From NCBI GenBank assembly GCA_029233925.1, contig JARGOX010000020.1, positions 62,001-126,000 on the forward strand: 64,000 bases of DNA. The letters run 5' to 3'. The notes under the pieces were generated by a model. The model did no database searches. It was not told the origin of the DNA and saw nothing but the letters and a program-made list of their open reading frames with translations. Below are positions 1 through 64,000 of this stretch, piece by piece; positions within the stretch are counted from its first letter, which is position 1, and each line of letters begins with the position of its first letter. A program made the position numbers and the translations under genes. The DNA is from Rhizobiaceae bacterium. Lineage in GTDB: Bacteria > Pseudomonadota > Alphaproteobacteria > Rhizobiales > Rhizobiaceae.

Positions 1-1
1 A

Positions 2-520
2 CGGATCAGTTATCGCGCCCGCCTGACAGACGCCATGCGCGCCAATACCGGCTTGACCGGTGACCATACAATCCGTGTCACCAACTCGGAGCTGGTGCAA
101 CCCTTCGTCTACAAGGACGTGATGGAATATGAGAACGGACTGCGGCACGTGCTGTTCAAGACCGCGACGCCGGTTGACGACCACCACACACTGTTTTGCC
201 AGTTCATTGCCCGAAATGATGCGCCTGACGAAAAGAAACGCGCGGGAATCATTGCCCTGGATCGTGAAATTCAAAGTGAAGACAAGGTGCTTCTTAAAAA
301 CATCCGGCCCGAATTTCCTCTTGAGATCCAGACGGAAATGCATACGCGCAGCGACAGGATGACGGTGGAGTACCGCAAGATTCTGGCAGAGCTTGCACAC
401 GAAAACTCCAATGTAACTCCGGACAGCGCCTGGGCCCGGCCCTTTCTCCAGGCTGCGCGCGAAAACACAGCCGCGCGGGCACGGCCAGATCAGCGTGAAA
501 ATGAAAAGACGCCAAAATGA
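2..520 (+). CDS. Rieske ring-hydroxylating oxygenase, C-terminal part (partial)
   Basis: The reading frame is already open at base 2, so the gene begins outside the window and only the last 172 residues are seen. They match the C-terminal catalytic domain of VanA/phenoxybenzoate-type Rieske oxygenases: a helix with DREIQSEDKVLLKNIRPEF, then the motif EMHTRSDRMTVEYRKIL typical of the family end. The N-terminal Rieske cluster and the iron-binding residues are not in view. The stop codon overlaps the start of the following reductase gene (ATGA), so the two are translationally coupled as a two-component mono-oxygenase. Family members O-demethylate vanillate or syringate or hydroxylate other aromatic acids. 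The substrate here cannot be read, but a catabolic island for methoxylated aromatics lies 20 kb downstream. Confidence 0.85.
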   Translation, partial: RISYRARLTDAMRANTGLTGDHTIRVTNSELVQPFVYKDVMEYENGLRHVLFKTATPVDDHHTLFCQFIARNDAPDEKKRAGIIALDREIQSEDKVLLKNIRPEFPLEIQTEMHTRSDRMTVEYRKILAELAHENSNVTPDSAWARPFLQAARENTAARARPDQRENEKTPK

Positions 521-1506
521 CCTTGGCGCACGAAAAACCCGAGGTCGTCCCGGCGCACAATTTATCGGACACATTTGGTCTTCTCCTCACATCGAAAAAG
601 CATGTGGCGGACGGAATCGTCGCGATCGAATTGCAGGATCCCGGCGGCGGCGATCTGCCGCCGTGGGAGCCGGGTGCGCATATCGAACTGATTTTCGGCG
701 AGGCTGGAATCGTCCGTCAATACTCCCTGTGCGGTAACCCACTTGATCGCAGCAGATGGATGATTGCGGTCCTGCGCGAGGACATGGGTCGCGGCGGATC
801 ACTCGCCATCCACGATCATCTCGTCGAGGGCAGTGCAGTGCAGGTCCGGCCACCGCGCAACAATTTTGCGCTTGTGCCGGGCAACAGCTTCGCCTTCATT
901 GCCGGTGGGATTGGGATCACACCCTTCCTGCCGATGATCGCGCAACTCGAAAGAGCTGGCGCCGACTGGCAGCTTCACTATGCCGGACGATCACCATCAA
1001 GCATGGCCTTTGCCGACCAACTGGTGTCGGATTATGGCGAGAAAGTCAGGCTCTACCCCAAAAGCCAGCAGCAAATTCTTGGGGTCGATGGCGTCGTCGC
1101 CAGCTTGCCCGATGAAACAGAGGTCTTTGCCTGCGGGCCGATACGTCTCTTGAACGAAATCGGCGATGTCTGCGCCGCACGCCACATCACGCCGCACGTC
1201 GAGCGCTTTTCTGCAGCACAAAGTGCGCCGCAGCCTGTCGGTGAAGATACGACCTTTGAAGTCGAACTGGCCCGTACAGGGACCACTATTGTGGTGGAGC
1301 CCGGACAATCTATCCTGGAGGCTGCCGAAGCGGCGGGCGCGGACGTTTTTGGATCCTGTCTCGAGGGCGTTTGCGGAACCTGCGAGACGCGGGTTCTTGG
1401 CGGCATTCCTGACCATCGGGACTTTGTACTGGAGGGCTCACAAAAAGACACGATGATGATCTGCGTATCCCGCGCCGCCTGCCCGCGACTCATTCTTGAT
1501 ATCTAA
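517..1506 (+). CDS. PDR/VanB-family oxygenase reductase (FMN, NAD, 2Fe-2S)
   Basis: This is the electron-transfer partner of the upstream Rieske oxygenase. The 329 residues show the family order: flavin-binding barrel (about 15-110, with RQYSLCGNP), NAD-binding domain (about 115-215, with GGIGITPFLPM) and a C-terminal plant-type ferredoxin domain (about 245-329). The cluster ligands are Cys281, Cys286, Cys289 and Cys316. The reductase moves electrons from NAD(P)H through flavin and the 2Fe-2S centre to the oxygenase. The ATG overlaps the oxygenase stop by four bases, which fixes the start. VanB itself is the best-known member, but relatives serve other oxygenases, so no gene symbol is given. 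Confidence 0.93.
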   Translation: MTLAHEKPEVVPAHNLSDTFGLLLTSKKHVADGIVAIELQDPGGGDLPPWEPGAHIELIFGEAGIVRQYSLCGNPLDRSRWMIAVLREDMGRGGSLAIHDHLVEGSAVQVRPPRNNFALVPGNSFAFIAGGIGITPFLPMIAQLERAGADWQLHYAGRSPSSMAFADQLVSDYGEKVRLYPKSQQQILGVDGVVASLPDETEVFACGPIRLLNEIGDVCAARHITPHVERFSAAQSAPQPVGEDTTFEVELARTGTTIVVEPGQSILEAAEAAGADVFGSCLEGVCGTCETRVLGGIPDHRDFVLEGSQKDTMMICVSRAACPRLILDI

Positions 1507-1988
1507 ATATCGAGTGACCTCGTGCAACTGAGAACTTCTGAAATCTGGTGAAATCGATCGGATCGCAGCTGCTCGCACCCGCTGGCTGCATGCGCGAATG
1601 CAACAGTGCTGGTAAATCACTGCAGAGGCAAAGTGTTCTGGAAATGATCTAACATTGGCAGGTCCTCCTGCTTCTATTGAGCCACAAGTCCTGCGAATAG
1701 GAACTCCGGCTGCGGTCAGGGGATTTTTTTCCAGCAGCTCAAATGAGAGTTTCAGCCCTTTCCTGCCGTTTGCTGACGGTTTGGTTCATATCCATCGGCA
1801 TGGACAACAGCTTTTCGACCAAATCGGGCTTCAGATAGAAAATTGAGATCGTCGCCTGTGTTGAACCCGAGCATTGGTCTTGCCTCGTCGAGCTGCTCAG
1901 TGCCGGGGATGGGAAAACAGTCCTTTGAGGCAAATCAATGAAGGCGTTTCACATCTGTGCAATCATTACATTTTTGGAGGAACTGAAT
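1507..1988. other. Intergenic region with no supported gene
   Basis: This is a 480-base stretch between the oxygenase reductase and uspA. Short open frames exist on both strands, but none has a convincing ribosome site or a recognisable product. No tRNA-like fold, strong terminator or repeat was found. The last bases carry the uspA ribosome site. Confidence 0.5.
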
Positions 1989-2396
1989 ATGTATAAAAAC
2001 ATCCTTGTCACGATAGCGCTGGATCACGCAAATGACAGTGTCGGCACTCTTGCGATTGCCCGCGCTCTTGCTGCGGAAGGCGCGTCTATCACGGCTTTGA
2101 ATGTTCTGGAGGATATACCGGCCTATGTATCGCAATATCTTCCCGCGGACAACGCTGAAAACCGGCGCTCGAATGCCGAAGCGGAGCTAAAGGCGGCCCT
2201 TGCAAGCGCTGCTGGCGTCAGATCTGTTGTCGTTAGTGGACATGCCGGCACAACGATTGTTGACTACGCCAGGGAGCACGCAATCGATTGCATCGTGATC
2301 GCTTCCCACCGTCCCGGCCTGCAAGACTATTTTCTTGGTTCCACGGCCAGCAGGGTCGTCCGGCATGCGCCCTGTGCGGTGCACGTGATCCGGTGA
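1989..2396 (+). CDS. Universal stress protein UspA family
   Basis: A 135-residue single-domain UspA-fold protein. It starts MYKNILVTIALD, the usual first strand, and ends with the nucleotide-binding segment IASHRPGLQDYFLGSTASRVVRH followed by PCAVHVIR. The GST after the long loop matches the ATP-binding type. A frame runs 17 codons further upstream, but GGAGG at 1976-1980 sits eight bases before the ATG at 1989 and decides the start. Such proteins are cytoplasmic dimers that help in stress or energy shortage. The gene stands alone on this strand and gives no hint of a special task. Confidence 0.93.
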   Translation: MYKNILVTIALDHANDSVGTLAIARALAAEGASITALNVLEDIPAYVSQYLPADNAENRRSNAEAELKAALASAAGVRSVVVSGHAGTTIVDYAREHAIDCIVIASHRPGLQDYFLGSTASRVVRHAPCAVHVIR

Positions 2397-2491
2397 GCCT
2401 GCGGGTTTAATTAGGAACTTGCTGTTCATTCTTCTTGACAACATCCCATGCAAGGCTGCCAGCGGCACCCGCGACGACCATACCACCTGCC

Positions 2492-3403
2492 TCAACCGGT
2501 TCGCCGCCCTGCCCCCTGACGCACGGGCCAGACTTCCATGACCCCGGCACACAGAACCAATGCGCCACCGGCAAGCTCCAGTGGCGCGAGGGTCTCTTTG
2601 GCGAGCATGGCTGCTGAGACGGCGCCGACCAGAACTTCGCTCATCAACAGGATGCCGACGCGGGCCGGTTCCAGCCGCACCGTCGCCCACATCAAAGCCA
2701 CAACCGACAGGCCCCACCACACGCCGCCGGTGACCAGGGCCAGTCCGAGCGAGGCTGCAAGGCTTCCCACCTGCACAGCGCTGGGCACAGGGCCGAGGAA
2801 TGGTGCGAGTATCAGGGCCGTGCCCGCTGCGCCGATGGCGAAGACAAAGGCTGAGGGGCCCGGCCCGAGACTGGATTTCGCGCGCATGCCCGTTGTCCCG
2901 ACAGACCAAAGGATGCCGGCCAGCAGCGCCATCCATTCTCCCGCGCCGCGCGGCAGCGGCAATTGTCCGTCTGCGCCCAGCATCACGGACAGACCGATAA
3001 GCCCCACCAGTATCGCCAGGACCCGCAGACGCGGCGTGTGCCAGCCCATGATGTAGCGCTCGATCAGGCTGCTCCAGACCGGTGTCAGAAAATACAGCAG
3101 GATGATGATCGCCACCTGGCCATAAAGAAATGCGACCGAGTACAAGGCAAAAGCCGCCCCGCCAATGGCAACGGAGATCAGTGCGATGGGATCTGACGCC
3201 GAGAACTGACGCCGCTTCAGGATCGCGGCAGGTAACAATAGCAGCGCCGCAGCCATGGTGATCGCCAGCGTGCCCCAGGCGCCGGACACCCCTCCATCGG
3301 CCAGTGCACGCACGGGTATCCAGTAGAAGCCCCAAAGGACGCCGGTGACAATGACGATCAAGGTCGCCAGAAATGTCGCGCGTTCCTGTGTCATGTGTGG
3401 CAT
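2492..3403 (-). CDS. EamA/DMT-family membrane transporter
   Basis: The 303-residue protein consists of about ten hydrophobic segments in two EamA-type halves, the first beginning VTGVLWGFYWIPVRALADGG and the second near VTGGVWWGLSVVALMW. It is an inner-membrane drug/metabolite transporter, usually an exporter of amino acids or other small metabolites; the substrate cannot be read. Two in-frame ATG codons (3403 and 3394) are possible and neither has a strong ribosome site. It lies 46 bases downstream of ruvB on the same strand and might be read through from the ruv operon, though it has no functional link to it. Confidence 0.88.
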   Translation of the reverse strand: MPHMTQERATFLATLIVIVTGVLWGFYWIPVRALADGGVSGAWGTLAITMAAALLLLPAAILKRRQFSASDPIALISVAIGGAAFALYSVAFLYGQVAIIILLYFLTPVWSSLIERYIMGWHTPRLRVLAILVGLIGLSVMLGADGQLPLPRGAGEWMALLAGILWSVGTTGMRAKSSLGPGPSAFVFAIGAAGTALILAPFLGPVPSAVQVGSLAASLGLALVTGGVWWGLSVVALMWATVRLEPARVGILLMSEVLVGAVSAAMLAKETLAPLELAGGALVLCAGVMEVWPVRQGAGRRTG

Positions 3404-3449
3404 CGCTGGTCGTCAAAAACCCAGGAGACGGCCAGAACCCCTGCCCGTT

Positions 3450-4502
3450 TCAAGCGACCGGATCCTCGGGCTCCTGGAACAGGCTGATCTGCTGTTGCGC
3501 CAGGTCCTTGGGTGCGTTGAGCCCCAGATGCCCCCAGGCATTGGCGGTGAGCAGCCGGCCGCGCGGGGTGCGCTGGATAAAGCCCTGCTGTATCAGGAAG
3601 GGCTCGATAATGTCCTCGATCGCATCGCGCGGCTCCGACAGCCCGGCGGCAATGGTCTCGACACCGACCGGCCCGCCACCAAAATTCTGGGCGATCATGG
3701 TCAGGTAACGCATGTCGAGCTGATCCAGCCCCATATGGTCGACCGACAGCCGCGTCAGGGCATCGTCGGCGATCTCCCGGGTCACCGCCTCGACGCGGGC
3801 AACCTCGGCAAAATCACGCACCCGGCGCAGCAGGCGCCCGGCAATGCGCGGTGTGCCGCGGGCCCGCCGGGCAATTTCAAGTGCGCCATCATCGGTGATC
3901 GGCAGGCCCATGATCCGGGCGCCGCGCCGCACGATGAATTCCAGTTCCGGCACCGTGTAGAAATTGAGCCTGACGGGAATGCCGAAGCGATCCCGCAGAG
4001 GCGTGGTCAAAAGGCCGAGCCGTGTCGTTGCGGCAATCAGCGTGAATTTCGACAGATCAATCTTCACCGAGCGCGCCGCCGGTCCCTCACCAATGATCAG
4101 GTCAAGCTGGTAATCTTCCATCGCCGGATAGAGAATCTCTTCAATCGCCGGATTAAGCCGGTGGATCTCGTCAATGAACAGGACATCGCGCTCTTCCAGA
4201 TTGGTCAGCAGCGCGGCCAGATCACCGGCCTTGGCAATGACCGGGCCGGAGGTCGAGCGAAAATTGACGCCCAGTTCCTTCGCCATGATTTGCGCCAGGG
4301 TCGTCTTGCCCAGCCCGGGCGGGCCGACAAACAGCACATGATCCAAGGCCTCTCCGCGTGCCTTGGCGGCCTCAATGAAGACTTTTAGATTGGAGCGGGC
4401 CTCCGCCTGGCCGGTAAAGTCATCAAGACTTTGCGGGCGCAGTGACATCTCGGCATCTTCACCCAGCGTTTCACCCGTCACAAGTCGCTCTTCGTCACGC
4501 AT
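3450..4502 (-). CDS. ruvB: Holliday junction branch-migration helicase RuvB
   Basis: RuvB is the AAA+ ring motor that, with RuvA, drives branch migration of Holliday junctions during recombination and repair. The 350 residues are full length. Visible are the Walker A segment GPPGLGKTT, Walker [11 protein letters not shown], sensor 1 [19 protein letters not shown], the arginine finger region, and the C-terminal winged helix with RTPRGR. A TTG lies one codon upstream, but the ATG at 4502 gives the usual MRDEERLV start. It is the last gene of a ruvC-ruvA-ruvB operon, 42 bases after ruvA. Confidence 0.98.
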
Positions 4503-4544
4503 CAATCATTCCCGCTACACGTTCGGCAAGCCGCGCCAAAACAC

Positions 4545-5162
4545 TCATTTGGACAATTCCTTCAGGCCAAGCCGGATCAGGGTCGCTGAATTTGCTGTTT
4601 CCCCGGCCGAGCGCAGGGCAGCGGCGACCGCATTGGCCGCCTGTTCGCGCGAATAGCCCAGATTGGACAGGGCCGACACCGCGTCGCTCACCGGCCCGGC
4701 GGCAACCCCGTCGCCAAGATCGCGTTTGAGGTCCATGGCCTCGCCCAGATCGCCGGCATAGGCCGGCACCTTGTTTTTCAATTCGGTCACGATCCGCTGG
4801 GCCACCTTTGGCCCGATGCCCGGCGCCCGTGCCACCATGGCCTTGTCCTGCAGCGCGATGGCATTGGCAAGGTCGCTGGCCGAAAACGTCGAGAGCACCG
4901 CCAGAGCCACCTTGGCGCCGACACCCTGGACTGATTGCAGCAGGCGAAACCATTCGCGCTCCAGCGCCGAGGCAAATCCGTAGAGTTTCAGCTGGTCTTC
5001 ACGCACAAAGGTCTCGATTTGCAGCACGACAGCCTCGCCAATGCTGCCAAGTCCGGCGAGCGTGCGGCTCGAGCAAAAGGCGATATAACACACACCATGG
5101 ACATCGATCAGAACGTGATCGTCGCCGATTTCCTCAATGGTGCCCTTCAGTTTCCCGATCAT
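4545..5162 (-). CDS. ruvA: Holliday junction DNA-binding protein RuvA
   Basis: RuvA recognises the four-way junction and loads RuvB. The 205-residue product has the family length and starts [21 protein letters not shown] (domain I, OB fold). Helix-hairpin-helix motifs follow ([14 protein letters not shown] and [17 protein letters not shown]). The C-terminal domain III that touches RuvB ends [16 protein letters not shown]...[11 protein letters not shown]. An open frame continues 35 codons upstream over ruvC, but the ATG at 5162, with an AGGA site in front, is the normal start. It begins 13 bases after the ruvC stop. Confidence 0.98.
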
Positions 5163-5175
5163 TGCAAATCCAATC

Positions 5176-5697
5176 CTACAGGCTTGCGGCCAGTTTGAGC
5201 CGACCGACAATAGATTGCCGGTGATGGGCATGGCAAATGGCGATGGCCAGCGCATCAGCGGCATCATCCGTATCGAACTGCGCCTTCGGCATCAGCACCC
5301 GGACCATCTTGTGGATCTGTTTCTTGTCGCCATGCCCGACACCGATCACCGATTTCTTGACCGTATTGGGTGCGTATTCGGCAACCGGCAGCCCGGCAAG
5401 CGCCGGAACCAGCAACGCAATGCCACGCGCCTGGCCGAGTTTCAGCGTTGCAGTCGCATCCTTGTTGACAAACGTATGCTCCACCGCCGCCTCATGGGGC
5501 ATATGGGCATGCACGATTTCATGCAGGCCATCATGCAATTGGCAAAGGCGCGAGGCCAGGTCGAGATCGGCATTGGAGCGAATGGTTCCCGAAGCGACAA
5601 AACGCAGCGAATTGCCCAGGCTTTCGATCAGCCCCCAGCCGGTTCTGCGCAGCCCCGGATCAATTCCGATAATACGTGTCGGTTCAGACTGACCCAT
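5176..5697 (-). CDS. ruvC: Holliday junction resolvase RuvC
   Basis: RuvC is the dimeric endonuclease that cuts Holliday junctions. The 173 residues carry the four acidic metal ligands of the RNase H-like fold: Asp in [12 protein letters not shown], Glu in [11 protein letters not shown], and the two Asp of [26 protein letters not shown] is also typical. ATG 5697 gives [15 protein letters not shown]; another ATG five codons upstream (5712) is possible but adds no conserved residues. It heads the ruvCAB operon, about 145 bases downstream of yebC, from which a terminator separates it. Confidence 0.97.
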
Positions 5698-5770
5698 GTT
5701 TTGATCCACCATCTATTGCCGGTGTTCTATGCCACACAAATGCGAACAAAACAAAAACATTCGAGCATTA

Positions 5771-5803
5771 AAAACAAAAACCCGGATCAAAAGACCCGGG
5801 TTT
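5771..5803 (-). terminator. Rho-independent terminator of yebC
   Basis: The arms AAACCCGG (5778-5785) and CCGGGTTT (5796-5803) form an eight-pair stem with a ten-base loop. On the minus strand the stem is followed by a T-rich run (5771-5780). It lies just after the yebC stop and before ruvC. Confidence 0.85.
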
Positions 5804-5842
5804 GAATGTTGTCGACAGAGTATGAAACTATCTCAAAGCGCA

Positions 5843-6592
5843 TCAGGCCTCTTCGAGTCTGGCCATGATCTCGTCGGAAATATCGAAATTGGAATAGACG
5901 CTCTGCACGTCGTCGTCATCTTCCAGCGCATCCATCAGCTTCAACAGCGTACCGGCGCGTTCCTCATCGACGTCAATGGTGTTTTGCGGTCGCCAGATGG
6001 GCTTGACCGATTCAGCCTCTCCCAATGTCGCTTCCAGCGCCGTGGTGACGTCACCAATGGCTTCAAACGCACAGATCACGGTGTGTCCGTCTTCGCTTGA
6101 CTGGACATCATCAGCGCCGGCTTCAATCGCCGCTTCCATCATCGCGTCCTCGTCACCGGCCTCGACCTTGTAGACAATTTCGCCAACCCGGTCGAACATG
6201 AAGGCAACAGAGCCGGTTTCACCCAGCGCACCACCATTTTTCGAAAAACACGCACGCACATTCGAAGCCGAACGGTTGCGATTGTCTGTCAGCACCTCGA
6301 CGATGACGGCCACGCCACCTGGACCATAGCCCTCGTAGCGGATTTCCTCATAGTCGGCAGCGTCGCCGCCTGCACCCTTGTTGATAGCCCGCTGGATATT
6401 GTCCTTGGGCATCGATTGGCCCCTGGCATTCTGCACGGCCAGACGCAATCTTGGATTGCCGTCGATATCCCCGCCACCCATTTTTGCGGCGACGGTCACT
6501 TCCTTCGACAGTTTGGAAAACAGTTTCGAACGCACCGCGTCCTGTCGCCCCTTGCGGTGCATGATATTCTTGAATTTTGAATGGCCTGCCAT
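5843..6592 (-). CDS. yebC: YebC/TACO1-family translation or transcription regulator
   Basis: The 249-residue protein starts [23 protein letters not shown], the signature of the YebC/PmpR family, and has the usual length and three-domain layout. Segments such as [24 protein letters not shown] and [19 protein letters not shown] are diagnostic. Family members were first described as DNA-binding regulators, some upstream of ruvC; more recent work links them to relief of ribosome stalling at proline-rich stretches, as for mitochondrial TACO1. An open frame extends 66 codons upstream, but the ATG at 6592 is the conserved start. Its place next to ruvCAB is common in bacteria. Confidence 0.97.
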
Positions 6593-6837
6593 GGCGCTCC
6601 GCCCACTTGCGTAAAAACCTCTGATGCGCCGCCTTATAGGCAAGTCGACTGCAATCGTCCAGATGGTGCGGCCAAAGTCGCCGTCATTAGAACCGTTTGC
6701 GTGCAAATGAACTGTGTTGACACCGGCAATGATCGTGCGCTGATCAAACACGCGTGAAGCGGCTGGATTTCCGATAGAAGGCTGGTACACTATGTTTCTG
6801 ACGGCAGCTATCAGGGTTCACAACGGATCATCGCGCC

Positions 6838-7719
6838 ATGAAACAGACGTCCACCATCCTGTCCTCCATCGGCCTGTTGCTGGCCGCCGTTCTGGCGTCT
6901 TCAGGGTTCACGGTCCTGCCGCCTTCTGATGTAGCCACCCCTGATTTGGCCATGAAGGCCCAGAAAGCCCAGTCGTCACAAACAGTCGCACCAAGAGCCG
7001 TGTCCACATGCCAGGCCATCGCCCAATTGCGCGGCGATGTGCGTCTGGCCTCCGGTGAACCCCTGAACCGCGATCAGGTCCGGCTGACCTATATCAATCA
7101 CTCGACCTATCTGATCGAAACGCCGCAGGGTGTGCGCATTGCCACCGATTATAACGGCTATGCGGGTCCGCGCGAGACGCCCAATGTGGTCACCATGAAC
7201 AAGGCCCACAGCGGCCATTTTACAATGAATGCGGACCCGGCAATCGAACATGTGCTGCCCGGCTGGAACCCCGATGGCGGTGCCGCCGATCATGATGTCG
7301 TGGTGGGTGACACCTATATCCGCAATGTCACGACCGATATAAGGTCCGGGTTCGGTGGTGCGGAGCCCGACGCCAACTCGATCTTCATTTTTGAGGTTGC
7401 CGGTCTTTGCATCGGCCACCTGGGCCATCTGCACCACGAACTGACCGATAGTCACATTGCACAGATCGGCAGGCTCGATGTGCTGATGGTGCCGATTGAT
7501 GGCGGCCTGACCCTCGGCCACGAACGGATGAGTGCGATCGTCAAGCGTTTGCGGGCATCGGTCATTCTGCCCATGCATCGCCGCGGCGCCTCGATCGAAT
7601 CGTTCCTTCGGTTGTTTGGAAAGGATTTTGCCCACGACTTCCGCAATGAGGATGCCGTCACCATCTCCCTGCGCAATCTGCCGCGCCAGCCCACCATCAT
7701 CATTTTGAACGGCGTCTGA
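6838..7719 (+). CDS. Exported UlaG-like MBL-fold hydrolase
   Basis: The 293-residue protein begins with a signal-peptide-like stretch (KQTSTILSSIGLLLAAVLASSGF). The rest resembles metallo-beta-lactamase-fold hydrolases of the UlaG type: YINHSTYLIET and ATDYNGYAG early, the histidine-bearing segment NKAHSGHF, IGHLGHLHHELTDSHI, and VLMVPIDGGLTL near the end. The classical HxHxDH motif is not intact, so metal binding may differ from textbook members. It likely acts outside the inner membrane; substrate unknown. The stop abuts the stop of the convergent phosphodiesterase gene with no spacer. Confidence 0.8.
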   Translation: MKQTSTILSSIGLLLAAVLASSGFTVLPPSDVATPDLAMKAQKAQSSQTVAPRAVSTCQAIAQLRGDVRLASGEPLNRDQVRLTYINHSTYLIETPQGVRIATDYNGYAGPRETPNVVTMNKAHSGHFTMNADPAIEHVLPGWNPDGGAADHDVVVGDTYIRNVTTDIRSGFGGAEPDANSIFIFEVAGLCIGHLGHLHHELTDSHIAQIGRLDVLMVPIDGGLTLGHERMSAIVKRLRASVILPMHRRGASIESFLRLFGKDFAHDFRNEDAVTISLRNLPRQPTIIILNGV

Positions 7720-8544
7720 TCAATCACCAAAATCGGGCAAAGCCTGCGAAAGCCGCGGCCCGATCCGCAGCGGATGGATTGATTCGGCAAGGCCCGTGCG
7801 GTCGGAAATTTCAACCGCCACACCGCAAATCGTCGCCGGTCCCGTGGCCGCTTCAAAGCGGTTTTTCGGGATCTTCGAGACGAAGCGGTTGATCGGCTCT
7901 TCCTTGTCCATGCCCAGCGACGAATCATAATCGCCGCACATGCCAGCATCAGACATATAGGCTGTGCCGCCATTCAATATCTGATGGTCTGCGGTCTGAA
8001 CATGGGTATGGGTGCCAACCACCAGGCTTGCCCTCCCATCAACAAAATGGCCAAAACATTGTTTTTCGCTGGTCGCTTCGGCGTGAAAGTCGATGATCAC
8101 CGCATCGGCCTGCTCGCCCAATGGACAGGCGGCAAGTTCCCGTTCGGCGGCCATGAATGGATCATCCAGATCGGGATGCATGAACACCCGCCCCATGATG
8201 TTGCTGACCAGCACGCGGGCGCCATTGCGCGCAATGAAAACGCCCGAACCGTGTCCCGGTGTACCGTCTGGATAATTCGCCGGCCGCAAAAAGCGATCGT
8301 GCCGCTCACAAAAGCTCAGCGCCTCGCGCTGATCCCACACATGGTTGCCGGTGGTCACCACATCGGCGCCGGCGTCAATTGTCCGCATGTAGATTTCTTC
8401 GGTAATGCCGAAACCGCCAGCCGCATTCTCGCCATTGACGACGACAAAGTCGAATTTGTAATCCCGGATGAGGCCGGGCAACTTGTCCCACACTGCCGTG
8501 CGTCCGGACCGCCCCACCAAATCACCCAAAAATAGAAATCTCAT
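7720..8544 (-). CDS. YmdB-type metallophosphoesterase (TIGR00282 family)
   Basis: The 274-residue protein matches the TIGR00282/YmdB family of cytoplasmic metallophosphoesterases, some of which hydrolyse 2',3'-cyclic nucleotides. Metal-binding motifs are in the family order: FLGDLVGRSGR, NGENAAGGFGI, TTGNHVWDQ, IIDFHAEATSEK and GTHTHVQTAD. The start MRFLFLGD is the standard one. The gene lies four bases after the 5-FCL gene on the same strand and is probably cotranscribed with 6S RNA and 5-FCL, a common alphaproteobacterial arrangement. Confidence 0.93.
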   Translation of the reverse strand: MRFLFLGDLVGRSGRTAVWDKLPGLIRDYKFDFVVVNGENAAGGFGITEEIYMRTIDAGADVVTTGNHVWDQREALSFCERHDRFLRPANYPDGTPGHGSGVFIARNGARVLVSNIMGRVFMHPDLDDPFMAAERELAACPLGEQADAVIIDFHAEATSEKQCFGHFVDGRASLVVGTHTHVQTADHQILNGGTAYMSDAGMCGDYDSSLGMDKEEPINRFVSKIPKNRFEAATGPATICGVAVEISDRTGLAESIHPLRIGPRLSQALPDFGD

Positions 8545-8548
8545 AACG

Positions 8549-9136
8549 TCACGACCTGTTTTGGGGCACTTGATAAAACCCGCTCTGTGTTAATATCGCA
8601 GACAATGGCACATCATGGACCTCATGCGGAACCTGCTCGACTTCCTGCAGGTCAAAAGCCACCCCGATGAGCCTTGGTTGCTGACCCTTCTCATGCAATC
8701 GCGCAATCGCCCGATCGTAATGGCCCGCGCCGTAGCCAATCCGGTTGCCCATCCGGTCAAAGGCCGCCAGCGGCATCAGCATGACGGTCGGATCCAGCTC
8801 CACAGCCTGCGATCCGGGTCCAAAAGTGCCAAATCCCGCATCGATGAATTCTGCGCCCCGGATCAATTCGCGAAATACAATCCGCGTCTTGTCGAGGACA
8901 ACTGGCAGACATAATTGCGCGCCCGCTTCTCCCAGATGAAACATCAGGGGCCTGATATCGACTTCGGAGCGCATCGGCCAGAAACCCGAGACAATTTCCC
9001 CCGACAATGGACCCAGGGCTTCAATCCCTATTTGATCAATCATCAGGCTGGCTTCAATGCGCGCTTCAATGGTCATGGAATCACGCGCAGCAAGTGTGCG
9101 GCGACGCAATGCGGCTTTCAATTCCTGTGCACACAT
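8549..9136 (-). CDS. 5-formyltetrahydrofolate cyclo-ligase
   Basis: This enzyme converts 5-formyl-THF to 5,10-methenyl-THF with ATP, returning the storage form of folate to use. The 195-residue frame from ATG 9136 (MCAQELKAALRRRTLAARDSM) has the family length. The C-terminal signature RIGYGAGHYDRAIA, followed by GVAFDLQEVEQVPHEVHDVPL, is clear. The frame continues far upstream across the 6S RNA gene, but that part is not protein-like. Position downstream of 6S RNA is conserved in many proteobacteria (ygfA in E. coli), supporting both calls. Confidence 0.95.
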   Translation of the reverse strand: MCAQELKAALRRRTLAARDSMTIEARIEASLMIDQIGIEALGPLSGEIVSGFWPMRSEVDIRPLMFHLGEAGAQLCLPVVLDKTRIVFRELIRGAEFIDAGFGTFGPGSQAVELDPTVMLMPLAAFDRMGNRIGYGAGHYDRAIARLHEKGQQPRLIGVAFDLQEVEQVPHEVHDVPLSAILTQSGFYQVPQNRS

Positions 9137-9211
9137 TGCACTTGTCCTGCTTGTCTGACTGCTCCAGCATGGCGGAACACCAAAGGAACTGCGTGCTGTG
9201 GAAGAATGTTT

Positions 9212-9376
9212 TAAGGTGCGGTCCACAACAGCCGGTGGGATTTTACGATCCCGGGAACCTACAACGTAGGTGGGTGCCATATGCTGAAACCCACGGGTCT
9301 CAACAGGGACAGCTCCCTTAGGATCAATTAAGGCCCCGGGGATTGAGTTCCCTGCCGAGAGGCGCAGACCGCAAGC
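9212..9376 (-). ncRNA. ssrS: 6S RNA (RNA polymerase regulator)
   Basis: The 357-base gap between zapA and the 5-FCL gene is the classical place of 6S RNA. On the minus strand the ends pair: TGCGGTC (plus-strand bases 9367-9373) with GACCGCA (plus-strand bases 9217-9223). Between them the strand reads as a long imperfect hairpin with the segment CACCCACCTACG, a partner TTGTAGG, and CCCGGGATCG, which I recall from alphaproteobacterial 6S RNAs. A TATATT -10 element (9379-9384) predicts a 5' end near 9373. 6S RNA mimics an open promoter and holds sigma70 polymerase in stationary phase. Ends are estimates. Confidence 0.78.
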
Positions 9377-9493
9377 TGAATATAAGGTCGCTGCGAACAA
9401 AGCACCAGCCCCAAATGAGGGTAATTGTGACGGCTGTATAAATATCTGGCAGTGGAATTCATGGCACCATCCATGCCGCGACCAGTGGCGTCC

Positions 9494-9853
9494 TCAGCTC
9501 TTTTCCAGCTTTTGGGCAATGCGCTCTGCCTGGTCGGCGACCTGGCCGATCAGTTTGGCCATGGTGGCATCTGCATCATCAACCTGTGCCAACGCCGTAT
9601 CACGGGTTTTTTTCAGACTGTCGACTTCACTTTCAAGCCCGCGCAATTTGCGCTGCACTTCACTGAGTTCATCCATCACCAGAATGCCGGCCATGACCGT
9701 GATGCGCAGGTCACCCATTTCCCCGAACTCACCCTTCAGGTGGCTGACATAGCGGTCGAATTTGCCTGCCAGCTCGGTCAGGTGTTTCTCCTGCCCCTCT
9801 TCACAGGCCATTCGATAGGCCTTGCCGTCTATATTTACTGTGACCTGTGCCAT
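9494..9853 (-). CDS. zapA: Cell division protein ZapA
   Basis: ZapA binds FtsZ and bundles protofilaments at midcell. The 119 residues fit the family: an N-terminal globular part (MAQVTVNIDGKAYRMACEEG, then the YVSHLKGEFGEMGDLRITVMAGILVMDEL segment) and a C-terminal coiled coil (about 65-119) with heptad pattern. It lies nine bases after a short coiled-coil gene (DUF4164) and upstream of 6S RNA, the usual order in Rhizobiales. Confidence 0.94.
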   Translation of the reverse strand: MAQVTVNIDGKAYRMACEEGQEKHLTELAGKFDRYVSHLKGEFGEMGDLRITVMAGILVMDELSEVQRKLRGLESEVDSLKKTRDTALAQVDDADATMAKLIGQVADQAERIAQKLEKS

Positions 9854-9862
9854 AAGATTGCC

Positions 9863-10135
9863 CTACCGATCCAGAACTGCCCGGATCGTTTCCATTGCTG
9901 TGACCAGTCTGCGTGACACTTCCTTGTTGGCTTCCGCCAGCCGCTCGGCGCGTTCTTCCGAATGATCGAGTTCCTGCGCAAGCCTCGACCGGTCAGCGTT
10001 GAGACGCTGCACCTCTTCTTCGGCGTCGGCAAAATCACGTTCTTTCTCGACGCGGCCGTCAACCGCATTTTCGAGTCTGGATAGAGCTTTGCTGAGGCCC
10101 TGAAGTGCTATTTTTGCAGTATTCGCACCTGGCAT
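9863..10135 (-). CDS. DUF4164 coiled-coil protein
   Basis: A 90-residue, highly charged protein predicted to be almost entirely one coiled coil (from about residue 15 to 85: repeated LxxxExxxx patterns such as EEEVQRLNADRSRLAQELDHSEERAERLAEA). It matches DUF4164, a small family found next to zapA in Rhizobiales. The function is unknown; position suggests a role with ZapA or the division ring. It is the first gene of the unit and starts at ATG 10135. Confidence 0.85.
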   Translation of the reverse strand: MPGANTAKIALQGLSKALSRLENAVDGRVEKERDFADAEEEVQRLNADRSRLAQELDHSEERAERLAEANKEVSRRLVTAMETIRAVLDR

Positions 10136-10473
10136 TATTAATTCCCGTGCCTTGCGAGTTCACAATTCGTTTGATTCTCGGGCACTTATACCACAAAGAT
10201 TAAGCGCTACAGGAAGCCGTCGTCAATCTTCTTGGCATTCTGACCTGTTTTGATTGGGGATAACCCGATCCAATCGGCCAATCCGATAACAATCAGGCAT
10301 TTACACGGCAGCGCTACGATGTTTTGCCGCCACTCAACACCCAAAACCGCGACGAAACAGCCTTTCGGCCATGTCATTTATTGACTTCACCCCATCACCT
10401 GCTATGTGTCTCGTGCTTTCAATAGGAGCCCATAACGGGCTGCCGCAAGACACCCTGAAAAAGCTGAATTGTC
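10136..10473. promoter_or_regulatory. Divergent promoter region between zapA unit and tkt
   Basis: This 338-base gap must hold promoters for the minus-strand zapA unit and the plus-strand tkt gene. A possible tkt promoter is TTGACT (10381-10386) with TATGTG 16 bases later (10403-10408). Around 10260-10292 is a cluster of similar short words (CCGATCCAATCGG, CCAATCCGATAAC) that could be a regulator site. No gene was found. Confidence 0.4.
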
Positions 10474-12480
10474 ATGATCCCACGCGAAAAACATGAACGG
10501 ATGGCCAACGCGATCCGCTTTCTCTCAATGGATGCCGTCGAGAAGGCCAAATCCGGTCACCCAGGGCTGCCAATGGGCGCCGCCGACATTGCGACAGTCC
10601 TGTTCACCAAATTTCTGACCTTCGATCCCAAGCATCCGGATTGGCCCAACCGCGACCGGTTTGTCCTTTCTGCCGGTCATGGATCGATGCTGATTTATTC
10701 CCTGCTCTACCTGCTCGGCTACGAAGACATCACCATCGACGAAATCAAGAATTTCCGTCAATTGGGCTCCAAGACGGCAGGTCACCCCGAATACGGCCAT
10801 GCCGCGGGCATTGAAACCACCACCGGGCCTTTGGGTCAGGGCCTTGGCAATGCCGTCGGAATGGCCATCGCGGAACGCAAGCTGGCAGATGAATTCGGCA
10901 GCGACATCGTCGATCACCACACCTATGTGCTGGCCGGTGACGGTTGCCTGATGGAAGGCATCAGCCAGGAAGCCCTCTCCCTGGCCGGGCACCTCAAACT
11001 CAACAAACTCATCGTCTTTTGGGACAACAATGGAATCTCCATTGACGGCGCCGTGAGCCTTGCTGATTCGACCGATCAGATCGCCCGTTTCAATGCCTCT
11101 GGCTGGAACACGATCGCGGTTGACGGCCATGATCCCGATGCCATTGCCGCCGCAATCGAAACGGCCCAGAAATCCGAAAAACCCACCATGATTGCCTGCA
11201 AGACGATCATTGGATTCGGAGCCCCGACCAAGGCAGGCACAGCCAAGGCACATGGTTCACCGCTCGGTGCCGAAGACATCGCCGGTGCGCGCAAAGCGCT
11301 GGAATGGCCATCGGAACCTTTCGATATCCCTTCAGATATTCTGGATTGCTGGCGCCTTGCAGGCCTGCGCTCGACCAAGGAACGCAAGGCATGGGAAGAG
11401 CGACTGGCTGAAACCAATGCGGACAGCCGTGCAGCCTTCACCCGCCGCATGAGCGGCGCCCTGCCAGGCGGCTTCGATTCCGCGATTGATGCCTACAAGA
11501 AGAAACTGGCAGATGAACAGCCAAAGCTGGCAACACGCAAATCTTCCGAAGATGCGCTGACCGTCATCAATGGCGTTGTGCCCGAGACGATTGGTGGCTC
11601 GGCTGACCTGACCGGCTCAAACAATACCAAGACCGAGCAGACCGCTTCTATAACGCCGGACGATTTTTCCGGGCGCTATATCCACTACGGAATCCGCGAG
11701 CATGGCATGGCAGCGGCCATGAACGGCATCGCCCTGCATGGCGGGTTGATCCCCTATTCCGGTGGCTTTCTGATCTTTTCCGATTATTGCCGACCGTCGA
11801 TCCGGCTTGCCGCCCTCATGGGCATTCGCGTCATTCACGTCTTTACCCATGATTCCATCGGGCTTGGCGAAGATGGCCCGACGCATCAGCCGGTGGAACA
11901 TCTGGCTGCCCTGCGTGCCATTCCCAATCTGCTGACATTCAGACCGGCAGACGCCACTGAGACGGCCGAATGCTGGCAATTGGCGCTGGAATCGGAAGCC
12001 AGACCCTCGGGCATCGCGCTGACGCGCCAGAACCTGCCCTCCGTGCGCACCAGCTATATCGCAGAAAACATGTGCGCTTACGGCGCCTATGATCTGGTGC
12101 CGGCCAGTGATGCCGACGTCACCATATTCGCATCAGGCTCCGAAGTGGAAATTGCCCTGGAGGCGCGCGAAAAGATCGAGGCGTCAGGTCACACTGTGCG
12201 CGTTGTTTCCGTGCCAAGTTTTGAACTGTTTGAAGAGCAGTCGGAAGAATACAAGCAATGTATTCTCGGCGCCTCACCCGTCAAGGTCGCCATCGAAGCG
12301 GCTGTCCGTCAGGGATGGGACCGGTTCATCGGCAATGACGGTATCTTCATTGGCATGAAGGGCTTTGGCGCATCAGGTCCTTATCAGGAACTCTACGCCC
12401 ATTTCGGAATTACCGCCGACGCGACTTTTGAAGCTGTCGAGGCAAAATTGAACAATCTGGCAGGACAGGAAGAGACCTGA
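10474..12480 (+). CDS. tkt: Transketolase
   Basis: Transketolase moves two-carbon units between sugar phosphates in the pentose phosphate pathway. The 668 residues are full length: N-terminal thiamine-diphosphate domain with [26 protein letters not shown] and the [14 protein letters not shown]...NNGISIDG motif; middle domain with [17 protein letters not shown] and the [27 protein letters not shown] signature; and a C-terminal domain ending with [23 protein letters not shown]. Start [19 protein letters not shown]; the inner Met at residue 10 is an alternative. It leads the central-carbon group tkt-gap-pgk-fba, 78 bases before gap. Confidence 0.97.
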
Positions 12481-12558
12481 TCCCTGTCCGCAGGAAAAGG
12501 GCGCTGAACAATCAGGTCCAGCCCGCTGCAATTGCACCTAAAGATCGGAGAAATGTTC

Positions 12559-13560
12559 ATGACCGTTAAAGTTGCCATCAACGGGTTTGGTCGCATAGGC
12601 CGCAACGTGCTTCGCGCCATCATCGAATCGGGACGCACCGATATCGAGGTGGTTGCCATCAATGATCTGGGCCCGGTTGAAACCAATGCCCACCTGATGC
12701 GCTATGACAGTGTGCATGGCCGCTTTCTTGGAACCGTCACCGTTGACGGCGACACGATCGATGTCGGCAGAGGCCCGATCAAGGTCACCGCCATCCGTGA
12801 TCCAAAGGAATTGCCCTGGGGCGATGTGGATATTGCCATGGAATGCACCGGCATCTTCACCGCGCGTGACAAGGCTGCCCTGCATCTTGCAAACGGTTCA
12901 AAACGTGTTCTCGTTTCAGCACCGGCAAGCGGCGCGGACAAGACCATCGTCTTTGGTGTTAACCACAATACGTTGACCAGCGATGATCTGGTTGTTTCCA
13001 ATGCATCCTGCACCACCAACTGCCTTTCACCGGTCGCCTATGTCTTGAACAGGGCCTTTGGCATCGAAAAAGGCTTCATGACAACCATTCACTCCTACAC
13101 GGGCGACCAGCCGACGCTGGACACCATGCACAAGGATCTGTACCGCGGCCGTGCTGCCGCCGTGTCAATGATCCCTACCTCCACCGGCGCTGCAAAGGCC
13201 GTTGGCCTTGTGCTGCCTGAACTCAATGGCAAGCTTGACGGCGTTGCCATCCGTGTACCGACGCCCAATGTGTCGGTCGTCGACCTGAATGTCATCACCA
13301 GCCGCGCCACCACCATTGAAGAGATCAACAATGCCATTCGCGAAGCAGCCGATGGTGAACTCAAGGGCATCCTGGGCTACACGGATGAGCCTCTGGTCTC
13401 CATCGACTTGAACCACGATTCCCATTCTTCCATTTTCCACATGGACCAGACAAAGGTTCTCGATGGAACCTTTGTGCGCATTCTGACTTGGTATGATAAC
13501 GAATGGGGTTTCTCCAACCGCATGTCTGACACGGCAGTGGCCATGGGAAAACTCATCTGA
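12559..13560 (+). CDS. gap: Type I glyceraldehyde-3-phosphate dehydrogenase
   Basis: This enzyme oxidises glyceraldehyde-3-phosphate to 1,3-bisphosphoglycerate. The 333-residue frame starts [17 protein letters not shown] (Rossmann motif GFGRIG). It carries the active-site [13 protein letters not shown] with Cys151, and ends with the conserved SWYDNEWG-type segment [17 protein letters not shown] at 12547-12550 sits eight bases before the ATG at 12559 and decides against an upstream extension. It lies between tkt and pgk, and with them supplies glycolysis and gluconeogenesis. Confidence 0.98.
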
Positions 13561-13595
13561 GATCTGTCGACTTCTTGAAATGAGGGTTCGGGCGC

Positions 13596-13892
13596 ATGTT
13601 GCAGATAAGACCGAATTGCGAATATTGCGATAAGGATCTTGCCGCTGACGCGCCCGACGCCCGTATATGCAGCTATGAGTGCACATTCTGCGCTGATTGC
13701 GTGGACAATGTATGCCCGAACTGCGGTGGCGGCTTTGAAAAACGGCCCATCCGGCCGCAGCGCGCCCATCGCAAGGGGGCCGGTCTGGCCCATGCACCGG
13801 CATCGACGCAGCGGGTGCAACTCAAGCATGACCGCGACACACTCGCCACGTTCACCCTGCCATTAAGCAATATACCGCCAGAAGAGCGCTGA
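13596..13892 (+). CDS. DUF1272 cysteine-rich small protein
   Basis: A 98-residue protein with a cysteine-rich N-terminal half: CEYCDKDL, then [21 protein letters not shown], nine cysteines within about 40 residues, a likely zinc-binding knuckle. This is the DUF1272 pattern. The C-terminal third is basic and disorder-prone. It sits 35 bases after gap and its stop is two bases before the pgk ATG, so it is cotranscribed with glycolytic genes. No function is known for the family; the position may be only a convenient operon slot. Confidence 0.85.
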
Positions 13893-13894
13893 TC

Positions 13895-15091
13895 ATGACC
13901 GACTTCAAAACACTCGATTCCATTGATAATCTTGCCGGTAAAAAAGTCCTCGTTCGTGTTGATCTCAATGTGCCGGTCCGCGATGGCACTGTCACCGATA
14001 CGACCCGTATCGAGCGCGTGGTGCCCACATTGCGTGAATTGTCCACCAAAGGCGCGCGGGTCATTCTGCTGGCGCATTTTGGCCGTCCGGACGGCCATGT
14101 GGTCGAAACCATGTCGCTTCGACCGATTGCCCACAAGGTCGAGGAAATCCTCGACCAAAGGGTGCATTTTGCCACCGATTGCATCGGCGAACCAGCGCAG
14201 GAAGCCATAGAAGCCATGACCGATTGCGACATCCTGCTGCTGGAAAACGTGCGGTTTCATCCCGGCGAAGAAAAAAATGATGCCGCCTTTGCAGCGCAAC
14301 TTGCTCAAAATGGCGATATCTATGTCAATGATGCCTTTTCGGCCGCCCACCGGGCCCATGCCTCGACTGAAGGCATCGCCCATCTTCTGCCCTCCTATGC
14401 GGGGCGCACCATGCAGGCCGAACTGGAAGCCCTTGAAAAGGGTCTCGGAAACCCGGCACGGCCGGTTGTTGCCATCGTCGGCGGCGCAAAAGTGTCCACC
14501 AAGCTGGATCTGCTGATGAACCTTGTCGGCCAGGTTGATGCTTTGGTGATTGGCGGCGGCATGGCCAATACCTTTCTTGCGGCCAAGGGAACAGCCGTTG
14601 GAAAATCGCTTTGCGAGCATGACCTTGCGGCCACCGCCAAGCAGATCATGATCGAGGCGGCAGCAAAAAATTGCGCCATCGTTCTGCCGGTGGACGGGGT
14701 TGTCGCAGAAGAATTCAAGGCCGGTGCAGCAAACCAGACAGTCGACATCAATGCGGTCCCTGCCAATGCCATGATCCTCGATCTCGGCCCAAAATCCGTG
14801 GCGACCATCAACGACTGGATCGCCAAGGCAAAAACCCTTGTGTGGAATGGCCCGCTCGGCGCCTTCGAAATTGAGCCCTTTGATGCGGCCACCGTGGCAG
14901 CAGCCAGATTTGCCGCACAGCAGACCTGTGAAGGCCTGCTGACCTCCGTGGCAGGCGGCGGCGATACTGTCGCCGCACTCAACCTTGCCGGTGTCAGCGA
15001 CGATTTCACCTATGTCTCCACCGCTGGCGGCGCCTTTCTGGAGTGGATGGAAGGCAAACCGCTGCCGGGCGTCAATGCCTTGAAAAGGTAG
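13895..15091 (+). CDS. pgk: Phosphoglycerate kinase
   Basis: Phosphoglycerate kinase makes ATP from 1,3-bisphosphoglycerate. The 398 residues cover both lobes. Clear motifs are [16 protein letters not shown] near the N-terminus, [45 protein letters not shown] in the hinge region, and the nucleotide site [15 protein letters not shown] plus [12 protein letters not shown]. It starts two bases after the DUF1272 stop, and a 258-base spacer separates it from fba. Confidence 0.98.
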
Positions 15092-15160
15092 GCCGGGTTA
15101 GACGTCAATGGGCTTCAATGCAGCCAGATTTGACTTCATACAAAATGATCTAAGGATTTC

Positions 15161-15187
15161 AAACGATTGAATATTTTTCAATCGTTT
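15161..15187. promoter_or_regulatory. Perfect inverted repeat upstream of class I aldolase gene
   Basis: AAACGATTGAA (15161-15171) and TTCAATCGTTT (15177-15187) are exact reverse complements with a five-base spacer. There is no T-run behind it, so it is not a good terminator of pgk. It lies 163 bases before the fba ATG, and a TTGACT word occurs at 15130-15135. It looks like an operator for a dimeric repressor or activator of carbon metabolism; the binding protein is unknown. Confidence 0.55.
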
Positions 15188-15349
15188 CAATTCCTGATGG
15201 TGCTATTTTCCTGACAAAAAACTTCTGCTATCGCCAGTGCAATGTAACCGGTCGGAGCCAGATATCGGGTGCTCCGGCAGTCAAACATGCATGGCAGCCC
15301 TCTTCATCAATTGGCGGCTGCCGGCAACCGGCATCAGGAGATTCACCAA

Positions 15350-16375
15350 ATGAGCGAACGTCTGGAAGACATAGCCGCAGCGATGGCTGCGTCAGGCAAG
15401 GGTCTGTTGGCAGCTGATGAATCCAGCGGAACCATCAAGAAGCGTTTTGACTCGATCCATGTCGAATGCACTGAGGAAAACCGCCGGGACTATCGCGAAA
15501 TGCTGTTTCGCTCGAATGAGGCCATGCGCAACCACATCTCCGGCGTCATCCTGTTTGACGAGACCCTGCGCCAGAAGGCAGCAGACGGAACACCGCTGGT
15601 TGACATCATCCGGGCATCCGGCGCCATCCCCGGCATCAAGGTTGACGGCGGGGCGAAGCCACTGGCAGCGCATCCAGGTGAAACAATCACCGAGGGCCTT
15701 GATGGACTGCGTGAGCGTCTTGCCGAATATTATCGCCTTGGAGCCCGTTTTGCCAAATGGCGGGGCGTCCTCTCGATCTCCTCTTCCCTGCCCACCAGCG
15801 GCGCTGTCCATGCCAATGCCCATGCGCTGGCGCGCTATGCGGCGCTGTGCCAGGAAGCCGGCATCGTCCCCATTGTAGAACCGGAAGTGGTCATGGACGG
15901 CAAGCCCGGCGATCATTCCATAGACCGCTGCTTTGAAGTGACAGAGCAGGTGCTGCGTGCCGTTTTTGCCGAGCTTTATGCGGCACGTGTCAATCTGGAA
16001 GGCACGATCCTGAAGCCAAACATGGTGATCGACGGAAAGAATGCCCGCAAGGCCTCTGTTGAAGAAGTGGCCGAAAAAACCATTCGCTGCCTCAAGGCGA
16101 CCGTCCCGGCCCTGATACCGGGCATTGCCTTCCTGTCGGGTGGTCAATCGGACGAAGAGGCAACGGCGCATCTGTCTGCCATGAATGCCGGGCATGACCT
16201 GCCATGGCAACTGACCTTCTCCTACGGCCGGGCCCTGCAGGCTGCCTGTCTGAGTGCATGGGGTGGAAAATCGGAAAATGTTGCAGCCGGTCAGCGGGCC
16301 TTTACCCACCGGGCGAAAATGAACGGCCTGGCGGCGACCGGCAACTGGACACCAGCGCTCGAAAAGGCCGCCTGA
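15350..16375 (+). CDS. Class I fructose-bisphosphate aldolase
   Basis: The 341-residue enzyme is a class I (Schiff-base) aldolase: MSERLEDIAAAMAASGKGLLAADESSGTIKKRF, then LFDETLRQK, and LEGTILKPNMVIDGK with the catalytic lysine at residue 222, followed by PGIAFLSGGQSDEEAT. It cleaves fructose-1,6-bisphosphate and works in both glycolysis and gluconeogenesis. CAGGAG at 15335-15340 places the start at 15350. Rhizobiales commonly use this metal-free class instead of the class II enzyme. A perfect inverted repeat in its leader suggests its own regulation apart from pgk. Confidence 0.97.
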   Translation: MSERLEDIAAAMAASGKGLLAADESSGTIKKRFDSIHVECTEENRRDYREMLFRSNEAMRNHISGVILFDETLRQKAADGTPLVDIIRASGAIPGIKVDGGAKPLAAHPGETITEGLDGLRERLAEYYRLGARFAKWRGVLSISSSLPTSGAVHANAHALARYAALCQEAGIVPIVEPEVVMDGKPGDHSIDRCFEVTEQVLRAVFAELYAARVNLEGTILKPNMVIDGKNARKASVEEVAEKTIRCLKATVPALIPGIAFLSGGQSDEEATAHLSAMNAGHDLPWQLTFSYGRALQAACLSAWGGKSENVAAGQRAFTHRAKMNGLAATGNWTPALEKAA

Positions 16376-16493
16376 AGGCAGCACCCCGACAGCACTTTGG
16401 CAAATGCACCAGCGATTGTTCAAGCTTGACACTTTGCCGTCACAGGGGTGAATAGAGCCGGAGTTTTTTTGAAACTGAATCCGGTTCGCACAC

Positions 16494-17237
16494 ATGAACA
16501 CTTTGATCTACAGCCTAGCCAGCTGGCTGCTGGTCCCTGTGGCATTTGTCCAGGGGCTGCAGGTTCGTGCGCGGACACCACGCCTTACCCCGCCTCCAGG
16601 GCTGCCATTTGGTCAGGTCGGCGACAATACCCCGGACTATCGGCTACTGGTGGTGGGTGATTCCTCGGCGGCAGGTGTTGGCGCTGACAGCATCGATGAA
16701 ACGGTCGGCCCGCAGGTAGCGCAAATCCTCCATGCAAAAACCGGCCAGTCGGTTTACTGGCGCAACGCCGGTTCGAACTCGGCGATAAGCGAAGAGATTC
16801 GTGATCACGTTGTCCCCAACCTGGAACATCTGCCCTATACTCATATCATTGTCACTGTGGGCACCAATGACATAAAGAATTTTCTGACCGCACGGCGCTT
16901 CAAAAAGGGCTTTGGCGGTCTGCTTTATGCCTTGAGGGCAAAATGGCCGGCGGCGGCGATCATCTGGTCGCCGGTGATTGATCTGCGCACCGTTCCCAAT
17001 CTGCCTCCCCTGCTGGCAAACATCCTGGAAATGCGCGCCAGGATCATGAACAGGCTGGGGCACCGGCTCTGTGCCGAGCGCTATGCCATCGTTGCTCCGC
17101 AATTACAGACAGTTGATGCCTCCGGTTTCGCGGTGGACGGATTTCACGCCGGCCCGACGGGTTATCACGCCTGGGCGCAATTGCTGGCCAGTGCAATTAT
17201 CGAAAAAGCCCCCCTGGCCTGTCCGGACAAGGGATAG
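16494..17237 (+). CDS. SGNH/GDSL-family hydrolase (esterase-like)
   Basis: A 247-residue SGNH-fold hydrolase. Block I VVGDSSAAGVG gives the nucleophile Ser57; block III VGTNDIKNF gives Asn; block V DGFHAGPTGYHAWA gives Asp215 and His218. The N-terminal 22 residues (LIYSLASWLLVPVAFVQGLQVR) form a hydrophobic stretch that is probably a membrane anchor or uncleaved signal. Relatives act as esterases, lipases or acyl-modifying enzymes. The substrate is unknown. The gene follows fba by 118 bases and may be transcribed with it. Confidence 0.9.
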   Translation: MNTLIYSLASWLLVPVAFVQGLQVRARTPRLTPPPGLPFGQVGDNTPDYRLLVVGDSSAAGVGADSIDETVGPQVAQILHAKTGQSVYWRNAGSNSAISEEIRDHVVPNLEHLPYTHIIVTVGTNDIKNFLTARRFKKGFGGLLYALRAKWPAAAIIWSPVIDLRTVPNLPPLLANILEMRARIMNRLGHRLCAERYAIVAPQLQTVDASGFAVDGFHAGPTGYHAWAQLLASAIIEKAPLACPDKG

Positions 17238-17243
17238 GCCCCT

Positions 17244-17411
17244 TTAAAACTGAATGGTCACCACGAACATCATCGCAACAAAAGCAAAGATCGCAATCTT
17301 CCAGAAGTCGCCGCGCTTTTTCAGCCCCGGAAGACCGAGCGGCTTTATCAGATGCGCAATCATGGCTGCCAGCAGCACAAGCGCGATCACTTTGGTCAAG
17401 ATAGGCTCCAA
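17244..17411 (-). CDS. Small two-helix membrane protein
   Basis: A short protein of 55 residues if started at the TTG at 17411 (reading LEPILTKVIALVLLAAMIAHLIKPLGLPGLKKRGDFWKIAIFAFVAMMFVVTIQF with that codon read as Met). It has two hydrophobic segments separated by a basic loop. A longer frame from ATG 17450 exists, but the added bases contain a perfect hairpin (CCGGGCG and CGCCCGG, 17422-17442) and no ribosome site. Similar small proteins beside this quinone oxidoreductase are, from memory, widespread in Rhizobiales. Function unknown. It lies downstream of qor on the same strand. Confidence 0.65.
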   Translation of the reverse strand: MEPILTKVIALVLLAAMIAHLIKPLGLPGLKKRGDFWKIAIFAFVAMMFVVTIQF

Positions 17412-17477
17412 TTGGGTTTGTCCGGGCGATTGAACCGCCCGGCAATGCATGTGTGCGAATGGCTCAAATCATTGCCG

Positions 17478-18461
17478 CTACACGCTGACGTCCAGAATGA
17501 TTTTTCCGATATGCTGTCCCTCTTCCATGCGGCTATGGGCGGCAGAGGCGCGCTCCAGCGGAAACAGGGTATCCATGACAGGCGCGACCTTGCGCGCTTC
17601 CAGCAATGGCCAGACCTGCTGTTTGAGTTCCTGCGCAATGGCGGCCTTGAATTCAACCGTTCGGGGCCGAAGGGTCGAGCCCGTATGGGTCAGCCTCTTC
17701 ATCATCAGCTTGGAGAAGTCCGCCTCCGCGACCGGTCCGTGCAGAAAAGCGATCTGCACGATCCGTCCATCCATTGCTGCAGCCTGGTAGTTGCGTGATA
17801 CATAATCGCCGCCCACCATGTCGAGGATCACATCAGCGCCCTTGCCCTGCGTTGCATCCTTGACGGCAGTGACAAAATCATCGTCGCGATAATTGATCGC
17901 CAGATCTGCGCCAAGGTCGCTGCATGCCTTGCATTTTTCAGCAGACCCTGCCGTGGCGATGACCTTGGCGCCAAAGGCCTTGGCCAGTTGAATGGCGGTC
18001 GTGCCAATGCCTGATGATCCGCCATGAACCAGAAACACCTCACCAGAGCGAAGGCCGCCACGCTGAAAGACATTGTGCCAGACCGTAAAGAAGGTCTCCG
18101 GCAGCCCTGCAGCTTCACTGAAACTGAAGCCCTTTGGCATCATCAGGGCGTTGCGTGCATCAACGGTGCAAAATTGCGCATAGCCACCGCCCGGCAGAAG
18201 CGCACAGACCTGGTCACCAGGCCCAAATGTCGTCACCCCCTCGCCCAGGGCCACAACCTCGCCTGCCACTTCCAGGCCGGGAATATTGGGCGCCCCCGGC
18301 GGCGGCGGGTAAGCCCCCTGCCGTTGCAGGCAATCGGGCCGGTTCACACCGGCAGCCCTGACAGCAATCAGCAACTCTCCCGGACCGGCCTGCGGGTTTG
18401 GCCGCTCTACAAGTTCCAGAACGTCCGGACCGCCGGGCTCACGAATTTCTACAGCTTTCAT
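17478..18461 (-). CDS. NAD(P)H quinone oxidoreductase, PIG3-like (zinc-free MDR)
   Basis: A 327-residue medium-chain dehydrogenase/reductase of the quinone oxidoreductase/PIG3 type. It starts MKAVEIREPGGPDVLELVERP, has the substrate segment AAGVNRPDCLQRQGAYPPPPG, the NADPH-binding GGSSGIGTTAIQLAKAFGAKVIATAGS, and lacks the structural zinc cysteines. The reaction is reduction of quinones or enones with NADPH; the physiological substrate is unknown. The ribosome site AGAGGT lies just before ATG 18461 (a GTG is one codon upstream). Directly upstream is a threefold tandem repeat. Confidence 0.93.
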   Translation of the reverse strand: MKAVEIREPGGPDVLELVERPNPQAGPGELLIAVRAAGVNRPDCLQRQGAYPPPPGAPNIPGLEVAGEVVALGEGVTTFGPGDQVCALLPGGGYAQFCTVDARNALMMPKGFSFSEAAGLPETFFTVWHNVFQRGGLRSGEVFLVHGGSSGIGTTAIQLAKAFGAKVIATAGSAEKCKACSDLGADLAINYRDDDFVTAVKDATQGKGADVILDMVGGDYVSRNYQAAAMDGRIVQIAFLHGPVAEADFSKLMMKRLTHTGSTLRPRTVEFKAAIAQELKQQVWPLLEARKVAPVMDTLFPLERASAAHSRMEEGQHIGKIILDVSV

Positions 18462-18470
18462 CACTTACCT

Positions 18471-18530
18471 CTTTTGAATGTCACCGGCCTCTTTGGAATG
18501 TCCCCGGCCTCTTTGGACTGTCACCGGCGT
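18471..18530. repeat. Three tandem copies of a 20-base unit upstream of qor
   Basis: Bases 18471-18490, 18491-18510 and 18511-18530 are variants of CTTTGGAATGTCACCGGCCT, differing at one to three places. They sit directly before the quinone oxidoreductase ribosome site, so they are part of its leader or promoter. Confidence 0.85.
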
Positions 18531-18635
18531 GCCGGAGCGAGCAGGTTGTAAAGATCTCTGATCATCCCTTATCATTCAAAATCGGCAATGCACATGCCGG
18601 CAAGGCAGTGGCCGGCAATGAAAGGGAGAAATTCC

Positions 18636-18824
18636 ATGTCCATTTTTGGCGACGAGCCTGAGAAAAAACCACCTGCCCATGATGTCGGTTGCGACCTTTC
18701 CATGCTCTCTGTTGATGAACTGGGCAACAGAATTGCACTGCTGAAGCACGAGATTACCCGGTTGGAAGCGGAAATAACCGAAAAGCAAAAGAGCAAAAGC
18801 GCAGCAGAATCACTGTTTCGCTGA
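18636..18824 (+). CDS. DUF1192 small protein
   Basis: A 62-residue acidic protein, MSIFGDEPEKKPPAHDVGCDLSMLSVDELGNRIALLKHEI..., matching DUF1192. The N-terminal third is probably disordered; the C-terminal half (SVDELGNRIALLKHEITRLEAEITEKQKSK) is a predicted coiled coil. GGGAG at 18624-18628 lies seven bases before the ATG and decides the start over an upstream frame. Function unknown. It lies divergent from qor and upstream of the CtrA-marked rcdA region. Confidence 0.88.
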   Translation: MSIFGDEPEKKPPAHDVGCDLSMLSVDELGNRIALLKHEITRLEAEITEKQKSKSAAESLFR

Positions 18825-18907
18825 TGCGTGTGCGCAAAACGGTACACGCATGCATTCGGTAGCTTTCGAGGATATGGCTACCAAAACATGCAAGTTGAAG
18901 AGATCCA

Positions 18908-18922
18908 TTAACGCTACATTAA
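18908..18922. promoter_or_regulatory. CtrA box 1 (TTAA-N7-TTAA)
   Basis: TTAA at 18908-18911 and TTAA at 18919-18922 with exactly seven bases between match the full binding site of the cell-cycle regulator CtrA. It lies 84 bases after the DUF1192 gene and before a structured, terminator-ended stretch. Confidence 0.65.
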
Positions 18923-18944
18923 GCTTTACAAGTCTTTATTGTGG

Positions 18945-19042
18945 ATATCTGGAATGTCCGGATTCATGCCGGATGGCTGATGTCATTCAGCGTGATGCCT
19001 AACTGTTAAATTCTGAGAGTCGCCATGCGGCTCTTTTTTTTT
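18945..19042 (+). ncRNA. Candidate small RNA with terminator, CtrA-linked
   Basis: Between CtrA box 1 and a strong terminator lie about 100 bases without an open frame but with consecutive hairpins: TCCGG/CCGGA (18957-18961 with 18969-18973), GCTGA/TCAGC (18976-18980 with 18987-18991), and the terminator stem (19016-19034). Such a series ending in eight or more T is the usual look of a trans-acting bacterial small RNA. It could instead be the long 3' trailer of the DUF1192 transcript. The 5' end is a guess. Confidence 0.42.
19016..19042 (+). terminator. Rho-independent terminator before rcdA
   Basis: AGAGTCGC (19016-19023) pairs with GCGGCTCT (19027-19034), including one G-T pair, around a three-base loop, followed by an uninterrupted T-run to 19042. 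It ends transcription from DUF1192 or from a small RNA and insulates rcdA. Confidence 0.88.
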
Positions 19043-19110
19043 GCCGAGAATCTGTTTTCTGGGGATAATCATCGTGCTTTCACGCGATCAGGTCCATCAC
19101 CCAAACAGCG

Positions 19111-19125
19111 TTAACCCTTCCTTAA
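19111..19125. promoter_or_regulatory. CtrA box 2 (TTAA-N7-TTAA) upstream of rcdA
   Basis: TTAA at 19111-19114 and 19122-19125 with a seven-base spacer form a second perfect CtrA site, 127 bases before the rcdA ATG. In Caulobacter, CtrA is known to act on rcdA, so this fits a feedback loop. Confidence 0.72.
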
Positions 19126-19252
19126 GATTTGACTTGCGTAAAACCTTTCAAAGCATCAATGTGCAGCCAAACCACCTAAAAATAAGTGGGTATCCGTGGC
19201 TTGATGGCCGTGGCTGCTGGTGTATAAATGGTGAGTATCGGGGCAACGGCTT

Positions 19253-19777
19253 ATGGCTGACACACATAAAAACACAATTTATTTTGCCGAGCACGTGACA
19301 AGCTCGGCCTCATTCAAGGCAATTTATTCAGAAGGAATGGGGCTGGTGGAAGAAACCGCTGGCTACCTGGATGGTGAAGGCCGGTCCGCAGCGAAATTGC
19401 TGCCGCGCATGTCATCGGTCCTATACGCAGCTGAATCCATGCGTCTGACCACCCGACTGATGCAATTGGCATCCTGGTTGCTGCTGCAACGGGCTGTCAA
19501 CAACGGGGAAATGACCCGCGAACAGGTCGTTGCAGAAAAATCCAAGGTCCGGCTCGATGGCTTTGCCTGTGATCGCACGGCACCCGGCTGGGCAGACCTG
19601 CCGGACGCCTTCCGTGACCTCGTGGAACGCTCGCTGCGCCTGCAGTCGCGCGTGGCCATGCTCGATCAGGAAATCTATCAGCGCGATTCTGCGGCGGCAT
19701 CTCAGATTGCATCTGACAATGAAAATTCCGTGCAGGCCCAGCTCTTGCTTTTGAACACGGCCTTTGGCGGCCGCTGA
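19253..19777 (+). CDS. rcdA: RcdA homologue (DUF1465), CtrA degradation adaptor
   Basis: The 174-residue protein matches DUF1465, the family of Caulobacter RcdA: ITFAEH-like start IYFAEHVTSSASFKAIYSEGMGLVEETAGYLDGEGR, then AAESMRLTTRLMQLASWLLLQRAVNNGEM, SRVAMLDQEIY, and a flexible C-terminal tail. RcdA helps deliver CtrA to ClpXP at the G1-S transition and binds as a helical dimer. The gene has its own leader behind a terminator and a CtrA box. The ribosome site is weak (GGGG at 19240-19243), but the start agrees with family length. It ends at a terminator shared with rpmE. Confidence 0.88.
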   Translation: MADTHKNTIYFAEHVTSSASFKAIYSEGMGLVEETAGYLDGEGRSAAKLLPRMSSVLYAAESMRLTTRLMQLASWLLLQRAVNNGEMTREQVVAEKSKVRLDGFACDRTAPGWADLPDAFRDLVERSLRLQSRVAMLDQEIYQRDSAAASQIASDNENSVQAQLLLLNTAFGGR

Positions 19778-19841
19778 AACGACCCCACGCACTTTTTGCA
19801 AGTAATCTGCAGGCAATCTCGCATCTACGAATGACCGCAAT

Positions 19842-19873
19842 AAAAAACCCCGCCTTTTCAGGCGGGGTTTTTT
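19842..19873. terminator. Bidirectional terminator between rcdA and rpmE
   Basis: The arms AAAAAACCCCGCC (19842-19854) and GGCGGGGTTTTTT (19861-19873) are exact complements with a six-base loop. A-run and T-run on either side let it stop transcription from both convergent genes. Confidence 0.93.
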
Positions 19874-19930
19874 GATAACACAGTCTGATCTGATGATGAG
19901 CCGGACCGGCTCAATCCCAGATGGGCTCTA

Positions 19931-20152
19931 TCAGAGACCCAGACCTTCAAAGCGTTTCTTGAACTTGGATACACGACCACCACGGTCCATCAGGTGCTGC
20001 TGTCCACCAGTCCAGGCCGGATGGGCCAATGGATCGATTTCCAGAGTCATTGTATCGCCTTCAGAGCCCCATGTGGAGCGGGTCATATATTCAGTACCAT
20101 CGGTCATGACCACTTTGATCATGTGGTATTCGGGATGAATCTCAGCCTTCAT
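19931..20152 (-). CDS. rpmE: 50S ribosomal protein bL31
   Basis: The 73-residue protein reads [29 protein letters not shown], then the conserved [27 protein letters not shown], the bL31 pattern. It lacks the CxxC zinc motif and so is the zinc-independent form usual in Rhizobiales. An open frame extends upstream, but the conserved start is ATG 20152. It is a single-gene unit ending at the shared terminator. Confidence 0.97.
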
Positions 20153-20312
20153 TGCTTTATCCTGCATCATGTGGACGAATGCGCGCCTATCGTGTGCGGC
20201 AAACCAGCCCATCTCACAAACAAAGCCGCATACCCGAAAGGTCACGGCTTTTCAATTCGATGGCGAGCCTATACATGAAGGGCAGTAAGGTGACAAGAGG
20301 CGCGGCTGATTT

Positions 20313-22160
20313 TTGCCGCATGAACAGCGATGGAAATCACAATTGGCCAATAATAGCCGCAGCGACGGCGCTCGCGCAAAAACCCTGCAACCACTGACAC
20401 GTCTTTTTCCCTATATATTGCGTTATCGCAGCCTTGCAGCCGGGGCTCTGGTTGCCCTCTTGCTTGCTGCCGCAGCGACTCTGGTGCTTCCGCTGGCCGT
20501 TCGCCGTATGATCGACAAGGGTTTTTCGGCAACAGATGCGAGCTTCATCAACAGCTATTTCACCATGCTGCTGGTCATTGCCGCACTTTTGGCTCTGGCC
20601 AGCGCCATGCGCTACTATTTTGTCATCACCATCGGCGAGCGCATTGTCTCTGACCTGCGCAGCGACGTCTTCAGCCATGTCACCGCGCTTTCGCCCTCAT
20701 TCTTCGATACCAACCAGTCCGGCGAAATCGTGTCACGCCTGAGTGCCGACACCACCCAGATCAAATCCGTCGTGGGCGCGACCGCCTCGCTGGCATTGCG
20801 CAACCTGATCCTGTGCCTCGGGGCAATCATGATGATGATCGTTACCAGCCCGAAACTGTCATTGCTGGTGCTGCTGGCCATTCCGCTGATTGTCTTTCCA
20901 ATGGTGGGTTTCGGGCGCTCTGTCCGGGCGCGCTCGCGCGAAGCGCAGGATACGCTCGCCCATGCAACGGCCTATGCCAGCGAGACCATCGGCGCATCGC
21001 GCACCCTGCAGGCGTTCAACGGCGAACCTGTTGCCAACCAGCGCTACGCCAGCGCCGTTGAGGGTGCTTTTGAGGCTGCACGAAGCGCAGTGCGCGCCCG
21101 GGCGTTTCTCACCGGCTTTGCCATCATGATGATCTTCGGCAGCGTCGTGGCCATCCTTTGGTATGGCGCGCAAAATGTCATGTCAGGCACCATGTCGGCG
21201 GGCACGCTTGGCCAATTCCTGCTCTATTCGATCATAGCCGCATCCAGCCTTGGCGCCCTTTCGGAAATCTGGGGTGAAATCTCGCTGGCATCAGGCGCTG
21301 CAGAGCGCCTGATGGAATTGCTGGATGAAGTACCCGCGATCGCCGCCCCCGCCTCACCACAGGCTCTTCCTGAGCCGGCAATCGGCTCTGTAGCCTTCAA
21401 GGATGTGGTCTTCGCCTATCCCGGGCGTCCCAACCAGAGCATCCTGTCGGGTCTTTCCTTCCAGGTGAACCCCGGCGAAACGGTCGCCATTGTCGGCCCT
21501 TCGGGTGCGGGCAAAAGCACGTTGTTTTCCTTGATCAGCCGATTCTATGACCCCGATGACGGCAGCGTCGAACTGGACGGAATCAATGTGCGCGAGGCCG
21601 ATCCTGCGGAAATTCGTCGCCGGCTGGCAAGCGTACCCCAGGATGTGGCGATCTTTGCCAGTTCCGTCAAAGACAACATTGCCTTTGGCCGGCCTGATGC
21701 AACGGACGCCGAAATCATTGCAGCTGCAAAGGACGCGCTTGCCGATCCTTTCATCGTGCAAATGGAAAACGGCTATGACACGCTGGTCGGCGAACGCGGC
21801 ATCACCCTGTCGGGCGGGCAACGCCAGCGCATTGCCATTGCCCGGGCAATCCTGCGCGATGCCCCGATACTGCTTCTTGATGAGGCCACGTCAGCCCTCG
21901 ATGCCGAAAGCGAGACTTTGGTACAGCAGGCGCTGACACGGCTGATGCAGGGTCGCACCACGCTGGTGATTGCCCATCGCCTGGCAACCGTGCTCAAGGC
22001 CGACCGTATCCTGGTGATGGACAAGGGCCACATTGTTGAAGAAGGCACGCATCAAAGCCTGGTCAAAAAGGGCGGTATCTATGCCCGTCTTGCCAGACTG
22101 CAGTTTCATCAGGACGATGCTGATCTCGAAGGTTTCAACATCAGCGAAGCTGCAAAATAG
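20313..22160 (+). CDS. ABC exporter, fused membrane and ATPase domains (MsbA-like)
   Basis: The protein of up to 615 residues is a half-size ABC exporter. Residues about 30-320 hold six membrane helices (AAGALVALLLAAAATLVLPLAV, YFTMLLVIAALLALASAM and so on) with the ABC type 1 fold. The rest is the ATPase: Walker A VGPSGAGKST, Q-loop SVPQDVAIF, signature TLSGGQRQR, Walker B ILLLDEATSALD and switch IAHRLAT. It likely works as a homodimer exporting a lipid or drug; the substrate is not readable. Start uncertain: TTG 20313 is the longest, TTG 20343 (reading MANNSRSDGA) is at least as good. Confidence 0.92.
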   Translation: MPHEQRWKSQLANNSRSDGARAKTLQPLTRLFPYILRYRSLAAGALVALLLAAAATLVLPLAVRRMIDKGFSATDASFINSYFTMLLVIAALLALASAMRYYFVITIGERIVSDLRSDVFSHVTALSPSFFDTNQSGEIVSRLSADTTQIKSVVGATASLALRNLILCLGAIMMMIVTSPKLSLLVLLAIPLIVFPMVGFGRSVRARSREAQDTLAHATAYASETIGASRTLQAFNGEPVANQRYASAVEGAFEAARSAVRARAFLTGFAIMMIFGSVVAILWYGAQNVMSGTMSAGTLGQFLLYSIIAASSLGALSEIWGEISLASGAAERLMELLDEVPAIAAPASPQALPEPAIGSVAFKDVVFAYPGRPNQSILSGLSFQVNPGETVAIVGPSGAGKSTLFSLISRFYDPDDGSVELDGINVREADPAEIRRRLASVPQDVAIFASSVKDNIAFGRPDATDAEIIAAAKDALADPFIVQMENGYDTLVGERGITLSGGQRQRIAIARAILRDAPILLLDEATSALDAESETLVQQALTRLMQGRTTLVIAHRLATVLKADRILVMDKGHIVEEGTHQSLVKKGGIYARLARLQFHQDDADLEGFNISEAAK

Positions 22161-22169
22161 GCCTCCCGC

Positions 22170-23045
22170 CTATTCGCTGACACCCAAGAGACGCATGGCA
22201 TTGTCCTTCAGGATCAATGGCCGCACGGCATCCTTGATGGCGATGGTCTCGAAGTCCGCCAGCCAGCGTTCCGGCGCGATCATCGGCCAGTCGGATCCGA
22301 AGAGCATCTTGTGCTTGAGGATTGAATTGCAGTAGCGCACGAGGATATCGGGGAAGTATTTCGGCGACCATCCGGACAGGTCGATATAGACATTGGGCTT
22401 GTGCTGGGCAACGGCCAGCGCTTCTTCCTGCCAGGGAAAGGAGGGATGTGCCAGAATGATCGGCATATCCGGAAAATCAACGGCGACATCATCCAGATAC
22501 ATCGGATTGGAATATTTCAACCGCATGCCGTTGCCGCCGCGCATGCCGGAACCTACCCCGGTCTGGCCCGTGTGGAAAAGCGCCGGTTTGCCGGTCTCGG
22601 CTATCGCCTCATAGAGGGTATAAGCCATGCGGTCATTGGGATAAAAACCCTGAAAGGTGGGATGCAGCTTGAAGCCCTGCACGCCAAAATCCTCGACCAG
22701 GCGCCGGGCCTCACGAGCCCCCATTTTTCCCTTGTGTGGATCGATCGAAGCAAAGGGTATCAGCACATCGGAATGTTCCGCCGCCAGTTCGGCAACCTCT
22801 TCATTCTTGTAGCGCCGATAGCCGGTTTCGCGTTCGGCATCGACGGGGAAAATCACGCTGGCAATATTTTGCGCGCGGTAATGGGCTGCTGTTTCCGGGA
22901 TGGTCGGCGGATGGGTCCATGGCGCCCGGAAATATTTCGCCATCGTTGATTGCAGATCATCATAACCATCATCCGCGTGGCAGCCACAGGGCTCTTCCGC
23001 ATGGGTGTGAAAATCGATTGCACGCACCTTGGAAAAATCAACCAT
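22170..23045 (-). CDS. Amidohydrolase-superfamily enzyme, likely beta-ketoacyl-CoA hydrolase of hydroxycinnamate catabolism
   Basis: The 291-residue TIM-barrel enzyme has the metal sites of the amidohydrolase_2 (ACMSD-like) group: DFHTHAEEPCGC (His13, His15), GFKLHPTFQ, ALFHTGQTG, ILAHPSFPW and LFGSDWP. Start MVDFSKVRAIDFH follows a GAGAGAG site. Enzymes of this type (for example CouO in Rhodococcus and the counterpart in the Agrobacterium hydroxycinnamate cluster, from memory) split aryl-beta-ketoacyl-CoA into acetyl-CoA and aromatic acid. Divergent pairing with a crotonase and the nearby fcs and SDR genes support that role. A simple decarboxylase or hydratase (LigJ-like) is the main alternative. 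Confidence 0.75.
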   Translation of the reverse strand: MVDFSKVRAIDFHTHAEEPCGCHADDGYDDLQSTMAKYFRAPWTHPPTIPETAAHYRAQNIASVIFPVDAERETGYRRYKNEEVAELAAEHSDVLIPFASIDPHKGKMGAREARRLVEDFGVQGFKLHPTFQGFYPNDRMAYTLYEAIAETGKPALFHTGQTGVGSGMRGGNGMRLKYSNPMYLDDVAVDFPDMPIILAHPSFPWQEEALAVAQHKPNVYIDLSGWSPKYFPDILVRYCNSILKHKMLFGSDWPMIAPERWLADFETIAIKDAVRPLILKDNAMRLLGVSE

Positions 23046-23102
23046 TTGACACTCTCTCTTACCCGAATGGACCTTTGTCACATCAATCCATACCGGAAAA
23101 TT

Positions 23103-23144
23103 ATTGCTATTCAATAGAACAATTTTATTGTAGACCTTTCTACA
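23103..23144. promoter_or_regulatory. Divergent operator region with two palindromes
   Basis: Between the amidohydrolase and crotonase starts lie two candidate sites. Site 1 (23103-23123) is a 21-base imperfect palindrome with outer ATTG...CAAT and right half GAACAAT (23117-23123). Site 2 (23129-23144) is exact: TGTAGA, four bases, TCTACA. The GAACAAT half also occurs in the marR upstream region, so site 1 is a candidate MarR operator. Confidence 0.5.
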
Positions 23145-23171
23145 GTGTATTTCCAGAATGGACCGAACGCA

Positions 23172-23954
23172 ATGAATGATGACTTCACGGTTTCAGAGAT
23201 CTTGAAAATTGCTCTGGATGGCGAGATTGCGGTCCTGACCATGAACCGTCCGAACAAACGCAATGCGATGAATGACACGCTGCTGGACTCCCTTGACCGG
23301 TTTTTCTCCAAACCTCCCAAGGATGTTCGCGTCGTAGTCCTGACTGGCACAGCAGGGCATTTTTGTTCCGGACTGGATCTGAGTGAGCATGTTTCCCGTT
23401 CGACCGAGGAAACCCTGCACCATTCGCGCAACTGGCACCGTGTCATGGATGTCATCCAGTATGGCGGCCTGCCGGTCGTTTCTGCAATATTCGGCGCGGC
23501 AATCGGCGGCGGCCTTGAACTTGCCGCCTCCACCCATGTGCGTATCGCCGAGGCATCGTCTATTTTTCAACTGCCGGAAGGGCGGCGCGGCATATTTGTC
23601 GGCGGCGGCGCAACCGTTCGGGTCGGGCGTATTCTGGGGGCCGATCGCATGACGGAGATGATGCTCACGGGTCGCAAATATAATGCCACAGAAGCGCTCA
23701 ATCTCGGTCTGGCGCATTATTCGGTTGCCGATGGGGAAGCCTTTGCACTGGCGATGCAGCTTGCCGGAAAAATCGCTCGCAATGCGCCTTTGTCGAACTA
23801 CCTGATGGTCAACACCATCAGCCGGGTTGATGACATGAGCCGTTCCGACGGATTGTTCGTCGAGAGCCTCAGTGCGGCGATTTCTCAATCAACGCCGGAT
23901 GCCGAGGAGGGCCTGAAAGCCTTTCTTGAAAAACGCGCACCTGTTTTCAGGTGA
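23172..23954 (+). CDS. Enoyl-CoA hydratase (crotonase), hydroxycinnamoyl-CoA hydratase candidate
   Basis: The 260-residue crotonase-fold enzyme has the oxyanion-hole segments HFCSGLDLSEH and IFGAAIGGGLELAAS. It keeps both hydratase glutamates, Glu116 (GGGLELA) and Glu136 (QLPEGRRG). It should add water to an enoyl-CoA; here probably feruloyl-, coumaroyl- or sinapoyl-CoA made by Fcs. Both glutamates and the neighbouring SDR favour a beta-oxidative hydratase over a hydratase-lyase that would release the aldehyde. ATG 23172 is chosen over an upstream in-frame start because MNDDFTVSEI fits the family. Divergent from the amidohydrolase, with shared operator region. Confidence 0.85.
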   Translation: MNDDFTVSEILKIALDGEIAVLTMNRPNKRNAMNDTLLDSLDRFFSKPPKDVRVVVLTGTAGHFCSGLDLSEHVSRSTEETLHHSRNWHRVMDVIQYGGLPVVSAIFGAAIGGGLELAASTHVRIAEASSIFQLPEGRRGIFVGGGATVRVGRILGADRMTEMMLTGRKYNATEALNLGLAHYSVADGEAFALAMQLAGKIARNAPLSNYLMVNTISRVDDMSRSDGLFVESLSAAISQSTPDAEEGLKAFLEKRAPVFR

Positions 23955-24023
23955 TGCCAAGCCCTGATCAAACAGGGCTTCAGATGGCGGACTGGAGACC
24001 GCCAGAACCAAACGGGAGGTAAC

Positions 24024-25079
24024 ATGAAACGACGCTTAATGATCACGCTTGCCGCTGCCGGAATGGCCGCAGCAAGTACATTCGGACTGCCCACATTGTC
24101 CCATGCGCAGGAGGTGACGCTTCGGCTGCACCAGTTCCTGCCCCCTGTGGCCACAGTTCCCAAACATATTCTCAAACCCTGGGCCGAACGGGTCGAAAAG
24201 GCTTCCGGTGGCAAGGTAAGGATTGAACATTTTGACGGCATGTCGCTGGGTGGACGCCCGCCGGATCTGATGGATCAGGCACGCGACGGTGTGGCCGATA
24301 TGATCATGACCGTTGTCGGTTACACGCCGGGCCGATTCCCGCGCACCGAAGTCTTCGAACTGCCCTTCATGATGACCGATCCGATCGGCACATCGCTGGC
24401 GTTCTGGCAGATGGTCGAGGATGATTTTCAGTCCAATGAATATGCCGACTTCAAGGTGCTCGGCGCCTGGGTGCACGGCCCTGGCGTGGTCCACACCCGA
24501 AATGGTGTGAACAGGCTGGAAGACATGTCGGGCATCAAGGTTCGTGGTCCGACACGGGTTATCAATGATCTGCTCAGTGAACTGGGCGCGACACCCGTCG
24601 GCATGCCGCTTCCGGCGATTCCTGAATCCCTGTCCAAAGGCGTCATCGACGGAACCGTCATTCCCTGGGAAGTGACACCGTCGATCAAATTGACCGAACT
24701 TGTCAACAACCACACCGAATTTTCGGGCGATGAGTCGCTTTATACGGCAACCATCGTGCTGGTCATGAACAAGGCCAGATATGAGGCTCTCCCTGACGAT
24801 ATCAAGACGGCGCTTGACGCGGAATCAGGCGCAAAACTCAGCGGCTTTGCAGCCGAGGTCATGTATGACTATGACAAGCCGGGACGCGACATAGCCGTTG
24901 CCAACGAAAACAATATCGTCACCCTTGACGAGGCTGAAGTGACGCGCTGGAAAGAGGCGTCAGAACCCGTTGTCGGACGATGGATTGCCGACATGGACGG
25001 CCGCGGGATCGATGGTCAGGCGCTGATCGACAAGGCCAAGGCACTGATTGCAGAAAACGCCAAAAACAGAAATCCCTAA
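24024..25079 (+). CDS. TRAP transporter solute-binding protein, DctP family
   Basis: The 351-residue protein starts with a signal peptide (KRRLMITLAAAGMAAASTFGLPTLSHAQ) and continues with the DctP fold: VTLRLHQFLPPVATVPKHILKPWAERVEKASGGKVRIEHF, then ELPFMMTD, and SGIKVRGPTRVINDLLSELGATPVGMPLPAIPESLSKGVIDG. The last segment carries the arginine that usually binds a carboxylate. It is a periplasmic catcher for an organic acid, here plausibly an aromatic acid. GGGAGGT at 24014-24020 is a strong ribosome site. No DctQ or DctM membrane gene is next to it, so it must borrow subunits encoded elsewhere. It is 70 bases after the crotonase gene. Confidence 0.92.
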   Translation: MKRRLMITLAAAGMAAASTFGLPTLSHAQEVTLRLHQFLPPVATVPKHILKPWAERVEKASGGKVRIEHFDGMSLGGRPPDLMDQARDGVADMIMTVVGYTPGRFPRTEVFELPFMMTDPIGTSLAFWQMVEDDFQSNEYADFKVLGAWVHGPGVVHTRNGVNRLEDMSGIKVRGPTRVINDLLSELGATPVGMPLPAIPESLSKGVIDGTVIPWEVTPSIKLTELVNNHTEFSGDESLYTATIVLVMNKARYEALPDDIKTALDAESGAKLSGFAAEVMYDYDKPGRDIAVANENNIVTLDEAEVTRWKEASEPVVGRWIADMDGRGIDGQALIDKAKALIAENAKNRNP

Positions 25080-25089
25080 GCATGAATAT

Positions 25090-25125
25090 CCGGCCCCGGA
25101 CGAACTGTTCCGGGGCCGGTTTTTC
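25090..25125 (+). terminator. Rho-independent terminator after the TRAP gene
   Basis: CCGGCCCCGGA (25090-25100) pairs fully with TCCGGGGCCGG (25109-25119) and is followed by TTTTT. It closes the crotonase-TRAP unit and lies just before the stop of the convergent LysR gene. Confidence 0.93.
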
Positions 25126-25132
25126 CTTCAGA

Positions 25133-26344
25133 TCAGTTTTCCGGCGGCACAGCGCTGCGCAATATTTCCAGAAACCGCTTTTGCGGCAGACTGGCAACCC
25201 AGCAGGAACGGGTGGTCACGCCGATGGTCCGCTGGCTCGGCTCAAGCGCCACATCAATCGACACCAGCAGACCCAGTTCGATATCCCTTTTCACCTGTTC
25301 GACGGAAACCAGCGTGATCCGCTGCGACGTCCTGAGCAATCCGAGCATGAAACTGTGCGATCCGGTCTCGATCGGCCTGGAGACATGTGCCGGCGGGTGA
25401 AGCCGCGCGTGCAAAGCGTCGAAATAGGCCCTTGCCGGTGCGCCCTCACGCGGCATGATCCACGGATAGGCCGCCAATGCCGCTGGCGTCACAGGCCGCG
25501 CTGCAGCCCTTCCGTTGCCAGCCAGAGGATGGCGCGGGTCAGCAACCACCACCAGCGAGTCTCGAAACAGAGCTTCCTGAGACAGTTCAAAGGCACGCTC
25601 TTCACTGCGAAGCGCACCCAGGATGAGATCGAGATCACCCCGCCGCAATGCCCGGGCGAGACTGGCATAACGCCCATCCAGCACACTGACCAGAACGCGT
25701 GGATATTCTGACGCAAACCGGCTGACCGCTTCAGGCAATATGGATGTCTGCACCAGGGGCAGGCTGCCAATGGCCAGACGACCCTCGAATTCGCCTTGCC
25801 AGCATTTCACATCAAAATGGGCCTGACGAAATTCATTGAGCGCCAGTTTTGCTGCGCGCGACAGCTCTTCAGCCTGTAGGGTGGCCCTGGTGCCGACTGA
25901 TGTCTGCTCGAACAGGGCAATGCCGACAAGCCGTTCCAGATCGCGGCAAGCCCGGTTGACGGTTGAGACCTGCCGTTTCAAAATGGCCGCAGCCGCGCTG
26001 AAACCACCCTGTTCCACGGTGGCGATCAGGGCGCGAAGCTGACCACAGGTTACCAGATGATGCAGATGTCTGTGACCGCCAAACGCGAACCCACCTTTCA
26101 GATAGCCGACGCCCAGCCGGATCCGTTCGGCAAATATCCGGCCCGGTTCGGTCAGCGCCATCCCGCCGCTCCTGCGTGCAAAGAGCGCAACACCCAGAGC
26201 CGTCTCCAGTCCGGCAACGGCCTGCGTCAGCGCCGGTTGCGACAGGCCGATCATCTGCGCAGCCCTCGACAGAACCGCGCAATCGGCAACAGCCAGAAAT
26301 CCGTTCAAATGCTTCAGGTTGGGCAAATCTTCAAGAAATTGCAC
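25133..26344 (-). CDS. LysR-type regulator with two tandem HTH domains
   Basis: The 403-residue protein is about 100 residues longer than a normal LysR regulator. It has two winged-helix domains in a row: residues about 10-70 (FLAVADCAVLSRAAQMIGLSQPALTQAVAGLETALGVALFAR) and about 100-160 (LIATVEQGGFSAAAAILKRQVSTVNRACRDLERLVGIALFEQ). A single LysR effector domain follows (EGRLAIGSLPLVQTSILPEAVSRF onwards). Both halves look intact and in one frame. The start is GTG 26344; no ATG is available in frame nearby. It is divergent from the galB-VOC-galC-galD operon, which it probably controls in response to an aromatic acid or ring-cleavage product. Confidence 0.9.
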   Translation of the reverse strand: MQFLEDLPNLKHLNGFLAVADCAVLSRAAQMIGLSQPALTQAVAGLETALGVALFARRSGGMALTEPGRIFAERIRLGVGYLKGGFAFGGHRHLHHLVTCGQLRALIATVEQGGFSAAAAILKRQVSTVNRACRDLERLVGIALFEQTSVGTRATLQAEELSRAAKLALNEFRQAHFDVKCWQGEFEGRLAIGSLPLVQTSILPEAVSRFASEYPRVLVSVLDGRYASLARALRRGDLDLILGALRSEERAFELSQEALFRDSLVVVADPRHPLAGNGRAAARPVTPAALAAYPWIMPREGAPARAYFDALHARLHPPAHVSRPIETGSHSFMLGLLRTSQRITLVSVEQVKRDIELGLLVSIDVALEPSQRTIGVTTRSCWVASLPQKRFLEILRSAVPPEN

Positions 26345-26437
26345 GGCACTTCATACCCCAAAAACCAATGCAATAAACCAATCATGCTGATCAGGCCATA
26401 AGCCCTGATAAGAAGCCATTGCTTTCATCGGGTTCAC

Positions 26438-26454
26438 ATACCAAAAAGCGGTAT
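26438..26454. promoter_or_regulatory. Palindrome of LysR type between lysR and galB
   Basis: ATACC (26438-26442) and GGTAT (26450-26454) are exact complements around a seven-base spacer, which includes the T-N11-A core of LysR binding sites. It lies in the middle of the divergent region, about 95 bases before the LysR start and 120 before galB. Confidence 0.55.
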
Positions 26455-26572
26455 CATTGCAGATTTTGAATAATGGGACGCATGTATTGCGATATTCAAA
26501 TTTGCCAAACACCTTTGGCCTGTGATCAACTCTGATACGTCCAAAAACAAAGGACCGGGAGCCTTTATTAGC

Positions 26573-27307
26573 ATGTCTAAAAGCAAAACCGCATTGGTTA
26601 TCAGCGCCCATTCAGCCGATTTCGTCTGGCGAGCGGGGGGTGCCATCGCCCTGCATGCAAGCCTTGGATACGAGGTGACGGTGGTTTGCCTCTCCTATGG
26701 CGAACGTGGCGAAAGCGCGAAATTGTGGAAGCAGGAAGGCATGACCCTGGAAAAGGTCAAAGCCGGTCGCCGGGTGGAGGCGGAAAATGCCGCCAAGGCG
26801 CTGGATGTTCATGACATTCAGTTTTTTGACCTTGGCGATTATCCGCTGGAACTGGACCGCGAGGCGAAATACCGTCTGGTCGATGTGATCCGTGCGGTTC
26901 AGCCGCGCTTCATGATGAGTCATTCGCACTACGACCCCTATAATACGGATCACGCCTACGCCACGAATGTCGCCATGGAATGCCGCATGATCGCCCAGGC
27001 CTGGGGGCACAATCCCGGTGAAAAAGTTCTGGGCGCACCACAGCTTTACCTGTTCGAACCACATCAGACGGAGCGGATGGGCTGGGTGCCTGATACCTTC
27101 CTCGACATCAGCGATGTCTGGGACAAGAAACGCGCGGCAATCGAGTGCATGGAGGGACAGGAACATCTTTGGGACTATTACACCAATGTTGCTGAAAATC
27201 GCGGTAACCATTTCAGGCGCAATTCCGGCGGGCAGGCCGGCGGCAGACCGGCGCGCTATGCGGAAGGCTTTCAATCCGTCTATCCACGCACAGTCGATGA
27301 GCTTTAG
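26573..27307 (+). CDS. galB: PIG-L/LmbE-fold enzyme, likely 4-oxalomesaconate hydratase (GalB-like)
   Basis: The 244-residue protein belongs to the PIG-L/LmbE deacetylase fold, but has SAHSADFVWRAGG (His13, Asp16) where deacetylases have AHPDDE, and HYDPYNTDH (Asp126, His127) as second metal segment. This variant is the pattern I associate with GalB of Pseudomonas putida, a zinc-dependent hydratase that turns 4-oxalomesaconate into 4-carboxy-4-hydroxy-2-oxoadipate. Placement with GalC- and GalD-like genes strongly supports this. ATG 26573 is preferred; a longer frame starts at 26522. It leads the operon; the next gene starts directly after its stop. Confidence 0.82.
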   Translation: MSKSKTALVISAHSADFVWRAGGAIALHASLGYEVTVVCLSYGERGESAKLWKQEGMTLEKVKAGRRVEAENAAKALDVHDIQFFDLGDYPLELDREAKYRLVDVIRAVQPRFMMSHSHYDPYNTDHAYATNVAMECRMIAQAWGHNPGEKVLGAPQLYLFEPHQTERMGWVPDTFLDISDVWDKKRAAIECMEGQEHLWDYYTNVAENRGNHFRRNSGGQAGGRPARYAEGFQSVYPRTVDEL

Positions 27308-28264
27308 ATGATGAATGATATTGCACATCTCGGCCACGTGGAAATGCTGACCGACCGGTTTGAAGAGAGCCTGGATTTCTTTATAAACGTCTACGGTCTG
27401 ACCGAAAGCGGGCGCGACGAAAATTCCGCCTATCTCAGAGCCTGGGACGATTACGAGTTCCACACGCTGAAGCTGACCCGCAGCGACAATACCGGCATCG
27501 GCCATGCGGCCTATCGCGCCTCATCGCAAGAAGCACTGCTGCGGCGTGTCGCGGCGATAGAGGCCATGGGCTGTGGCATTGGCTGGACCGATGGGGACAT
27601 GGGCCACGGCCCCGCCTACCAGTTTCATGACCCCGATGGCCATGTTTTCGAGATCTACTGGGAAACCCGCAAATATGTACCGCCGAAGGAAGAGCGCCCT
27701 GCCCTTAAAAACATTGCGCAACGCTATCACGGGCGCGGCGTCGCCCCACGCCGCATTGACCATTTCAACCTTCTGGCAAAGGATGTCAGCGTCATTCGGG
27801 AATTCCTGCCCAAAGCCCTTGGGTCACGGGTAACCGAACAGATTGTGCTTGACGATGGCACGGTTGGCGGGTGCTGGTTCACCGTTAATAACAAGACCTA
27901 TGACCTTGCCTACACGCAGGACCATTCAGGCAGCAGCGGACGCTTCCACCACGTCACCTATGCTGTTGACCAGCGCGAGGATGTCTTGCGCGCCGCCGAC
28001 ATTTTTCTCGAAGCCGGCGTTTATATCGAGACAGGCCCCCACAAACACGCCGTTCAGGGAACCTTTTTCCTCTATGTATGGGAGCCTGCCGGCAATCGTG
28101 TGGAAGTCGCCAACGCCGGTGCGCGCCTTATTCTTGCGCCCGACTGGGAGCCGGTGACCTGGACGCAGTCCGACCGTGCCAAAGGTCAGGCCTGGGGCCT
28201 GAAGACCATCGAAAGTTTCCATACTCACGGAACACCGCCGGTACCAGCCAGGGAGCATGAATGA
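27308..28264 (+). CDS. VOC-fold (type I) extradiol ring-cleavage dioxygenase
   Basis: The 318-residue protein has two VOC domains like catechol 2,3-dioxygenase. The iron triad is complete: His152 (RRIDHFNLL), His215 (RFHHVTYAV) and Glu266 (NRVEVAN). The second-shell residues of the active site also appear: His245/His247 (GPHKHAVQG) and Tyr256 (LYVWEP). It should open a catecholic ring next to the diol with oxygen. The substrate is unknown; the operon mates act after cleavage of gallate, so a gallate-like trihydroxybenzoate is the best guess. Its ATG directly follows the galB stop, and its own stop overlaps the next gene. Confidence 0.88.
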
Positions 28265-28935
28265 TGCCTGTTGTTGTCCAGCAATTTGAGCGTGCCGCTG
28301 CCGATATCATTGCCGGCCTGGCCGAAGCCGGTGTCGCAACAGTGCATGAAGCGCAGCAACGCACCGGTTTGATGGCAAACCATATGCGACCGATTTATAC
28401 AGGCGCGCAGATCGCCGGCTCTGCCATTACCGTTTCCGTGCCTCCCGGTGACAATTGGATGCTGCATGTGGCGATCGAACAGGTCCAGCCCGGGGACATC
28501 ATCGTGGTCGCCCCGACGTCACCCTGTGATGACGGCTATTTTGGTGACCTTCTTGCAACCTCCCTGCGCGCCCGCGGCGGCATCGGCATCATCATAGAGG
28601 CAGGTGTGCGTGATACCCGGGATCTGACCGCCATGGGATTCCCCGCCTGGTCGAAATGCGTCTCGGCCCAGGGCACTGTCAAGGAAACCCTCGGATCGGT
28701 CAATATCCCCATTGCCTGCGCCGGCGCCATCGTCCATCCCGGCGACATCATTGTCGCCGATGATGACGGGGTCTGCGTTGTAAAGCGCCAGGACGCCACC
28801 ACGGTGCTGGCCGCTGCCCGCGCCCGCATCGATGCCGAGGAAGGCAAGCGTCGGCGACTGGAGGCTGGAGAACTGGGCCTTGATCTTTACGACATGCGCC
28901 CCCGTCTGGCGCAAAAGGGCCTCAAATATGTCTGA
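28261..28935 (+). CDS. galC: RraA-like 4-carboxy-4-hydroxy-2-oxoadipate aldolase (GalC/LigK-like)
   Basis: The 224-residue protein is of the RraA fold. The segment [29 protein letters not shown] matches class II aldolases that split 4-carboxy-4-hydroxy-2-oxoadipate into pyruvate and oxaloacetate; Arg and Asp of AGVRDTRD bind substrate and metal. [15 protein letters not shown] near the end is also typical. It lacks the features of the RNase E regulator RraA, and the operon context decides. Two ATG codons in a row (28261, 28264) are possible; the first overlaps the dioxygenase stop by ATGA. Its end overlaps galD by eight bases. Confidence 0.9.
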
Positions 28936-29989
28936 GGGCATACCATGCATGTGGATGCGTGGAGGCACCTCCAAAGGGGCCTATTTTCTCGCCACCGACC
29001 TGCCGTCCGAGCGGCAGGAACGTGATCGCATATTGCTCGAAATCATGGGATCGCCGGATCCGAACCAGATCGATGGCATTGGCGGGGCGGATCCGCTGAC
29101 CTCGAAAGTGGCTGTGATCGGGCCTTCCCGGCGCGAAGGCGTCGACGTGGATTACCTGTTTCTGCAGGTCTTTGTCGATCAGGCCATCGTCACAGACGCG
29201 CAGGGCTGCGGCAATATTCTGGCCGGTGTCGGCCCCTTTGCTGTTGAGCGCGGACTGGTCAAGGCAACGGGCGATCTGAGCGAAGTCGCGATCTTCATGG
29301 AAAACACCGGCAAGGTGGCCATTGCCGAAATCCACACGCCCGGCGGTCGCGTCAGCTATGCGGGCAGCGCCAGCATTGACGGGGTTCCCGGCAGCCATGC
29401 GCCAATTGCCCTTTCTTTCAACGGTATTGAAGGTTCAACCTGCGGAGCGCTGCTTCCCAGCGGCCATGCAGTCGATGTGATCGACGGGGTCGAGGTGACG
29501 CTGATCGACAATGGCATGCCCTGCGTGGTGATGCGGGCAGCGGACATGGGCATTACCGGTTATGAAACGCGCGAAGAGCTTGAAGCCAATGAGGCTTTGC
29601 GCGCCAGACTTGAAGCCATGCGACTACAGGCTGGCCCGATGATGAATCTTGGCGATGTGACAGAAAAATCAGTGCCCAAAATGACCATGGTGGCACCGCC
29701 GCGCCATGGTGGTACCATCTCTACCCGCACGTTCATTCCACACCGCTGCCACGCCTCCATCGGCGTGTTTGGCGCGGTCAGCGTGGCCACTGCCTGCATG
29801 CTGCCCGATACACCGGCGGCTCGCTTGGCCACGGTACCCGATGGTGCCCGCAAGATCTTGCAGATCGAACATCCCATCGGCGCAACCACGGCACTTTTGA
29901 ACCTCGACGAGATGGGTGCGATTGCCGGTGCCGGGATGCTGCGCACCACGCGCAAACTGTTTGACGGGCTGGCCTTTCCACGCGGGTAG
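28928..29989 (+). CDS. galD: PrpF-fold 4-oxalomesaconate tautomerase (GalD-like)
   Basis: The 353-residue protein belongs to the PrpF/diaminopimelate epimerase fold: [20 protein letters not shown] at the start, the [20 protein letters not shown] half-site, and the second half with [34 protein letters not shown]. In the gallate and protocatechuate-4,5 pathways GalD interconverts tautomers of 4-oxalomesaconate before hydration by GalB. PrpF (methylaconitate isomerase) is the alternative, but no 2-methylcitrate genes are nearby. ATG 28928 overlaps the galC stop, showing tight coupling. It ends the operon, 13 bases from the convergent fcs stop. Confidence 0.9.
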
Positions 29990-30002
29990 CCCCGCGTGGT
30001 GT

Positions 30003-31838
30003 TTACAATTTCCGGGCTTCGATCACCCGTTCGGAGCCTGAATAGATGGCTTCGACCAATTGCGGACGATTGGCAATCACCGCCCTCTGGTTGATCGAAC
30101 CCTTGTCCGTCATTTCACCCTTGTCCAGATCGGGTGGGGTTTCCATCACGACCAGACGACGCACACGCGATGCAGACCCTGTTGCCTCGGCTGCGAAAGA
30201 ACTCAGCCGTTCTTCAAAGACTGCGCGGACTGCGGCTTCCCCCATCAGCGATGGTATGTCATGACCGGTGCCGAGCTTTTGCAGCGCATCGATATTGGGC
30301 AATACAATCGCCCCGAGATAGCTGCGGCTTTCGCCGACGATGACAGCATCGCGAATGAGTCCGCCGAAATGATTGATCAATCTGGCACGCAACGCACCGA
30401 CAGCCACCCAGGTGCCGGTGGAAAGTTTGAAGTTCTCGGCTGTGCGCCCATCGAAAAAAAATCCCCGCGTCAGGTCATCCGGATCGACAGGGCGCAATGC
30501 ATCACCCAGCATATAGTAGCCTTCGTCGTCGATATAGGATTTGGCACCGCCCGCATCGCCATAATATCCCGGTGTGATCGATGGGCTTTTGAGCCTTGCT
30601 TCCAGTTTGCCACCATTGGGAACAAGCTTCAGTGAGACGCCCTTCGCCGGGACCCCGACATTGCCCGAAAAAGCCTGTTGTTGCGTGCACATCAGAGCAA
30701 AAGGTCCGGTTTCCGTTGCGCCAAGTCCGGTGGTCAAAAGGACCTCATGCCCGGCCGTTTCGCGCGACAGGCGCAGAAGATCGTCCCAGGTGTGCTGGGC
30801 CATGCCCGCACCGGCATACATCATCATGTCCAGCCGACTGAAAAAATTCTCTCTGAGAGCATCGTCCTGCTCAAAGGCGCTTACCAGCATTTCATAGCCG
30901 ACAGGCACATTGAAACACCAGGTCGGCGCAATCTCCTTGAGGTTGCGTATTGTCGCTGCAATGCCCTGCGGCGTTGGCTTGCCTTCGTCGATGTAAAAGG
31001 TGCCGCCATTGAACAGCACCATATTGAAAACCTTGTTGCCGCCTGCCGTATGGTTCCAGGGAGCCCATTCCACGACAATCGGAGGGTGGGCCTTGAGGAA
31101 GCGAAAGCAATCGGCAATGATCACCTGATTGGAAGTCATCATGTATTGCGTATTGATCACAGCCTTGGGCGATCCGGTCGAACCCGATGTGAACAGATAT
31201 TTGCCCACTGTTTGCGGCGTCAGCGTCGCAAATGCCGCATCAGCTGCCGTCGTTTCTGCGCGCTGCGTCAGTGTTTCGAAGAGCAGATCTCTATCATCAC
31301 GCGGGTTGCGCGACACAGCCACGTGACAGCCTTCACCGGCAATCGCCGCCAGCGCCGGACCGTAAAGCACTCCGTCAGAGGCAAAGACCAATCCCGGCTT
31401 CAGCAAAGATGTGATATCTTTCAGCTTGCCGTGATCAGACGACATCAGCGAATAGGCTGACGACACGGGTGCATAGGGGATGCCGACGTATTGGGCGGCA
31501 AGCCCCAAAAGGGCATGATCGATACTGTTTTCCGAAAGAATAAGCACCGGCCGCTGCGGGCCGAGCCCCATCTCAAGCAGTGCATAGCCGACAGATCGGA
31601 CAGCTTCAAACACCTGTGCATAGCTCAGGCGGCACCATTCACCCGCATCGTCGCGCTCCGCCAGATAGGTCGTATCCGGCTGGATCCCTGCCCATTGCAC
31701 CAGAAGGTCCGGCATGCTGCGCGGCGGATCCGGCAACAGGCCTTCCTGCGCCATGACAATGCTGCCATCGTCGCGGTGTTCAATATGAAATTTCGGGTCC
31801 CAGAAGGCATCCGAACTCCGCTCAGCAATCGGTGACAT
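30003..31838 (-). CDS. fcs: Feruloyl-CoA synthase
   Basis: The 611-residue acyl-CoA ligase matches feruloyl-CoA synthases in length and features: AMP-binding P-loop LFTSGSTGSPKAVINT, WAPWNHTAGGNKVFN, MMYAGAGMAQHTWDDLLRLSRET, LGATETGPFALMCT, and the C-terminal lid with YMLGDALRPVDPDDLTRGFFFDGRTAENFKLSTGTWV. It activates ferulate or similar hydroxycinnamates with CoA and ATP, the entry step of side-chain degradation. GAGGA six bases upstream chooses ATG 31838; two TTG codons precede it. It is the last gene of a marR-SDR-fcs unit. Confidence 0.92.
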   Translation of the reverse strand: MSPIAERSSDAFWDPKFHIEHRDDGSIVMAQEGLLPDPPRSMPDLLVQWAGIQPDTTYLAERDDAGEWCRLSYAQVFEAVRSVGYALLEMGLGPQRPVLILSENSIDHALLGLAAQYVGIPYAPVSSAYSLMSSDHGKLKDITSLLKPGLVFASDGVLYGPALAAIAGEGCHVAVSRNPRDDRDLLFETLTQRAETTAADAAFATLTPQTVGKYLFTSGSTGSPKAVINTQYMMTSNQVIIADCFRFLKAHPPIVVEWAPWNHTAGGNKVFNMVLFNGGTFYIDEGKPTPQGIAATIRNLKEIAPTWCFNVPVGYEMLVSAFEQDDALRENFFSRLDMMMYAGAGMAQHTWDDLLRLSRETAGHEVLLTTGLGATETGPFALMCTQQQAFSGNVGVPAKGVSLKLVPNGGKLEARLKSPSITPGYYGDAGGAKSYIDDEGYYMLGDALRPVDPDDLTRGFFFDGRTAENFKLSTGTWVAVGALRARLINHFGGLIRDAVIVGESRSYLGAIVLPNIDALQKLGTGHDIPSLMGEAAVRAVFEERLSSFAAEATGSASRVRRLVVMETPPDLDKGEMTDKGSINQRAVIANRPQLVEAIYSGSERVIEARKL

Positions 31839-31880
31839 CAACAATCCTCATCTGTGTCATATCTCGAAATTCGCTTCGCC

Positions 31881-32648
31881 CTATCTGGGTGCCATGCGTA
31901 TTGCGCCATCCAGACGGATGACTTCACCATTCAACATAGTGTTTTCAACAATATGGCGCACCATGGCTGCAAATTCCGCCGGATCGCCAAGCCGCGATGG
32001 AAAGGGGACCTGAAGACCCAATGATTTTTGCACATCGTCGGGCAGCCCAGCCAACAGCGGCGTCAGAAAAATGCCCGGCGCGACGGTGCAGACCCGAATA
32101 CCATGGGAGGCCAGATCCCTTGCCATGGGCAAGGTCATGCCCACGATACCACCCTTTGATGCCGAATAGGCGACCTGACCGATCTGCCCGTCATAGGCGG
32201 CAACGGAGGCCGTATTGACGATGACGCCGCGTTCGCCGTCCGGAGAGGAGGCCTCACCCGAAGCCATCAGGGCAGCAGCCTGTGAGGCGCAGTTGAACGA
32301 GCCCATCAGGTTGACCCTTATCACTTTCTCAAATATTGCCGGATCGTGGGGTTCACCGCGCGAAACAGTTTTGGCCGCCGGTCCAATGCCTGCGCAATTG
32401 ATCAGGATATTCAAACCGCCGTGCTGTGTCTTCACAGCTTCAAGCCCCTTGCCGACGCTGGCCGGATCGCTGACATCAACTGATTGGAAGCCGCCACCGA
32501 TTTGTTCAGCCATTGCCGCTCCGAGATCTGCATTCATGTCAAAGATCGTAACCTTTGCACCCTGAGATGCCAGCTCCTGTGCAACGGCAGCCCCAAGGCC
32601 AGATGCACCGCCGGTGACAATCGCCACCGTTTTATCTGTTATTTTCAA
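31881..32648 (-). CDS. SDR-family 3-hydroxyacyl-CoA dehydrogenase
   Basis: The 255-residue short-chain dehydrogenase resembles 17-beta-HSD10-type 3-hydroxyacyl-CoA dehydrogenases: NAD site [27 protein letters not shown], catalytic Ser/Tyr/Lys in [24 protein letters not shown], and [14 protein letters not shown]. In this unit it would oxidise the 3-hydroxy-3-aryl-propionyl-CoA made by the crotonase to the beta-keto form. The start is decided by the ribosome site: GAGGAGGA lies about seven bases before TTG 32648, but directly against TTG 32654. The start follows the marR stop by two bases. Confidence 0.88.
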
Positions 32649-32650
32649 GA

Positions 32651-33127
32651 TCAATCCTCCTCGTTCTGGACGCGCTGCAACAATGTGATCAACGTCTGGC
32701 GCTCGTCACTGTTCATGTTCCCAAGGATCCGCTCTTCGTGCCTGTGAACAGCAGCCAGGGCCTTGGCATAGAAATCATGTCCCTTGAGGGTCGCCCGCAA
32801 TGCATAGGCGCGCCGGTCCCCCGGCACCTTTTCGCGCAGGATGAGATCACGCCCCTCCAGCTCATCCACGATCACAACGGTACCGGAACGCTCGATCGCA
32901 AGCGCTGCGGTGACGGCGCTCTGGCTGATTTCGGGATTGGCAACCACAATGGAAAGCACGGAAAATGTCCGCTGCGTAAGCTGCAGCTCATCCAGCGTCG
33001 CCCTGAAATCGCGGTGCATATACATGTAGGCGCGCTTGATATTGTAACCGACCAGGCCAAACAGATCCGACTGCGACACGCGGCCAATTTCTTTTTTGGG
33101 TTCTTTAATGCGTGATGGTCCCGGCAT
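32651..33127 (-). CDS. MarR-family regulator of the hydroxycinnamate genes
   Basis: The 158-residue protein has the MarR winged helix: [67 protein letters not shown]. It is followed by a dimerisation helix. Regulators of this type in the same context (HcaR, CouR, FerC) release DNA when a hydroxycinnamoyl-CoA binds. It is the first gene of its unit, with GAGGAAG before ATG 33127 and a candidate operator at 33179-33199 upstream, so it probably represses itself. The stop lies two bases before the SDR start. Confidence 0.9.
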
Positions 33128-33178
33128 TGCGCTTCCTCATGCCCCAACAGCCGCTGCCAGGCAGAAAATAGTCAAAAT

Positions 33179-33199
33179 TTGGTTCTATGGTCGAACAAT
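33179..33199. promoter_or_regulatory. Candidate MarR operator upstream of marR
   Basis: TTGGTTC (33179-33185), seven bases, GAACAAT (33193-33199) form an inverted repeat with two mismatches. The right half and the 21-base span equal those of the site at 23103-23123 in front of the amidohydrolase and crotonase. It lies 52 bases before marR. Confidence 0.5.
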
Positions 33200-33380
33200 A
33201 CTATCGACTAAGCAACCAGATCAAGCAACAAGGAAAATTGAAAAAGCCGCAGGAATTCTCAACCACATTGGGCTGAAAGCAGATTGTCTTCAGGACTGCC
33301 ACGGCGCCTCAATTGCAGATGCTGCTGCAGCCTGGCCAATTGCTCCAGGATTGCGTGTTGGATCGGGCTGGATGGGAATA

Positions 33381-35213
33381 TCAGGCGGGGAGCGCCATTA
33401 CCTGATCAGGGGCCTTTCCAGAGAAGTATTTCCTCGAAATTTCGGCCCCGCTCACTGGCTGGCTGAACAGATATCCTTGCATTTGGGTGTAGCCAGCTGT
33501 CCTTACCATTTCCAACTGCGCCTCGGTTTCCACGCCCTCGGCTGTGGTCTCGATTCCCAGGCTCTTGCTCATGCTGGCAACAGCGCTGACAATTGCGCCA
33601 TCGCTGCCGCCTTCAATGAAGTCGCTGACAAAAGATCTGTCAATCTTCAGCTTGTCAAAGGGGAAACTGCGCAAATAGCTGAGCGAGGAATATCCGGTGC
33701 CAAAATCGTCCATGGCTATGCGCACACCCAGATTGCGCAAACCATGCAGCGTCTTCAAGGTTGCTTCGTTGTCGAGCAACAGTATTTTTTCGGTTATTTC
33801 CAGCTCCAGACGCTTTGCTGCAATGCCCGAATTCGCCAGCGCGCTGAAAACCGTGCGCACAAGATCGTCGCTGCGAAACTGCACCGGCGACAGATTGACG
33901 GCCATATTGGTATCAAATGGCCAACTGGACGCCTGCATGCAGGCGGTGCGGATCACCCATTCTCCGATTGGAATGATCAGCGCGGTTTCTTCTGCAAGCG
34001 GAATGAACAGATCAGGTGCGAGCAGGCCCCGTTCTGGATGATTCCAGCGCAACAGCGCCTCAAAGCCAACGATCTTGCCGCTGACCAGGTCCACCTGTGG
34101 TTGGTAGTGGAGTTCGAATTCTTCGCGTTCCAGGGCCAATCTAAGCTCAAATTCCAACTGGCGCCGCTCCTGCATGAGCGCATCCATCCCCGATTCGAAA
34201 AACCGATGAACACCACGTCCGTCATTCTTGGCACGATAAAGCGCCAAATCGGCATTCTTCAGCAATATATCGATGTTCTCGCCGTCAAGGGGAGCGATGG
34301 CAATTCCGACACTGGCGCCAATCACCACGCGGTTTTCGCCCAGATCAAAAGGTTTGGCCATCTCCTCGCAGATGCGTTTGGCCAGAATGGTCGCTTCATT
34401 GGGCTGGCGGTCCGACATCTGAACAACCGCAAATTCATCGCCGCCAAGCCTGGCGACAATATCCCCTTCACGGATGCAGCCGCGCAATCGTTCCGCCACG
34501 TTCTTCAGCAGTCCGTCACCGACGGAATGACCCAGGGTATCATTGATGATCTTGAACCGGTCCAGATCAAGAAACATCACGGCGAAGGTTTTTTCGCCTT
34601 TGGTTCGTTTGATATAGTCTTCCAGTTGCACTTTCAGGCTGGTTCTATTCGGCAGGCCCGTCAGGTCGTCATTGCTTGCAAGATAATTGATCTGCTTCCA
34701 CGCGCGCGTCAGCGAAGCGACCGGCAGATGCCGCAGACCCAGATGGAAGAAAAAACCAACGACGAGGGATACAATGCCTATGGTCAGTGTCGTGACATAG
34801 ACATTTTTCATGGAATGCTCCACGGACACGCGGCCTACCGACTGTCCATAGGAATAGAGATTTTCTTCACGCCCGACTGATGGCCAATCCGAAGGCACAA
34901 TTTCCGCAGGAACTTGCGCAACAAGCGCGCCACTTTCATCATAAACCCGAAAAATGTCTTCTTTGTCTGAGCCGCGAGCATCATTGAACAGATCAATGAT
35001 TCGCGTGTCTTCGAATTGCCAAAGGTCCGGATTCGCATTGACCAATCTTGAAACCAGCCGTGTGCTGATGGATACACCGGCCTCCATGCCCGCCTGCGCG
35101 CGTTCATAACCAACATAAAGATACGTCAATGGCGGAACCAGGACGACCAACAGAACAGTGATCAATGCAAAGGAATTGAGAAGCCCGACAATTTTCCTTT
35201 TGTCTTCAATCAT
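33381..35213 (-). CDS. Membrane GGDEF-EAL protein (cyclic-di-GMP cyclase/phosphodiesterase)
   Basis: The 610-residue protein has a membrane helix near residues 8-30, a periplasmic domain of about 105 residues, a second helix near 138-158, then GGDEF and EAL domains. GGDEF (257-261) is intact and preceded by an RxxD inhibitory site (REGD). The EAL domain keeps EALLRW (385 on), NLSPVQF, ELEITE, DDFGTGYSSL, KIDRSFV and AEGVETEAQ, so both activities are possible. It should sense something in the periplasm and set cyclic-di-GMP. It starts five bases after the stop of a PstS-like gene, a probable sensor partner. ATG 35213 is used; a TTG lies upstream. Confidence 0.95.
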   Translation of the reverse strand: MIEDKRKIVGLLNSFALITVLLVVLVPPLTYLYVGYERAQAGMEAGVSISTRLVSRLVNANPDLWQFEDTRIIDLFNDARGSDKEDIFRVYDESGALVAQVPAEIVPSDWPSVGREENLYSYGQSVGRVSVEHSMKNVYVTTLTIGIVSLVVGFFFHLGLRHLPVASLTRAWKQINYLASNDDLTGLPNRTSLKVQLEDYIKRTKGEKTFAVMFLDLDRFKIINDTLGHSVGDGLLKNVAERLRGCIREGDIVARLGGDEFAVVQMSDRQPNEATILAKRICEEMAKPFDLGENRVVIGASVGIAIAPLDGENIDILLKNADLALYRAKNDGRGVHRFFESGMDALMQERRQLEFELRLALEREEFELHYQPQVDLVSGKIVGFEALLRWNHPERGLLAPDLFIPLAEETALIIPIGEWVIRTACMQASSWPFDTNMAVNLSPVQFRSDDLVRTVFSALANSGIAAKRLELEITEKILLLDNEATLKTLHGLRNLGVRIAMDDFGTGYSSLSYLRSFPFDKLKIDRSFVSDFIEGGSDGAIVSAVASMSKSLGIETTAEGVETEAQLEMVRTAGYTQMQGYLFSQPVSGAEISRKYFSGKAPDQVMALPA

Positions 35214-35218
35214 CAGGA

Positions 35219-36091
35219 TCAACCACCTGACTCAATAGGAGCCGCGGGCACCAGATGGCCCGACGCACCAAGAATCGCCGCCCCCTCCTCAGATCGCATG
35301 AACGTCAAAAAGTCACTGACCAGCTCGCTCTGGACTGGCTTGGTGACAAGATACAAAACCTTGGCATGGCCATATTTGCCATCCTTGAGACTTTCAACTG
35401 AGCCTTGCTGGCCATCGAATGAAAGTATCTTGAGCCCCCGGTTTTCTGTTGTTATCTGGGCGAGCGTCGACAGACCAAGAGAACCGCGAACCTTCTCCAA
35501 AGCCGTTGCGTTATCCTGATCGTTGACGGCCACCAGAAGGTCACTGCGGCCAAGAGCCGCTTCAAGAGCTTTTTCCATCTGCGGGGAAAGTGAAGCCAGA
35601 AGCTTCATGTCGCTTTCGCTTGGCGGTCGCATGATCAGTCGCAGGTCGGAGCCGTCCGGCCATGTGGCGTTCTCACCATTGTAAATCTGCGGCAGTTCTT
35701 CCAGCGTAATATTGTCTGCCGCAGTTTCTTCATGGGTGGAAAACACGACAGGCGTGCGCGCATATTCAGTCGCCGTGACACCTTCGGCACGCTCGGCATC
35801 TTTCAGATCTCTTGAGCTGAGTGCGAAATCGATCCTGTTGGCCAAAAGCGCCTTGATACCGCCACTCGAACCAAGGCTAGGCAAAACGACGACTTTGATA
35901 TCGGGGTGGGATTGCATATAGGCGTCAGCAAGAAGCTTCATGCCACCAAGGGCTGTACCCGTACCACCGATATTGAGGATTTCATCATGATCTGCCATCG
36001 CTGGACCGCCCGTCAGTGCTGCAAGACATGCAACCACAGGCAACAGGTTTCGAAGTCGTCTGAATCCGCAAAATGAATGCATATTTGACAT
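35219..36091 (-). CDS. PstS-like periplasmic substrate-binding protein
   Basis: The 290-residue protein has a signal sequence (RRLRNLLPVVACLAALTGGPAMAD) and then a phosphate-type type II binding fold: LNIGGTGTALGGMKLLADAYMQSHPDIKVVVLPSLGSSGGIKALLANRIDFALSSRDLKDAE. The GSSGG loop and the SSR segment are where PstS binds its oxyanion. No ABC permease or ATPase is nearby. The gene is followed at once by the GGDEF-EAL gene, so it probably acts as ligand sensor for it, not for transport. Start ATG 36091 (MSNMHSF); a second Met is three codons in. Confidence 0.88.
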   Translation of the reverse strand: MSNMHSFCGFRRLRNLLPVVACLAALTGGPAMADHDEILNIGGTGTALGGMKLLADAYMQSHPDIKVVVLPSLGSSGGIKALLANRIDFALSSRDLKDAERAEGVTATEYARTPVVFSTHEETAADNITLEELPQIYNGENATWPDGSDLRLIMRPPSESDMKLLASLSPQMEKALEAALGRSDLLVAVNDQDNATALEKVRGSLGLSTLAQITTENRGLKILSFDGQQGSVESLKDGKYGHAKVLYLVTKPVQSELVSDFLTFMRSEEGAAILGASGHLVPAAPIESGG

Positions 36092-36362
36092 ATCGATACA
36101 CTTTTTTTGCGTCCGTTTTACCAAGTAAACGCTCCGGACATCCGTTAAATAGAAACAATCTTGGCGCTTTTTTAATAACCCTAAGCGTTAATTGTTAAAT
36201 ATTACCTTAGAAATGACCGCTAAAACACAGCAATACGGCAGCGCGCGATACAGCCTGCAAAATAGAAAAACAATTTCAATCCGGTCACAGCGCAGGCGTC
36301 ACTACATTCGCCCGAAAGCAGAGTTTCATGGTACATGTAACTAAAAAGCGGTTTGTCTTTAA

Positions 36363-38012
36363 TCAGATGGCGCTTGCCGATGCCCGTCCGGCTGTTCGCC
36401 CGGAAAAGATACATCCACCCAGAAAAGTACCTTCAAGGGCATTATAGCCATGCATGCCACCGCCGCCAAAGCCGGCAACTTCGCCGGCTGCGTAGAGCCC
36501 TTCGATGATGTTTCCACCAGCGTCCAGAACCCTTGATGACAGATCGGTGTGGAGGCCACCCAATGTCTTTCTGGTCAGGATATTCAGCCGCACGGCAATC
36601 AGCGGCCCGTGTTTCGGATCGAGTATACGATGTGGTTTAGCGGTCCGAATGAGCTTGTCGCCAAGATAGTTGCGTGCCCCCCGCATCGCCACGATCTGCA
36701 TGTCCTTTGAATAGCTGTTGCCCACTTCACGATCCCGCGCCTCAAGCTGCGCACGCAATGTGTCGAGCTGGATGAGATTGTCATCGGTCAATGCGTTCAT
36801 GCCTTCAACCAGCGCTTCAAGTGTATCGCGAACGACAAAATCCTCGCCCTTGTCCTTGAAAGCTTCAACCGGTGGCGGTGCTCCCTTGCGCACGCGCTGA
36901 AGCACCTTGAGAATGCTCTTGCCCGTCAGGTCTGGATTTTGTTCCGAACCCGAAAGGGCAAATTCCTTTTCAATAATCGACTGGCTGAGAACAAACCAGC
37001 TGTAGTCGTGGCCGGTGCTCATGATGTGCTTGAGGGTCGACAATGTATCGAAACCCGGCAGGCACGGCAGCGGCAGGCGATGACCTTGCGCATCGCACCA
37101 GAATGATGATGGGCCCGGTAAAATGCGTATACCATGCTTTGGCCATATGGGGTTCCAGTTCCTGACGCCTTCCGTGTAGTGCCACATGCGGTCGGAATTG
37201 ATGATGGATGCGCCGGCACGGGCGCTGATATCCAGCATGCGGCCATCCACATGATGCGGCACACCTGAAATCATCTCTTTGGGCGGCTGGCCCAGCCGAT
37301 CATGTGGCCAGTTTCTGCGCACCAGGTCATGATTGCCACCAATGCCTCCGGAACTGACAATCACGGCGCCTGCCGAATAGGAAAATTCACCGGCGATGGT
37401 GCGTGAAGATTTTTCACCACGCGCTGCCTGGCTTTCCTCCAGAATGCTGCCGCGCACACCGCTCACCCGCCCATCCGTCGTGATGATCTCATCAACCTGA
37501 TGGCGAAAACACAGCCTGACCAGGCCCTTTTCAACGCCCAGGCGCACACGCCGCTCGAAGGGTTCGACAAGCGCCGGACCGGTTCCCCAGGTCACATGAA
37601 AGCGCGGGACGGAATTGCCATGTCCATTGGCCAGCCCGCCGCCCCGTTCGGCCCAGCCAACAACCGGGAACCAGCGCACGCCCTGCTGATGCAGCCACTT
37701 GCGTTTTTCCCCGGCGGCAAAATCCACATAGGCTTCGGCCCATTTGCGCGGCCAGAAATCCTCTTCGCGATCAAATTGGGCAGAGCCCAGCCAATCCTGC
37801 CATGTCAGATCCCGGCTGTCGCGCACACCCAGTCTGCGCTGCTCGGGAGAATCGACAAACAGCAATCCGCCAAAAGACCAGAAGGCCTGGCCGCCCAGAT
37901 TGGCTTCATTTTCCTGATCGACAAGGATGACCGACTTTCCGGCATCGGCAAGCTCGGCGGCTGCTACAAGTCCAGCAAGACCGGCTCCCACAACTAGAGC
38001 GTCACAATCCAT
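36363..38012 (-). CDS. FAD-dependent dehydrogenase, KstD/fumarate reductase family
   Basis: The 549-residue flavoprotein opens with the Rossmann FAD motif ALVVGAGLAGLVAAAELADAGKSVILVDQE and ends with the second FAD contact GLYAAGEVAGFGGGGMHGYNALEGTFLGGCIFSGRTAG. The middle has the fumarate reductase/3-ketosteroid dehydrogenase-like cap domain. Database entries of this type are usually just called FAD-binding dehydrogenase; the substrate is unknown. GGGAGG lies just before ATG 38012 and fixes the start against an upstream frame. It stands alone, with a 238-base AT-rich gap downstream of it toward the PstS-like gene's promoter. Confidence 0.9.
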   Translation of the reverse strand: MDCDALVVGAGLAGLVAAAELADAGKSVILVDQENEANLGGQAFWSFGGLLFVDSPEQRRLGVRDSRDLTWQDWLGSAQFDREEDFWPRKWAEAYVDFAAGEKRKWLHQQGVRWFPVVGWAERGGGLANGHGNSVPRFHVTWGTGPALVEPFERRVRLGVEKGLVRLCFRHQVDEIITTDGRVSGVRGSILEESQAARGEKSSRTIAGEFSYSAGAVIVSSGGIGGNHDLVRRNWPHDRLGQPPKEMISGVPHHVDGRMLDISARAGASIINSDRMWHYTEGVRNWNPIWPKHGIRILPGPSSFWCDAQGHRLPLPCLPGFDTLSTLKHIMSTGHDYSWFVLSQSIIEKEFALSGSEQNPDLTGKSILKVLQRVRKGAPPPVEAFKDKGEDFVVRDTLEALVEGMNALTDDNLIQLDTLRAQLEARDREVGNSYSKDMQIVAMRGARNYLGDKLIRTAKPHRILDPKHGPLIAVRLNILTRKTLGGLHTDLSSRVLDAGGNIIEGLYAAGEVAGFGGGGMHGYNALEGTFLGGCIFSGRTAGRASASAI

Positions 38013-38110
38013 CTGTTTCCTCCCGATCCCGGCATCACCTGCTGCCCCCAAAAAATCGTCTGGCCAACATTGTCTGGCCAGAAGACGTTACAGCATTTGC
38101 CAAACAAACG

Positions 38111-39142
38111 TCAGCGTTCCGTCAATTTCAGCTCGATACGTCGATTGATGGCCCGTGCTCTGGGGGAATCGCCCTCTTCGATAGGCTGGAATTCCCCGAA
38201 GCCGGCGGCAACCAGACGATGGGCCGGAACGCCGCGCTCAATCAGAAATTTCACCACGGATGTCGAGCGCGCGGTTGAAAGTTCCCAATTGTCCGCATAA
38301 CGCCCGGTACCGGACAGGGGAACATTGTCCGTATGGCCGTCAACGCGAAGCACCCAGTTGATATCCGTCGGAATTTCCCGGGCAAGTTCAAGAATTGCAC
38401 CGGCAAGTTTGGCCATCTCTTCCTTGCCATCCACATTGAGATCGGAACTGCCGGAAGAAAACAGCACTTCGGACTGCAGCACGAAGCGGTCGCCGACAAT
38501 GCGAATGTTCTCACGGTCTGACAGAATCTCACGCAAACGGCCGAAGAAATCCGAGCGGTAACGATTGAGTTCCTGCACCCTTTGCGCCAGGGCGACATTC
38601 AAACGTCGCCCGAGATCGGCGATTTTTGTCTGCGACGAGCGGTCCTTTGCTTCCGAAGCATCCAGCGCATCTTCCAGCGCGGCCATCTGGCGGCGCAATG
38701 CGGCAATCTGCTGGTTGAGCAGTTCGACCTGCGACATCGCCCGCTGACTGATCTGTTTTTCCTCGTCAAGCGACTGGGTCAGGGCGCCAATCTGCGCTTC
38801 GGCTGCACCGGAGGCTCCAGCGCCACGTGACAGCAGCTCCTGAAGTCTGGAGCGTTCACCTTCAGTATCGGAAAGCGTCGCCTGCATATTGGCAAGCGCA
38901 TCCTCCAGATCCTGCTTGCCCGAGCGCTCCAGCGCCAACAATTGCGTTAGTTCATTCAACTGGCTGTTCAGCCGGTTAAGCACCTCGTCCTGACCACTGA
39001 TTTCACGGCTGAGAAGAAACTGCGCCATGACAAAAACGGACAGCAAAAACATGAGTGCGAGCAGCAATGTCGCAAAAGCGTCGACAAACCCCGGCCAGTA
39101 GTCAACGCCACGGTCACCGCGACGATTGCGCGAAAGTGCCAT
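38111..39142 (-). CDS. MotB/OmpA-like membrane protein with coiled coil
   Basis: The 343-residue protein has one N-terminal membrane helix (YWPGFVDAFATLLLALMFLLSVFVMAQFLL) containing an Asp as in MotB plugs. A long coiled coil follows (about 50-190, rich in E, Q, L), and an OmpA-type peptidoglycan-binding domain (about 220-343: VDGHTDNVPLSGTGRYADNWELSTARSTSVVKFLIERGV...GFGEFQP). It begins three bases after the MotA-like gene. The two should form an ion-driven complex spanning the inner membrane and gripping the wall. This pair is outside any flagellar operon. Relatives include TolR/MotB and ZorB; the job is unknown. Confidence 0.88.
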   Translation of the reverse strand: MALSRNRRGDRGVDYWPGFVDAFATLLLALMFLLSVFVMAQFLLSREISGQDEVLNRLNSQLNELTQLLALERSGKQDLEDALANMQATLSDTEGERSRLQELLSRGAGASGAAEAQIGALTQSLDEEKQISQRAMSQVELLNQQIAALRRQMAALEDALDASEAKDRSSQTKIADLGRRLNVALAQRVQELNRYRSDFFGRLREILSDRENIRIVGDRFVLQSEVLFSSGSSDLNVDGKEEMAKLAGAILELAREIPTDINWVLRVDGHTDNVPLSGTGRYADNWELSTARSTSVVKFLIERGVPAHRLVAAGFGEFQPIEEGDSPRARAINRRIELKLTER

Positions 39143-39145
39143 GGC

Positions 39146-40207
39146 CTAGCGGCCCCCGGACTTTTTGTCGTTGCCCATTTTGCTGATCTTGTCGCCCAAT
39201 GCATCCAGCGTCTGCCGCATCGCACGCGCTTCGCTCTGCTGCGATTCAATCCAGTCGCGCAGCATTTGTTGTTCGCTGCGCATGTTCTTGACAAGCCCCT
39301 GAATGCCTTCTGCCAGATTCGCCATGGCAGCTGTGGAACGCTGATTGATACCGCCGCTCGATTGGGCTGCCATCGTCTGCACCGTCTCGGACAGACGTCT
39401 GATATCCTCGGAACTTTCCGCTCCGGCACCGCTCTCCTGTGTGGCACCGTCAAAATCCGGATCGGTCACGGTTGAGAGCCAGTTTTCAAGTTCTGTATAA
39501 AAGCGGTTTTGTGCACGCCCGGCCTGCAAATCGAGAAAGCCCAGAACCAGCGATCCGGTCAATCCGAAAAGCGAAGTGGAAAACGCTGTGCTCATGCCTT
39601 CCAGTGGTGAAGCCAATCCGGTCTTCAGCGCCTGGAGGACGTCATTGGTGCTGCCGGTACCCGGATCCAGCGACTGAATGACCGAATTGATCGAATCAAG
39701 CGTCAGCAACAGTCCCCAGAATGTGCCCAGAAGGCCAAGAAAGACCAGCAGTCCGATCATGTATCGGGACGTATCGCGGGATTCGTCCAATCGTGTGGCG
39801 ATGGAATCAAGGATGGAGCGAAGCGAGCTGGTCGACAGCGACATGGATTGCTTGCGACTGAGCTGCACCCGCATCGGCGCAAGCAGGGTCGGGTTGCGGC
39901 TGTTGCGAACATTGTCACCGCCCTGCCTGAAGGAATTGACCCAATTGACCTCGGGGCGCAATCGCAGCACCTGATTGACCGCAAGCAAAACTCCGATGGC
40001 CAGGACGAACAGAATAAAGCCGTTCAGACCGGGATTGGCAAAAAATGCTGTCGATATCTGTCTGTAAAGTATGGCCGTGAGAAACCCGGTGATGATCAGA
40101 AAAATGACCATCGTTCCGAAAAACACCATGGGGCTCGACAAACGGTGCGGCTCGACGCCCATGTCCTGATCAGACAGGCCCCACCCGGAGAGTTTTAGCT
40201 TTGCCAT
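39146..40207 (-). CDS. MotA/TolQ/ExbB-like proton channel protein
   Basis: The 353-residue protein has membrane segments near 27-47 and 62-80 and the MotA/ExbB core with SRYMIGLLVFLGLLGTFWGLLLTLDSI and GMSTAFSTSLFGLTGSLVLGFLDLQAG. A C-terminal tail of about 110 residues is predicted to be helical (SEDIRRLSETVQTMAAQSS...). It pairs with the OmpA-like protein three bases downstream. ZorA of the Zorya defence system has a similar layout, but no ZorC, ZorD or ZorE gene is present, so a housekeeping envelope role is more likely. Confidence 0.88.
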   Translation of the reverse strand: MAKLKLSGWGLSDQDMGVEPHRLSSPMVFFGTMVIFLIITGFLTAILYRQISTAFFANPGLNGFILFVLAIGVLLAVNQVLRLRPEVNWVNSFRQGGDNVRNSRNPTLLAPMRVQLSRKQSMSLSTSSLRSILDSIATRLDESRDTSRYMIGLLVFLGLLGTFWGLLLTLDSINSVIQSLDPGTGSTNDVLQALKTGLASPLEGMSTAFSTSLFGLTGSLVLGFLDLQAGRAQNRFYTELENWLSTVTDPDFDGATQESGAGAESSEDIRRLSETVQTMAAQSSGGINQRSTAAMANLAEGIQGLVKNMRSEQQMLRDWIESQQSEARAMRQTLDALGDKISKMGNDKKSGGR

Positions 40208-40425
40208 ATGCGGCGTACCCTAGCCTTTTCCTGCGCCAAATCCGCATCGATTGAACCGATACATTGCGGCTATTCGACTGCATTACCGGAAGCAATCGCC
40301 CCTGTGCCGAACGCGAATGGGCAACAAACTTCGCCTATTGTGACTTCTGCCTCAAAAGTCCTGTGAAACTAAACAAAAACTGTAACAAATGAAAAGAGCG
40401 GAAATAAAAGAAGTTTGACTTTGTG

Positions 40426-41241
40426 CTATTGCGTGTCGTTTTTACCATCCGGACCCGGTTTCTTCAGGACCGACATCAATTCCTTGTGGATCCGTTCATT
40501 TCCCGCAACAATGCTGTTGGTCTTGAACATCGCACTGCCACCGGTTTTGTCACTGAGAAAACCGCCGGCTTCGCGGATCAGGATGATTCCAGCAGCCATA
40601 TCCCAGGGATGCAGTCCTTCTTCCCAGAACCCGTCGAAACGTCCGGCAGCCACATAGGCCAGATCAAGGGCTGCAGAACCCAATCGGCGAATCCCCGCCA
40701 CTTCACCCATGACATGGCTCAAGGCAATCAGATATTGGCCGTGATGGCCGCGTCCCATATGCGGCACACCCGTTCCGATCACACAATCGGGCAATGTCCT
40801 GCGCGCAGCTACACGCATGCGCCGGTCATTGAGAAAGGCGCCATTGCCCCGCTCAGCCGTGTATAATTCGTCCATCGCAGGATTATAGATCACGCCAGCG
40901 ACCACTTCACCCTGCCGTTCCAGTGCGATCGACACCGAAAAAAGCGGAATGCCGTGCAGAAAATTCGTCGTGCCGTCCAGTGGATCGATAATCCACCGAT
41001 GCTGACCGTCGGATCCTTTGCTCTCACCACTTTCTTCCGCCAGTACGCCATAGGTCGGTCGCGCCCGGGACAATTCGCGCAGAATGATCTCTTCGGCTTT
41101 CTGATCGGCCTGACTGACATAGTCGCCGGGTCCCTTCATCGAGACCTGCAGATTCTGGACTTCGCCAAAGTCCCTTGCTAGAGCCCGGCCTGCTTTCAGC
41201 GCGGCCTGGACCATGACATTGAGAAGCGCTGAACGTGCCAT
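40426..41241 (-). CDS. suhB: Inositol monophosphatase family protein (SuhB)
   Basis: The 271-residue phosphatase has the metal-binding motifs of the family: EESGE (first Glu), WIIDPLDGTTNFLHGIP and HPWDMAAGIILIREAGG. It hydrolyses inositol-1-phosphate or related sugar phosphates and in enterobacteria SuhB also binds the transcription antitermination complex. ATG 41241 starts MARSALLNVMVQAALKAGR, the usual alphaproteobacterial start. It follows efp on the same strand after 143 bases, an order seen in many Rhizobiales. Confidence 0.95.
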   Translation of the reverse strand: MARSALLNVMVQAALKAGRALARDFGEVQNLQVSMKGPGDYVSQADQKAEEIILRELSRARPTYGVLAEESGESKGSDGQHRWIIDPLDGTTNFLHGIPLFSVSIALERQGEVVAGVIYNPAMDELYTAERGNGAFLNDRRMRVAARRTLPDCVIGTGVPHMGRGHHGQYLIALSHVMGEVAGIRRLGSAALDLAYVAAGRFDGFWEEGLHPWDMAAGIILIREAGGFLSDKTGGSAMFKTNSIVAGNERIHKELMSVLKKPGPDGKNDTQ

Positions 41242-41384
41242 TTTGCTTTGCCTTGATGCTCTTTGGAGCTTTTGTGGAAAAGCCCGTTCACTTTTCCAAT
41301 GTGACTACGCGTGAAAACTGACCATTTTGGTGTATCACCGGTTCCATGATTACCTGACTGATTCAATCGGTCAAACAATACAAT

Positions 41385-41948
41385 TCAGTCAGCGCGTCGG
41401 ATATAGGTTATTTCGTTGGTATCGACCAGAATTCGTTCGCCTGCATCGATAAAGGGCGGAACCATGACACGGACGCCATTTTCCATGACGGCCGGTTTGT
41501 AGGATGACGTCGCCGTCTGGCCCTTGACCACCGGATCAGCCTCGGCGATCGTCAGAACCACCTGATCAGGAAGCCTGATGCCAATCGGCTTTTCCTCATA
41601 GAGTTCCACCGTGACCTTCATGCCATCCTGAAGGAACTTGGCGCGATCACCGACAAATTCCTGCTGCAGTTCGAGCTGCTCATAGGTTTCATTGTCCATG
41701 AACACCAGCATTTCGCCCTGCTCATAGAGAAACTGAAAGTCTTTTTGTTCCAGCCGAACCTTTTCGACGGTGGCCGATGCACGGAACCGCTCGTTGAGTT
41801 TCGTGCCATCCAGCAGGTTCTTCAACTCGACCTGGTTGAATGCGCCGCCTTTGCCGGGCTTGACCGCATTGGTCTTGACCGCAACCCAAAGGCTGCCGTT
41901 GTGCTCGACCACATTGCCAGGGCGAATTTCATTTCCATTAATTTTCAT
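41385..41948 (-). CDS. efp: Translation elongation factor P
   Basis: EF-P binds stalled ribosomes at polyproline. The 187-residue product starts [18 protein letters not shown], carries the tip loop [16 protein letters not shown] with Lys33 as the site of beta-lysine modification, and ends with the OB-fold signature [35 protein letters not shown] frame extends 25 codons upstream, but the conserved start is ATG 41948. No EpmA or EpmB gene is in the window. Confidence 0.98.
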
Positions 41949-42059
41949 GGGAGCCGTTCCAATATAGCGACAAATCGGCGCCTCAAGAACACAATTAGGC
42001 CGTACATGCAAGCCTGTTCGCAATCAAGGTGCCGGTCCGCCTGGGTAGGATAACCCGGA

Positions 42060-43139
42060 TTATCGCGTTCTGAAATTATTCGAAGCCTCGATTCCGGCTT
42101 TCTGTTCCGCTGCAGTCAGCCCCTGAAAAAAGTCTTCCAGACGCCGGTCTTCAAGGCCGGCGCGACGCGATATAATGTACCATTTTGCAGCTTCAATCGG
42201 ATCGGGACGGGTGCCAATCGCATTGATATAGAGATGGGACAACCGGTTTTGAGCCATGACATTGCCGGAATTGGCAGCGCGCCGCATCCAGCCGAAACCG
42301 GCATCATAGTCGATCTTGCCGCCAATCCCGTCGATCAGCCATACACCCAGGTCCAGTTGCGCCGTATCAAAACCCGACCGGGCGGCTCGCAGCAGCCATC
42401 TGCGCGCCGTGTAGGGGTCGTCCTTCTCGAGACCCACGCCATAGGCATAAATCTGCGCCAGGGCGAATTGTGCATCTGCGATACCGTTTTCGGCCGCACT
42501 GGTCATATAGGGGAGCGCCCGCTGCACACCCTCTCTGCCCGGCTTTTCCGTTATGAGTAGCTGACCATAATTGAATTGCGCAGAGGAATTGCCGGCATCC
42601 GCAGCCCGTCGCATCAACTCTCTGGCATGCACCTTGTCCGGCGTGACGTAACGTCCCTCCAGCAATAGAAGGGCATATTTGAGTTGCGAAGCCGTATCGC
42701 CGCTGCCCGCGGCAATTCCATACCACCTGGCCGCCATCTCCATATTTTTTGGAACGCCCAGCCCACGCGCGTAGAGTTCGGCAACCAGCGTTTGCGCAGC
42801 AGGATCTCCCAGTTTTGCCAGAGGCATCGCCAGCTTGAAGGCTGTCAGATACCGGCCACGCTGAAAAGCACCATAGGCTGCATCGCCCTTCGGTTCGCTC
42901 TCGGATTCAGGGGTCTCGGCAGGCACCATGTCGAGTGTGCTCGGCAGAAAAGGCGGCCCATCCTGGCCATTCTGGCCACCCTGACCAATGTCCGCAGCAC
43001 CAAAAGCGGTGACCTGCCCAAGTGTTTTCGTCGTCGCAGCCTGTGCCGGCCCGCCTGATACCTCACCGGGTACAAAAGCAAGGCCAGAAACAACGGCAAA
43101 CAAAGCCAGCGAGCAAAGAATCTTGTTCATCGATTGCAT
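42060..43139 (-). CDS. Exported Sel1-like repeat protein
   Basis: The 359-residue protein has a signal peptide (KILCSLALFAVVSGLAFVPGEVSGGPAQA), a low-complexity linker to about residue 85, and then about six Sel1-like repeats (for example PAAQTLVAELYARGLGVPKNMEMAARWYGIAAGSGD and NVMAQNRLSHLYINAIGTRPDPIEAAKWYIISRRAG). Sel1 proteins are scaffolds for protein contacts, often in the periplasm. Start MQSMNK at 43139 begins directly beside the stop of the ThiE-like gene, so they form one unit; Met4 is an alternative start. Confidence 0.9.
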   Translation of the reverse strand: MQSMNKILCSLALFAVVSGLAFVPGEVSGGPAQAATTKTLGQVTAFGAADIGQGGQNGQDGPPFLPSTLDMVPAETPESESEPKGDAAYGAFQRGRYLTAFKLAMPLAKLGDPAAQTLVAELYARGLGVPKNMEMAARWYGIAAGSGDTASQLKYALLLLEGRYVTPDKVHARELMRRAADAGNSSAQFNYGQLLITEKPGREGVQRALPYMTSAAENGIADAQFALAQIYAYGVGLEKDDPYTARRWLLRAARSGFDTAQLDLGVWLIDGIGGKIDYDAGFGWMRRAANSGNVMAQNRLSHLYINAIGTRPDPIEAAKWYIISRRAGLEDRRLEDFFQGLTAAEQKAGIEASNNFRTR

Positions 43140-43793
43140 CTAACGCCCAAAACGTGGCGCTTTTTCGTCAAGCAGTGCATTTGCCTCTGCCACCATCTGC
43201 GCAGCCTGATCCGGTTCCGCAAAGACAGCCAGTCGCAGCGCCACAAATTCAGCGCCGCTTTCGGCAACGTCGACGATTGACCCGATGGCCTGACCGGCCA
43301 TCACCACACATGGTATTTCAACCAGGGAGGCCCACCATTCTGCCAGCGCAATATTTTTGGGATGGGCCTCGTCCTTGATGTCGCCCTCCAGCTTCCCGAA
43401 AAAAATGTAATCGGGCCGCATTTCTCCAATCTGCAGGGCAGAGTGTCGATCTTTTGCCCGTCCCCCCCCAACCATCATGTCCGGGGAAAAACGGCCAATC
43501 GCCTCCTCAAAGACATCCATGCCGTCTGCAATATGCAGGCCATCAGCTTTTACCCGCACGGCAGCCCTGCTGTCACCCGCAACCAAGGCTGCGACATTCA
43601 CCTTTTGAATGATCGGCACCAGGGTCTCCAGATATTTTTGGAACCCGGAATCATCCATACCGTATTGGGGCAGGATGACAGAAGCCACGTCACCGCCGCG
43701 AAGTGCATTTCCCATTATTTCGCCGGCAATGACCGGGTCGCTAATATCCGGTGCGACCAGAACGATCCGGCACCTGTTTTCAATATCTGACAT
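43140..43793 (-). CDS. Divergent thiamine-phosphate-synthase-like protein
   Basis: The 217-residue protein has the ThiE/TenI barrel: RIVLVAPDISDP, ILPQYGMDDSGFQKYLETLVPIIQKVNVAALVAGDSRAAVRVKADGLHIADGMD, and KPDYIFFGKLEGD. The phosphate-binding end that reads AIGGI in true ThiE is VVMAGQAIGSI here, and other catalytic residues are not obvious. Rhizobial genomes often carry such a second ThiE-like gene. Thiamine synthesis by this copy is doubtful; no other thi gene is near. It overlaps in context with the Sel1 gene (no spacer). Confidence 0.8.
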   Translation of the reverse strand: MSDIENRCRIVLVAPDISDPVIAGEIMGNALRGGDVASVILPQYGMDDSGFQKYLETLVPIIQKVNVAALVAGDSRAAVRVKADGLHIADGMDVFEEAIGRFSPDMMVGGGRAKDRHSALQIGEMRPDYIFFGKLEGDIKDEAHPKNIALAEWWASLVEIPCVVMAGQAIGSIVDVAESGAEFVALRLAVFAEPDQAAQMVAEANALLDEKAPRFGR

Positions 43794-43907
43794 TTACACC
43801 TCTCTTGATGCGGCAACGGCATCCCTATAGCCGATATCGACAACGTGTGCTCGCTTTTCATTTCATTTGCCGATAGACCACGCTCAGCACAGGATCAACC
43901 TCAATCG

Positions 43908-44681
43908 ATGCCGACTGATTTACTCTTTTACGCCGCAGCAGTGCCTGCTGTTATTCTCGTCGGCCTTTCAAAGGGCGGGCTGGGCGGTGCAATGGCGTTG
44001 ATGGGCGTTCCCATTCTGGCCCTCGTCATATCGCCGGTAAAGGCCGCAGCAATCATGCTGCCAATCATGATCATCATGGATTTGGTGGGTCTGTGGGCCT
44101 GGCGCAAGTACAATGATCGCGCGACACTGAAAGTCATGCTGCCGGGCGCAATTTTGGGGATCGGAATCGGCTGGATCACGGCATCTCTGGTTACAGCCGG
44201 CATGATTCGGCTGATTGTGGGCATTGTTGCGATGGTCTTCGCATTTCGATATTTTTATGACAAATATCGCTCAAAAAGAGGCCACCACCAACCTCCAAGA
44301 CAACAAAATCGCGTCAAAGGCACTTTTTGGGCGGCGATATCCGGCTTTACCAGTTTCGTGACCCACGCCGGTGGCCCGCCATTCCAGGTCTATGCATTGC
44401 CGCTAAGGCTCGATCCGAAAATCTACACGGGAACAAGCACCCGGTACTTCGCCGTCGTCAATGCGATCAAACTGATTCCCTATTTTGCTCTTGGTCAGAT
44501 AGATGCCAGCAATCTGAAGATATCAGCGGTCCTGCTGCCCCTCGCCCCGATTGCCACATTTGCCGGTGTCTGGCTGGTAAAACGCATGAATCCCGAAGTG
44601 TTCTATCCGATTATGTACACAATGGTTCTGCTGACCGCGATCAAGCTTGTCGTTGATGGCTCAAGTGCTGTATTTGGTTGA
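43908..44681 (+). CDS. TauE/SafE-family membrane exporter
   Basis: The 257-residue protein is almost entirely hydrophobic with about eight membrane segments and the two family repeats: VGLSKGGLGGAMALMGVPILALVISPVKAAAIMLP and SGFTSFVTHAGGPPFQVYALPLRL. TauE/SafE proteins are thought to export sulfite, sulfoacetate or other organic anions. ATG 43908 fits the family start MPTDLLFYAAAVPAVILVGLSKGG; the frame continues upstream without support. The acyl-CoA ligase gene follows after 49 bases on the same strand. Confidence 0.9.
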   Translation: MPTDLLFYAAAVPAVILVGLSKGGLGGAMALMGVPILALVISPVKAAAIMLPIMIIMDLVGLWAWRKYNDRATLKVMLPGAILGIGIGWITASLVTAGMIRLIVGIVAMVFAFRYFYDKYRSKRGHHQPPRQQNRVKGTFWAAISGFTSFVTHAGGPPFQVYALPLRLDPKIYTGTSTRYFAVVNAIKLIPYFALGQIDASNLKISAVLLPLAPIATFAGVWLVKRMNPEVFYPIMYTMVLLTAIKLVVDGSSAVFG

Positions 44682-44730
44682 GCAATACAGATTTGACATC
44701 CCATAGAACGTCGATTGCCTGGAGAAAAAA

Positions 44731-46374
44731 ATGACCGCCAATCCGTATGAAACCGGCCTTGATCGCAATCCCGCCAATTACCAGCCCTTGACGCCACTTT
44801 CCAATCTGTCGCGTGCGGCCCACGTCTATCCGGACCATCTTGCCGTGGTTCATGGCGCGCTGCGCATGGACTACCGGACCTTTTATACGCGTTCCAAACA
44901 ATTGGCCTCGAGCCTGGCCGCGCGCGGCATCAAAAAGGGCGACACAATATCGGTCATGTTGTCCAACACACCTGCGATGCTGGAGGCCCACCACGGCATT
45001 CCAATGGCTGGTGCTGTTCTCCACTCATTCAACACCAGACTTGATGCGGCTGTGATCGCCTTTCAACTTGATCACGCTGAAACAAAAATCCTGATTGTCG
45101 ACAGGGAATTTTCCGCTGTGATGGCTCAAGCGCTCGAATTGGCTGACGTCTCGCCACTGGTCATCGACTATGATGATCCCAATTACGGAGCAGATGCGCC
45201 CTTCCCCAAGGGCGAGAGGATCGGCTCTGAAGACTATGAGGCTTTTCTTCAGGCCGGAGATCCCGACTACGACTGGGCAGGACCCGATGATGAATGGGAT
45301 TCAATCTCGCTCAATTATACATCGGGAACAACGGGCAATCCGAAAGGTGTTGTCTATCACCACCGGGGTGCGGCCCTGATGGGCTATTCGAATGTCATTG
45401 CCTCGGGCATGCAAAAACACCCGGTCTATTTGTGGACCCTGCCCATGTTTCACTGCAATGGCTGGTGCTTTCCCTGGACGCTGGGCGTTGTTGCCGGAAC
45501 CCATATTTGCCTGAGATGGGTGCGTGCCGAGGCGATGTATGATGCCCTTGCCGATCATGGCGTCACCCATCTGTGCGGTGCGCCGATTGTCATGTCGACA
45601 CTTCTCAATGCCTCCGATAGCGAAAAACGCAGCTTTGACCAGACAGTTTCGTTCAATACGGCAGCCGCACCGCCGCCGGAAACTGTTCTGGCGGGCATGG
45701 CCGATGCTGGATTTGAGGTGGTGCATCTTTATGGTCTGACGGAAACCTATGGCCCGGCAGTCGTCAATGAGTGGAACCGAGATTGGGATCGCCTGGATCC
45801 GCACAACCGCATTGCACTTAAGGCACGCCAGGGTGTGCGCTACAACGCCTTGGAAGGATTAAGCATTCGCGATCCGGAGACGATGGAACCGGTTCCCGAC
45901 GATGGCGAAACCATCGGCGAAGTGATGTTTCGCGGCAATATTGTGATGAAAGGCTATCTGAAAAATCTCGAGGCCAGTTCCGAGGCTTTTGCCGGGGGCT
46001 GGTTCCATTCCGGTGACCTCGGCGTCATGCATCCCGACGGCTATATCCAGTTGAAGGACAGGTCCAAGGACATCATCATTTCCGGCGGCGAGAATATCTC
46101 TTCAATCGAGGTCGAGGATGCGCTCTATCGTCATCCCGGCGTCCAGACCGCAGCCGTCGTGGCAAGGCCCGATGACAAATGGGGAGAAACACCCTGTGCC
46201 TTTATCGAATTGAAGCCCGGCCATACGGCAACACACGAAGAAATAATCGACCATTGCCGCGCATTGCTGGCCCATTTCAAATGCCCGCGGCATGTGGTTT
46301 TCCAGGAAGTGCCAAAAACATCGACCGGAAAAATCCAGAAATTTGTGCTGCGTGAGCAGGCAAAAATTCTGTAG
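44731..46374 (+). CDS. Acyl-CoA synthetase (DmdB/AAE-like)
   Basis: The 547-residue ligase has the ANL motifs: NYTSGTTGNPKGVVYHHRGAAL, LPMFHCNGWCFPWTL, LYGLTETYGP, GWFHSGDLGVMHPDGYIQLKDRSKDIIISGGENISSIEVED, and the catalytic lysine in KTSTGKIQKF. The HCNGWCFPW segment is shared with methylmercaptopropionate-CoA ligases (DmdB) and medium-chain acid ligases. The TauE-type exporter upstream would fit an organosulfur role, but medium-chain fatty acids are equally possible. GGAG lies six bases before the ATG. Confidence 0.92.
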   Translation: MTANPYETGLDRNPANYQPLTPLSNLSRAAHVYPDHLAVVHGALRMDYRTFYTRSKQLASSLAARGIKKGDTISVMLSNTPAMLEAHHGIPMAGAVLHSFNTRLDAAVIAFQLDHAETKILIVDREFSAVMAQALELADVSPLVIDYDDPNYGADAPFPKGERIGSEDYEAFLQAGDPDYDWAGPDDEWDSISLNYTSGTTGNPKGVVYHHRGAALMGYSNVIASGMQKHPVYLWTLPMFHCNGWCFPWTLGVVAGTHICLRWVRAEAMYDALADHGVTHLCGAPIVMSTLLNASDSEKRSFDQTVSFNTAAAPPPETVLAGMADAGFEVVHLYGLTETYGPAVVNEWNRDWDRLDPHNRIALKARQGVRYNALEGLSIRDPETMEPVPDDGETIGEVMFRGNIVMKGYLKNLEASSEAFAGGWFHSGDLGVMHPDGYIQLKDRSKDIIISGGENISSIEVEDALYRHPGVQTAAVVARPDDKWGETPCAFIELKPGHTATHEEIIDHCRALLAHFKCPRHVVFQEVPKTSTGKIQKFVLREQAKIL

Positions 46375-46529
46375 AGAATTTATCATCGAATGGATTGAGA
46401 AAACGGTCTGGATCGATGCAGAGCAGCACCGCTTACAGGATCGGCGCATGGTGGGTAATCCATGCGCCGACTTCACGAGAACGGATTTTCAATCAGCCTC
46501 GTCTATATTGGTAGGTGGACTTGAACCGG

Positions 46530-46727
46530 CTAGTTGTATTGCAGCTCGCCTGATGCAGTCACTTCGCTACGCAATCGCTCGATCTCATCTTTCAGACGCA
46601 GTTTTCGTCGCTTGATGTCATTGATCGTCGTATCATCAATTGAAGGTTGGTTGAGAACAGTGTGCAGTTCCTCTTCGAGAGCGCCGTGTTTTTTTTCAAG
46701 CGTTACAAGATGAGCATCTATTGTCAT
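46530..46727 (-). CDS. YdcH-family protein (DUF465), copy 1
   Basis: The 65-residue protein matches YdcH/DUF465: AHLVTLEKKHGALEEELHTVLNQPSIDDTTINDIKRRKLRLKDEIERLRSE. It is a helical hairpin with a conserved KRRKLRLKDEI segment. GGAG lies just before ATG 46727. The function is unknown. A second YdcH gene lies 264 bases away in divergent orientation. Confidence 0.9.
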   Translation of the reverse strand: MTIDAHLVTLEKKHGALEEELHTVLNQPSIDDTTINDIKRRKLRLKDEIERLRSEVTASGELQYN

Positions 46728-46885
46728 TCAACAACTCCTTTTATCAGTGTAACAGCCTTTGACAGGCTGCAACTTGCAAGTGTGCCACTAATATATGGTG
46801 ATTGTCGAAGAATAATTTCAAGATGGTGGATAAGTTCCTAATCTTAGGTGTTTTGTACCTTTCGACAAAATGCTAGAGCATGCCG

Positions 46886-46906
46886 CAGGTCACTGATCGT
46901 GACCTG
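46886..46906. repeat. Perfect 21-base palindrome between two ydcH genes
   Basis: CAGGTCAC (46886-46893) and GTGACCTG (46899-46906) are exact complements around TGATC. It may be a regulator site or an RNA hairpin in the leader of the second ydcH gene. No T-run follows on either strand. Confidence 0.6.
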
Positions 46907-46991
46907 AATCAGAGCAAAACCCCGCGAATCACCGCGCCGTAAGGCCGTCATCAGGGTATGTCTCTAAGCGTATTGTAGACAGGGAGATGGT

Positions 46992-47195
46992 ATGTCCGAT
47001 CAGGATCAGGCAGAATTGCGATTAAATGCCGCACGCTTGCGCCAGGAGCATGAGGATTTCGACATCGCCATCAATGCCATGATTCAGACAGGTTGTGATG
47101 CTCTTCGTGTTCAACGTATGAAAAAGAAGAAACTTGCGCTCAAAGACAGGTTGTCCCTTGTCGAAGACCAGATTATTCCCGATATCATTGCCTGA
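46992..47195 (+). CDS. YdcH-family protein (DUF465), copy 2
   Basis: The 67-residue protein again shows the DUF465 pattern: LNAARLRQEHEDFDIAINAMIQTGCDALRVQRMKKKKLALKDRLSLVED. It is only distantly similar to copy 1. GGGAG at 46981-46985 precedes the ATG. It lies 18 bases before purE and is probably cotranscribed with purEK, an arrangement common in Rhizobiales. Confidence 0.9.
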   Translation: MSDQDQAELRLNAARLRQEHEDFDIAINAMIQTGCDALRVQRMKKKKLALKDRLSLVEDQIIPDIIA

Positions 47196-47213
47196 AAACA
47201 GACAGGAAATCAC

Positions 47214-47708
47214 ATGACCACCATGCCGCCGGTCGCCATCATCATGGGAAGCCAGTCAGACTGGCCAACCATGAAACATGCGGCAGAAACACTAGATGAA
47301 CTGAAAATCGCCTACGAGGCGCTGATCATATCAGCGCATCGCACGCCGGACAGAATGGTTGAATTTGCCAAGTCAGCGCGAGGCAAAGGCTTCAAGACAA
47401 TCATAGCCGGTGCCGGCGGGGCAGCACACCTGCCCGGCATGACGGCCTCCCTGACTCCCTTGCCTGTTTTTGGTGTGCCGATACAGTCAAAGGCGCTCTC
47501 GGGTCAGGACAGTCTTCTTTCGATCGTGCAAATGCCTGCCGGCATCCCGGTCGGCACTCTGGCAATCGGACAGGCGGGCGCCGTCAACGCAGCCCTGTTG
47601 TCGGCAGCTGTGCTGGCCCTTGGTGATGAACAGCTCGCAACCCGACTTGACGAATGGCGCGCAAATCGCCGCGACGCAGTGCCGATACAGCCATCAGATG
47701 GGGGTTGA
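47214..47708 (+). CDS. purE: N5-carboxyaminoimidazole ribonucleotide mutase PurE
   Basis: PurE moves the carboxyl group of N5-CAIR to give CAIR in purine synthesis. The 164 residues include the substrate loop [29 protein letters not shown] with the active-site histidine, [15 protein letters not shown] and [33 protein letters not shown]. It is a class I PurE that works with PurK, encoded two bases downstream. CAGGAAA before ATG 47214 fits. Confidence 0.97.
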
Positions 47709-47710
47709 AC

Positions 47711-48808
47711 ATGCCGAATGAATATTCCTCGTCCCTGCCCGCGGGCAGCACCATAGGCATTGTCGGCGGTGGTCAACTGGGGCGGATGCTGGCCATGGCA
47801 GCAGCCCGACTGGGCTATCATACCATTGTGCTTGAGCCCGATGAGAAATGTCCCGCCACGCAGGTCTCCAGCAGCCAGATCACAGCCACCTATGATGACC
47901 CCGACGCCATCGATACGCTTGGCGTGCTGTGCGATGTCATCACCTATGAATTTGAGAACGTACCGCTTGAAACAGCCAGAACACTGGCATCAAAAACGCC
48001 GGTCTTTCCGCCGCCTGCGGCCTTGGAAATTGCCCAGGACCGTCTTGTTGAAAAGAATTTCCTCAATGATTGCGGCATTGCAACGGCGACGTTTGTTGCC
48101 ATCGACGGACAGCAGGAACTGGAAGACGCCCTTTCAAAGATGGGTGGCCGCGGTGTCCTGAAGACACGCCGCCTGGGCTACGACGGCAAGGGTCAGAAAA
48201 TGTTCAATGGACCGGAAGACGACCCGCAGGGTGCCTTTGGCCAACTTGGCAGCGTACCGCTGATACTGGAAAGCCTTGTGCCCTTCGTTGCAGAGATATC
48301 CATTATCGCCGCGCGGGATCAGGCCGGATCGATTGTCAGCTATGAACCTTCCCGCAACCACCACAGGGACGGCATTCTGCATCTTTCAACGGTTCCCTCC
48401 GGTGTCTCGCCAGAGGCAATCAGTGCCGCACAGCAGGCAGCAGAGTCCATATTGAGCAGGCTTGATTATGTCGGTGTCATCGGTGTCGAGTTTTTCGTCA
48501 TGGAAGACGGCAGCATTCTGGCAAATGAACTTGCGCCGCGCGTGCACAATTCAGGTCACTGGACTGAAGCCGCCTGTGCGATATCCCAGTTTGAACAGCA
48601 CATTCGCGCCATCTGCGGCCTTCCTCTTGCCGATTGTCATCGCCATTCTGATTGCGAAATGGAAAACATCATCGGCGAGGATGTCCAGCGGACCGGCCAG
48701 ATGCTGTTGGAGAAGGACGCCGTACTTCATATGTATGGCAAAAGCGAAGTGCGACCGGGACGAAAAATGGGGCATGTTACGCGGTTACAGCGGATTATCT
48801 GCAAATAG
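47711..48808 (+). CDS. purK: N5-carboxyaminoimidazole ribonucleotide synthetase PurK
   Basis: PurK uses ATP and bicarbonate to make N5-CAIR for PurE. The 365-residue ATP-grasp enzyme has IGIVGGGQLGRMLAMAAARLGYHT at the start, KTRRLGYDGKGQ in the ATP-binding part, and GVEFFVMEDGSILANELAPRVHNSGHWTEAACAISQFEQHIRAICGLPL. ATG 47711 directly follows the purE stop. An upstream frame within purE is not used. Confidence 0.97.
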   Translation: MPNEYSSSLPAGSTIGIVGGGQLGRMLAMAAARLGYHTIVLEPDEKCPATQVSSSQITATYDDPDAIDTLGVLCDVITYEFENVPLETARTLASKTPVFPPPAALEIAQDRLVEKNFLNDCGIATATFVAIDGQQELEDALSKMGGRGVLKTRRLGYDGKGQKMFNGPEDDPQGAFGQLGSVPLILESLVPFVAEISIIAARDQAGSIVSYEPSRNHHRDGILHLSTVPSGVSPEAISAAQQAAESILSRLDYVGVIGVEFFVMEDGSILANELAPRVHNSGHWTEAACAISQFEQHIRAICGLPLADCHRHSDCEMENIIGEDVQRTGQMLLEKDAVLHMYGKSEVRPGRKMGHVTRLQRIICK

Positions 48809-49121
48809 AAGCATTTGATGGCGGAAAACCGGTTCACTCGGCCCCCCTTGTTTACTTAACTGGACGCGTCGCGCAGCGCGATGTGGCGCATCGGGCAAGC
48901 GGCGCAACGTAGCCGATGGGCCGGCTTTCCCCACCCATTGAAGAAAGGGTGTTATTTCAATCCGGAGCAAGAGAGGGCCGATCGATTTTGCCCGCTGCTC
49001 GCGTTGACTTGCGCTTATGGTGGGGGGCACCACCGCGCGCAAGTCGCCTAATCAGCAACCAAAATCAATTCGGTCAAATGGTTCTAGTTGCAGACAATCT
49101 GCTGTAAAACACTAGGATCTG
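48809..49121. other. Intergenic region downstream of purK
   Basis: About 310 bases of GC-rich sequence with no supported gene. Open frames on the minus strand through here have no protein-like pattern. A weak hairpin GGTGG...CCACC lies near 49019-49034. Nothing else is clear until the rpmJ promoter. Confidence 0.5.
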
Positions 49122-49150
49122 TTGACAGAAATAGCTGTTGCAGGTAAATG
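49122..49150 (+). promoter_or_regulatory. Sigma70-type promoter of rpmJ
   Basis: TTGACA (49122-49127), a 17-base spacer, and TAAATG (49145-49150) make a near-consensus housekeeping promoter about 95 bases before rpmJ. Confidence 0.65.
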
Positions 49151-49163
49151 CATGGCAGAATTG

Positions 49164-49190
49164 AGCGCGTCGTAAGGCGCGCTTTTGTTT
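49164..49190 (+). terminator. Terminator-like hairpin in the rpmJ leader
   Basis: AGCGCG (49164-49169) pairs with CGCGCT (49178-49183) and is followed by a T-rich run. It lies between the rpmJ promoter and the rpmJ start, so it could attenuate rpmJ or simply be a structured leader. Confidence 0.5.
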
Positions 49191-49246
49191 ATTGTCGGCT
49201 CAACGGTCAATCCGGCCTTGTGAGTGCTGATCATGGATCTGGAACA

Positions 49247-49372
49247 ATGAAAATCAAAAACTCGCTTAAAGCGCTCAAGACACGGCATCGCGAAAACCGT
49301 CTGGTACGTCGCAAGGGTCGCGTTTACATCATCAACAAGCAGAATCCACGTTTCAAGGCACGCCAGGGCTAA
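49247..49372 (+). CDS. rpmJ: 50S ribosomal protein bL36
   Basis: The 41-residue basic protein starts [19 protein letters not shown] and ends RFKARQG, the bL36 pattern of Rhizobiales. The zinc ligands CxxC...H of classical bL36 are missing, so it is the zinc-free form. The frame extends upstream, but only the part from ATG 49247 is protein-like. It has its own promoter and a structured leader. Confidence 0.95.
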
Positions 49373-49458
49373 TGGCGATCGGCATCAATCTTTGCCGATT
49401 CGATCCGTTCACCAAAAATTGCCTTTGACCATCGGCGTGTCCGCCATATATTTATGGC

Positions 49459-50088
49459 ATGCGCCGATTTCTCTTGATTCTTGCTAGACAGACCAGCCTT
49501 GCCATTGCTGCTGCAATGGCAATGGGTGCAGTCGTGTCTATGGCTCAGGTTGACAATGCATCACCTGCCGAGCCGCAAAGCCAGACCAGCGAAAAGGCTT
49601 TGTCCAAGCCTGAACGCCTTGATGCTTACTTCCTGCAACTAAAACGTGTAGCCGCTCCCAAGCCGGCACGACGCATAGCCGACAAGATCTGGAAAGAATG
49701 GCGCCTGTCCGACAGCCCGACGGCAAATCAGCTGATGGAATGGGCCAATGAAGCCATGCAGGACAACCGCAATTTTATAGCGCTCGATCTGCTTGATCAG
49801 GTAACCGTTCTCGAGCCGGATTTCGCTGAAGGCTGGAACCGGCGTGCAACCCTTCATTACGTCATGGGAAGCCATGCCAAATCCATGGCCGACATCAACA
49901 GGGTATTGGCACTGGAGCCACGACACTTTGGCGCCCTGATGGGAATTGCCTCGATCCTCTCCGCAGCAGGCAGCGATGAAGCTGCGCTTGGAACCTACCT
50001 CAAAGTGTTGGAAATCTATCCGGCCATGCGCAACGCTCAGAAAAGAGTGGACGAATTGAGTCAAGAACTTGCCGGTGATGATATTTGA
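49459..50088 (+). CDS. Exported TPR-repeat protein
   Basis: The 209-residue protein has an N-terminal signal sequence (RRFLLILARQTSLAIAAAMAMGAVVSMAQ) and then TPR-like helical repeats: NFIALDLLDQVTVLEPDFAEGWNRRATLHYVMGSHAKSMADINRVLALEPRHFGALMGIASILSAAGSDEAALGTYLKVLEIYP. It is probably periplasmic and binds other proteins; the function is unknown. It lies 86 bases after rpmJ and 22 before the alpha/beta hydrolase, on the same strand. Confidence 0.88.
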   Translation: MRRFLLILARQTSLAIAAAMAMGAVVSMAQVDNASPAEPQSQTSEKALSKPERLDAYFLQLKRVAAPKPARRIADKIWKEWRLSDSPTANQLMEWANEAMQDNRNFIALDLLDQVTVLEPDFAEGWNRRATLHYVMGSHAKSMADINRVLALEPRHFGALMGIASILSAAGSDEAALGTYLKVLEIYPAMRNAQKRVDELSQELAGDDI

Positions 50089-50110
50089 CGATGTGTAACA
50101 AGCCAGCCTC

Positions 50111-51151
50111 GTGACCAACTATTTGTTCTTGACCATCATTTTGCTCGTTCTTGGCCTGTCCCTGTTCACCTGGTTTCAGGTTCGACGCATTGAACAGCGC
50201 TACCCGGCCACCGGCGACTTCACCGATGTGGGTGGCTACCGTTTGCATGCTGTTCATCTGCCAAAGCCCAAGGATGCGGACCTGCCGTCATTGGTGTTCA
50301 TCCATGGCGCCAGCGGCAATCTGCATGATCAGATGCAGGCATTCCGCAGCAGGCTGGAGGGACGCGCAGAAATGCTGTTTGTCGATCGCCCCGGCCATGG
50401 TTGGTCAGGCAGGCACGCAAAAGACGGCCATTTGCCCGAAAGTCAGGCGGGCGCCATCGCTGCACTGATGGAGCAAAAAGAGATTTCTCAGGCAATCATC
50501 GTCGGGCATTCATTTGGCGGCGTGATCGCCTTGACCATGGCCATGGAAAAACCGGAGAAGGTTGCGGGCCTGTTGCTTCTGTCAACGCCATCACATCCCT
50601 GGCCCGGCGGGGTGGATTGGCATTACACATTTGCAGCAAGGCCGTTTTTTGGAAAAATCTTCACCTGGCTGGCCACCATGCCGGCGGGTCTGTTGCAGAT
50701 CAGAGTTTCCGCGCAATCCGTCTTCACCCCCAATGCTTTTCCGCAGGACTACCTGCAAAAAACAGCTACGGCGCTGGTGCTGCGGCCCAGGACATTTCGC
50801 AACAATGCGGCCGATATCGCCTGGCTGCGCAGCCATGTGGTGAAGACATCACCACACTACAAGACCATCAAAAAGCCGACGATCATCATAACGGGAGAGG
50901 ACGATGATGTCGTTTCTCCAACCATCCACTCGGGCGTTCTGGCAAGCGATATAGAGGGCGCCAGGCTGATAAGACTGCCAGGTATCGGACACAAGCCTGA
51001 TTATGCAGCAACAGATCTGTGCATAGCAGCCATAGAGGAAATCTCAGGCAAAGCCGCCGATCTTTTACTGACAGCGGAACCCAGTGCACCATTTCAAGAT
51101 GGTGCACTGCGGGCAGATCAGATCCCGGTCAGGCCGTCGGATCCAATATAG
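50111..51151 (+). CDS. Membrane-anchored alpha/beta hydrolase
   Basis: The 346-residue protein has an N-terminal membrane helix (YLFLTIILLVLGLSLFTWF) and an alpha/beta hydrolase fold: LVFIHGASGNLHDQ, FVDRPGHGWS, the nucleophile elbow VGHSFGGVIAL, the acid in IITGEDDDVVSP, and His in PGIGHKPDY. It should hydrolyse an ester or similar bond; the substrate is unknown. The start is GTG 50111. Its last 34 bases overlap the convergent pyk gene. Confidence 0.9.
   Translation: MTNYLFLTIILLVLGLSLFTWFQVRRIEQRYPATGDFTDVGGYRLHAVHLPKPKDADLPSLVFIHGASGNLHDQMQAFRSRLEGRAEMLFVDRPGHGWSGRHAKDGHLPESQAGAIAALMEQKEISQAIIVGHSFGGVIALTMAMEKPEKVAGLLLLSTPSHPWPGGVDWHYTFAARPFFGKIFTWLATMPAGLLQIRVSAQSVFTPNAFPQDYLQKTATALVLRPRTFRNNAADIAWLRSHVVKTSPHYKTIKKPTIIITGEDDDVVSPTIHSGVLASDIEGARLIRLPGIGHKPDYAATDLCIAAIEEISGKAADLLLTAEPSAPFQDGALRADQIPVRPSDPI
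51082..51109. repeat. Perfect hairpin at the convergent hydrolase/pyk junction
   Basis: CAGTGCACCAT (51082-51092) and ATGGTGCACTG (51099-51109) pair over all 11 positions with a six-base loop. It lies inside the 3' end of the hydrolase gene, nine bases beyond the pyk stop. No T-run follows on either strand. Confidence 0.75.
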
Positions 51152-52557
51152 GCAATCCGCAACATGTTGGTTGCCCCAGGCGTGCCGAGCGGCACACCGG
51201 CAGAAATGATCACCCGATCACCCGGCTTGCCGAACTCTTCCCGCACCACAATGCGACAGGCACGGTCCACCATATCGTCCAGATCATGCGCATCTTCCGT
51301 GACAACACAGTGCAGCCCCCAAACGACCGACAACCGCCGGGCCGTCTGGATCACCGGAGACAGCGCTATGATCGGCACCTGTGGACGCTCGCGTGATGTA
51401 CGCATGCCCGTAGTGCCCGATGATGTATAGCAAACAATGGCAGACAGTTTCAGCGTTTCGGCGATCTGGCGGGCTGCCAGCGATATCGCATCAGCACCCG
51501 TTGCCTCGGGCTCAGAGCGCTGGGCCTGCATGATCCCGGTATAATTCGGGTCGGTCTCCACTTTGCGGGCAATCGCAGCCATGGTCGACACAGCCTCTAC
51601 AGGATAATCTCCGGCCGCCGATTCCGCCGACAGCATGATCGCATCAGCGCCTTCGAAGACGGCCGTTGCCACATCGGACACTTCCGCCCTTGTGGGCACC
51701 GGCGCGGTGATCATCGATTCCAGCATCTGGGTTGCAACAACAACGGGCTTGCCTGCCCGTCTGCAGGCACGCGTCAACTGCTTTTGCAGACCGGGAACAG
51801 ATTCGATCGGCATCTCGACACCCAGGTCGCCACGCGCAACCATCAATGCATCTGAAAGCTCGATGATTTCATCAATGCGCTCTATTGCCTGGGGTTTTTC
51901 GATTTTTGCCATCAAACCGACCCGCGAACGGGCAATCTTGCGCACTTCGGCAATATCTTCCGGGCGCTGAATAAAGGACAAAGCCACCCAGTCGACGTCA
52001 TCGGTCGCCAGAACAGCATCGAGATCCAGATGGTCTTTCGGGGTCAATGCGCTGACGCCCAAAGTGCTGTCCGGCAGACTGACGCCCTTGCGATCGGAAA
52101 TCTTTGTCCCGGACACGACCGTACATACAATCGATTTTCCGTCACAGGTCACGGCCTTCAGGTGCAGCCTTCCATCATCGATCAGCAATCGGTGGCCCGG
52201 TCGCACGGCGTCAAATATTTCCGGATGCGGAAGCTGGGCGCGTGTCGCATCTCCAGGGGTTTCATCCTGGTCCAGCGTAAAGGTCTGTCCGGCAATCAAT
52301 TGCGCCGAGCCTTCCGCAAACTTGCCGACACGCAGTTTCGGTCCCTGCAGGTCTGCAAGAATGCCGATGGGATGGCCACAGCGCTTTTCGACATTGCGGA
52401 TCCGCTGAATGAGGGTACGCATCATATCATGGCTTGAATGGCTCATGTTGATGCGAAAAAGATCCGCTCCGGCTTCATGCAACTTCTGTATCGTTCCTTC
52501 GTCAGAAGACGCCGGCCCCAGGGTAGCGAGGATTTTGACTTTGCGTAGACGCCTCAT
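51118..52557 (-). CDS. pyk: Pyruvate kinase
   Basis: Pyruvate kinase makes pyruvate and ATP from phosphoenolpyruvate. The 479 residues are full length: KILATLGPASSDEGTI, FRINMSHSSHD, DLQGPKLRVGKF, KIEKPQAIERIDEIIELSDALMVARGDLGVEMP, KPVVVATQMLESMITAPVPTRAEVSDVATAVFEGADAIMLSAESAAGDYPVEAV, and the C-terminal allosteric domain. ATG 52557 overlaps the TGA of the DUF1036 gene by one base (TGATG), so translation is coupled. Confidence 0.97.
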   Translation of the reverse strand: MRRLRKVKILATLGPASSDEGTIQKLHEAGADLFRINMSHSSHDMMRTLIQRIRNVEKRCGHPIGILADLQGPKLRVGKFAEGSAQLIAGQTFTLDQDETPGDATRAQLPHPEIFDAVRPGHRLLIDDGRLHLKAVTCDGKSIVCTVVSGTKISDRKGVSLPDSTLGVSALTPKDHLDLDAVLATDDVDWVALSFIQRPEDIAEVRKIARSRVGLMAKIEKPQAIERIDEIIELSDALMVARGDLGVEMPIESVPGLQKQLTRACRRAGKPVVVATQMLESMITAPVPTRAEVSDVATAVFEGADAIMLSAESAAGDYPVEAVSTMAAIARKVETDPNYTGIMQAQRSEPEATGADAISLAARQIAETLKLSAIVCYTSSGTTGMRTSRERPQVPIIALSPVIQTARRLSVVWGLHCVVTEDAHDLDDMVDRACRIVVREEFGKPGDRVIISAGVPLGTPGATNMLRIAYIGSDGLTGI

Positions 52558-53021
52558 CAATTTTGACCTTCTTCAATATCTGCCGTATCGGAAAGCTGGA
52601 CCATCCAGCTGGACTGCTGTCCGGTATCATATTCCTTGAACCCCATGCGCATGAAGCCTCTGGTGAAACAATTGTGCACACCGGTAATCTTGAATTCATC
52701 TTCTGCCACGCACATGTTTACATCACCGCCCCAGCGACCACCTCTGGCAGCGTCTTCGGCGTAGAGATAGTAATAGCGTGAGGCCAGCGCGCCTTCGATC
52801 ACGGTCGCGCAGGAGGTTGCGGGCACCTGCCACCAACCCTCCGTAATCCAGCCATCATCACCGCGATAGCCGATCGCAACTCCAACAAGGTTTTGAGTGC
52901 CATTGCATACACGGAAATCCGCGCGCGCTTCCGGTGCCACCAAAAAAGCACCCAAAAGAGCCAACAGGCCCAAGGTACCCTGCCACTTAAAAATACCTAG
53001 ACCTGACACTGTACGCTTCAT
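52557..53021 (-). CDS. DUF1036 exported protein
   Basis: The 154-residue protein has a signal peptide (QGTLGLLALLGAFLVAPEARA) and then the DUF1036 domain: FRVCNGTQNLVGVAIGYRGDDGWITEGWWQVPATSCATVIEGALASRYYYLYAEDA, with cysteines at VCNG, SCATV, MCVAE and HNCFT likely in two disulfides. It is probably periplasmic; no function is known. It lies before pyk and shares its transcript. Confidence 0.92.
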   Translation of the reverse strand: MKRTVSGLGIFKWQGTLGLLALLGAFLVAPEARADFRVCNGTQNLVGVAIGYRGDDGWITEGWWQVPATSCATVIEGALASRYYYLYAEDAARGGRWGGDVNMCVAEDEFKITGVHNCFTRGFMRMGFKEYDTGQQSSWMVQLSDTADIEEGQN

Positions 53022-53240
53022 TTCCTCAATTCAATATGCTGGACTGTTATGTGCCGCATTGCACGGCCCAATGTCAACGAAACCAATTGAAATCAGCCGC
53101 TGGCTACCCAGCAAACACACTTTAATAGTCGATTTGCCCTTTCACCTTGAAAAATGGACCGCAATAAGGCTTTGAATAGGGAATACCAATGAGGATGCTG
53201 ATTTGACCCGGCCTGTCGGCCCGGCATGCGACTCAAGCCT

Positions 53241-53285
53241 GCATGCAGCTTTCTACAACGTGCCCGCATGCAGCTTTCTACAACG
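53241..53285. repeat. Direct repeat of 20 bases before the DUF1244 gene
   Basis: GCATGCAGCTTTCTACAACG occurs exactly at 53241-53260 and again at 53266-53285, separated by five bases. It ends 13 bases before the DUF1244 ATG, so the repeat lies in the leader. Confidence 0.85.
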
Positions 53286-53298
53286 AGAAAGAGAACCG

Positions 53299-53604
53299 AT
53301 GACACAATTGAGCAAACAACAACGCACAGAATTCGAAGCAGCGGCTTTTCGCACATTGGTTGCGCATTTGCGCAACCGCACGGATGTGCAGAATATCGAT
53401 CTGATGAACCTAGGTGGTTTTTGCCGAAACTGTCTTTCCAATTGGTATCAGGATGCGGCCAATGCCGCCGGTGTGGAGCTCAACAAATCACAGGCCCGGG
53501 AAATCATTTACGGAATGCCCTATGAAACCTGGAAGGAAAAGCACCAGAGTGAGGCAACCGACGAACAGAAAGCAGCGCTGGCTGCATCCCACAAGGACCA
53601 CTGA
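53299..53604 (+). CDS. DUF1244 protein
   Basis: The 101-residue protein matches DUF1244: FEAAAFRTLVAHLRNRTDVQNIDLMNLGGFCRNCLSNWYQDAANAAGVELNKSQAREIIYGMPYETWKEKHQ. The GGFCRNCLSNWY segment is the most conserved part and may bind metal. A structure of a Sinorhizobium relative is known, but no function. ATG 53299 after a GAAAGAG site is used; an upstream frame over the direct repeat is not. Confidence 0.92.
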   Translation: MTQLSKQQRTEFEAAAFRTLVAHLRNRTDVQNIDLMNLGGFCRNCLSNWYQDAANAAGVELNKSQAREIIYGMPYETWKEKHQSEATDEQKAALAASHKDH

Positions 53605-53749
53605 TTGCCGGGTCAGAGCCTATTCTACCCAATAGAGAGACGACGGGCCGGTGCGGCGCAATAATTTGGAGCCCTTTGTCAAATACACTTGACGCGGCTT
53701 CATTCGCAAGGCACCTGTCCGCGTCGTTCCAACAGCACAGGAGTCACTT

Positions 53750-54010
53750 ATGTCGGAAGCCCATGGAGTAGCCAGAGATCAATTGCGCGCTTTTGTTGAG
53801 CGCATTGAAAGGCTGGAAGAAGAAAAAAAGACCATCGCCGACGATATCAAGGAAGTCTACGGCGAAGCCAAATCCATGGGATTTGATACCAAGGTGCTGC
53901 GCAAGGTGATTTCAATTCGCAAGCTCGATCAAAATGATCGCATGGAGCAGGAAGCCATCCTCGACACCTATCTGCATGCTCTGGGCATGGCCGAAGCCCC
54001 ACCGGAATAA
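53750..54010 (+). CDS. gapR: GapR-like nucleoid protein (DUF2312)
   Basis: The 86-residue protein reads [73 protein letters not shown], the DUF2312 pattern. In Caulobacter GapR is an essential chromosome-associated protein that clamps overtwisted DNA and helps topoisomerases ahead of replication. The lysine-rich helices are present. CAGGAG before ATG 53750 is a good ribosome site. Confidence 0.93.
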
Positions 54011-54131
54011 TGAAGCCAGGCTTGCAAGCCGACAATATCCGGCTTTGACGACACAGCGAGAAACCGCTTGTCGACAATGTCAGGCGGCTTTGCTACAGAC
54101 AACGCCCCACGACAGGGCATTCTGCCAGGCG

Positions 54132-56078
54132 TTATTGGCTACGTGTCTTGAAGCGCGCGACAGTCATGAAATTGACTGCTGTTCCCGAGAATTGATCGGC
54201 GCTGGCAATGCGGTTTTCTCTTGAAAAACCCTCAACATGAACCGTGCCGGGTGCCGAGCGCATATAGTTTGAAACAAACTCCGGCGCTCTGAATGAATCA
54301 CTCATGACGGCAATGCGGTTGGTCTCAAACGCGCGCGGGGTCAACATGTTCTGCGTCAGCACCGGCTTCTGCCGCAAGGATGTGGGGCGATGTCCTGCCG
54401 CATCGCTGGCACTCGGGCGCCCGGCTTTGCCTGTCGGCAGCTCCACAGTGTTTCGTGTCGGCAAAGTGGCCGGCAACGGCATGACAACATTGCTGCCGCT
54501 CTGATCCGTTAGACCTGTAGATGGCGCCAAAGCCACCTGGACCGGGGCAATCGGCTCATCCGGTACAGCGGAGCGGGCAAAAGGTGATGGTGTTGGCACG
54601 GGAATGCCATAGGCTGGTTTTTCATCCGGCTGCGCAGCACCATTTAGGTCATTCGGGCCATTCGGATTAAACGCTGCGGTGACGATCTGCGCATCAGGCA
54701 AACTTCTTTCCGGTCGCGATGACGGCAGCGGCACAAAGGCGAGTTGCGGGCCAGATGCCTCACCCCGTGGCCCGGTTTCTTCGCCCTGTGGCGAGATGGA
54801 TACCGCAATGTCTGCGCCTGTCTCAGGAGGCTGCCGCCTCAGGATGCCGGAAGCTGGCTGCCTCAGCAAAGCGCCAGGCAAAACTTCAAACCGTCCATTG
54901 CCCGGCGCCGAAGCCAGGGTGACAGGCGTATCGGCATCGCCGGTGCCGGGCGACGCAATCCGAATGGCCTGTCCGGCCGAATTGGAGGCCTGCGCCGCAG
55001 CCAGCGCCGCCAGAATAACAGGATCCTCCTGTGCAGGTTTCGTCGGCACCGCGATGGGAACCCCGCCGGCTTCAGGAATCGAAGCGCCCGCCGCAACACG
55101 TTGGGTCGCAGGGTTGTTGTTTTCAGCGACCGGTTCTTTTACCGGAGCAAGTGCAATCTGCACACCGGTGTCGGCAGGAACGGGTCGTCTTTGGGGCCGG
55201 GGAACGATGGCCGGATCCGGGACATAGGAAGATACCTGCGTGCGATCAACGGAGGCGACCGCAACAGCAGCAACCTGTGCTGGTTCTTCATCGTCATCCT
55301 CATCTTCATTCCGACCAAACAGGGTGGCCAACAAACCACCGCCGCCTGAAGATTGGCTGCGTGCACCACCGCCGGCAACCTGAATGCTTTTGGAATTCAC
55401 CCGCGATTTGTAGTCCGACAGAGCCTGGCTGTAACCGGGAAGCGGTTTGCCGTCGGATGGCAGATGCAGGGTCTTGCCTTTCGGAAAGATGCTGGCGAGT
55501 TCCTTGCGATTCATCCTTGGCCATGAGCGGACACTGCCGACATCAAGATGCACAAAGGGCGAACCCGATTTTGGATAATAACCAACTCCGCCCACCTGGA
55601 ACTGCATGCCGATCCGGCGCAATTTTGAAATGGGCACGTCAGGCAGGTAGAAATCCATTGCCCGGCCGAGAATGTGCTGGCTCTTGCTGGCCACACCGCG
55701 TGAACGTTTGCGCAACATGGCATTGGTTTTCGGCGAACGATAGGCCGATACCACATGAATATGTTTTTTTGATCCGCTGGCCTGATAGACCTCCCACACC
55801 AGATCAAACAGCCGCGGATCCATATTGGTGGATTCCTTCTGGCGCCAGTCACGAAGAAACCTGTTGAGTTTTTTCAGGCCGCTTTGAATATAGCGTCCGT
55901 CCTTCTTGAAGGCAATGGTCGCCCGTTCCTTGGTGTGAACGAAATATACATTGAGAGAGCGCGTTTCTGCGCTCGCCTGCCCGGCAACAAACACGCATAG
56001 CAGTGCCGTAACCAGCATCACCAGCAGGTGGCCGTGTGGATTGGCCCGTTGGGCAAATCTGTGTGTGCGCCTCAGCAA
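54132..56078 (-). CDS. DUF882 (M15-like) peptidase with long disordered tail
   Basis: The 648-residue protein has a signal peptide near the start (LLVMLVTALLCVFVAGQASA), then a DUF882/peptidase M15-type domain to about residue 195: HVVSAYRSPKTNAMLRKRSRGVASKSQHILGRAMDFYLPDV and SPFVHLDVGSVRSWPR, which hold the His, Asp and His zinc ligands. Residues about 230-600 are rich in Pro, Ala, Gly and Ser and likely disordered. Such domains resemble wall-cutting DD-carboxypeptidases. The start is TTG 56078; a later Met (56018) would cut the signal. The long tail is unusual for the short E. coli YcbK type. Confidence 0.85.
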   Translation of the reverse strand: MLRRTHRFAQRANPHGHLLVMLVTALLCVFVAGQASAETRSLNVYFVHTKERATIAFKKDGRYIQSGLKKLNRFLRDWRQKESTNMDPRLFDLVWEVYQASGSKKHIHVVSAYRSPKTNAMLRKRSRGVASKSQHILGRAMDFYLPDVPISKLRRIGMQFQVGGVGYYPKSGSPFVHLDVGSVRSWPRMNRKELASIFPKGKTLHLPSDGKPLPGYSQALSDYKSRVNSKSIQVAGGGARSQSSGGGGLLATLFGRNEDEDDDEEPAQVAAVAVASVDRTQVSSYVPDPAIVPRPQRRPVPADTGVQIALAPVKEPVAENNNPATQRVAAGASIPEAGGVPIAVPTKPAQEDPVILAALAAAQASNSAGQAIRIASPGTGDADTPVTLASAPGNGRFEVLPGALLRQPASGILRRQPPETGADIAVSISPQGEETGPRGEASGPQLAFVPLPSSRPERSLPDAQIVTAAFNPNGPNDLNGAAQPDEKPAYGIPVPTPSPFARSAVPDEPIAPVQVALAPSTGLTDQSGSNVVMPLPATLPTRNTVELPTGKAGRPSASDAAGHRPTSLRQKPVLTQNMLTPRAFETNRIAVMSDSFRAPEFVSNYMRSAPGTVHVEGFSRENRIASADQFSGTAVNFMTVARFKTRSQ

Positions 56079-56455
56079 ATCCCTATAATTCCCTGCATTA
56101 CCGCCGTCTGCCTAGATCATTCTGCCTAACGGCTTCCCGGTCAACACTCTATGACCGGTAAACCTGGTATATTCAGGGTCAGATTCACCCACCCGGAATA
56201 CAGCTGAACGAAAATTGCGGTGACAGCATGGCACTTCGCTCTTACCGCGTTTCAGGCGATATTTATAGTGAACAAAGAACTAACAATGAATGAATTGATT
56301 CCAATTTTTCGCCTCCCAACCATGTCAAACGATGCCAAATTGCCAAAACCTTCCACAATCACGATATATTTGCAGCCAGACAGGCACCAATTGTCTGGAG
56401 ATTTGTCGCAATATCCCCCATATGAGGTCGAGCAACTCCGTGAGAGGCCCCGCCA
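56079..56455. other. Intergenic region between DUF882 gene and pepF
   Basis: This 377-base divergent gap must contain promoters for both genes. A small plus-strand frame (56220-56465) overlaps the pepF start but has no family pattern and is not called. No terminator, repeat or RNA fold was clear. Confidence 0.45.
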
Positions 56456-58336
56456 ATGTTTCTGAAATCATCCACCGCCAGTCAAACAGTCCGCCAGTCA
56501 GCGTCCGACACGTCACGCGGCACACCATCGCCCCAGGACAATGGATCGAACGGTGCGCTCGATAATCTGCCGGAGTGGAATCTGGGCGATCTCTATTCGG
56601 GTCTGGATGCACCCGAACTCGCCCGCGACATCGAAAGCGCCGCAAGTGGCTGCTCGGTCTTTGAGGACACATGGAAAGGCGAGCTGGAAAAAGCCGCAAA
56701 AGCAGGGGGCGAAAAGGGCCTGGGTGCTGCATTGCGTCAGTATGAAGCACTGGAAGAACTGATGGGTCGGATCATGTCCTTCGCCGGACTGACCTATTTC
56801 ACTGATACCAGTGACCCCGCACGCGCCAAATTCTACGGCGATATTCAGTCGAGGATCACAGATATAAGCAGCCGGCTGCTGTTCTTCACCCTGGAACTCA
56901 ATCGGATCGAGGACAGCGTGATCGAAGCGGCCATCAGCAATGATCCGCAAACACGTCACTACGCCCCCTGGCTGATCGACCTGAGAAAAGACCGGCCTTT
57001 CCAGTTGGAAGACCGTATTGAACAGCTCTTTCACGAAAAGTCACTGACCGGGCATGGCGCCTGGAACCGGCTATTCGACGAGACCATGTCGTCGTTGCGT
57101 TTCGACGTCAATGGCAAGACGCAATCGCTGGAACCCACACTGAACATGTTGCAATCGGCCGATGGCACGGAGCGCAAGGCATCCGCCATGGCCTTGTCCA
57201 AGACCTTTGGCGAAAATATCCGCACATTCACGCTGATCACCAATACGCTTGCCAAGGACAAGGAAATTTCCGACCGCTGGCGTGGTTTTGCGGATATCGC
57301 CGACAGCCGTCATTTGGCCAACCGCGTGGAACGCGAGGTGGTCGACGCTCTGGCCGATGCCGTGACGCAGGCCTATCCGCGTCTTTCACATCGCTACTAT
57401 GCCATGAAGGCCAAATGGCTGGGCATGGATGTGATGGACTTCTGGGATCGCAACGCGCCGCTGCCGGAAACACCTCAGGCCTTGATAAGCTGGGATCAGG
57501 CCCGCGAGACAGTGCTGTCTGCCTATCGTGATTTCGATCCGGAAATGTCCAATATCGCCGCCCGGTTTTTTGACGGAAAATGGATCGATGCACCGGTACG
57601 CCCCGGCAAGGCCCCCGGCGCCTTTGCGCATCCGACGGTTCCCTCCGCCCATCCCTATGTTCTGCTCAACTACATGGGCAAGCCCAGAGATGTCATGACA
57701 TTGGCCCATGAGCTTGGACATGGGGTGCATCAGGTTCTGGCCGGCAAACAGGGCGCGCTGATGGCCCATACGCCGCTAACCCTTGCAGAAACCGCATCCG
57801 TCTTTGGCGAGATGCTGACGTTCAGGGCGCTGCTCAATGCCACGCGCGATGTCAAGGAACGCAAGGCCATGCTGGCGCAAAAGGTCGAGGACATGATCAA
57901 TACGGTTGTGCGACAGATTGCCTTCTATCAGTTTGAGCGAAAGGTTCATGCGGCACGGCGCGAGGGCGAACTGACCGCCCAGCAGATCGGCGAATTGTGG
58001 ATGTCCGTACAGAGCGAGAGCCTTGGACCCGCCATTCGTATTTCACCCGCGTATGAAAGCTTCTGGACCTATATACCGCATTTCATTCATTCGCCCTTCT
58101 ACGTCTATGCCTATGCATTCGGCGATTGTCTGGTCAATTCGCTCTATGCGGTCTACCAGAACGCCGAGGATGGTTTTCAGGAAAAATATTTCGAAATGTT
58201 GCGCGCGGGCGGCACAAAACACCACTCGGAACTGCTTGCCCCCTTCAATCTTGATGCCTCTGATCCAGCCTTCTGGAGCCGTGGCCTGTCCATGATCGAA
58301 GGCCTGATTGATGAACTGGAAGCGCTTGACGCGTGA
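56456..58336 (+). CDS. pepF: Oligoendopeptidase F (M3 family)
   Basis: The 626-residue metallopeptidase has an N-terminal helical part and the M3 catalytic core with VMTLAHELGHGVHQVLAG (zinc histidines and catalytic Glu) and, 26 residues on, the third ligand in LAETASVFGEMLTF. The end FNLDASDPAFWSRGLSMIEGLIDELEAL is typical of the PepF/M3-like clade. It cleaves short peptides in the cytoplasm. The first 38 residues are low in complexity, and the true start may be later. Confidence 0.95.
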   Translation: MFLKSSTASQTVRQSASDTSRGTPSPQDNGSNGALDNLPEWNLGDLYSGLDAPELARDIESAASGCSVFEDTWKGELEKAAKAGGEKGLGAALRQYEALEELMGRIMSFAGLTYFTDTSDPARAKFYGDIQSRITDISSRLLFFTLELNRIEDSVIEAAISNDPQTRHYAPWLIDLRKDRPFQLEDRIEQLFHEKSLTGHGAWNRLFDETMSSLRFDVNGKTQSLEPTLNMLQSADGTERKASAMALSKTFGENIRTFTLITNTLAKDKEISDRWRGFADIADSRHLANRVEREVVDALADAVTQAYPRLSHRYYAMKAKWLGMDVMDFWDRNAPLPETPQALISWDQARETVLSAYRDFDPEMSNIAARFFDGKWIDAPVRPGKAPGAFAHPTVPSAHPYVLLNYMGKPRDVMTLAHELGHGVHQVLAGKQGALMAHTPLTLAETASVFGEMLTFRALLNATRDVKERKAMLAQKVEDMINTVVRQIAFYQFERKVHAARREGELTAQQIGELWMSVQSESLGPAIRISPAYESFWTYIPHFIHSPFYVYAYAFGDCLVNSLYAVYQNAEDGFQEKYFEMLRAGGTKHHSELLAPFNLDASDPAFWSRGLSMIEGLIDELEALDA

Positions 58337-58670
58337 TGAACTGAAGTTCGCGCATCAATGCAGTGCATGGTGTGCGGGCTTCTATGCGTGTATCTTCTGC
58401 AGGTCCTGTTTCTATCATCCGCACGATTGATGACCAAAGGCATGACCGTAAGCGCCAGATCCCCGCAAAAACTGTCAAATAGCGCCCGGTGCAGCCACGC
58501 AATTGCATTTACCCACTTCCATCGGCAATGGCTTTGTGCTTTAGCACCAACCGAGATTGCTCATCGAATTTTTAAAAAGCAATGCGCGCCATCAGCGGCC
58601 AGAGTCAGCTGAACACGCGGAACGATAACCCTTGTAAAATCAGAACCTGAAAATGGTGAAAGGACCCGTC
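58337..58670. other. Intergenic region before homospermidine synthase
   Basis: About 330 bases with no supported gene on either strand. The last ten bases hold the ribosome site of the following gene (AAAGGA). Promoter elements could not be assigned with confidence. Confidence 0.4.
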
Positions 58671-60113
58671 ATGGCGAATGCCGAATATCCTGTTTACGGC
58701 GAAATAACCGGCCCGATTGTCATGATCGGTTTCGGCTCCATCGGGCATGGCACTCTGCCCCTGATCGAACGTCATTTCAAATATGACAAGAGCCGCATGG
58801 TGATTGTCGATCCACGCAGTGAAGATGAACTCGCGCTGAAGGAAAAGGGTGTGCGTCACGTCCAGGCAGCGGTGACACGGGAAAATTACAAGGAACTGCT
58901 CGAACCTCTATTGAAGGAAGGCGAAGGCCAGGGGTTCTGTGTCAATCTTTCGGTCGATACGTCGTCGCTGGACCTGATGAAATTCTGCCGTGAAATCGGC
59001 GTCCTCTATATCGACACTGTGGTTGAGCCCTGGCTTGGTTTCTACTTTGATGACACCGTCGACAATGCGGCGCGCACAAATTACGCCCTGCGCGAAACCG
59101 TGCGCCAGGAAAAGCGGGCGAATCCCGGCGGCACGACAGCTGTTTCATGCTGCGGAGCAAATCCCGGCATGGTGTCCTGGTTCGTCAAACAGGGACTGGT
59201 CAATCTTGCCAATGATATGGGCATGACCTTTGATATTCCCCAGCAGGGTGACCGCAGCGGTTGGGCAAGGCTGATGCAGCAGGTCGGCGTCAAGGGTATC
59301 CATATTGCTGAACGCGACACGCAGCGCGCCACAAAGCCCAAGCCACTCAATGTGTTCTGGAACACCTGGTCGGCCGAGGGTTTCATATCGGAAGGGCTGC
59401 AGCCTTCGGAACTGGGATGGGGAACCCATGAAAAATGGAAGCCCGAAAATGCCCATACCTATGCCTATGGCAGTCAGGCATCCATCTATCTGGACCAGCC
59501 CGGCGCCAATACGCGGGTGCGCACCTGGTGTCCGACCCCGGGGCCGCAATATGGTTTTCTGGTGACCCACAACGAATCGATTTCGATTGCCGATTTTTTC
59601 ACGCTCAGCGAAGACGGCCAGGTCACCTATCGTCCGACCTGCCACTATGCCTACCACCCTGCCAATGACGCCGTCTTGTCCTTGCATGAGATGTTCGGCA
59701 ACGGCGGCAAGCAGCAGCCGGTGCTTCATGTGCTTGAAGAAAACGAACTGGTGGATGGCATCGATGAACTCGGAGTCTTGCTATATGGCCATGACAAGAA
59801 TGCCTATTGGTTTGGCTCACGCCTGTCTGTGGAAGAAACGCGCACCCTGGCTCCCTGGCAAAATGCAACGGGACTGCAGGTGACATCGGCGGTTCTGGCC
59901 GGCATGGTCTGGGCTTTGGAAAATCCGCAGGCAGGCATTGTCGAGGCTGATGAGATGGATTTCAGGCGTTGCCTTGAAGTGCAGCTTCCCTATTTGGGTC
60001 CGGTTGAAGGCCACTATACAGACTGGACTCCGTTGACAGGACGCCCGGGTCTGTTTCCAGAAGACCTCGATACGGAAGACGCCTGGCAGTTCCGGAACGT
60101 TTTGGTTCATTAA
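58671..60113 (+). CDS. hss: Homospermidine synthase
   Basis: This enzyme makes sym-homospermidine from two putrescines with NAD. The 480 residues match bacterial Hss: GPIVMIGFGSIGHGTLPLIERHF for NAD binding, then DTVVEPWLGFYFD, VSCCGANPGMVSWFVKQGL, KPLNVFWNTWSAEGFISEGLQPSELGWGTHE, and TTAVLAGMVWALENPQ-like TSAVLAGMVWALENPQAGIVEADEMD. AAAGGA before ATG 58671 decides the start over a codon at 58653. Homospermidine is a major polyamine in Rhizobiales. No partner gene for putrescine supply is adjacent. Confidence 0.96.
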   Translation: MANAEYPVYGEITGPIVMIGFGSIGHGTLPLIERHFKYDKSRMVIVDPRSEDELALKEKGVRHVQAAVTRENYKELLEPLLKEGEGQGFCVNLSVDTSSLDLMKFCREIGVLYIDTVVEPWLGFYFDDTVDNAARTNYALRETVRQEKRANPGGTTAVSCCGANPGMVSWFVKQGLVNLANDMGMTFDIPQQGDRSGWARLMQQVGVKGIHIAERDTQRATKPKPLNVFWNTWSAEGFISEGLQPSELGWGTHEKWKPENAHTYAYGSQASIYLDQPGANTRVRTWCPTPGPQYGFLVTHNESISIADFFTLSEDGQVTYRPTCHYAYHPANDAVLSLHEMFGNGGKQQPVLHVLEENELVDGIDELGVLLYGHDKNAYWFGSRLSVEETRTLAPWQNATGLQVTSAVLAGMVWALENPQAGIVEADEMDFRRCLEVQLPYLGPVEGHYTDWTPLTGRPGLFPEDLDTEDAWQFRNVLVH

Positions 60114-60360
60114 GCGTTCCGTCCATAGGATTCGTTGTTCCAGGACCGGAAAGCTGAAGAATGCATGGCCGGGGCCGGTCGATTGGTAAGACCCAAATCG
60201 CCCGCGTCCCGGCTATTTCGAAGGGATCATGTTGCGGTGATTGCCTGACGGATGTTATCAGTTGCAGAAATATTCTGGAACACTACCGGAAATAGTGGCA
60301 ACATTTTCCGGCAATTATACTATAACTATTACAGATGCAGCATGCAGCGCGGAGGCAAAA

Positions 60361-60723
60361 ATGCGGATTTGGATCAGGCTTATCATTCTTATGGCCGTGG
60401 CAACGGGCCTGGCGGCCTGTCAATCAGGCTATCGTAGCGGACCTGGATATGATCGAAACTCGATCGAAGGCTATTGGCTTGACCCGAATGGTATTCAGTC
60501 GCGCTTCTCGGCAGGCACGTTCGAAACGCGGACCACTGACACCAATACGCTGCTGGCAACAGGCAAATACACCCAGATCAACAGCCGTTTGGTGCAGATC
60601 GATATTCGCTCGCTTGTCCGCAACACCAATTCACGCGTAAATTGCTCGCTTGTGTCATCGACCCGGCTGAACTGCACCTCCAGTTCCGGTGCCCAGTTCA
60701 TGCTGTCCCGCCATAACGCTTGA
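60361..60723 (+). CDS. omp10: Omp10-like outer membrane lipoprotein
   Basis: The 120-residue protein has a lipoprotein signal ending LAACQ (lipobox cysteine at about residue 20) and a mature domain IEGYWLDPNGIQSRFSAGTFETRTTDTNTLLATGKYTQINSRLVQIDIRSLVRNTNSRVNCSLVSSTRLNCTSSSGAQFMLSR. This closely follows Brucella Omp10, including the two cysteines. GGAGG at 60350-60354 sets the start at 60361 and rules out a 40-codon extension. Function unknown beyond being an outer-membrane lipoprotein; a monocistronic gene. Confidence 0.92.
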   Translation: MRIWIRLIILMAVATGLAACQSGYRSGPGYDRNSIEGYWLDPNGIQSRFSAGTFETRTTDTNTLLATGKYTQINSRLVQIDIRSLVRNTNSRVNCSLVSSTRLNCTSSSGAQFMLSRHNA

Positions 60724-60857
60724 CGGAACGCTTGCTGCATGACGACCAGCTGTCTGGCCGCCTGAACATGGCCAGGCAGAACAGATCGCCTGCAGCTTTG
60801 ATCGCAGGCTGCGCTTGACATGCCCTGCCTCCAAAGTCGAAAGAGGAGACATTCGTC

Positions 60858-62111
60858 TTGCCTGATTTTTTTGACGATCTGGAAACCCGTGAACCGCAAC
60901 AAAGGGAACAGGATCTGTTTTCTGCATTGCCCGGTTTTCTTGCCCAGTCCATCAGCAAGGCCGAAGGGCTTGCCAAATGGCTGCAGGGCGTTGATCCTGC
61001 GAAAATCACCAGCCGCCAGGCACTGGCCACACTACCCGTCTTGCGCAAACCGGATCTGATGGCAATGCAGGCCGCCAATCCCCCCTTTGGTGGCCTTGCC
61101 GATCCCGATGCCTTGCGCGGCAACCATGTTTTCATGTCACCCGGTCCGGTGTGGGAACCTCAGGGTTTCGGTGCGGATCCCTGGCAATCGGCACGCAGCC
61201 TTTTTGCCGTCGGTATCCGGCCGGGCGACATTGTTCACAACGCCTTTTCCTATCACATGACCCCCGGCGCCTTCATTCTCGACGAGGGTGCAAGAGCATT
61301 GGGATGTCTGGTCTTTCCAGCTGGTGTCGGCAATACGGAAACCCAGATTGAAGCGGCCGCCACGCTGCGTCCCGCAGCCTTTGCCGGTACGCCAGACTAC
61401 CTGAAAGTCCTTTTGGACAAGGCCGAGGAAATGGGCCGCGATCTTTCTTCGATCAAACGCGCCCTGGTTTCTGGCGGCGCTCTTTTCCCGTCACTGCGAG
61501 ACGAATATGCAAAACGCGGCGTCCATGTGCTGCAGGCCTTTGCCACCGCTGATATTGGCATCATTGCCTATGAAAGCGCCGATACCAACGGGCAGCCCCA
61601 TCCCGGCATGATCCTCAATGAAAACCTGATTGTCGAGATCGTGCGCCCGGGAACAGGCGATCCGGTGGCCGATGGCGAGGTCGGCGAAATCGTCGTGACA
61701 TCGCTCAATCCAGCCTACCCGCTGGTTCGTTTCGGCACCGGCGACATGTCAGCTGCGCTGGAGGGGCGCTCTCCCTGCGGCCGTACGGGCACCCGCATCA
61801 AGGGATGGATGGGACGCGCCGACCAGCGCACGAAGGTCAAGGGCATGTTTGTCGATCCCAAGCAGATCGCCGCCGTTGTGAAGCGTCACAAGGACGTGAC
61901 GCGGGCCCGTCTCGTGGTCGCGCGTGATGGCGACCAGGATGCCATGACATTGCATGTCGAATGCGCTGAAGGCGCAAAACCGGATCTCGACGCTGTGGCA
62001 ACCAGCCTTTCCGATCTGACAAAACTCAAAGGCAAAGTGGTGGCCGCAGAAATCGGCAGTCTTCCCAATGACGGTAAAATCATCGTTGATGAGCGTGATT
62101 ATGACAGCTGA
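60858..62111 (+). CDS. Phenylacetate-CoA ligase (PaaK)-like protein with altered P-loop
   Basis: The 417-residue protein has the PaaK-type fold: LPVLRKPDLMAMQ, then GIRPGDIVHNAFSYHMTPGAFILDEGARALGC, IKRALVSGGALFPSLRDEYAKRGVHVLQAFATADIGIIAYE, LVRFGTGDMS, and IKGWMGRADQRTKVKGMFVDPKQI. The usual P-loop SSGTTGKP is replaced by FMSPGPVWEPQGF, and the YG-TE motif by FATADIG. It may be a ligase of a special subclass or use another nucleotide mode. Start TTG 60858 follows an AGGAG site. The substrate is unknown. Confidence 0.82.
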   Translation: MPDFFDDLETREPQQREQDLFSALPGFLAQSISKAEGLAKWLQGVDPAKITSRQALATLPVLRKPDLMAMQAANPPFGGLADPDALRGNHVFMSPGPVWEPQGFGADPWQSARSLFAVGIRPGDIVHNAFSYHMTPGAFILDEGARALGCLVFPAGVGNTETQIEAAATLRPAAFAGTPDYLKVLLDKAEEMGRDLSSIKRALVSGGALFPSLRDEYAKRGVHVLQAFATADIGIIAYESADTNGQPHPGMILNENLIVEIVRPGTGDPVADGEVGEIVVTSLNPAYPLVRFGTGDMSAALEGRSPCGRTGTRIKGWMGRADQRTKVKGMFVDPKQIAAVVKRHKDVTRARLVVARDGDQDAMTLHVECAEGAKPDLDAVATSLSDLTKLKGKVVAAEIGSLPNDGKIIVDERDYDS

Positions 62112-62430
62112 ACGACAGGTACATGAAGGTTTTCTGCTTTCCAGTGCAGCACATTGGGATATTGACCGAATTCGCCTGTCTGTCGGCAGTTGACGCTTGC
62201 GATTTGGCCAATTTGGTGAAAGCATGGATGCCTGTCATGGTGGATCATCCGCCGTATAAATGTAGCTGAGCGCCTGTGTTTGCCAATGTAAGTGTTTGTC
62301 AGAGTAAGTATGAGCCTGTGTAATTTGGCATGGCGTTCGACAAAAATGCACAAACTGTATCGTGACCGGCTCCGCCAGACGAAAAGGCGCCGGTCATATC
62401 AATCCCGGGAAAAATGTAACGGAGCCGTCC
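62112..62430. other. Intergenic region before the 5'-nucleotidase gene
   Basis: About 320 bases without a supported gene. An eight-pair hairpin, TGACCGGC (62363-62370) with GCCGGTCA (62389-62396), lies in the leader 35 bases before the ATG. Nothing else is clear. Confidence 0.45.
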
Positions 62431-64000
62431 ATGTCGAAATTTCTGACCCGCCTTTCCCTGTCAGTTGCTGTACTGGTTACAACAACCAGCTTGGCTTTGG
62501 CAGATTTTGAACTCAATGTTCTTCATTTCAACGACTTTCACAGTCGCATTGAACCCATCAACAAATACGATTCAACCTGCTCTGCCGAAGATGAAACCGA
62601 AGGCAAGTGCTTTGGTGGTATTGCCCGGATGAAAACAGCAATTGATCAGCGCAAGGCAGCGCTGGACAATGTTCTGCTGCTTTCCGCCGGTGACAATTTC
62701 CAGGGCTCGTTGTTTTACACGACCTACAAGGGCGCTGCCGAGGCCGAGTTCATGGACCAGCTCGGGCTTGATGCCATGGTTCTTGGAAATCACGAATTTG
62801 ACGATGGCGACGGTGTCCTTGCTACCTTCGTCGATAAAACAACATTTCCCATCATCTACGGCAATGCTCTGATTGGCGCCGATAGCCCGCTTGCCGGCAA
62901 AATGGTCGAATATGTCATCAAGGACATGGGCACTGAAAAAATTGCCATCATTGGTGCCGTCACCGCCGACACCGGCGAACTTTCCTCGCCCAGCGATTCT
63001 GTCCTGTTCATTGATCCGGTGCTTTATCTCAATGACGCCGTGGCCGCTGTAAAAGCAGCAGGCGCCACCAAGATCATCGCCCTGACCCATACCGGCTTCA
63101 GCAAGGACAAGGAAATTGCTGCCCAGGTTGACGGCGTTGATCTGATCATTGGTGGACACAGCAACACATTCCTGTCCAATACGAGCGACAAGGCCGATGG
63201 CGTGTACCCGGTCATGATGACAGGCCCCTCGGGCAACCCGGTGGCCATTGTCACGGCCTATGCCCATTCCAAATATCTGGGTGAAATCAAAATCATCTTC
63301 GATGATGACGGCAACATCAAATCGGCCGTTGGTGAGCCCATCTTGCTGGATGCCAGCTTCAAGCCGAATGAAGCCATGGTGACTCGAATTGCGGAAATGT
63401 CCGCGCCCATCAAGGAGGCAATGGAAGTTGTTGTCGCCAGTTCAACCGCACCCATTGACGGTGACCGCAAGAGCTGTCGCGCCAGGGAATGTGAAATGGG
63501 CAATCTGGTCGCTGATGCCATGCTGGAACGCGTTGCCTCGCAGGGTATTCAGATGGCCATCCAGAATGGTGGCGGACTGCGTGCTTCCATTGATGGCGGC
63601 GACGTGACTATGGGTGAAGTTGTCACGGTGGTGCCATTTCAGAACACGCTTTCCACATTCAAGCTGAAAGGCTCTGATGTCGTCTTGGCGCTTGAAAACG
63701 GCGTTAGCCAGATTGAAGAAGGCGGCGGGCGCTTCCCGCAGGTTGCCGGCCTCAAGTTCACCGTCAACACCGCAAAACCTGCCGGTGAACGCATATCCGA
63801 TCTGATGGTCTCCATGGATGGCAAATTCGTACCGCTGGATGAGACAGCAACCTACGGGGTTGTATCAAACAACTTCATGCGCTCGGGTGGAGACGGCTAC
63901 AAGGTTTTCGCCACAGATGGCATGGAAGCCTATGATTATGGTCCGGGACTGGAAGATGTATTGGCAAACTATCTGAGCCAGAACACGCCCTACAAGCCCT
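62431..64000 (+). CDS. Secreted 5'-nucleotidase / UshA-like (partial, 3' end outside)
   Basis: The frame is open to the window end, so only the first 523 residues are seen. A signal peptide (KFLTRLSLSVAVLVTTTSLALA) precedes the metallophosphatase domain: LNVLHFNDFHSRIEP, LLSAGDNFQGS, VLGNHEFDDGD, LTHTGFSKD and IIGGHSNTFLS hold the two-metal site. The C-terminal nucleotide-binding domain follows with NLVADAMLERVASQGIQMAIQNGGGLRASIDGG and VSNNFMRSGGDGY. It releases phosphate from nucleotides in the periplasm. GGAG lies in front of ATG 62431. Confidence 0.95.
   Translation, partial: MSKFLTRLSLSVAVLVTTTSLALADFELNVLHFNDFHSRIEPINKYDSTCSAEDETEGKCFGGIARMKTAIDQRKAALDNVLLLSAGDNFQGSLFYTTYKGAAEAEFMDQLGLDAMVLGNHEFDDGDGVLATFVDKTTFPIIYGNALIGADSPLAGKMVEYVIKDMGTEKIAIIGAVTADTGELSSPSDSVLFIDPVLYLNDAVAAVKAAGATKIIALTHTGFSKDKEIAAQVDGVDLIIGGHSNTFLSNTSDKADGVYPVMMTGPSGNPVAIVTAYAHSKYLGEIKIIFDDDGNIKSAVGEPILLDASFKPNEAMVTRIAEMSAPIKEAMEVVVASSTAPIDGDRKSCRARECEMGNLVADAMLERVASQGIQMAIQNGGGLRASIDGGDVTMGEVVTVVPFQNTLSTFKLKGSDVVLALENGVSQIEEGGGRFPQVAGLKFTVNTAKPAGERISDLMVSMDGKFVPLDETATYGVVSNNFMRSGGDGYKVFATDGMEAYDYGPGLEDVLANYLSQNTPYKP

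Follow-up and report, generated by a model that had tools for sequence, protein, structure and literature searches.

A four-gene operon in the 64-kb stretch of Rhizobiaceae DNA analysed here (the window) appears to open the ring of gallate, a plant acid derived from tannins and lignin, by means of an enzyme whose fold differs from that of the gallate dioxygenases reported to date. Comparable gene sets occur in many other bacteria. The second gene probably encodes a type I, Fe(II)-type extradiol dioxygenase of the VOC fold that opens gallate at the 4,5 bond to 4-oxalomesaconate (OMA), which would make the operon a complete unit leading from gallate to central metabolism. All four genes have ATG starts and no internal stops in a reading-frame check, and neighbours abut or overlap, bearing out the arrangement given in the initial annotation:

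26573..27307, + strand: galB, PIG-L type 4-oxalomesaconate (KCH) hydratase (PF02585, 80.8 bits; 319 bits to PDB 5cgz, a solved 4-oxalomesaconate hydratase)
27308..28264, + strand: VOC-fold (type I) extradiol dioxygenase, the proposed gallate dioxygenase (PF00903, two stretches)
28261..28935, + strand: galC, 4-carboxy-4-hydroxy-2-oxoadipate (CHA) aldolase (TIGR02798, 354.6 bits; cut-off 304.5)
28928..29989, + strand: galD, 4-oxalomesaconate tautomerase (NF033377, 522.9 bits; cut-off 440)

The operon was also said to hold every gallate step after ring opening, and GalB, GalC and GalD are indeed all present, galC and galD above curated cut-offs and galB by its match to 5cgz. In the proposed pathway, the VOC protein would cleave gallate to OMA, doing the job of the non-homologous LigAB-fold enzymes GalA or DesB; GalD would tautomerise OMA, after which GalB would hydrate it and GalC would split the hydration product into pyruvate and oxaloacetate. 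GalA and DesB share this proposed reaction and the partner genes GalD, GalB and GalC with the VOC operon, but their type II fold is unrelated. Passages of PMC12314914 describe the gallate pathway with GalD, GalB and GalC, and part of PMC3962378 presents DesB as a type II enzyme. We found no report of a type I (VOC) gallate dioxygenase in an open-licence library, a scope that leaves subscription papers, preprints and patents outside.

The two-domain VOC fold is supported by the two PF00903 stretches in a profile search and by a Foldseek match to 3lm4 (TM 0.89); the AF2 model has a pLDDT of 82.8, and a domain search of the protein returned glyoxalase domains only, with no LigB or LigA domain. 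The claimed iron triad of His152, His215 and Glu266 is complete, each predicted ligand being invariant in 99/99 orthologs and aligned with the ligands of HPCD and XylE. A conserved second-shell His and Tyr had been claimed as well. Both His247 and Tyr256 are conserved, whereas the group lacks the acid-base histidine (HPCD His200, XylE His199): the alignment has Tyr198 there in all 99 orthologs, as does PDB 9wgj, and His in 16 of the 17 rows outside the group. For His200, Arg243 and the like we take the numbering to be that of HPCD.

27761..27763, + strand: codon of His152, predicted iron ligand
27899..27901, + strand: Tyr198 codon, at the position of the HPCD acid-base His200
27950..27952, + strand: codon of His215, predicted iron ligand
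28103..28105, + strand: codon of Glu266, predicted iron ligand

Because fold and iron site are kept, we count the protein as a variant of the superfamily despite Tyr198. Tyr198, His245, Gln250 and Arg273 are retained in 7/7 further group members aligned (61-73% identity; one from Thermus). We tentatively suggest, short of calling it probable, that gallate dioxygenase arose a second time, independently, as the type I subfamily marked by these four residues. This subfamily, with members on Pantoea and Thermus plasmids, would provide the usual gallate dioxygenase of many rhizobia and agrobacteria and, having no acid-base His, would rely for proton transfer on Tyr198 together with the third gallate hydroxyl.

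Among solved relatives, HPCD of Brevibacterium (1f1x, type I) shares the fold, the iron ligands and the Asn154, Trp190, His247 and Tyr256 positions at 28-29% identity, and differs in that its His200 and Arg243 are Tyr198 and Thr242 in the VOC protein. The closest solved sequence, 9wgj (labelled catechol 1,2-dioxygenase; 53% identity), also has Tyr at the His200 position, but it lacks His245, Gln250 and Arg273 and lies outside the branch of the group; it is not among the best 50 Foldseek matches listed for the VOC model. The catechol 2,3-dioxygenases 3lm4 (RHA1), LapB and XylE belong to the same superfamily at 28-36% identity and, unlike the VOC protein, all three keep the acid-base His. Against the type I HpaD family (TIGR02295, cut-off 321.4) the window protein scores 195.5 bits, below the cut-off; a separate HpaD on host contig C3 scores 415.7 bits. 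PraA, a protocatechuate 2,3-dioxygenase of Paenibacillus that we take to be type I, would share with the VOC protein both its type and the proposed use of a hydroxybenzoate. BLC23O of Bacillus ligniniphilus is likewise type I, a 283-aa alkylcatechol enzyme; a passage of PMC9925492, naming no product, gives a 14% drop over 6 h in the phenol signal of gallic acid, and one of PMC8671467 states that it cleaves neither protocatechuate nor pyrogallol.

To follow the gal pathway across 199 genomes of the order, OMA tautomerase alone was rejected as a marker: it exceeds its cut-off in 54/199 genomes, and galB and galC were absent from 16 of the 20 stretches read around tautomerase genes without VOC or LigA. 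CHA aldolase was therefore used. It is present in 26/27 VOC genomes against 45/199 genomes overall (Fisher p 2e-19, kinship ignored), and in the 27th (G159) galD adjoins the VOC gene. The 27 include one genome (G188) where the match spans half of the protein; seven VOC matches carry one stop codon, and in the five checked none lies inside the protein proper (one is at the C-terminal end). With strong LigA defined as a PF07746 match above 80 bits (18 genomes), the 45 aldolase genomes divide into 20 with VOC and no strong LigA, 11 with LigA only, six with both and eight with neither; LigA-type enzymes are partly exclusive with VOC among them. PF07746 finds LigA in 22/199 genomes and in none of 14 control genomes; four matches of 24-28 bits were dropped (G131 falls short of the 25.3 cut-off, and G017, G064 and G174 exceed it), and counting G017 as LigA gives 20 with VOC only, six with both, 12 with LigA only and seven with neither. 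LigM exceeds its cut-off in only 4/27 VOC genomes, which we count against the gallate reading.

The neighbourhoods of 80 VOC loci show the same association. Gal genes lie near VOC in 55 of them and all three in 49/80, so the galB-VOC-galC-galD arrangement is not due to chance. LigM-type O-demethylase genes are nearby in 30/80 (a representative scores 743.9 bits against NF047885, cut-off 580), LigA and LigB in 1/80 and LigC in none. Two observations count against gallate: in 19/80 loci the stretch examined contains neither a gal gene nor LigM or LigI (some stop at contig ends), and VOC and LigAB occur together in some clusters.

Plasmids carry the same genes, 9/15 plasmid loci read sharing the window gene order. 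On the Agrobacterium walnut plasmid pAt, a tannase gene (PF07519, 437.9 bits) lies downstream of galB-VOC-galC-galD; the rarity of this tannase, in 1/15 plasmid loci and none of the other loci examined, counts against the gallate reading, as does a Pantoea plasmid stretch that has VOC with no gal, LigM or LigI gene nearby. In the plasmid records listed, members of the group go by 'VOC family protein' or 'catechol 2,3-dioxygenase', and in one case by BphC. In Thermus oshimai, VOC clusters with galB and galC homologues, a DUF1932 protein, 4-hydroxybenzoate 3-monooxygenase and an aldehyde dehydrogenase. The nearness of this VOC gene to a 4-hydroxybenzoate hydroxylase is also counted against gallate.

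LigM-type demethylation of syringate or 3-O-methylgallate could supply the enzyme with gallate (the host LigM scores 652.9 bits, cut-off 580), as could a tannase acting on galloyl esters, as in the one relative, or conversion of hydroxycinnamates by way of flanking CoA genes. The operon is flanked by:

22170..23114, - strand: amidohydrolase (PF04909, 177.8 bits; homologue near VOC in 4/80 loci)
23145..23954, + strand: enoyl-CoA hydratase family protein, possible upstream hydroxycinnamate step (PF00378, 153 bits; homologue near VOC in 4/80 loci)
24024..25079, + strand: TRAP-type substrate-binding protein DctP (PF03480, NF037995)
25133..26344, - strand: divergent LysR regulator with two HTH_1 domains, putatively GalR-like in role (PF00126 twice, PF03466; TIGR02424 PcaQ 201 bits, below the cut-off of 303.8)
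26345..26572, no strand: LysR-galB intergenic stretch, likely promoter region from the layout
30003..31844, - strand: acyl-CoA synthetase, putatively feruloyl-CoA synthase-like (NF009232, 677 bits, below the cut-off of 777; homologue near VOC in 5/80 loci)
31881..32654, - strand: short-chain dehydrogenase, possible hydroxyacyl-CoA step (PF00106, 159.8 bits)
32651..33127, - strand: putative MarR-like regulator (translation read by eye)

We take the amidohydrolase to be a possible side-chain hydrolase of hydroxycinnamate degradation; the acyl-CoA synthetase has weak solved relatives only. The LysR protein beside the operon may regulate it.

3-O-Methylgallate is the main rival substrate. The VOC protein might mainly cleave it to CHMOD, which would cyclise to PDC; an off-contig LigI would make OMA from PDC, and GalBCD would finish. 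A LigI homologue does lie on host contig C17 (56% identity to a LigI-like protein, which as query matches the solved PDC hydrolase 4d8l at 272 bits), LigI is near VOC in 7/80 loci, and nearby LigM-type genes point to methoxylated substrates. However, LigI was not found in the 64-kb window or in 73/80 loci, and the tannase-linked operon would supply gallate, not the methyl ether. As a sign of 3-O-methylgallate cleavage LigI is ambiguous, since it also accompanies gal genes in clusters where neither VOC nor LigAB was seen (L122, L124) and so may serve PDC uptake. We regard 3-O-methylgallate as an unlikely main substrate. According to parts of PMC8091115 and PMC12481942, LigAB-type enzymes accept both gallate and 3-O-methylgallate, so both may be VOC substrates.

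The VOC protein could instead be an ordinary catechol-type 2,3-dioxygenase lying in the operon by chance, with gallate opened by PcaGH or by a remote LigB/LigA-like pair on host contig C18; this we consider distinctly improbable. The protein scores 317.5 bits against TIGR03211 (catechol 2,3-dioxygenase), 2.7 bits below the cut-off of 320.2, which 6/10 relatives scored exceed (maximum 354.9 bits). The cut-off thus runs through the VOC group, a result that counts against gallate and slightly raises the odds of a catechol-type enzyme. The C18 pair adjoins a MetE-like gene; its LigB scores 103 bits against a gallate dioxygenase cut-off of 412, and a 121-aa protein there matches PF07746 weakly (21.1 bits, below the cut-off of 25.3). 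A LigAB-type enzyme elsewhere in the genome, induced with the operon, had been named as evidence against the VOC protein, and the result is mixed: no LigA exceeds the cut-off (PF07746 has no match in the host genome at E 0.001), but the C18 pair exists and 6/45 aldolase genomes have both types. Part of PMC12481942 notes that protocatechuate 3,4-dioxygenase can act weakly on gallate. Against a catechol-type enzyme stand Tyr198 where catechol 2,3-dioxygenases have their catalytic His, strong gal-gene co-occurrence that extends to plasmids and a Thermus, and the presence of the C18 LigB homologue in 1/80 VOC loci only (L084), where it is the same as the canonical LigB match. Judged from sequence, a genuine catechol 2,3-dioxygenase identity is disfavoured by Tyr198 and gene context, the family score notwithstanding.

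Protocatechuate 4,5-cleavage, with the semialdehyde oxidised by a non-LigC enzyme (a DUF1932 or aldehyde dehydrogenase), is very unlikely, and a protocatechuate pathway was rejected as the main reading because LigC was found neither in the host genome nor in any of the 80 VOC loci, against 3/3 LigAB-LigI clusters read (L147, L152, L153). DUF1932 genes near VOC in 30/80 loci and the Thermus oshimai cluster speak for it, but no DUF1932 homologue was found in the 64-kb window, and DUF1932 also occurs in those same three LigC-bearing LigAB clusters, so it cannot simply be standing in for LigC. In the draft host genome (99.4% complete) the best of the partial oxidoreductase matches scores 68 bits and covers, at 32%, a portion of the query, a protein that we take to be LigC and that has PF19858/PF01408. 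The initial statement that LigC and LigI are lacking thus stands for LigC in the draft genome and for LigI in the window, but not for LigI on another contig. Lower-pathway co-occurrence, partial exclusion of LigA, nearby LigM, the single plasmid tannase and the absence of LigC together argue for the non-homologous gallate or 3-O-methylgallate dioxygenase first proposed.

If the VOC protein is a gallate dioxygenase, gallate cleavage would have evolved twice, on unrelated folds, and surveys that score gallate degradation by LigAB-type genes would overlook VOC-bearing organisms. With Tyr invariably at the acid-base site, the group allows a direct test of proton handling by type I extradiol enzymes, and the protein would serve as a one-gene catalyst to produce OMA or PDC. 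As the ring-opening enzyme, it would act in the breakdown of tannin and syringyl lignin by many rhizobia, agrobacteria and other alphaproteobacteria.

The genes of the operon galB-VOC-galC-galD lie where the initial annotation placed them, each with an ATG start and with ends that touch or overlap. GalC and GalD exceed the curated family-profile cut-offs for 4-carboxy-4-hydroxy-2-oxoadipate (CHA) aldolase and 4-oxalomesaconate (OMA) tautomerase, respectively, and GalB is a PIG-L protein that scores 319 bits against a solved 4-oxalomesaconate hydratase (5cgz). Ring opening is described as being followed by the action of GalD, GalB and GalC (PMC12314914). A regulator gene is divergent from the operon:

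25133-26344, minus strand, LysR regulator with two tandem HTH_1 domains

Four LysR proteins were tested for comparison, from three gal clusters of VOC type and one of LigAB type elsewhere, and all four likewise had two HTH_1 domains. Using tblastn, we detected no homologue of LigI, LigA, LigB, LigC, LigM, DUF1932 or tannase within the window. Its acyl-CoA synthetase, SDR, enoyl-CoA hydratase and amidohydrolase presumably resemble those of the hydroxycinnamate side-chain pathway.

The VOC protein has a two-domain glyoxalase fold. Its AlphaFold model (mean pLDDT 82.8, weak at the C-terminal end) matched 3lm4 and AphC best in Foldseek, with a TM-score of 0.89. To assess conservation, we aligned 99 orthologues, from the window, 80 loci and 18 further loci. 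The proposed iron triad is complete, His152, His215 and Glu266 being invariant in 99 of 99, as are Asn154, Trp190, His247 and Tyr256. The claim of a conserved second-shell His and Tyr therefore stands for His247 and Tyr256, but the position of homoprotocatechuate 2,3-dioxygenase (HPCD) His200 and XylE His199 is occupied by Tyr198 in all 99. HPCD His200 is an acid-base residue, and the PDB titles of HPCD variants mark it as much studied. Outside the VOC group this position is His in 16 of 17 rows and Tyr in 9wgj only; we hypothesize that Tyr198 has a role in proton transfer. His245, Gln250 and Arg273 are absent from every aligned row outside the group, and Arg290, invariant within it, recurs in 9wgj and one distant row. 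Seven further plasmid members (61-73% identity), including those of Thermus oshimai and Roseomonas, all keep Tyr198, His245, Gln250 and Arg273. A 42% homologue from Thermus thermophilus, adjoining a 4-hydroxyphenylacetate hydroxylase-type gene, has His, not Tyr.

Placement in a tree of 46 rows, as the initial annotation had proposed, separated the 29 VOC-group rows from all others by a branch (96/88); 9wgj joined next (93/94). Some of the 29 showed no gal genes in the stretch covered. Because 3lm4, HPCD, 9wgj and the outgroup sit on long branches, the deeper joins are unsure. PDB entry 9wgj carries an intradiol name, catechol 1,2-dioxygenase; its sequence belongs to the type I extradiol family.

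A genome scan matched at least 595 VOC relatives, and the best 80 were kept as loci, a sample therefore biased to close relatives. Among these best 80, tblastn found galB in 55, galC in 51 and galD in 53, with all three in 49 and any gal gene in 55. The same 80 loci held a LigM-type demethylase in 30, MetF-like genes in 18, MetE-like genes in 13, LigI in 7, and LigA and LigB in one (L084); 19 had no gal, LigM or LigI match, some of them ending at contig ends. A DUF1932 dehydrogenase is common to VOC gal clusters (30 of these 80, for example L051:6973-7779) and the LigAB gal clusters L147, L152 and L153.

Gene order as in the window was found in 9 of 15 plasmid loci (L189, L190, L194 and L197-L202; the galC match of L197 is partial), and many walnut plasmid matches look like near copies. 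On the Agrobacterium tumefaciens walnut plasmid pAt, a tannase gene (PF07519, 437.9 bits) comes after galB-VOC-galC-galD. All other loci examined, including the other 14 plasmid loci, were without a tannase homologue, so this linkage is one instance. In Rhizobium sp. Q54 an annotated feruloyl-CoA synthase gene lies about 9 kb from the VOC locus. The Pantoea plasmid stretch around VOC held no gal gene.

Among 199 genomes drawn once from the order, CHA aldolase was over its cut-off in 45, VOC was present in 27 (E 1e-60; one match half-length) and strong LigA in 18. CHA aldolase accompanied VOC in 26 of the 27 (Fisher p 2e-19, relatedness ignored); in the remaining genome, G159, galD adjoins VOC. 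The 45 aldolase genomes divided into 20 with VOC only, 6 with both, 11 with LigA only and 8 with neither, a weak mutual avoidance (p 0.019, uncorrected).

The genome that holds the window is a draft of 43 contigs, 99.4% complete. The statement that LigC and LigI are lacking was correct for the window and, for LigC, across this draft, but a LigI homologue lies on contig C17. One LigM exceeds its cut-off (652.9 versus 580); a second, LigM/DesA-like protein falls below it. Other ring-cleavage genes of the genome are:

G000:C23:42218 (L001), type II HpaD
C8, DODA-like protein
C3, type I HpaD
L101:6400-10447 (G000:C18:86400-90450), remote LigB/LigA-like pair

A second, partial type II HpaD copy, whose 143 residues look by eye identical to the C-terminal half, lies about 5 kb away on C23 (L004, G000:C23:37351) and may be a partial duplication or an assembly artefact. 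The pair on C18 is what a check for a LigAB-type gene elsewhere in the genome, named in the initial annotation, brought up; its LigB is far below the gallate dioxygenase cut-off (103 versus 412 bits) and scores 79 bits against a solved gallate dioxygenase. This LigB may be a gallate or methylgallate enzyme. An amidohydrolase and a MetE-like gene flank the pair, and transporter-like genes lie upstream.

The main rival substrate is 3-O-methylgallate, which VOC may cleave in place of gallate or in addition to it. A representative of the 30 LigM-type proteins from the best 80 loci passed the vanillate/3-O-methylgallate demethylase cut-off (743.9 versus 580); the absence of LigI from the window lowers this reading slightly. 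LigI at L100:5140-8933 adjoins genes that by eye encode a large permease and a TAXI-type binding protein. In L122 and L124, LigI shares a cluster with gal genes where neither VOC nor LigAB was seen. These three clusters suggest that PDC, the product hydrolysed to OMA by LigI, is taken up and used as a nutrient.

A rival reading, that VOC is a protocatechuate-cleaving variant enzyme, is kept by the Thermus oshimai VOC cluster, which contains a 4-hydroxybenzoate hydroxylase, an aldehyde dehydrogenase and a DUF1932 protein. However, a LigC-like oxidoreductase occurs in all three LigAB-LigI clusters read from the same taxonomic order (L147, L152 and L153; 483-654 bits, one being the query, which we take to be LigC, with PF19858 and PF01408 the only backing) but in none of the best 80 of at least 595 VOC loci by tblastn; the finding in these three clusters slightly lowers the protocatechuate reading. 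LigC is also missing from three clusters with both VOC and LigAB (L141, L142 and L143; best 60 bits). In the T. oshimai stretch (L192), where no galD homologue was found, a DUF6282 protein (L192:13588-14508) lies between VOC and the galB homologue and could be a PDC hydrolase or OMA tautomerase that has escaped recognition. That VOC is an ordinary catechol 2,3-dioxygenase is improbable, even if slightly raised by TIGR03211, whose cut-off of 320.2 is exceeded by 6 of 10 VOC relatives tested (maximum 354.9, Roseomonas) and just missed by VOC itself (317.5 bits); the other 4 of the 10 are under it, so that the curated name divides the group and does not settle its function.

Among the open-licence journal articles listed by our searches, none described a gal operon with a type I gallate dioxygenase. 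AromaDeg places gallate dioxygenases in the LigB superfamily (PMC4250580). One related hint of a type I enzyme acting on gallic acid is BLC23O, for which a 14% fall in the gallic acid phenol signal is reported (PMC9925492). Overall, VOC is probably a type I gallate dioxygenase, this being the reading with the best support. VOC and LigAB share a cluster in L141, L142, L143, L084 and Roseomonas L193, where the two enzymes more probably divide substrates between them than simply replace one another. In L141, L142 and L143, LigA and LigB share only 35-38% and 49-51% identity with the canonical pair; these LigAB enzymes may be 3-O-methylgallate dioxygenases working alongside VOC.
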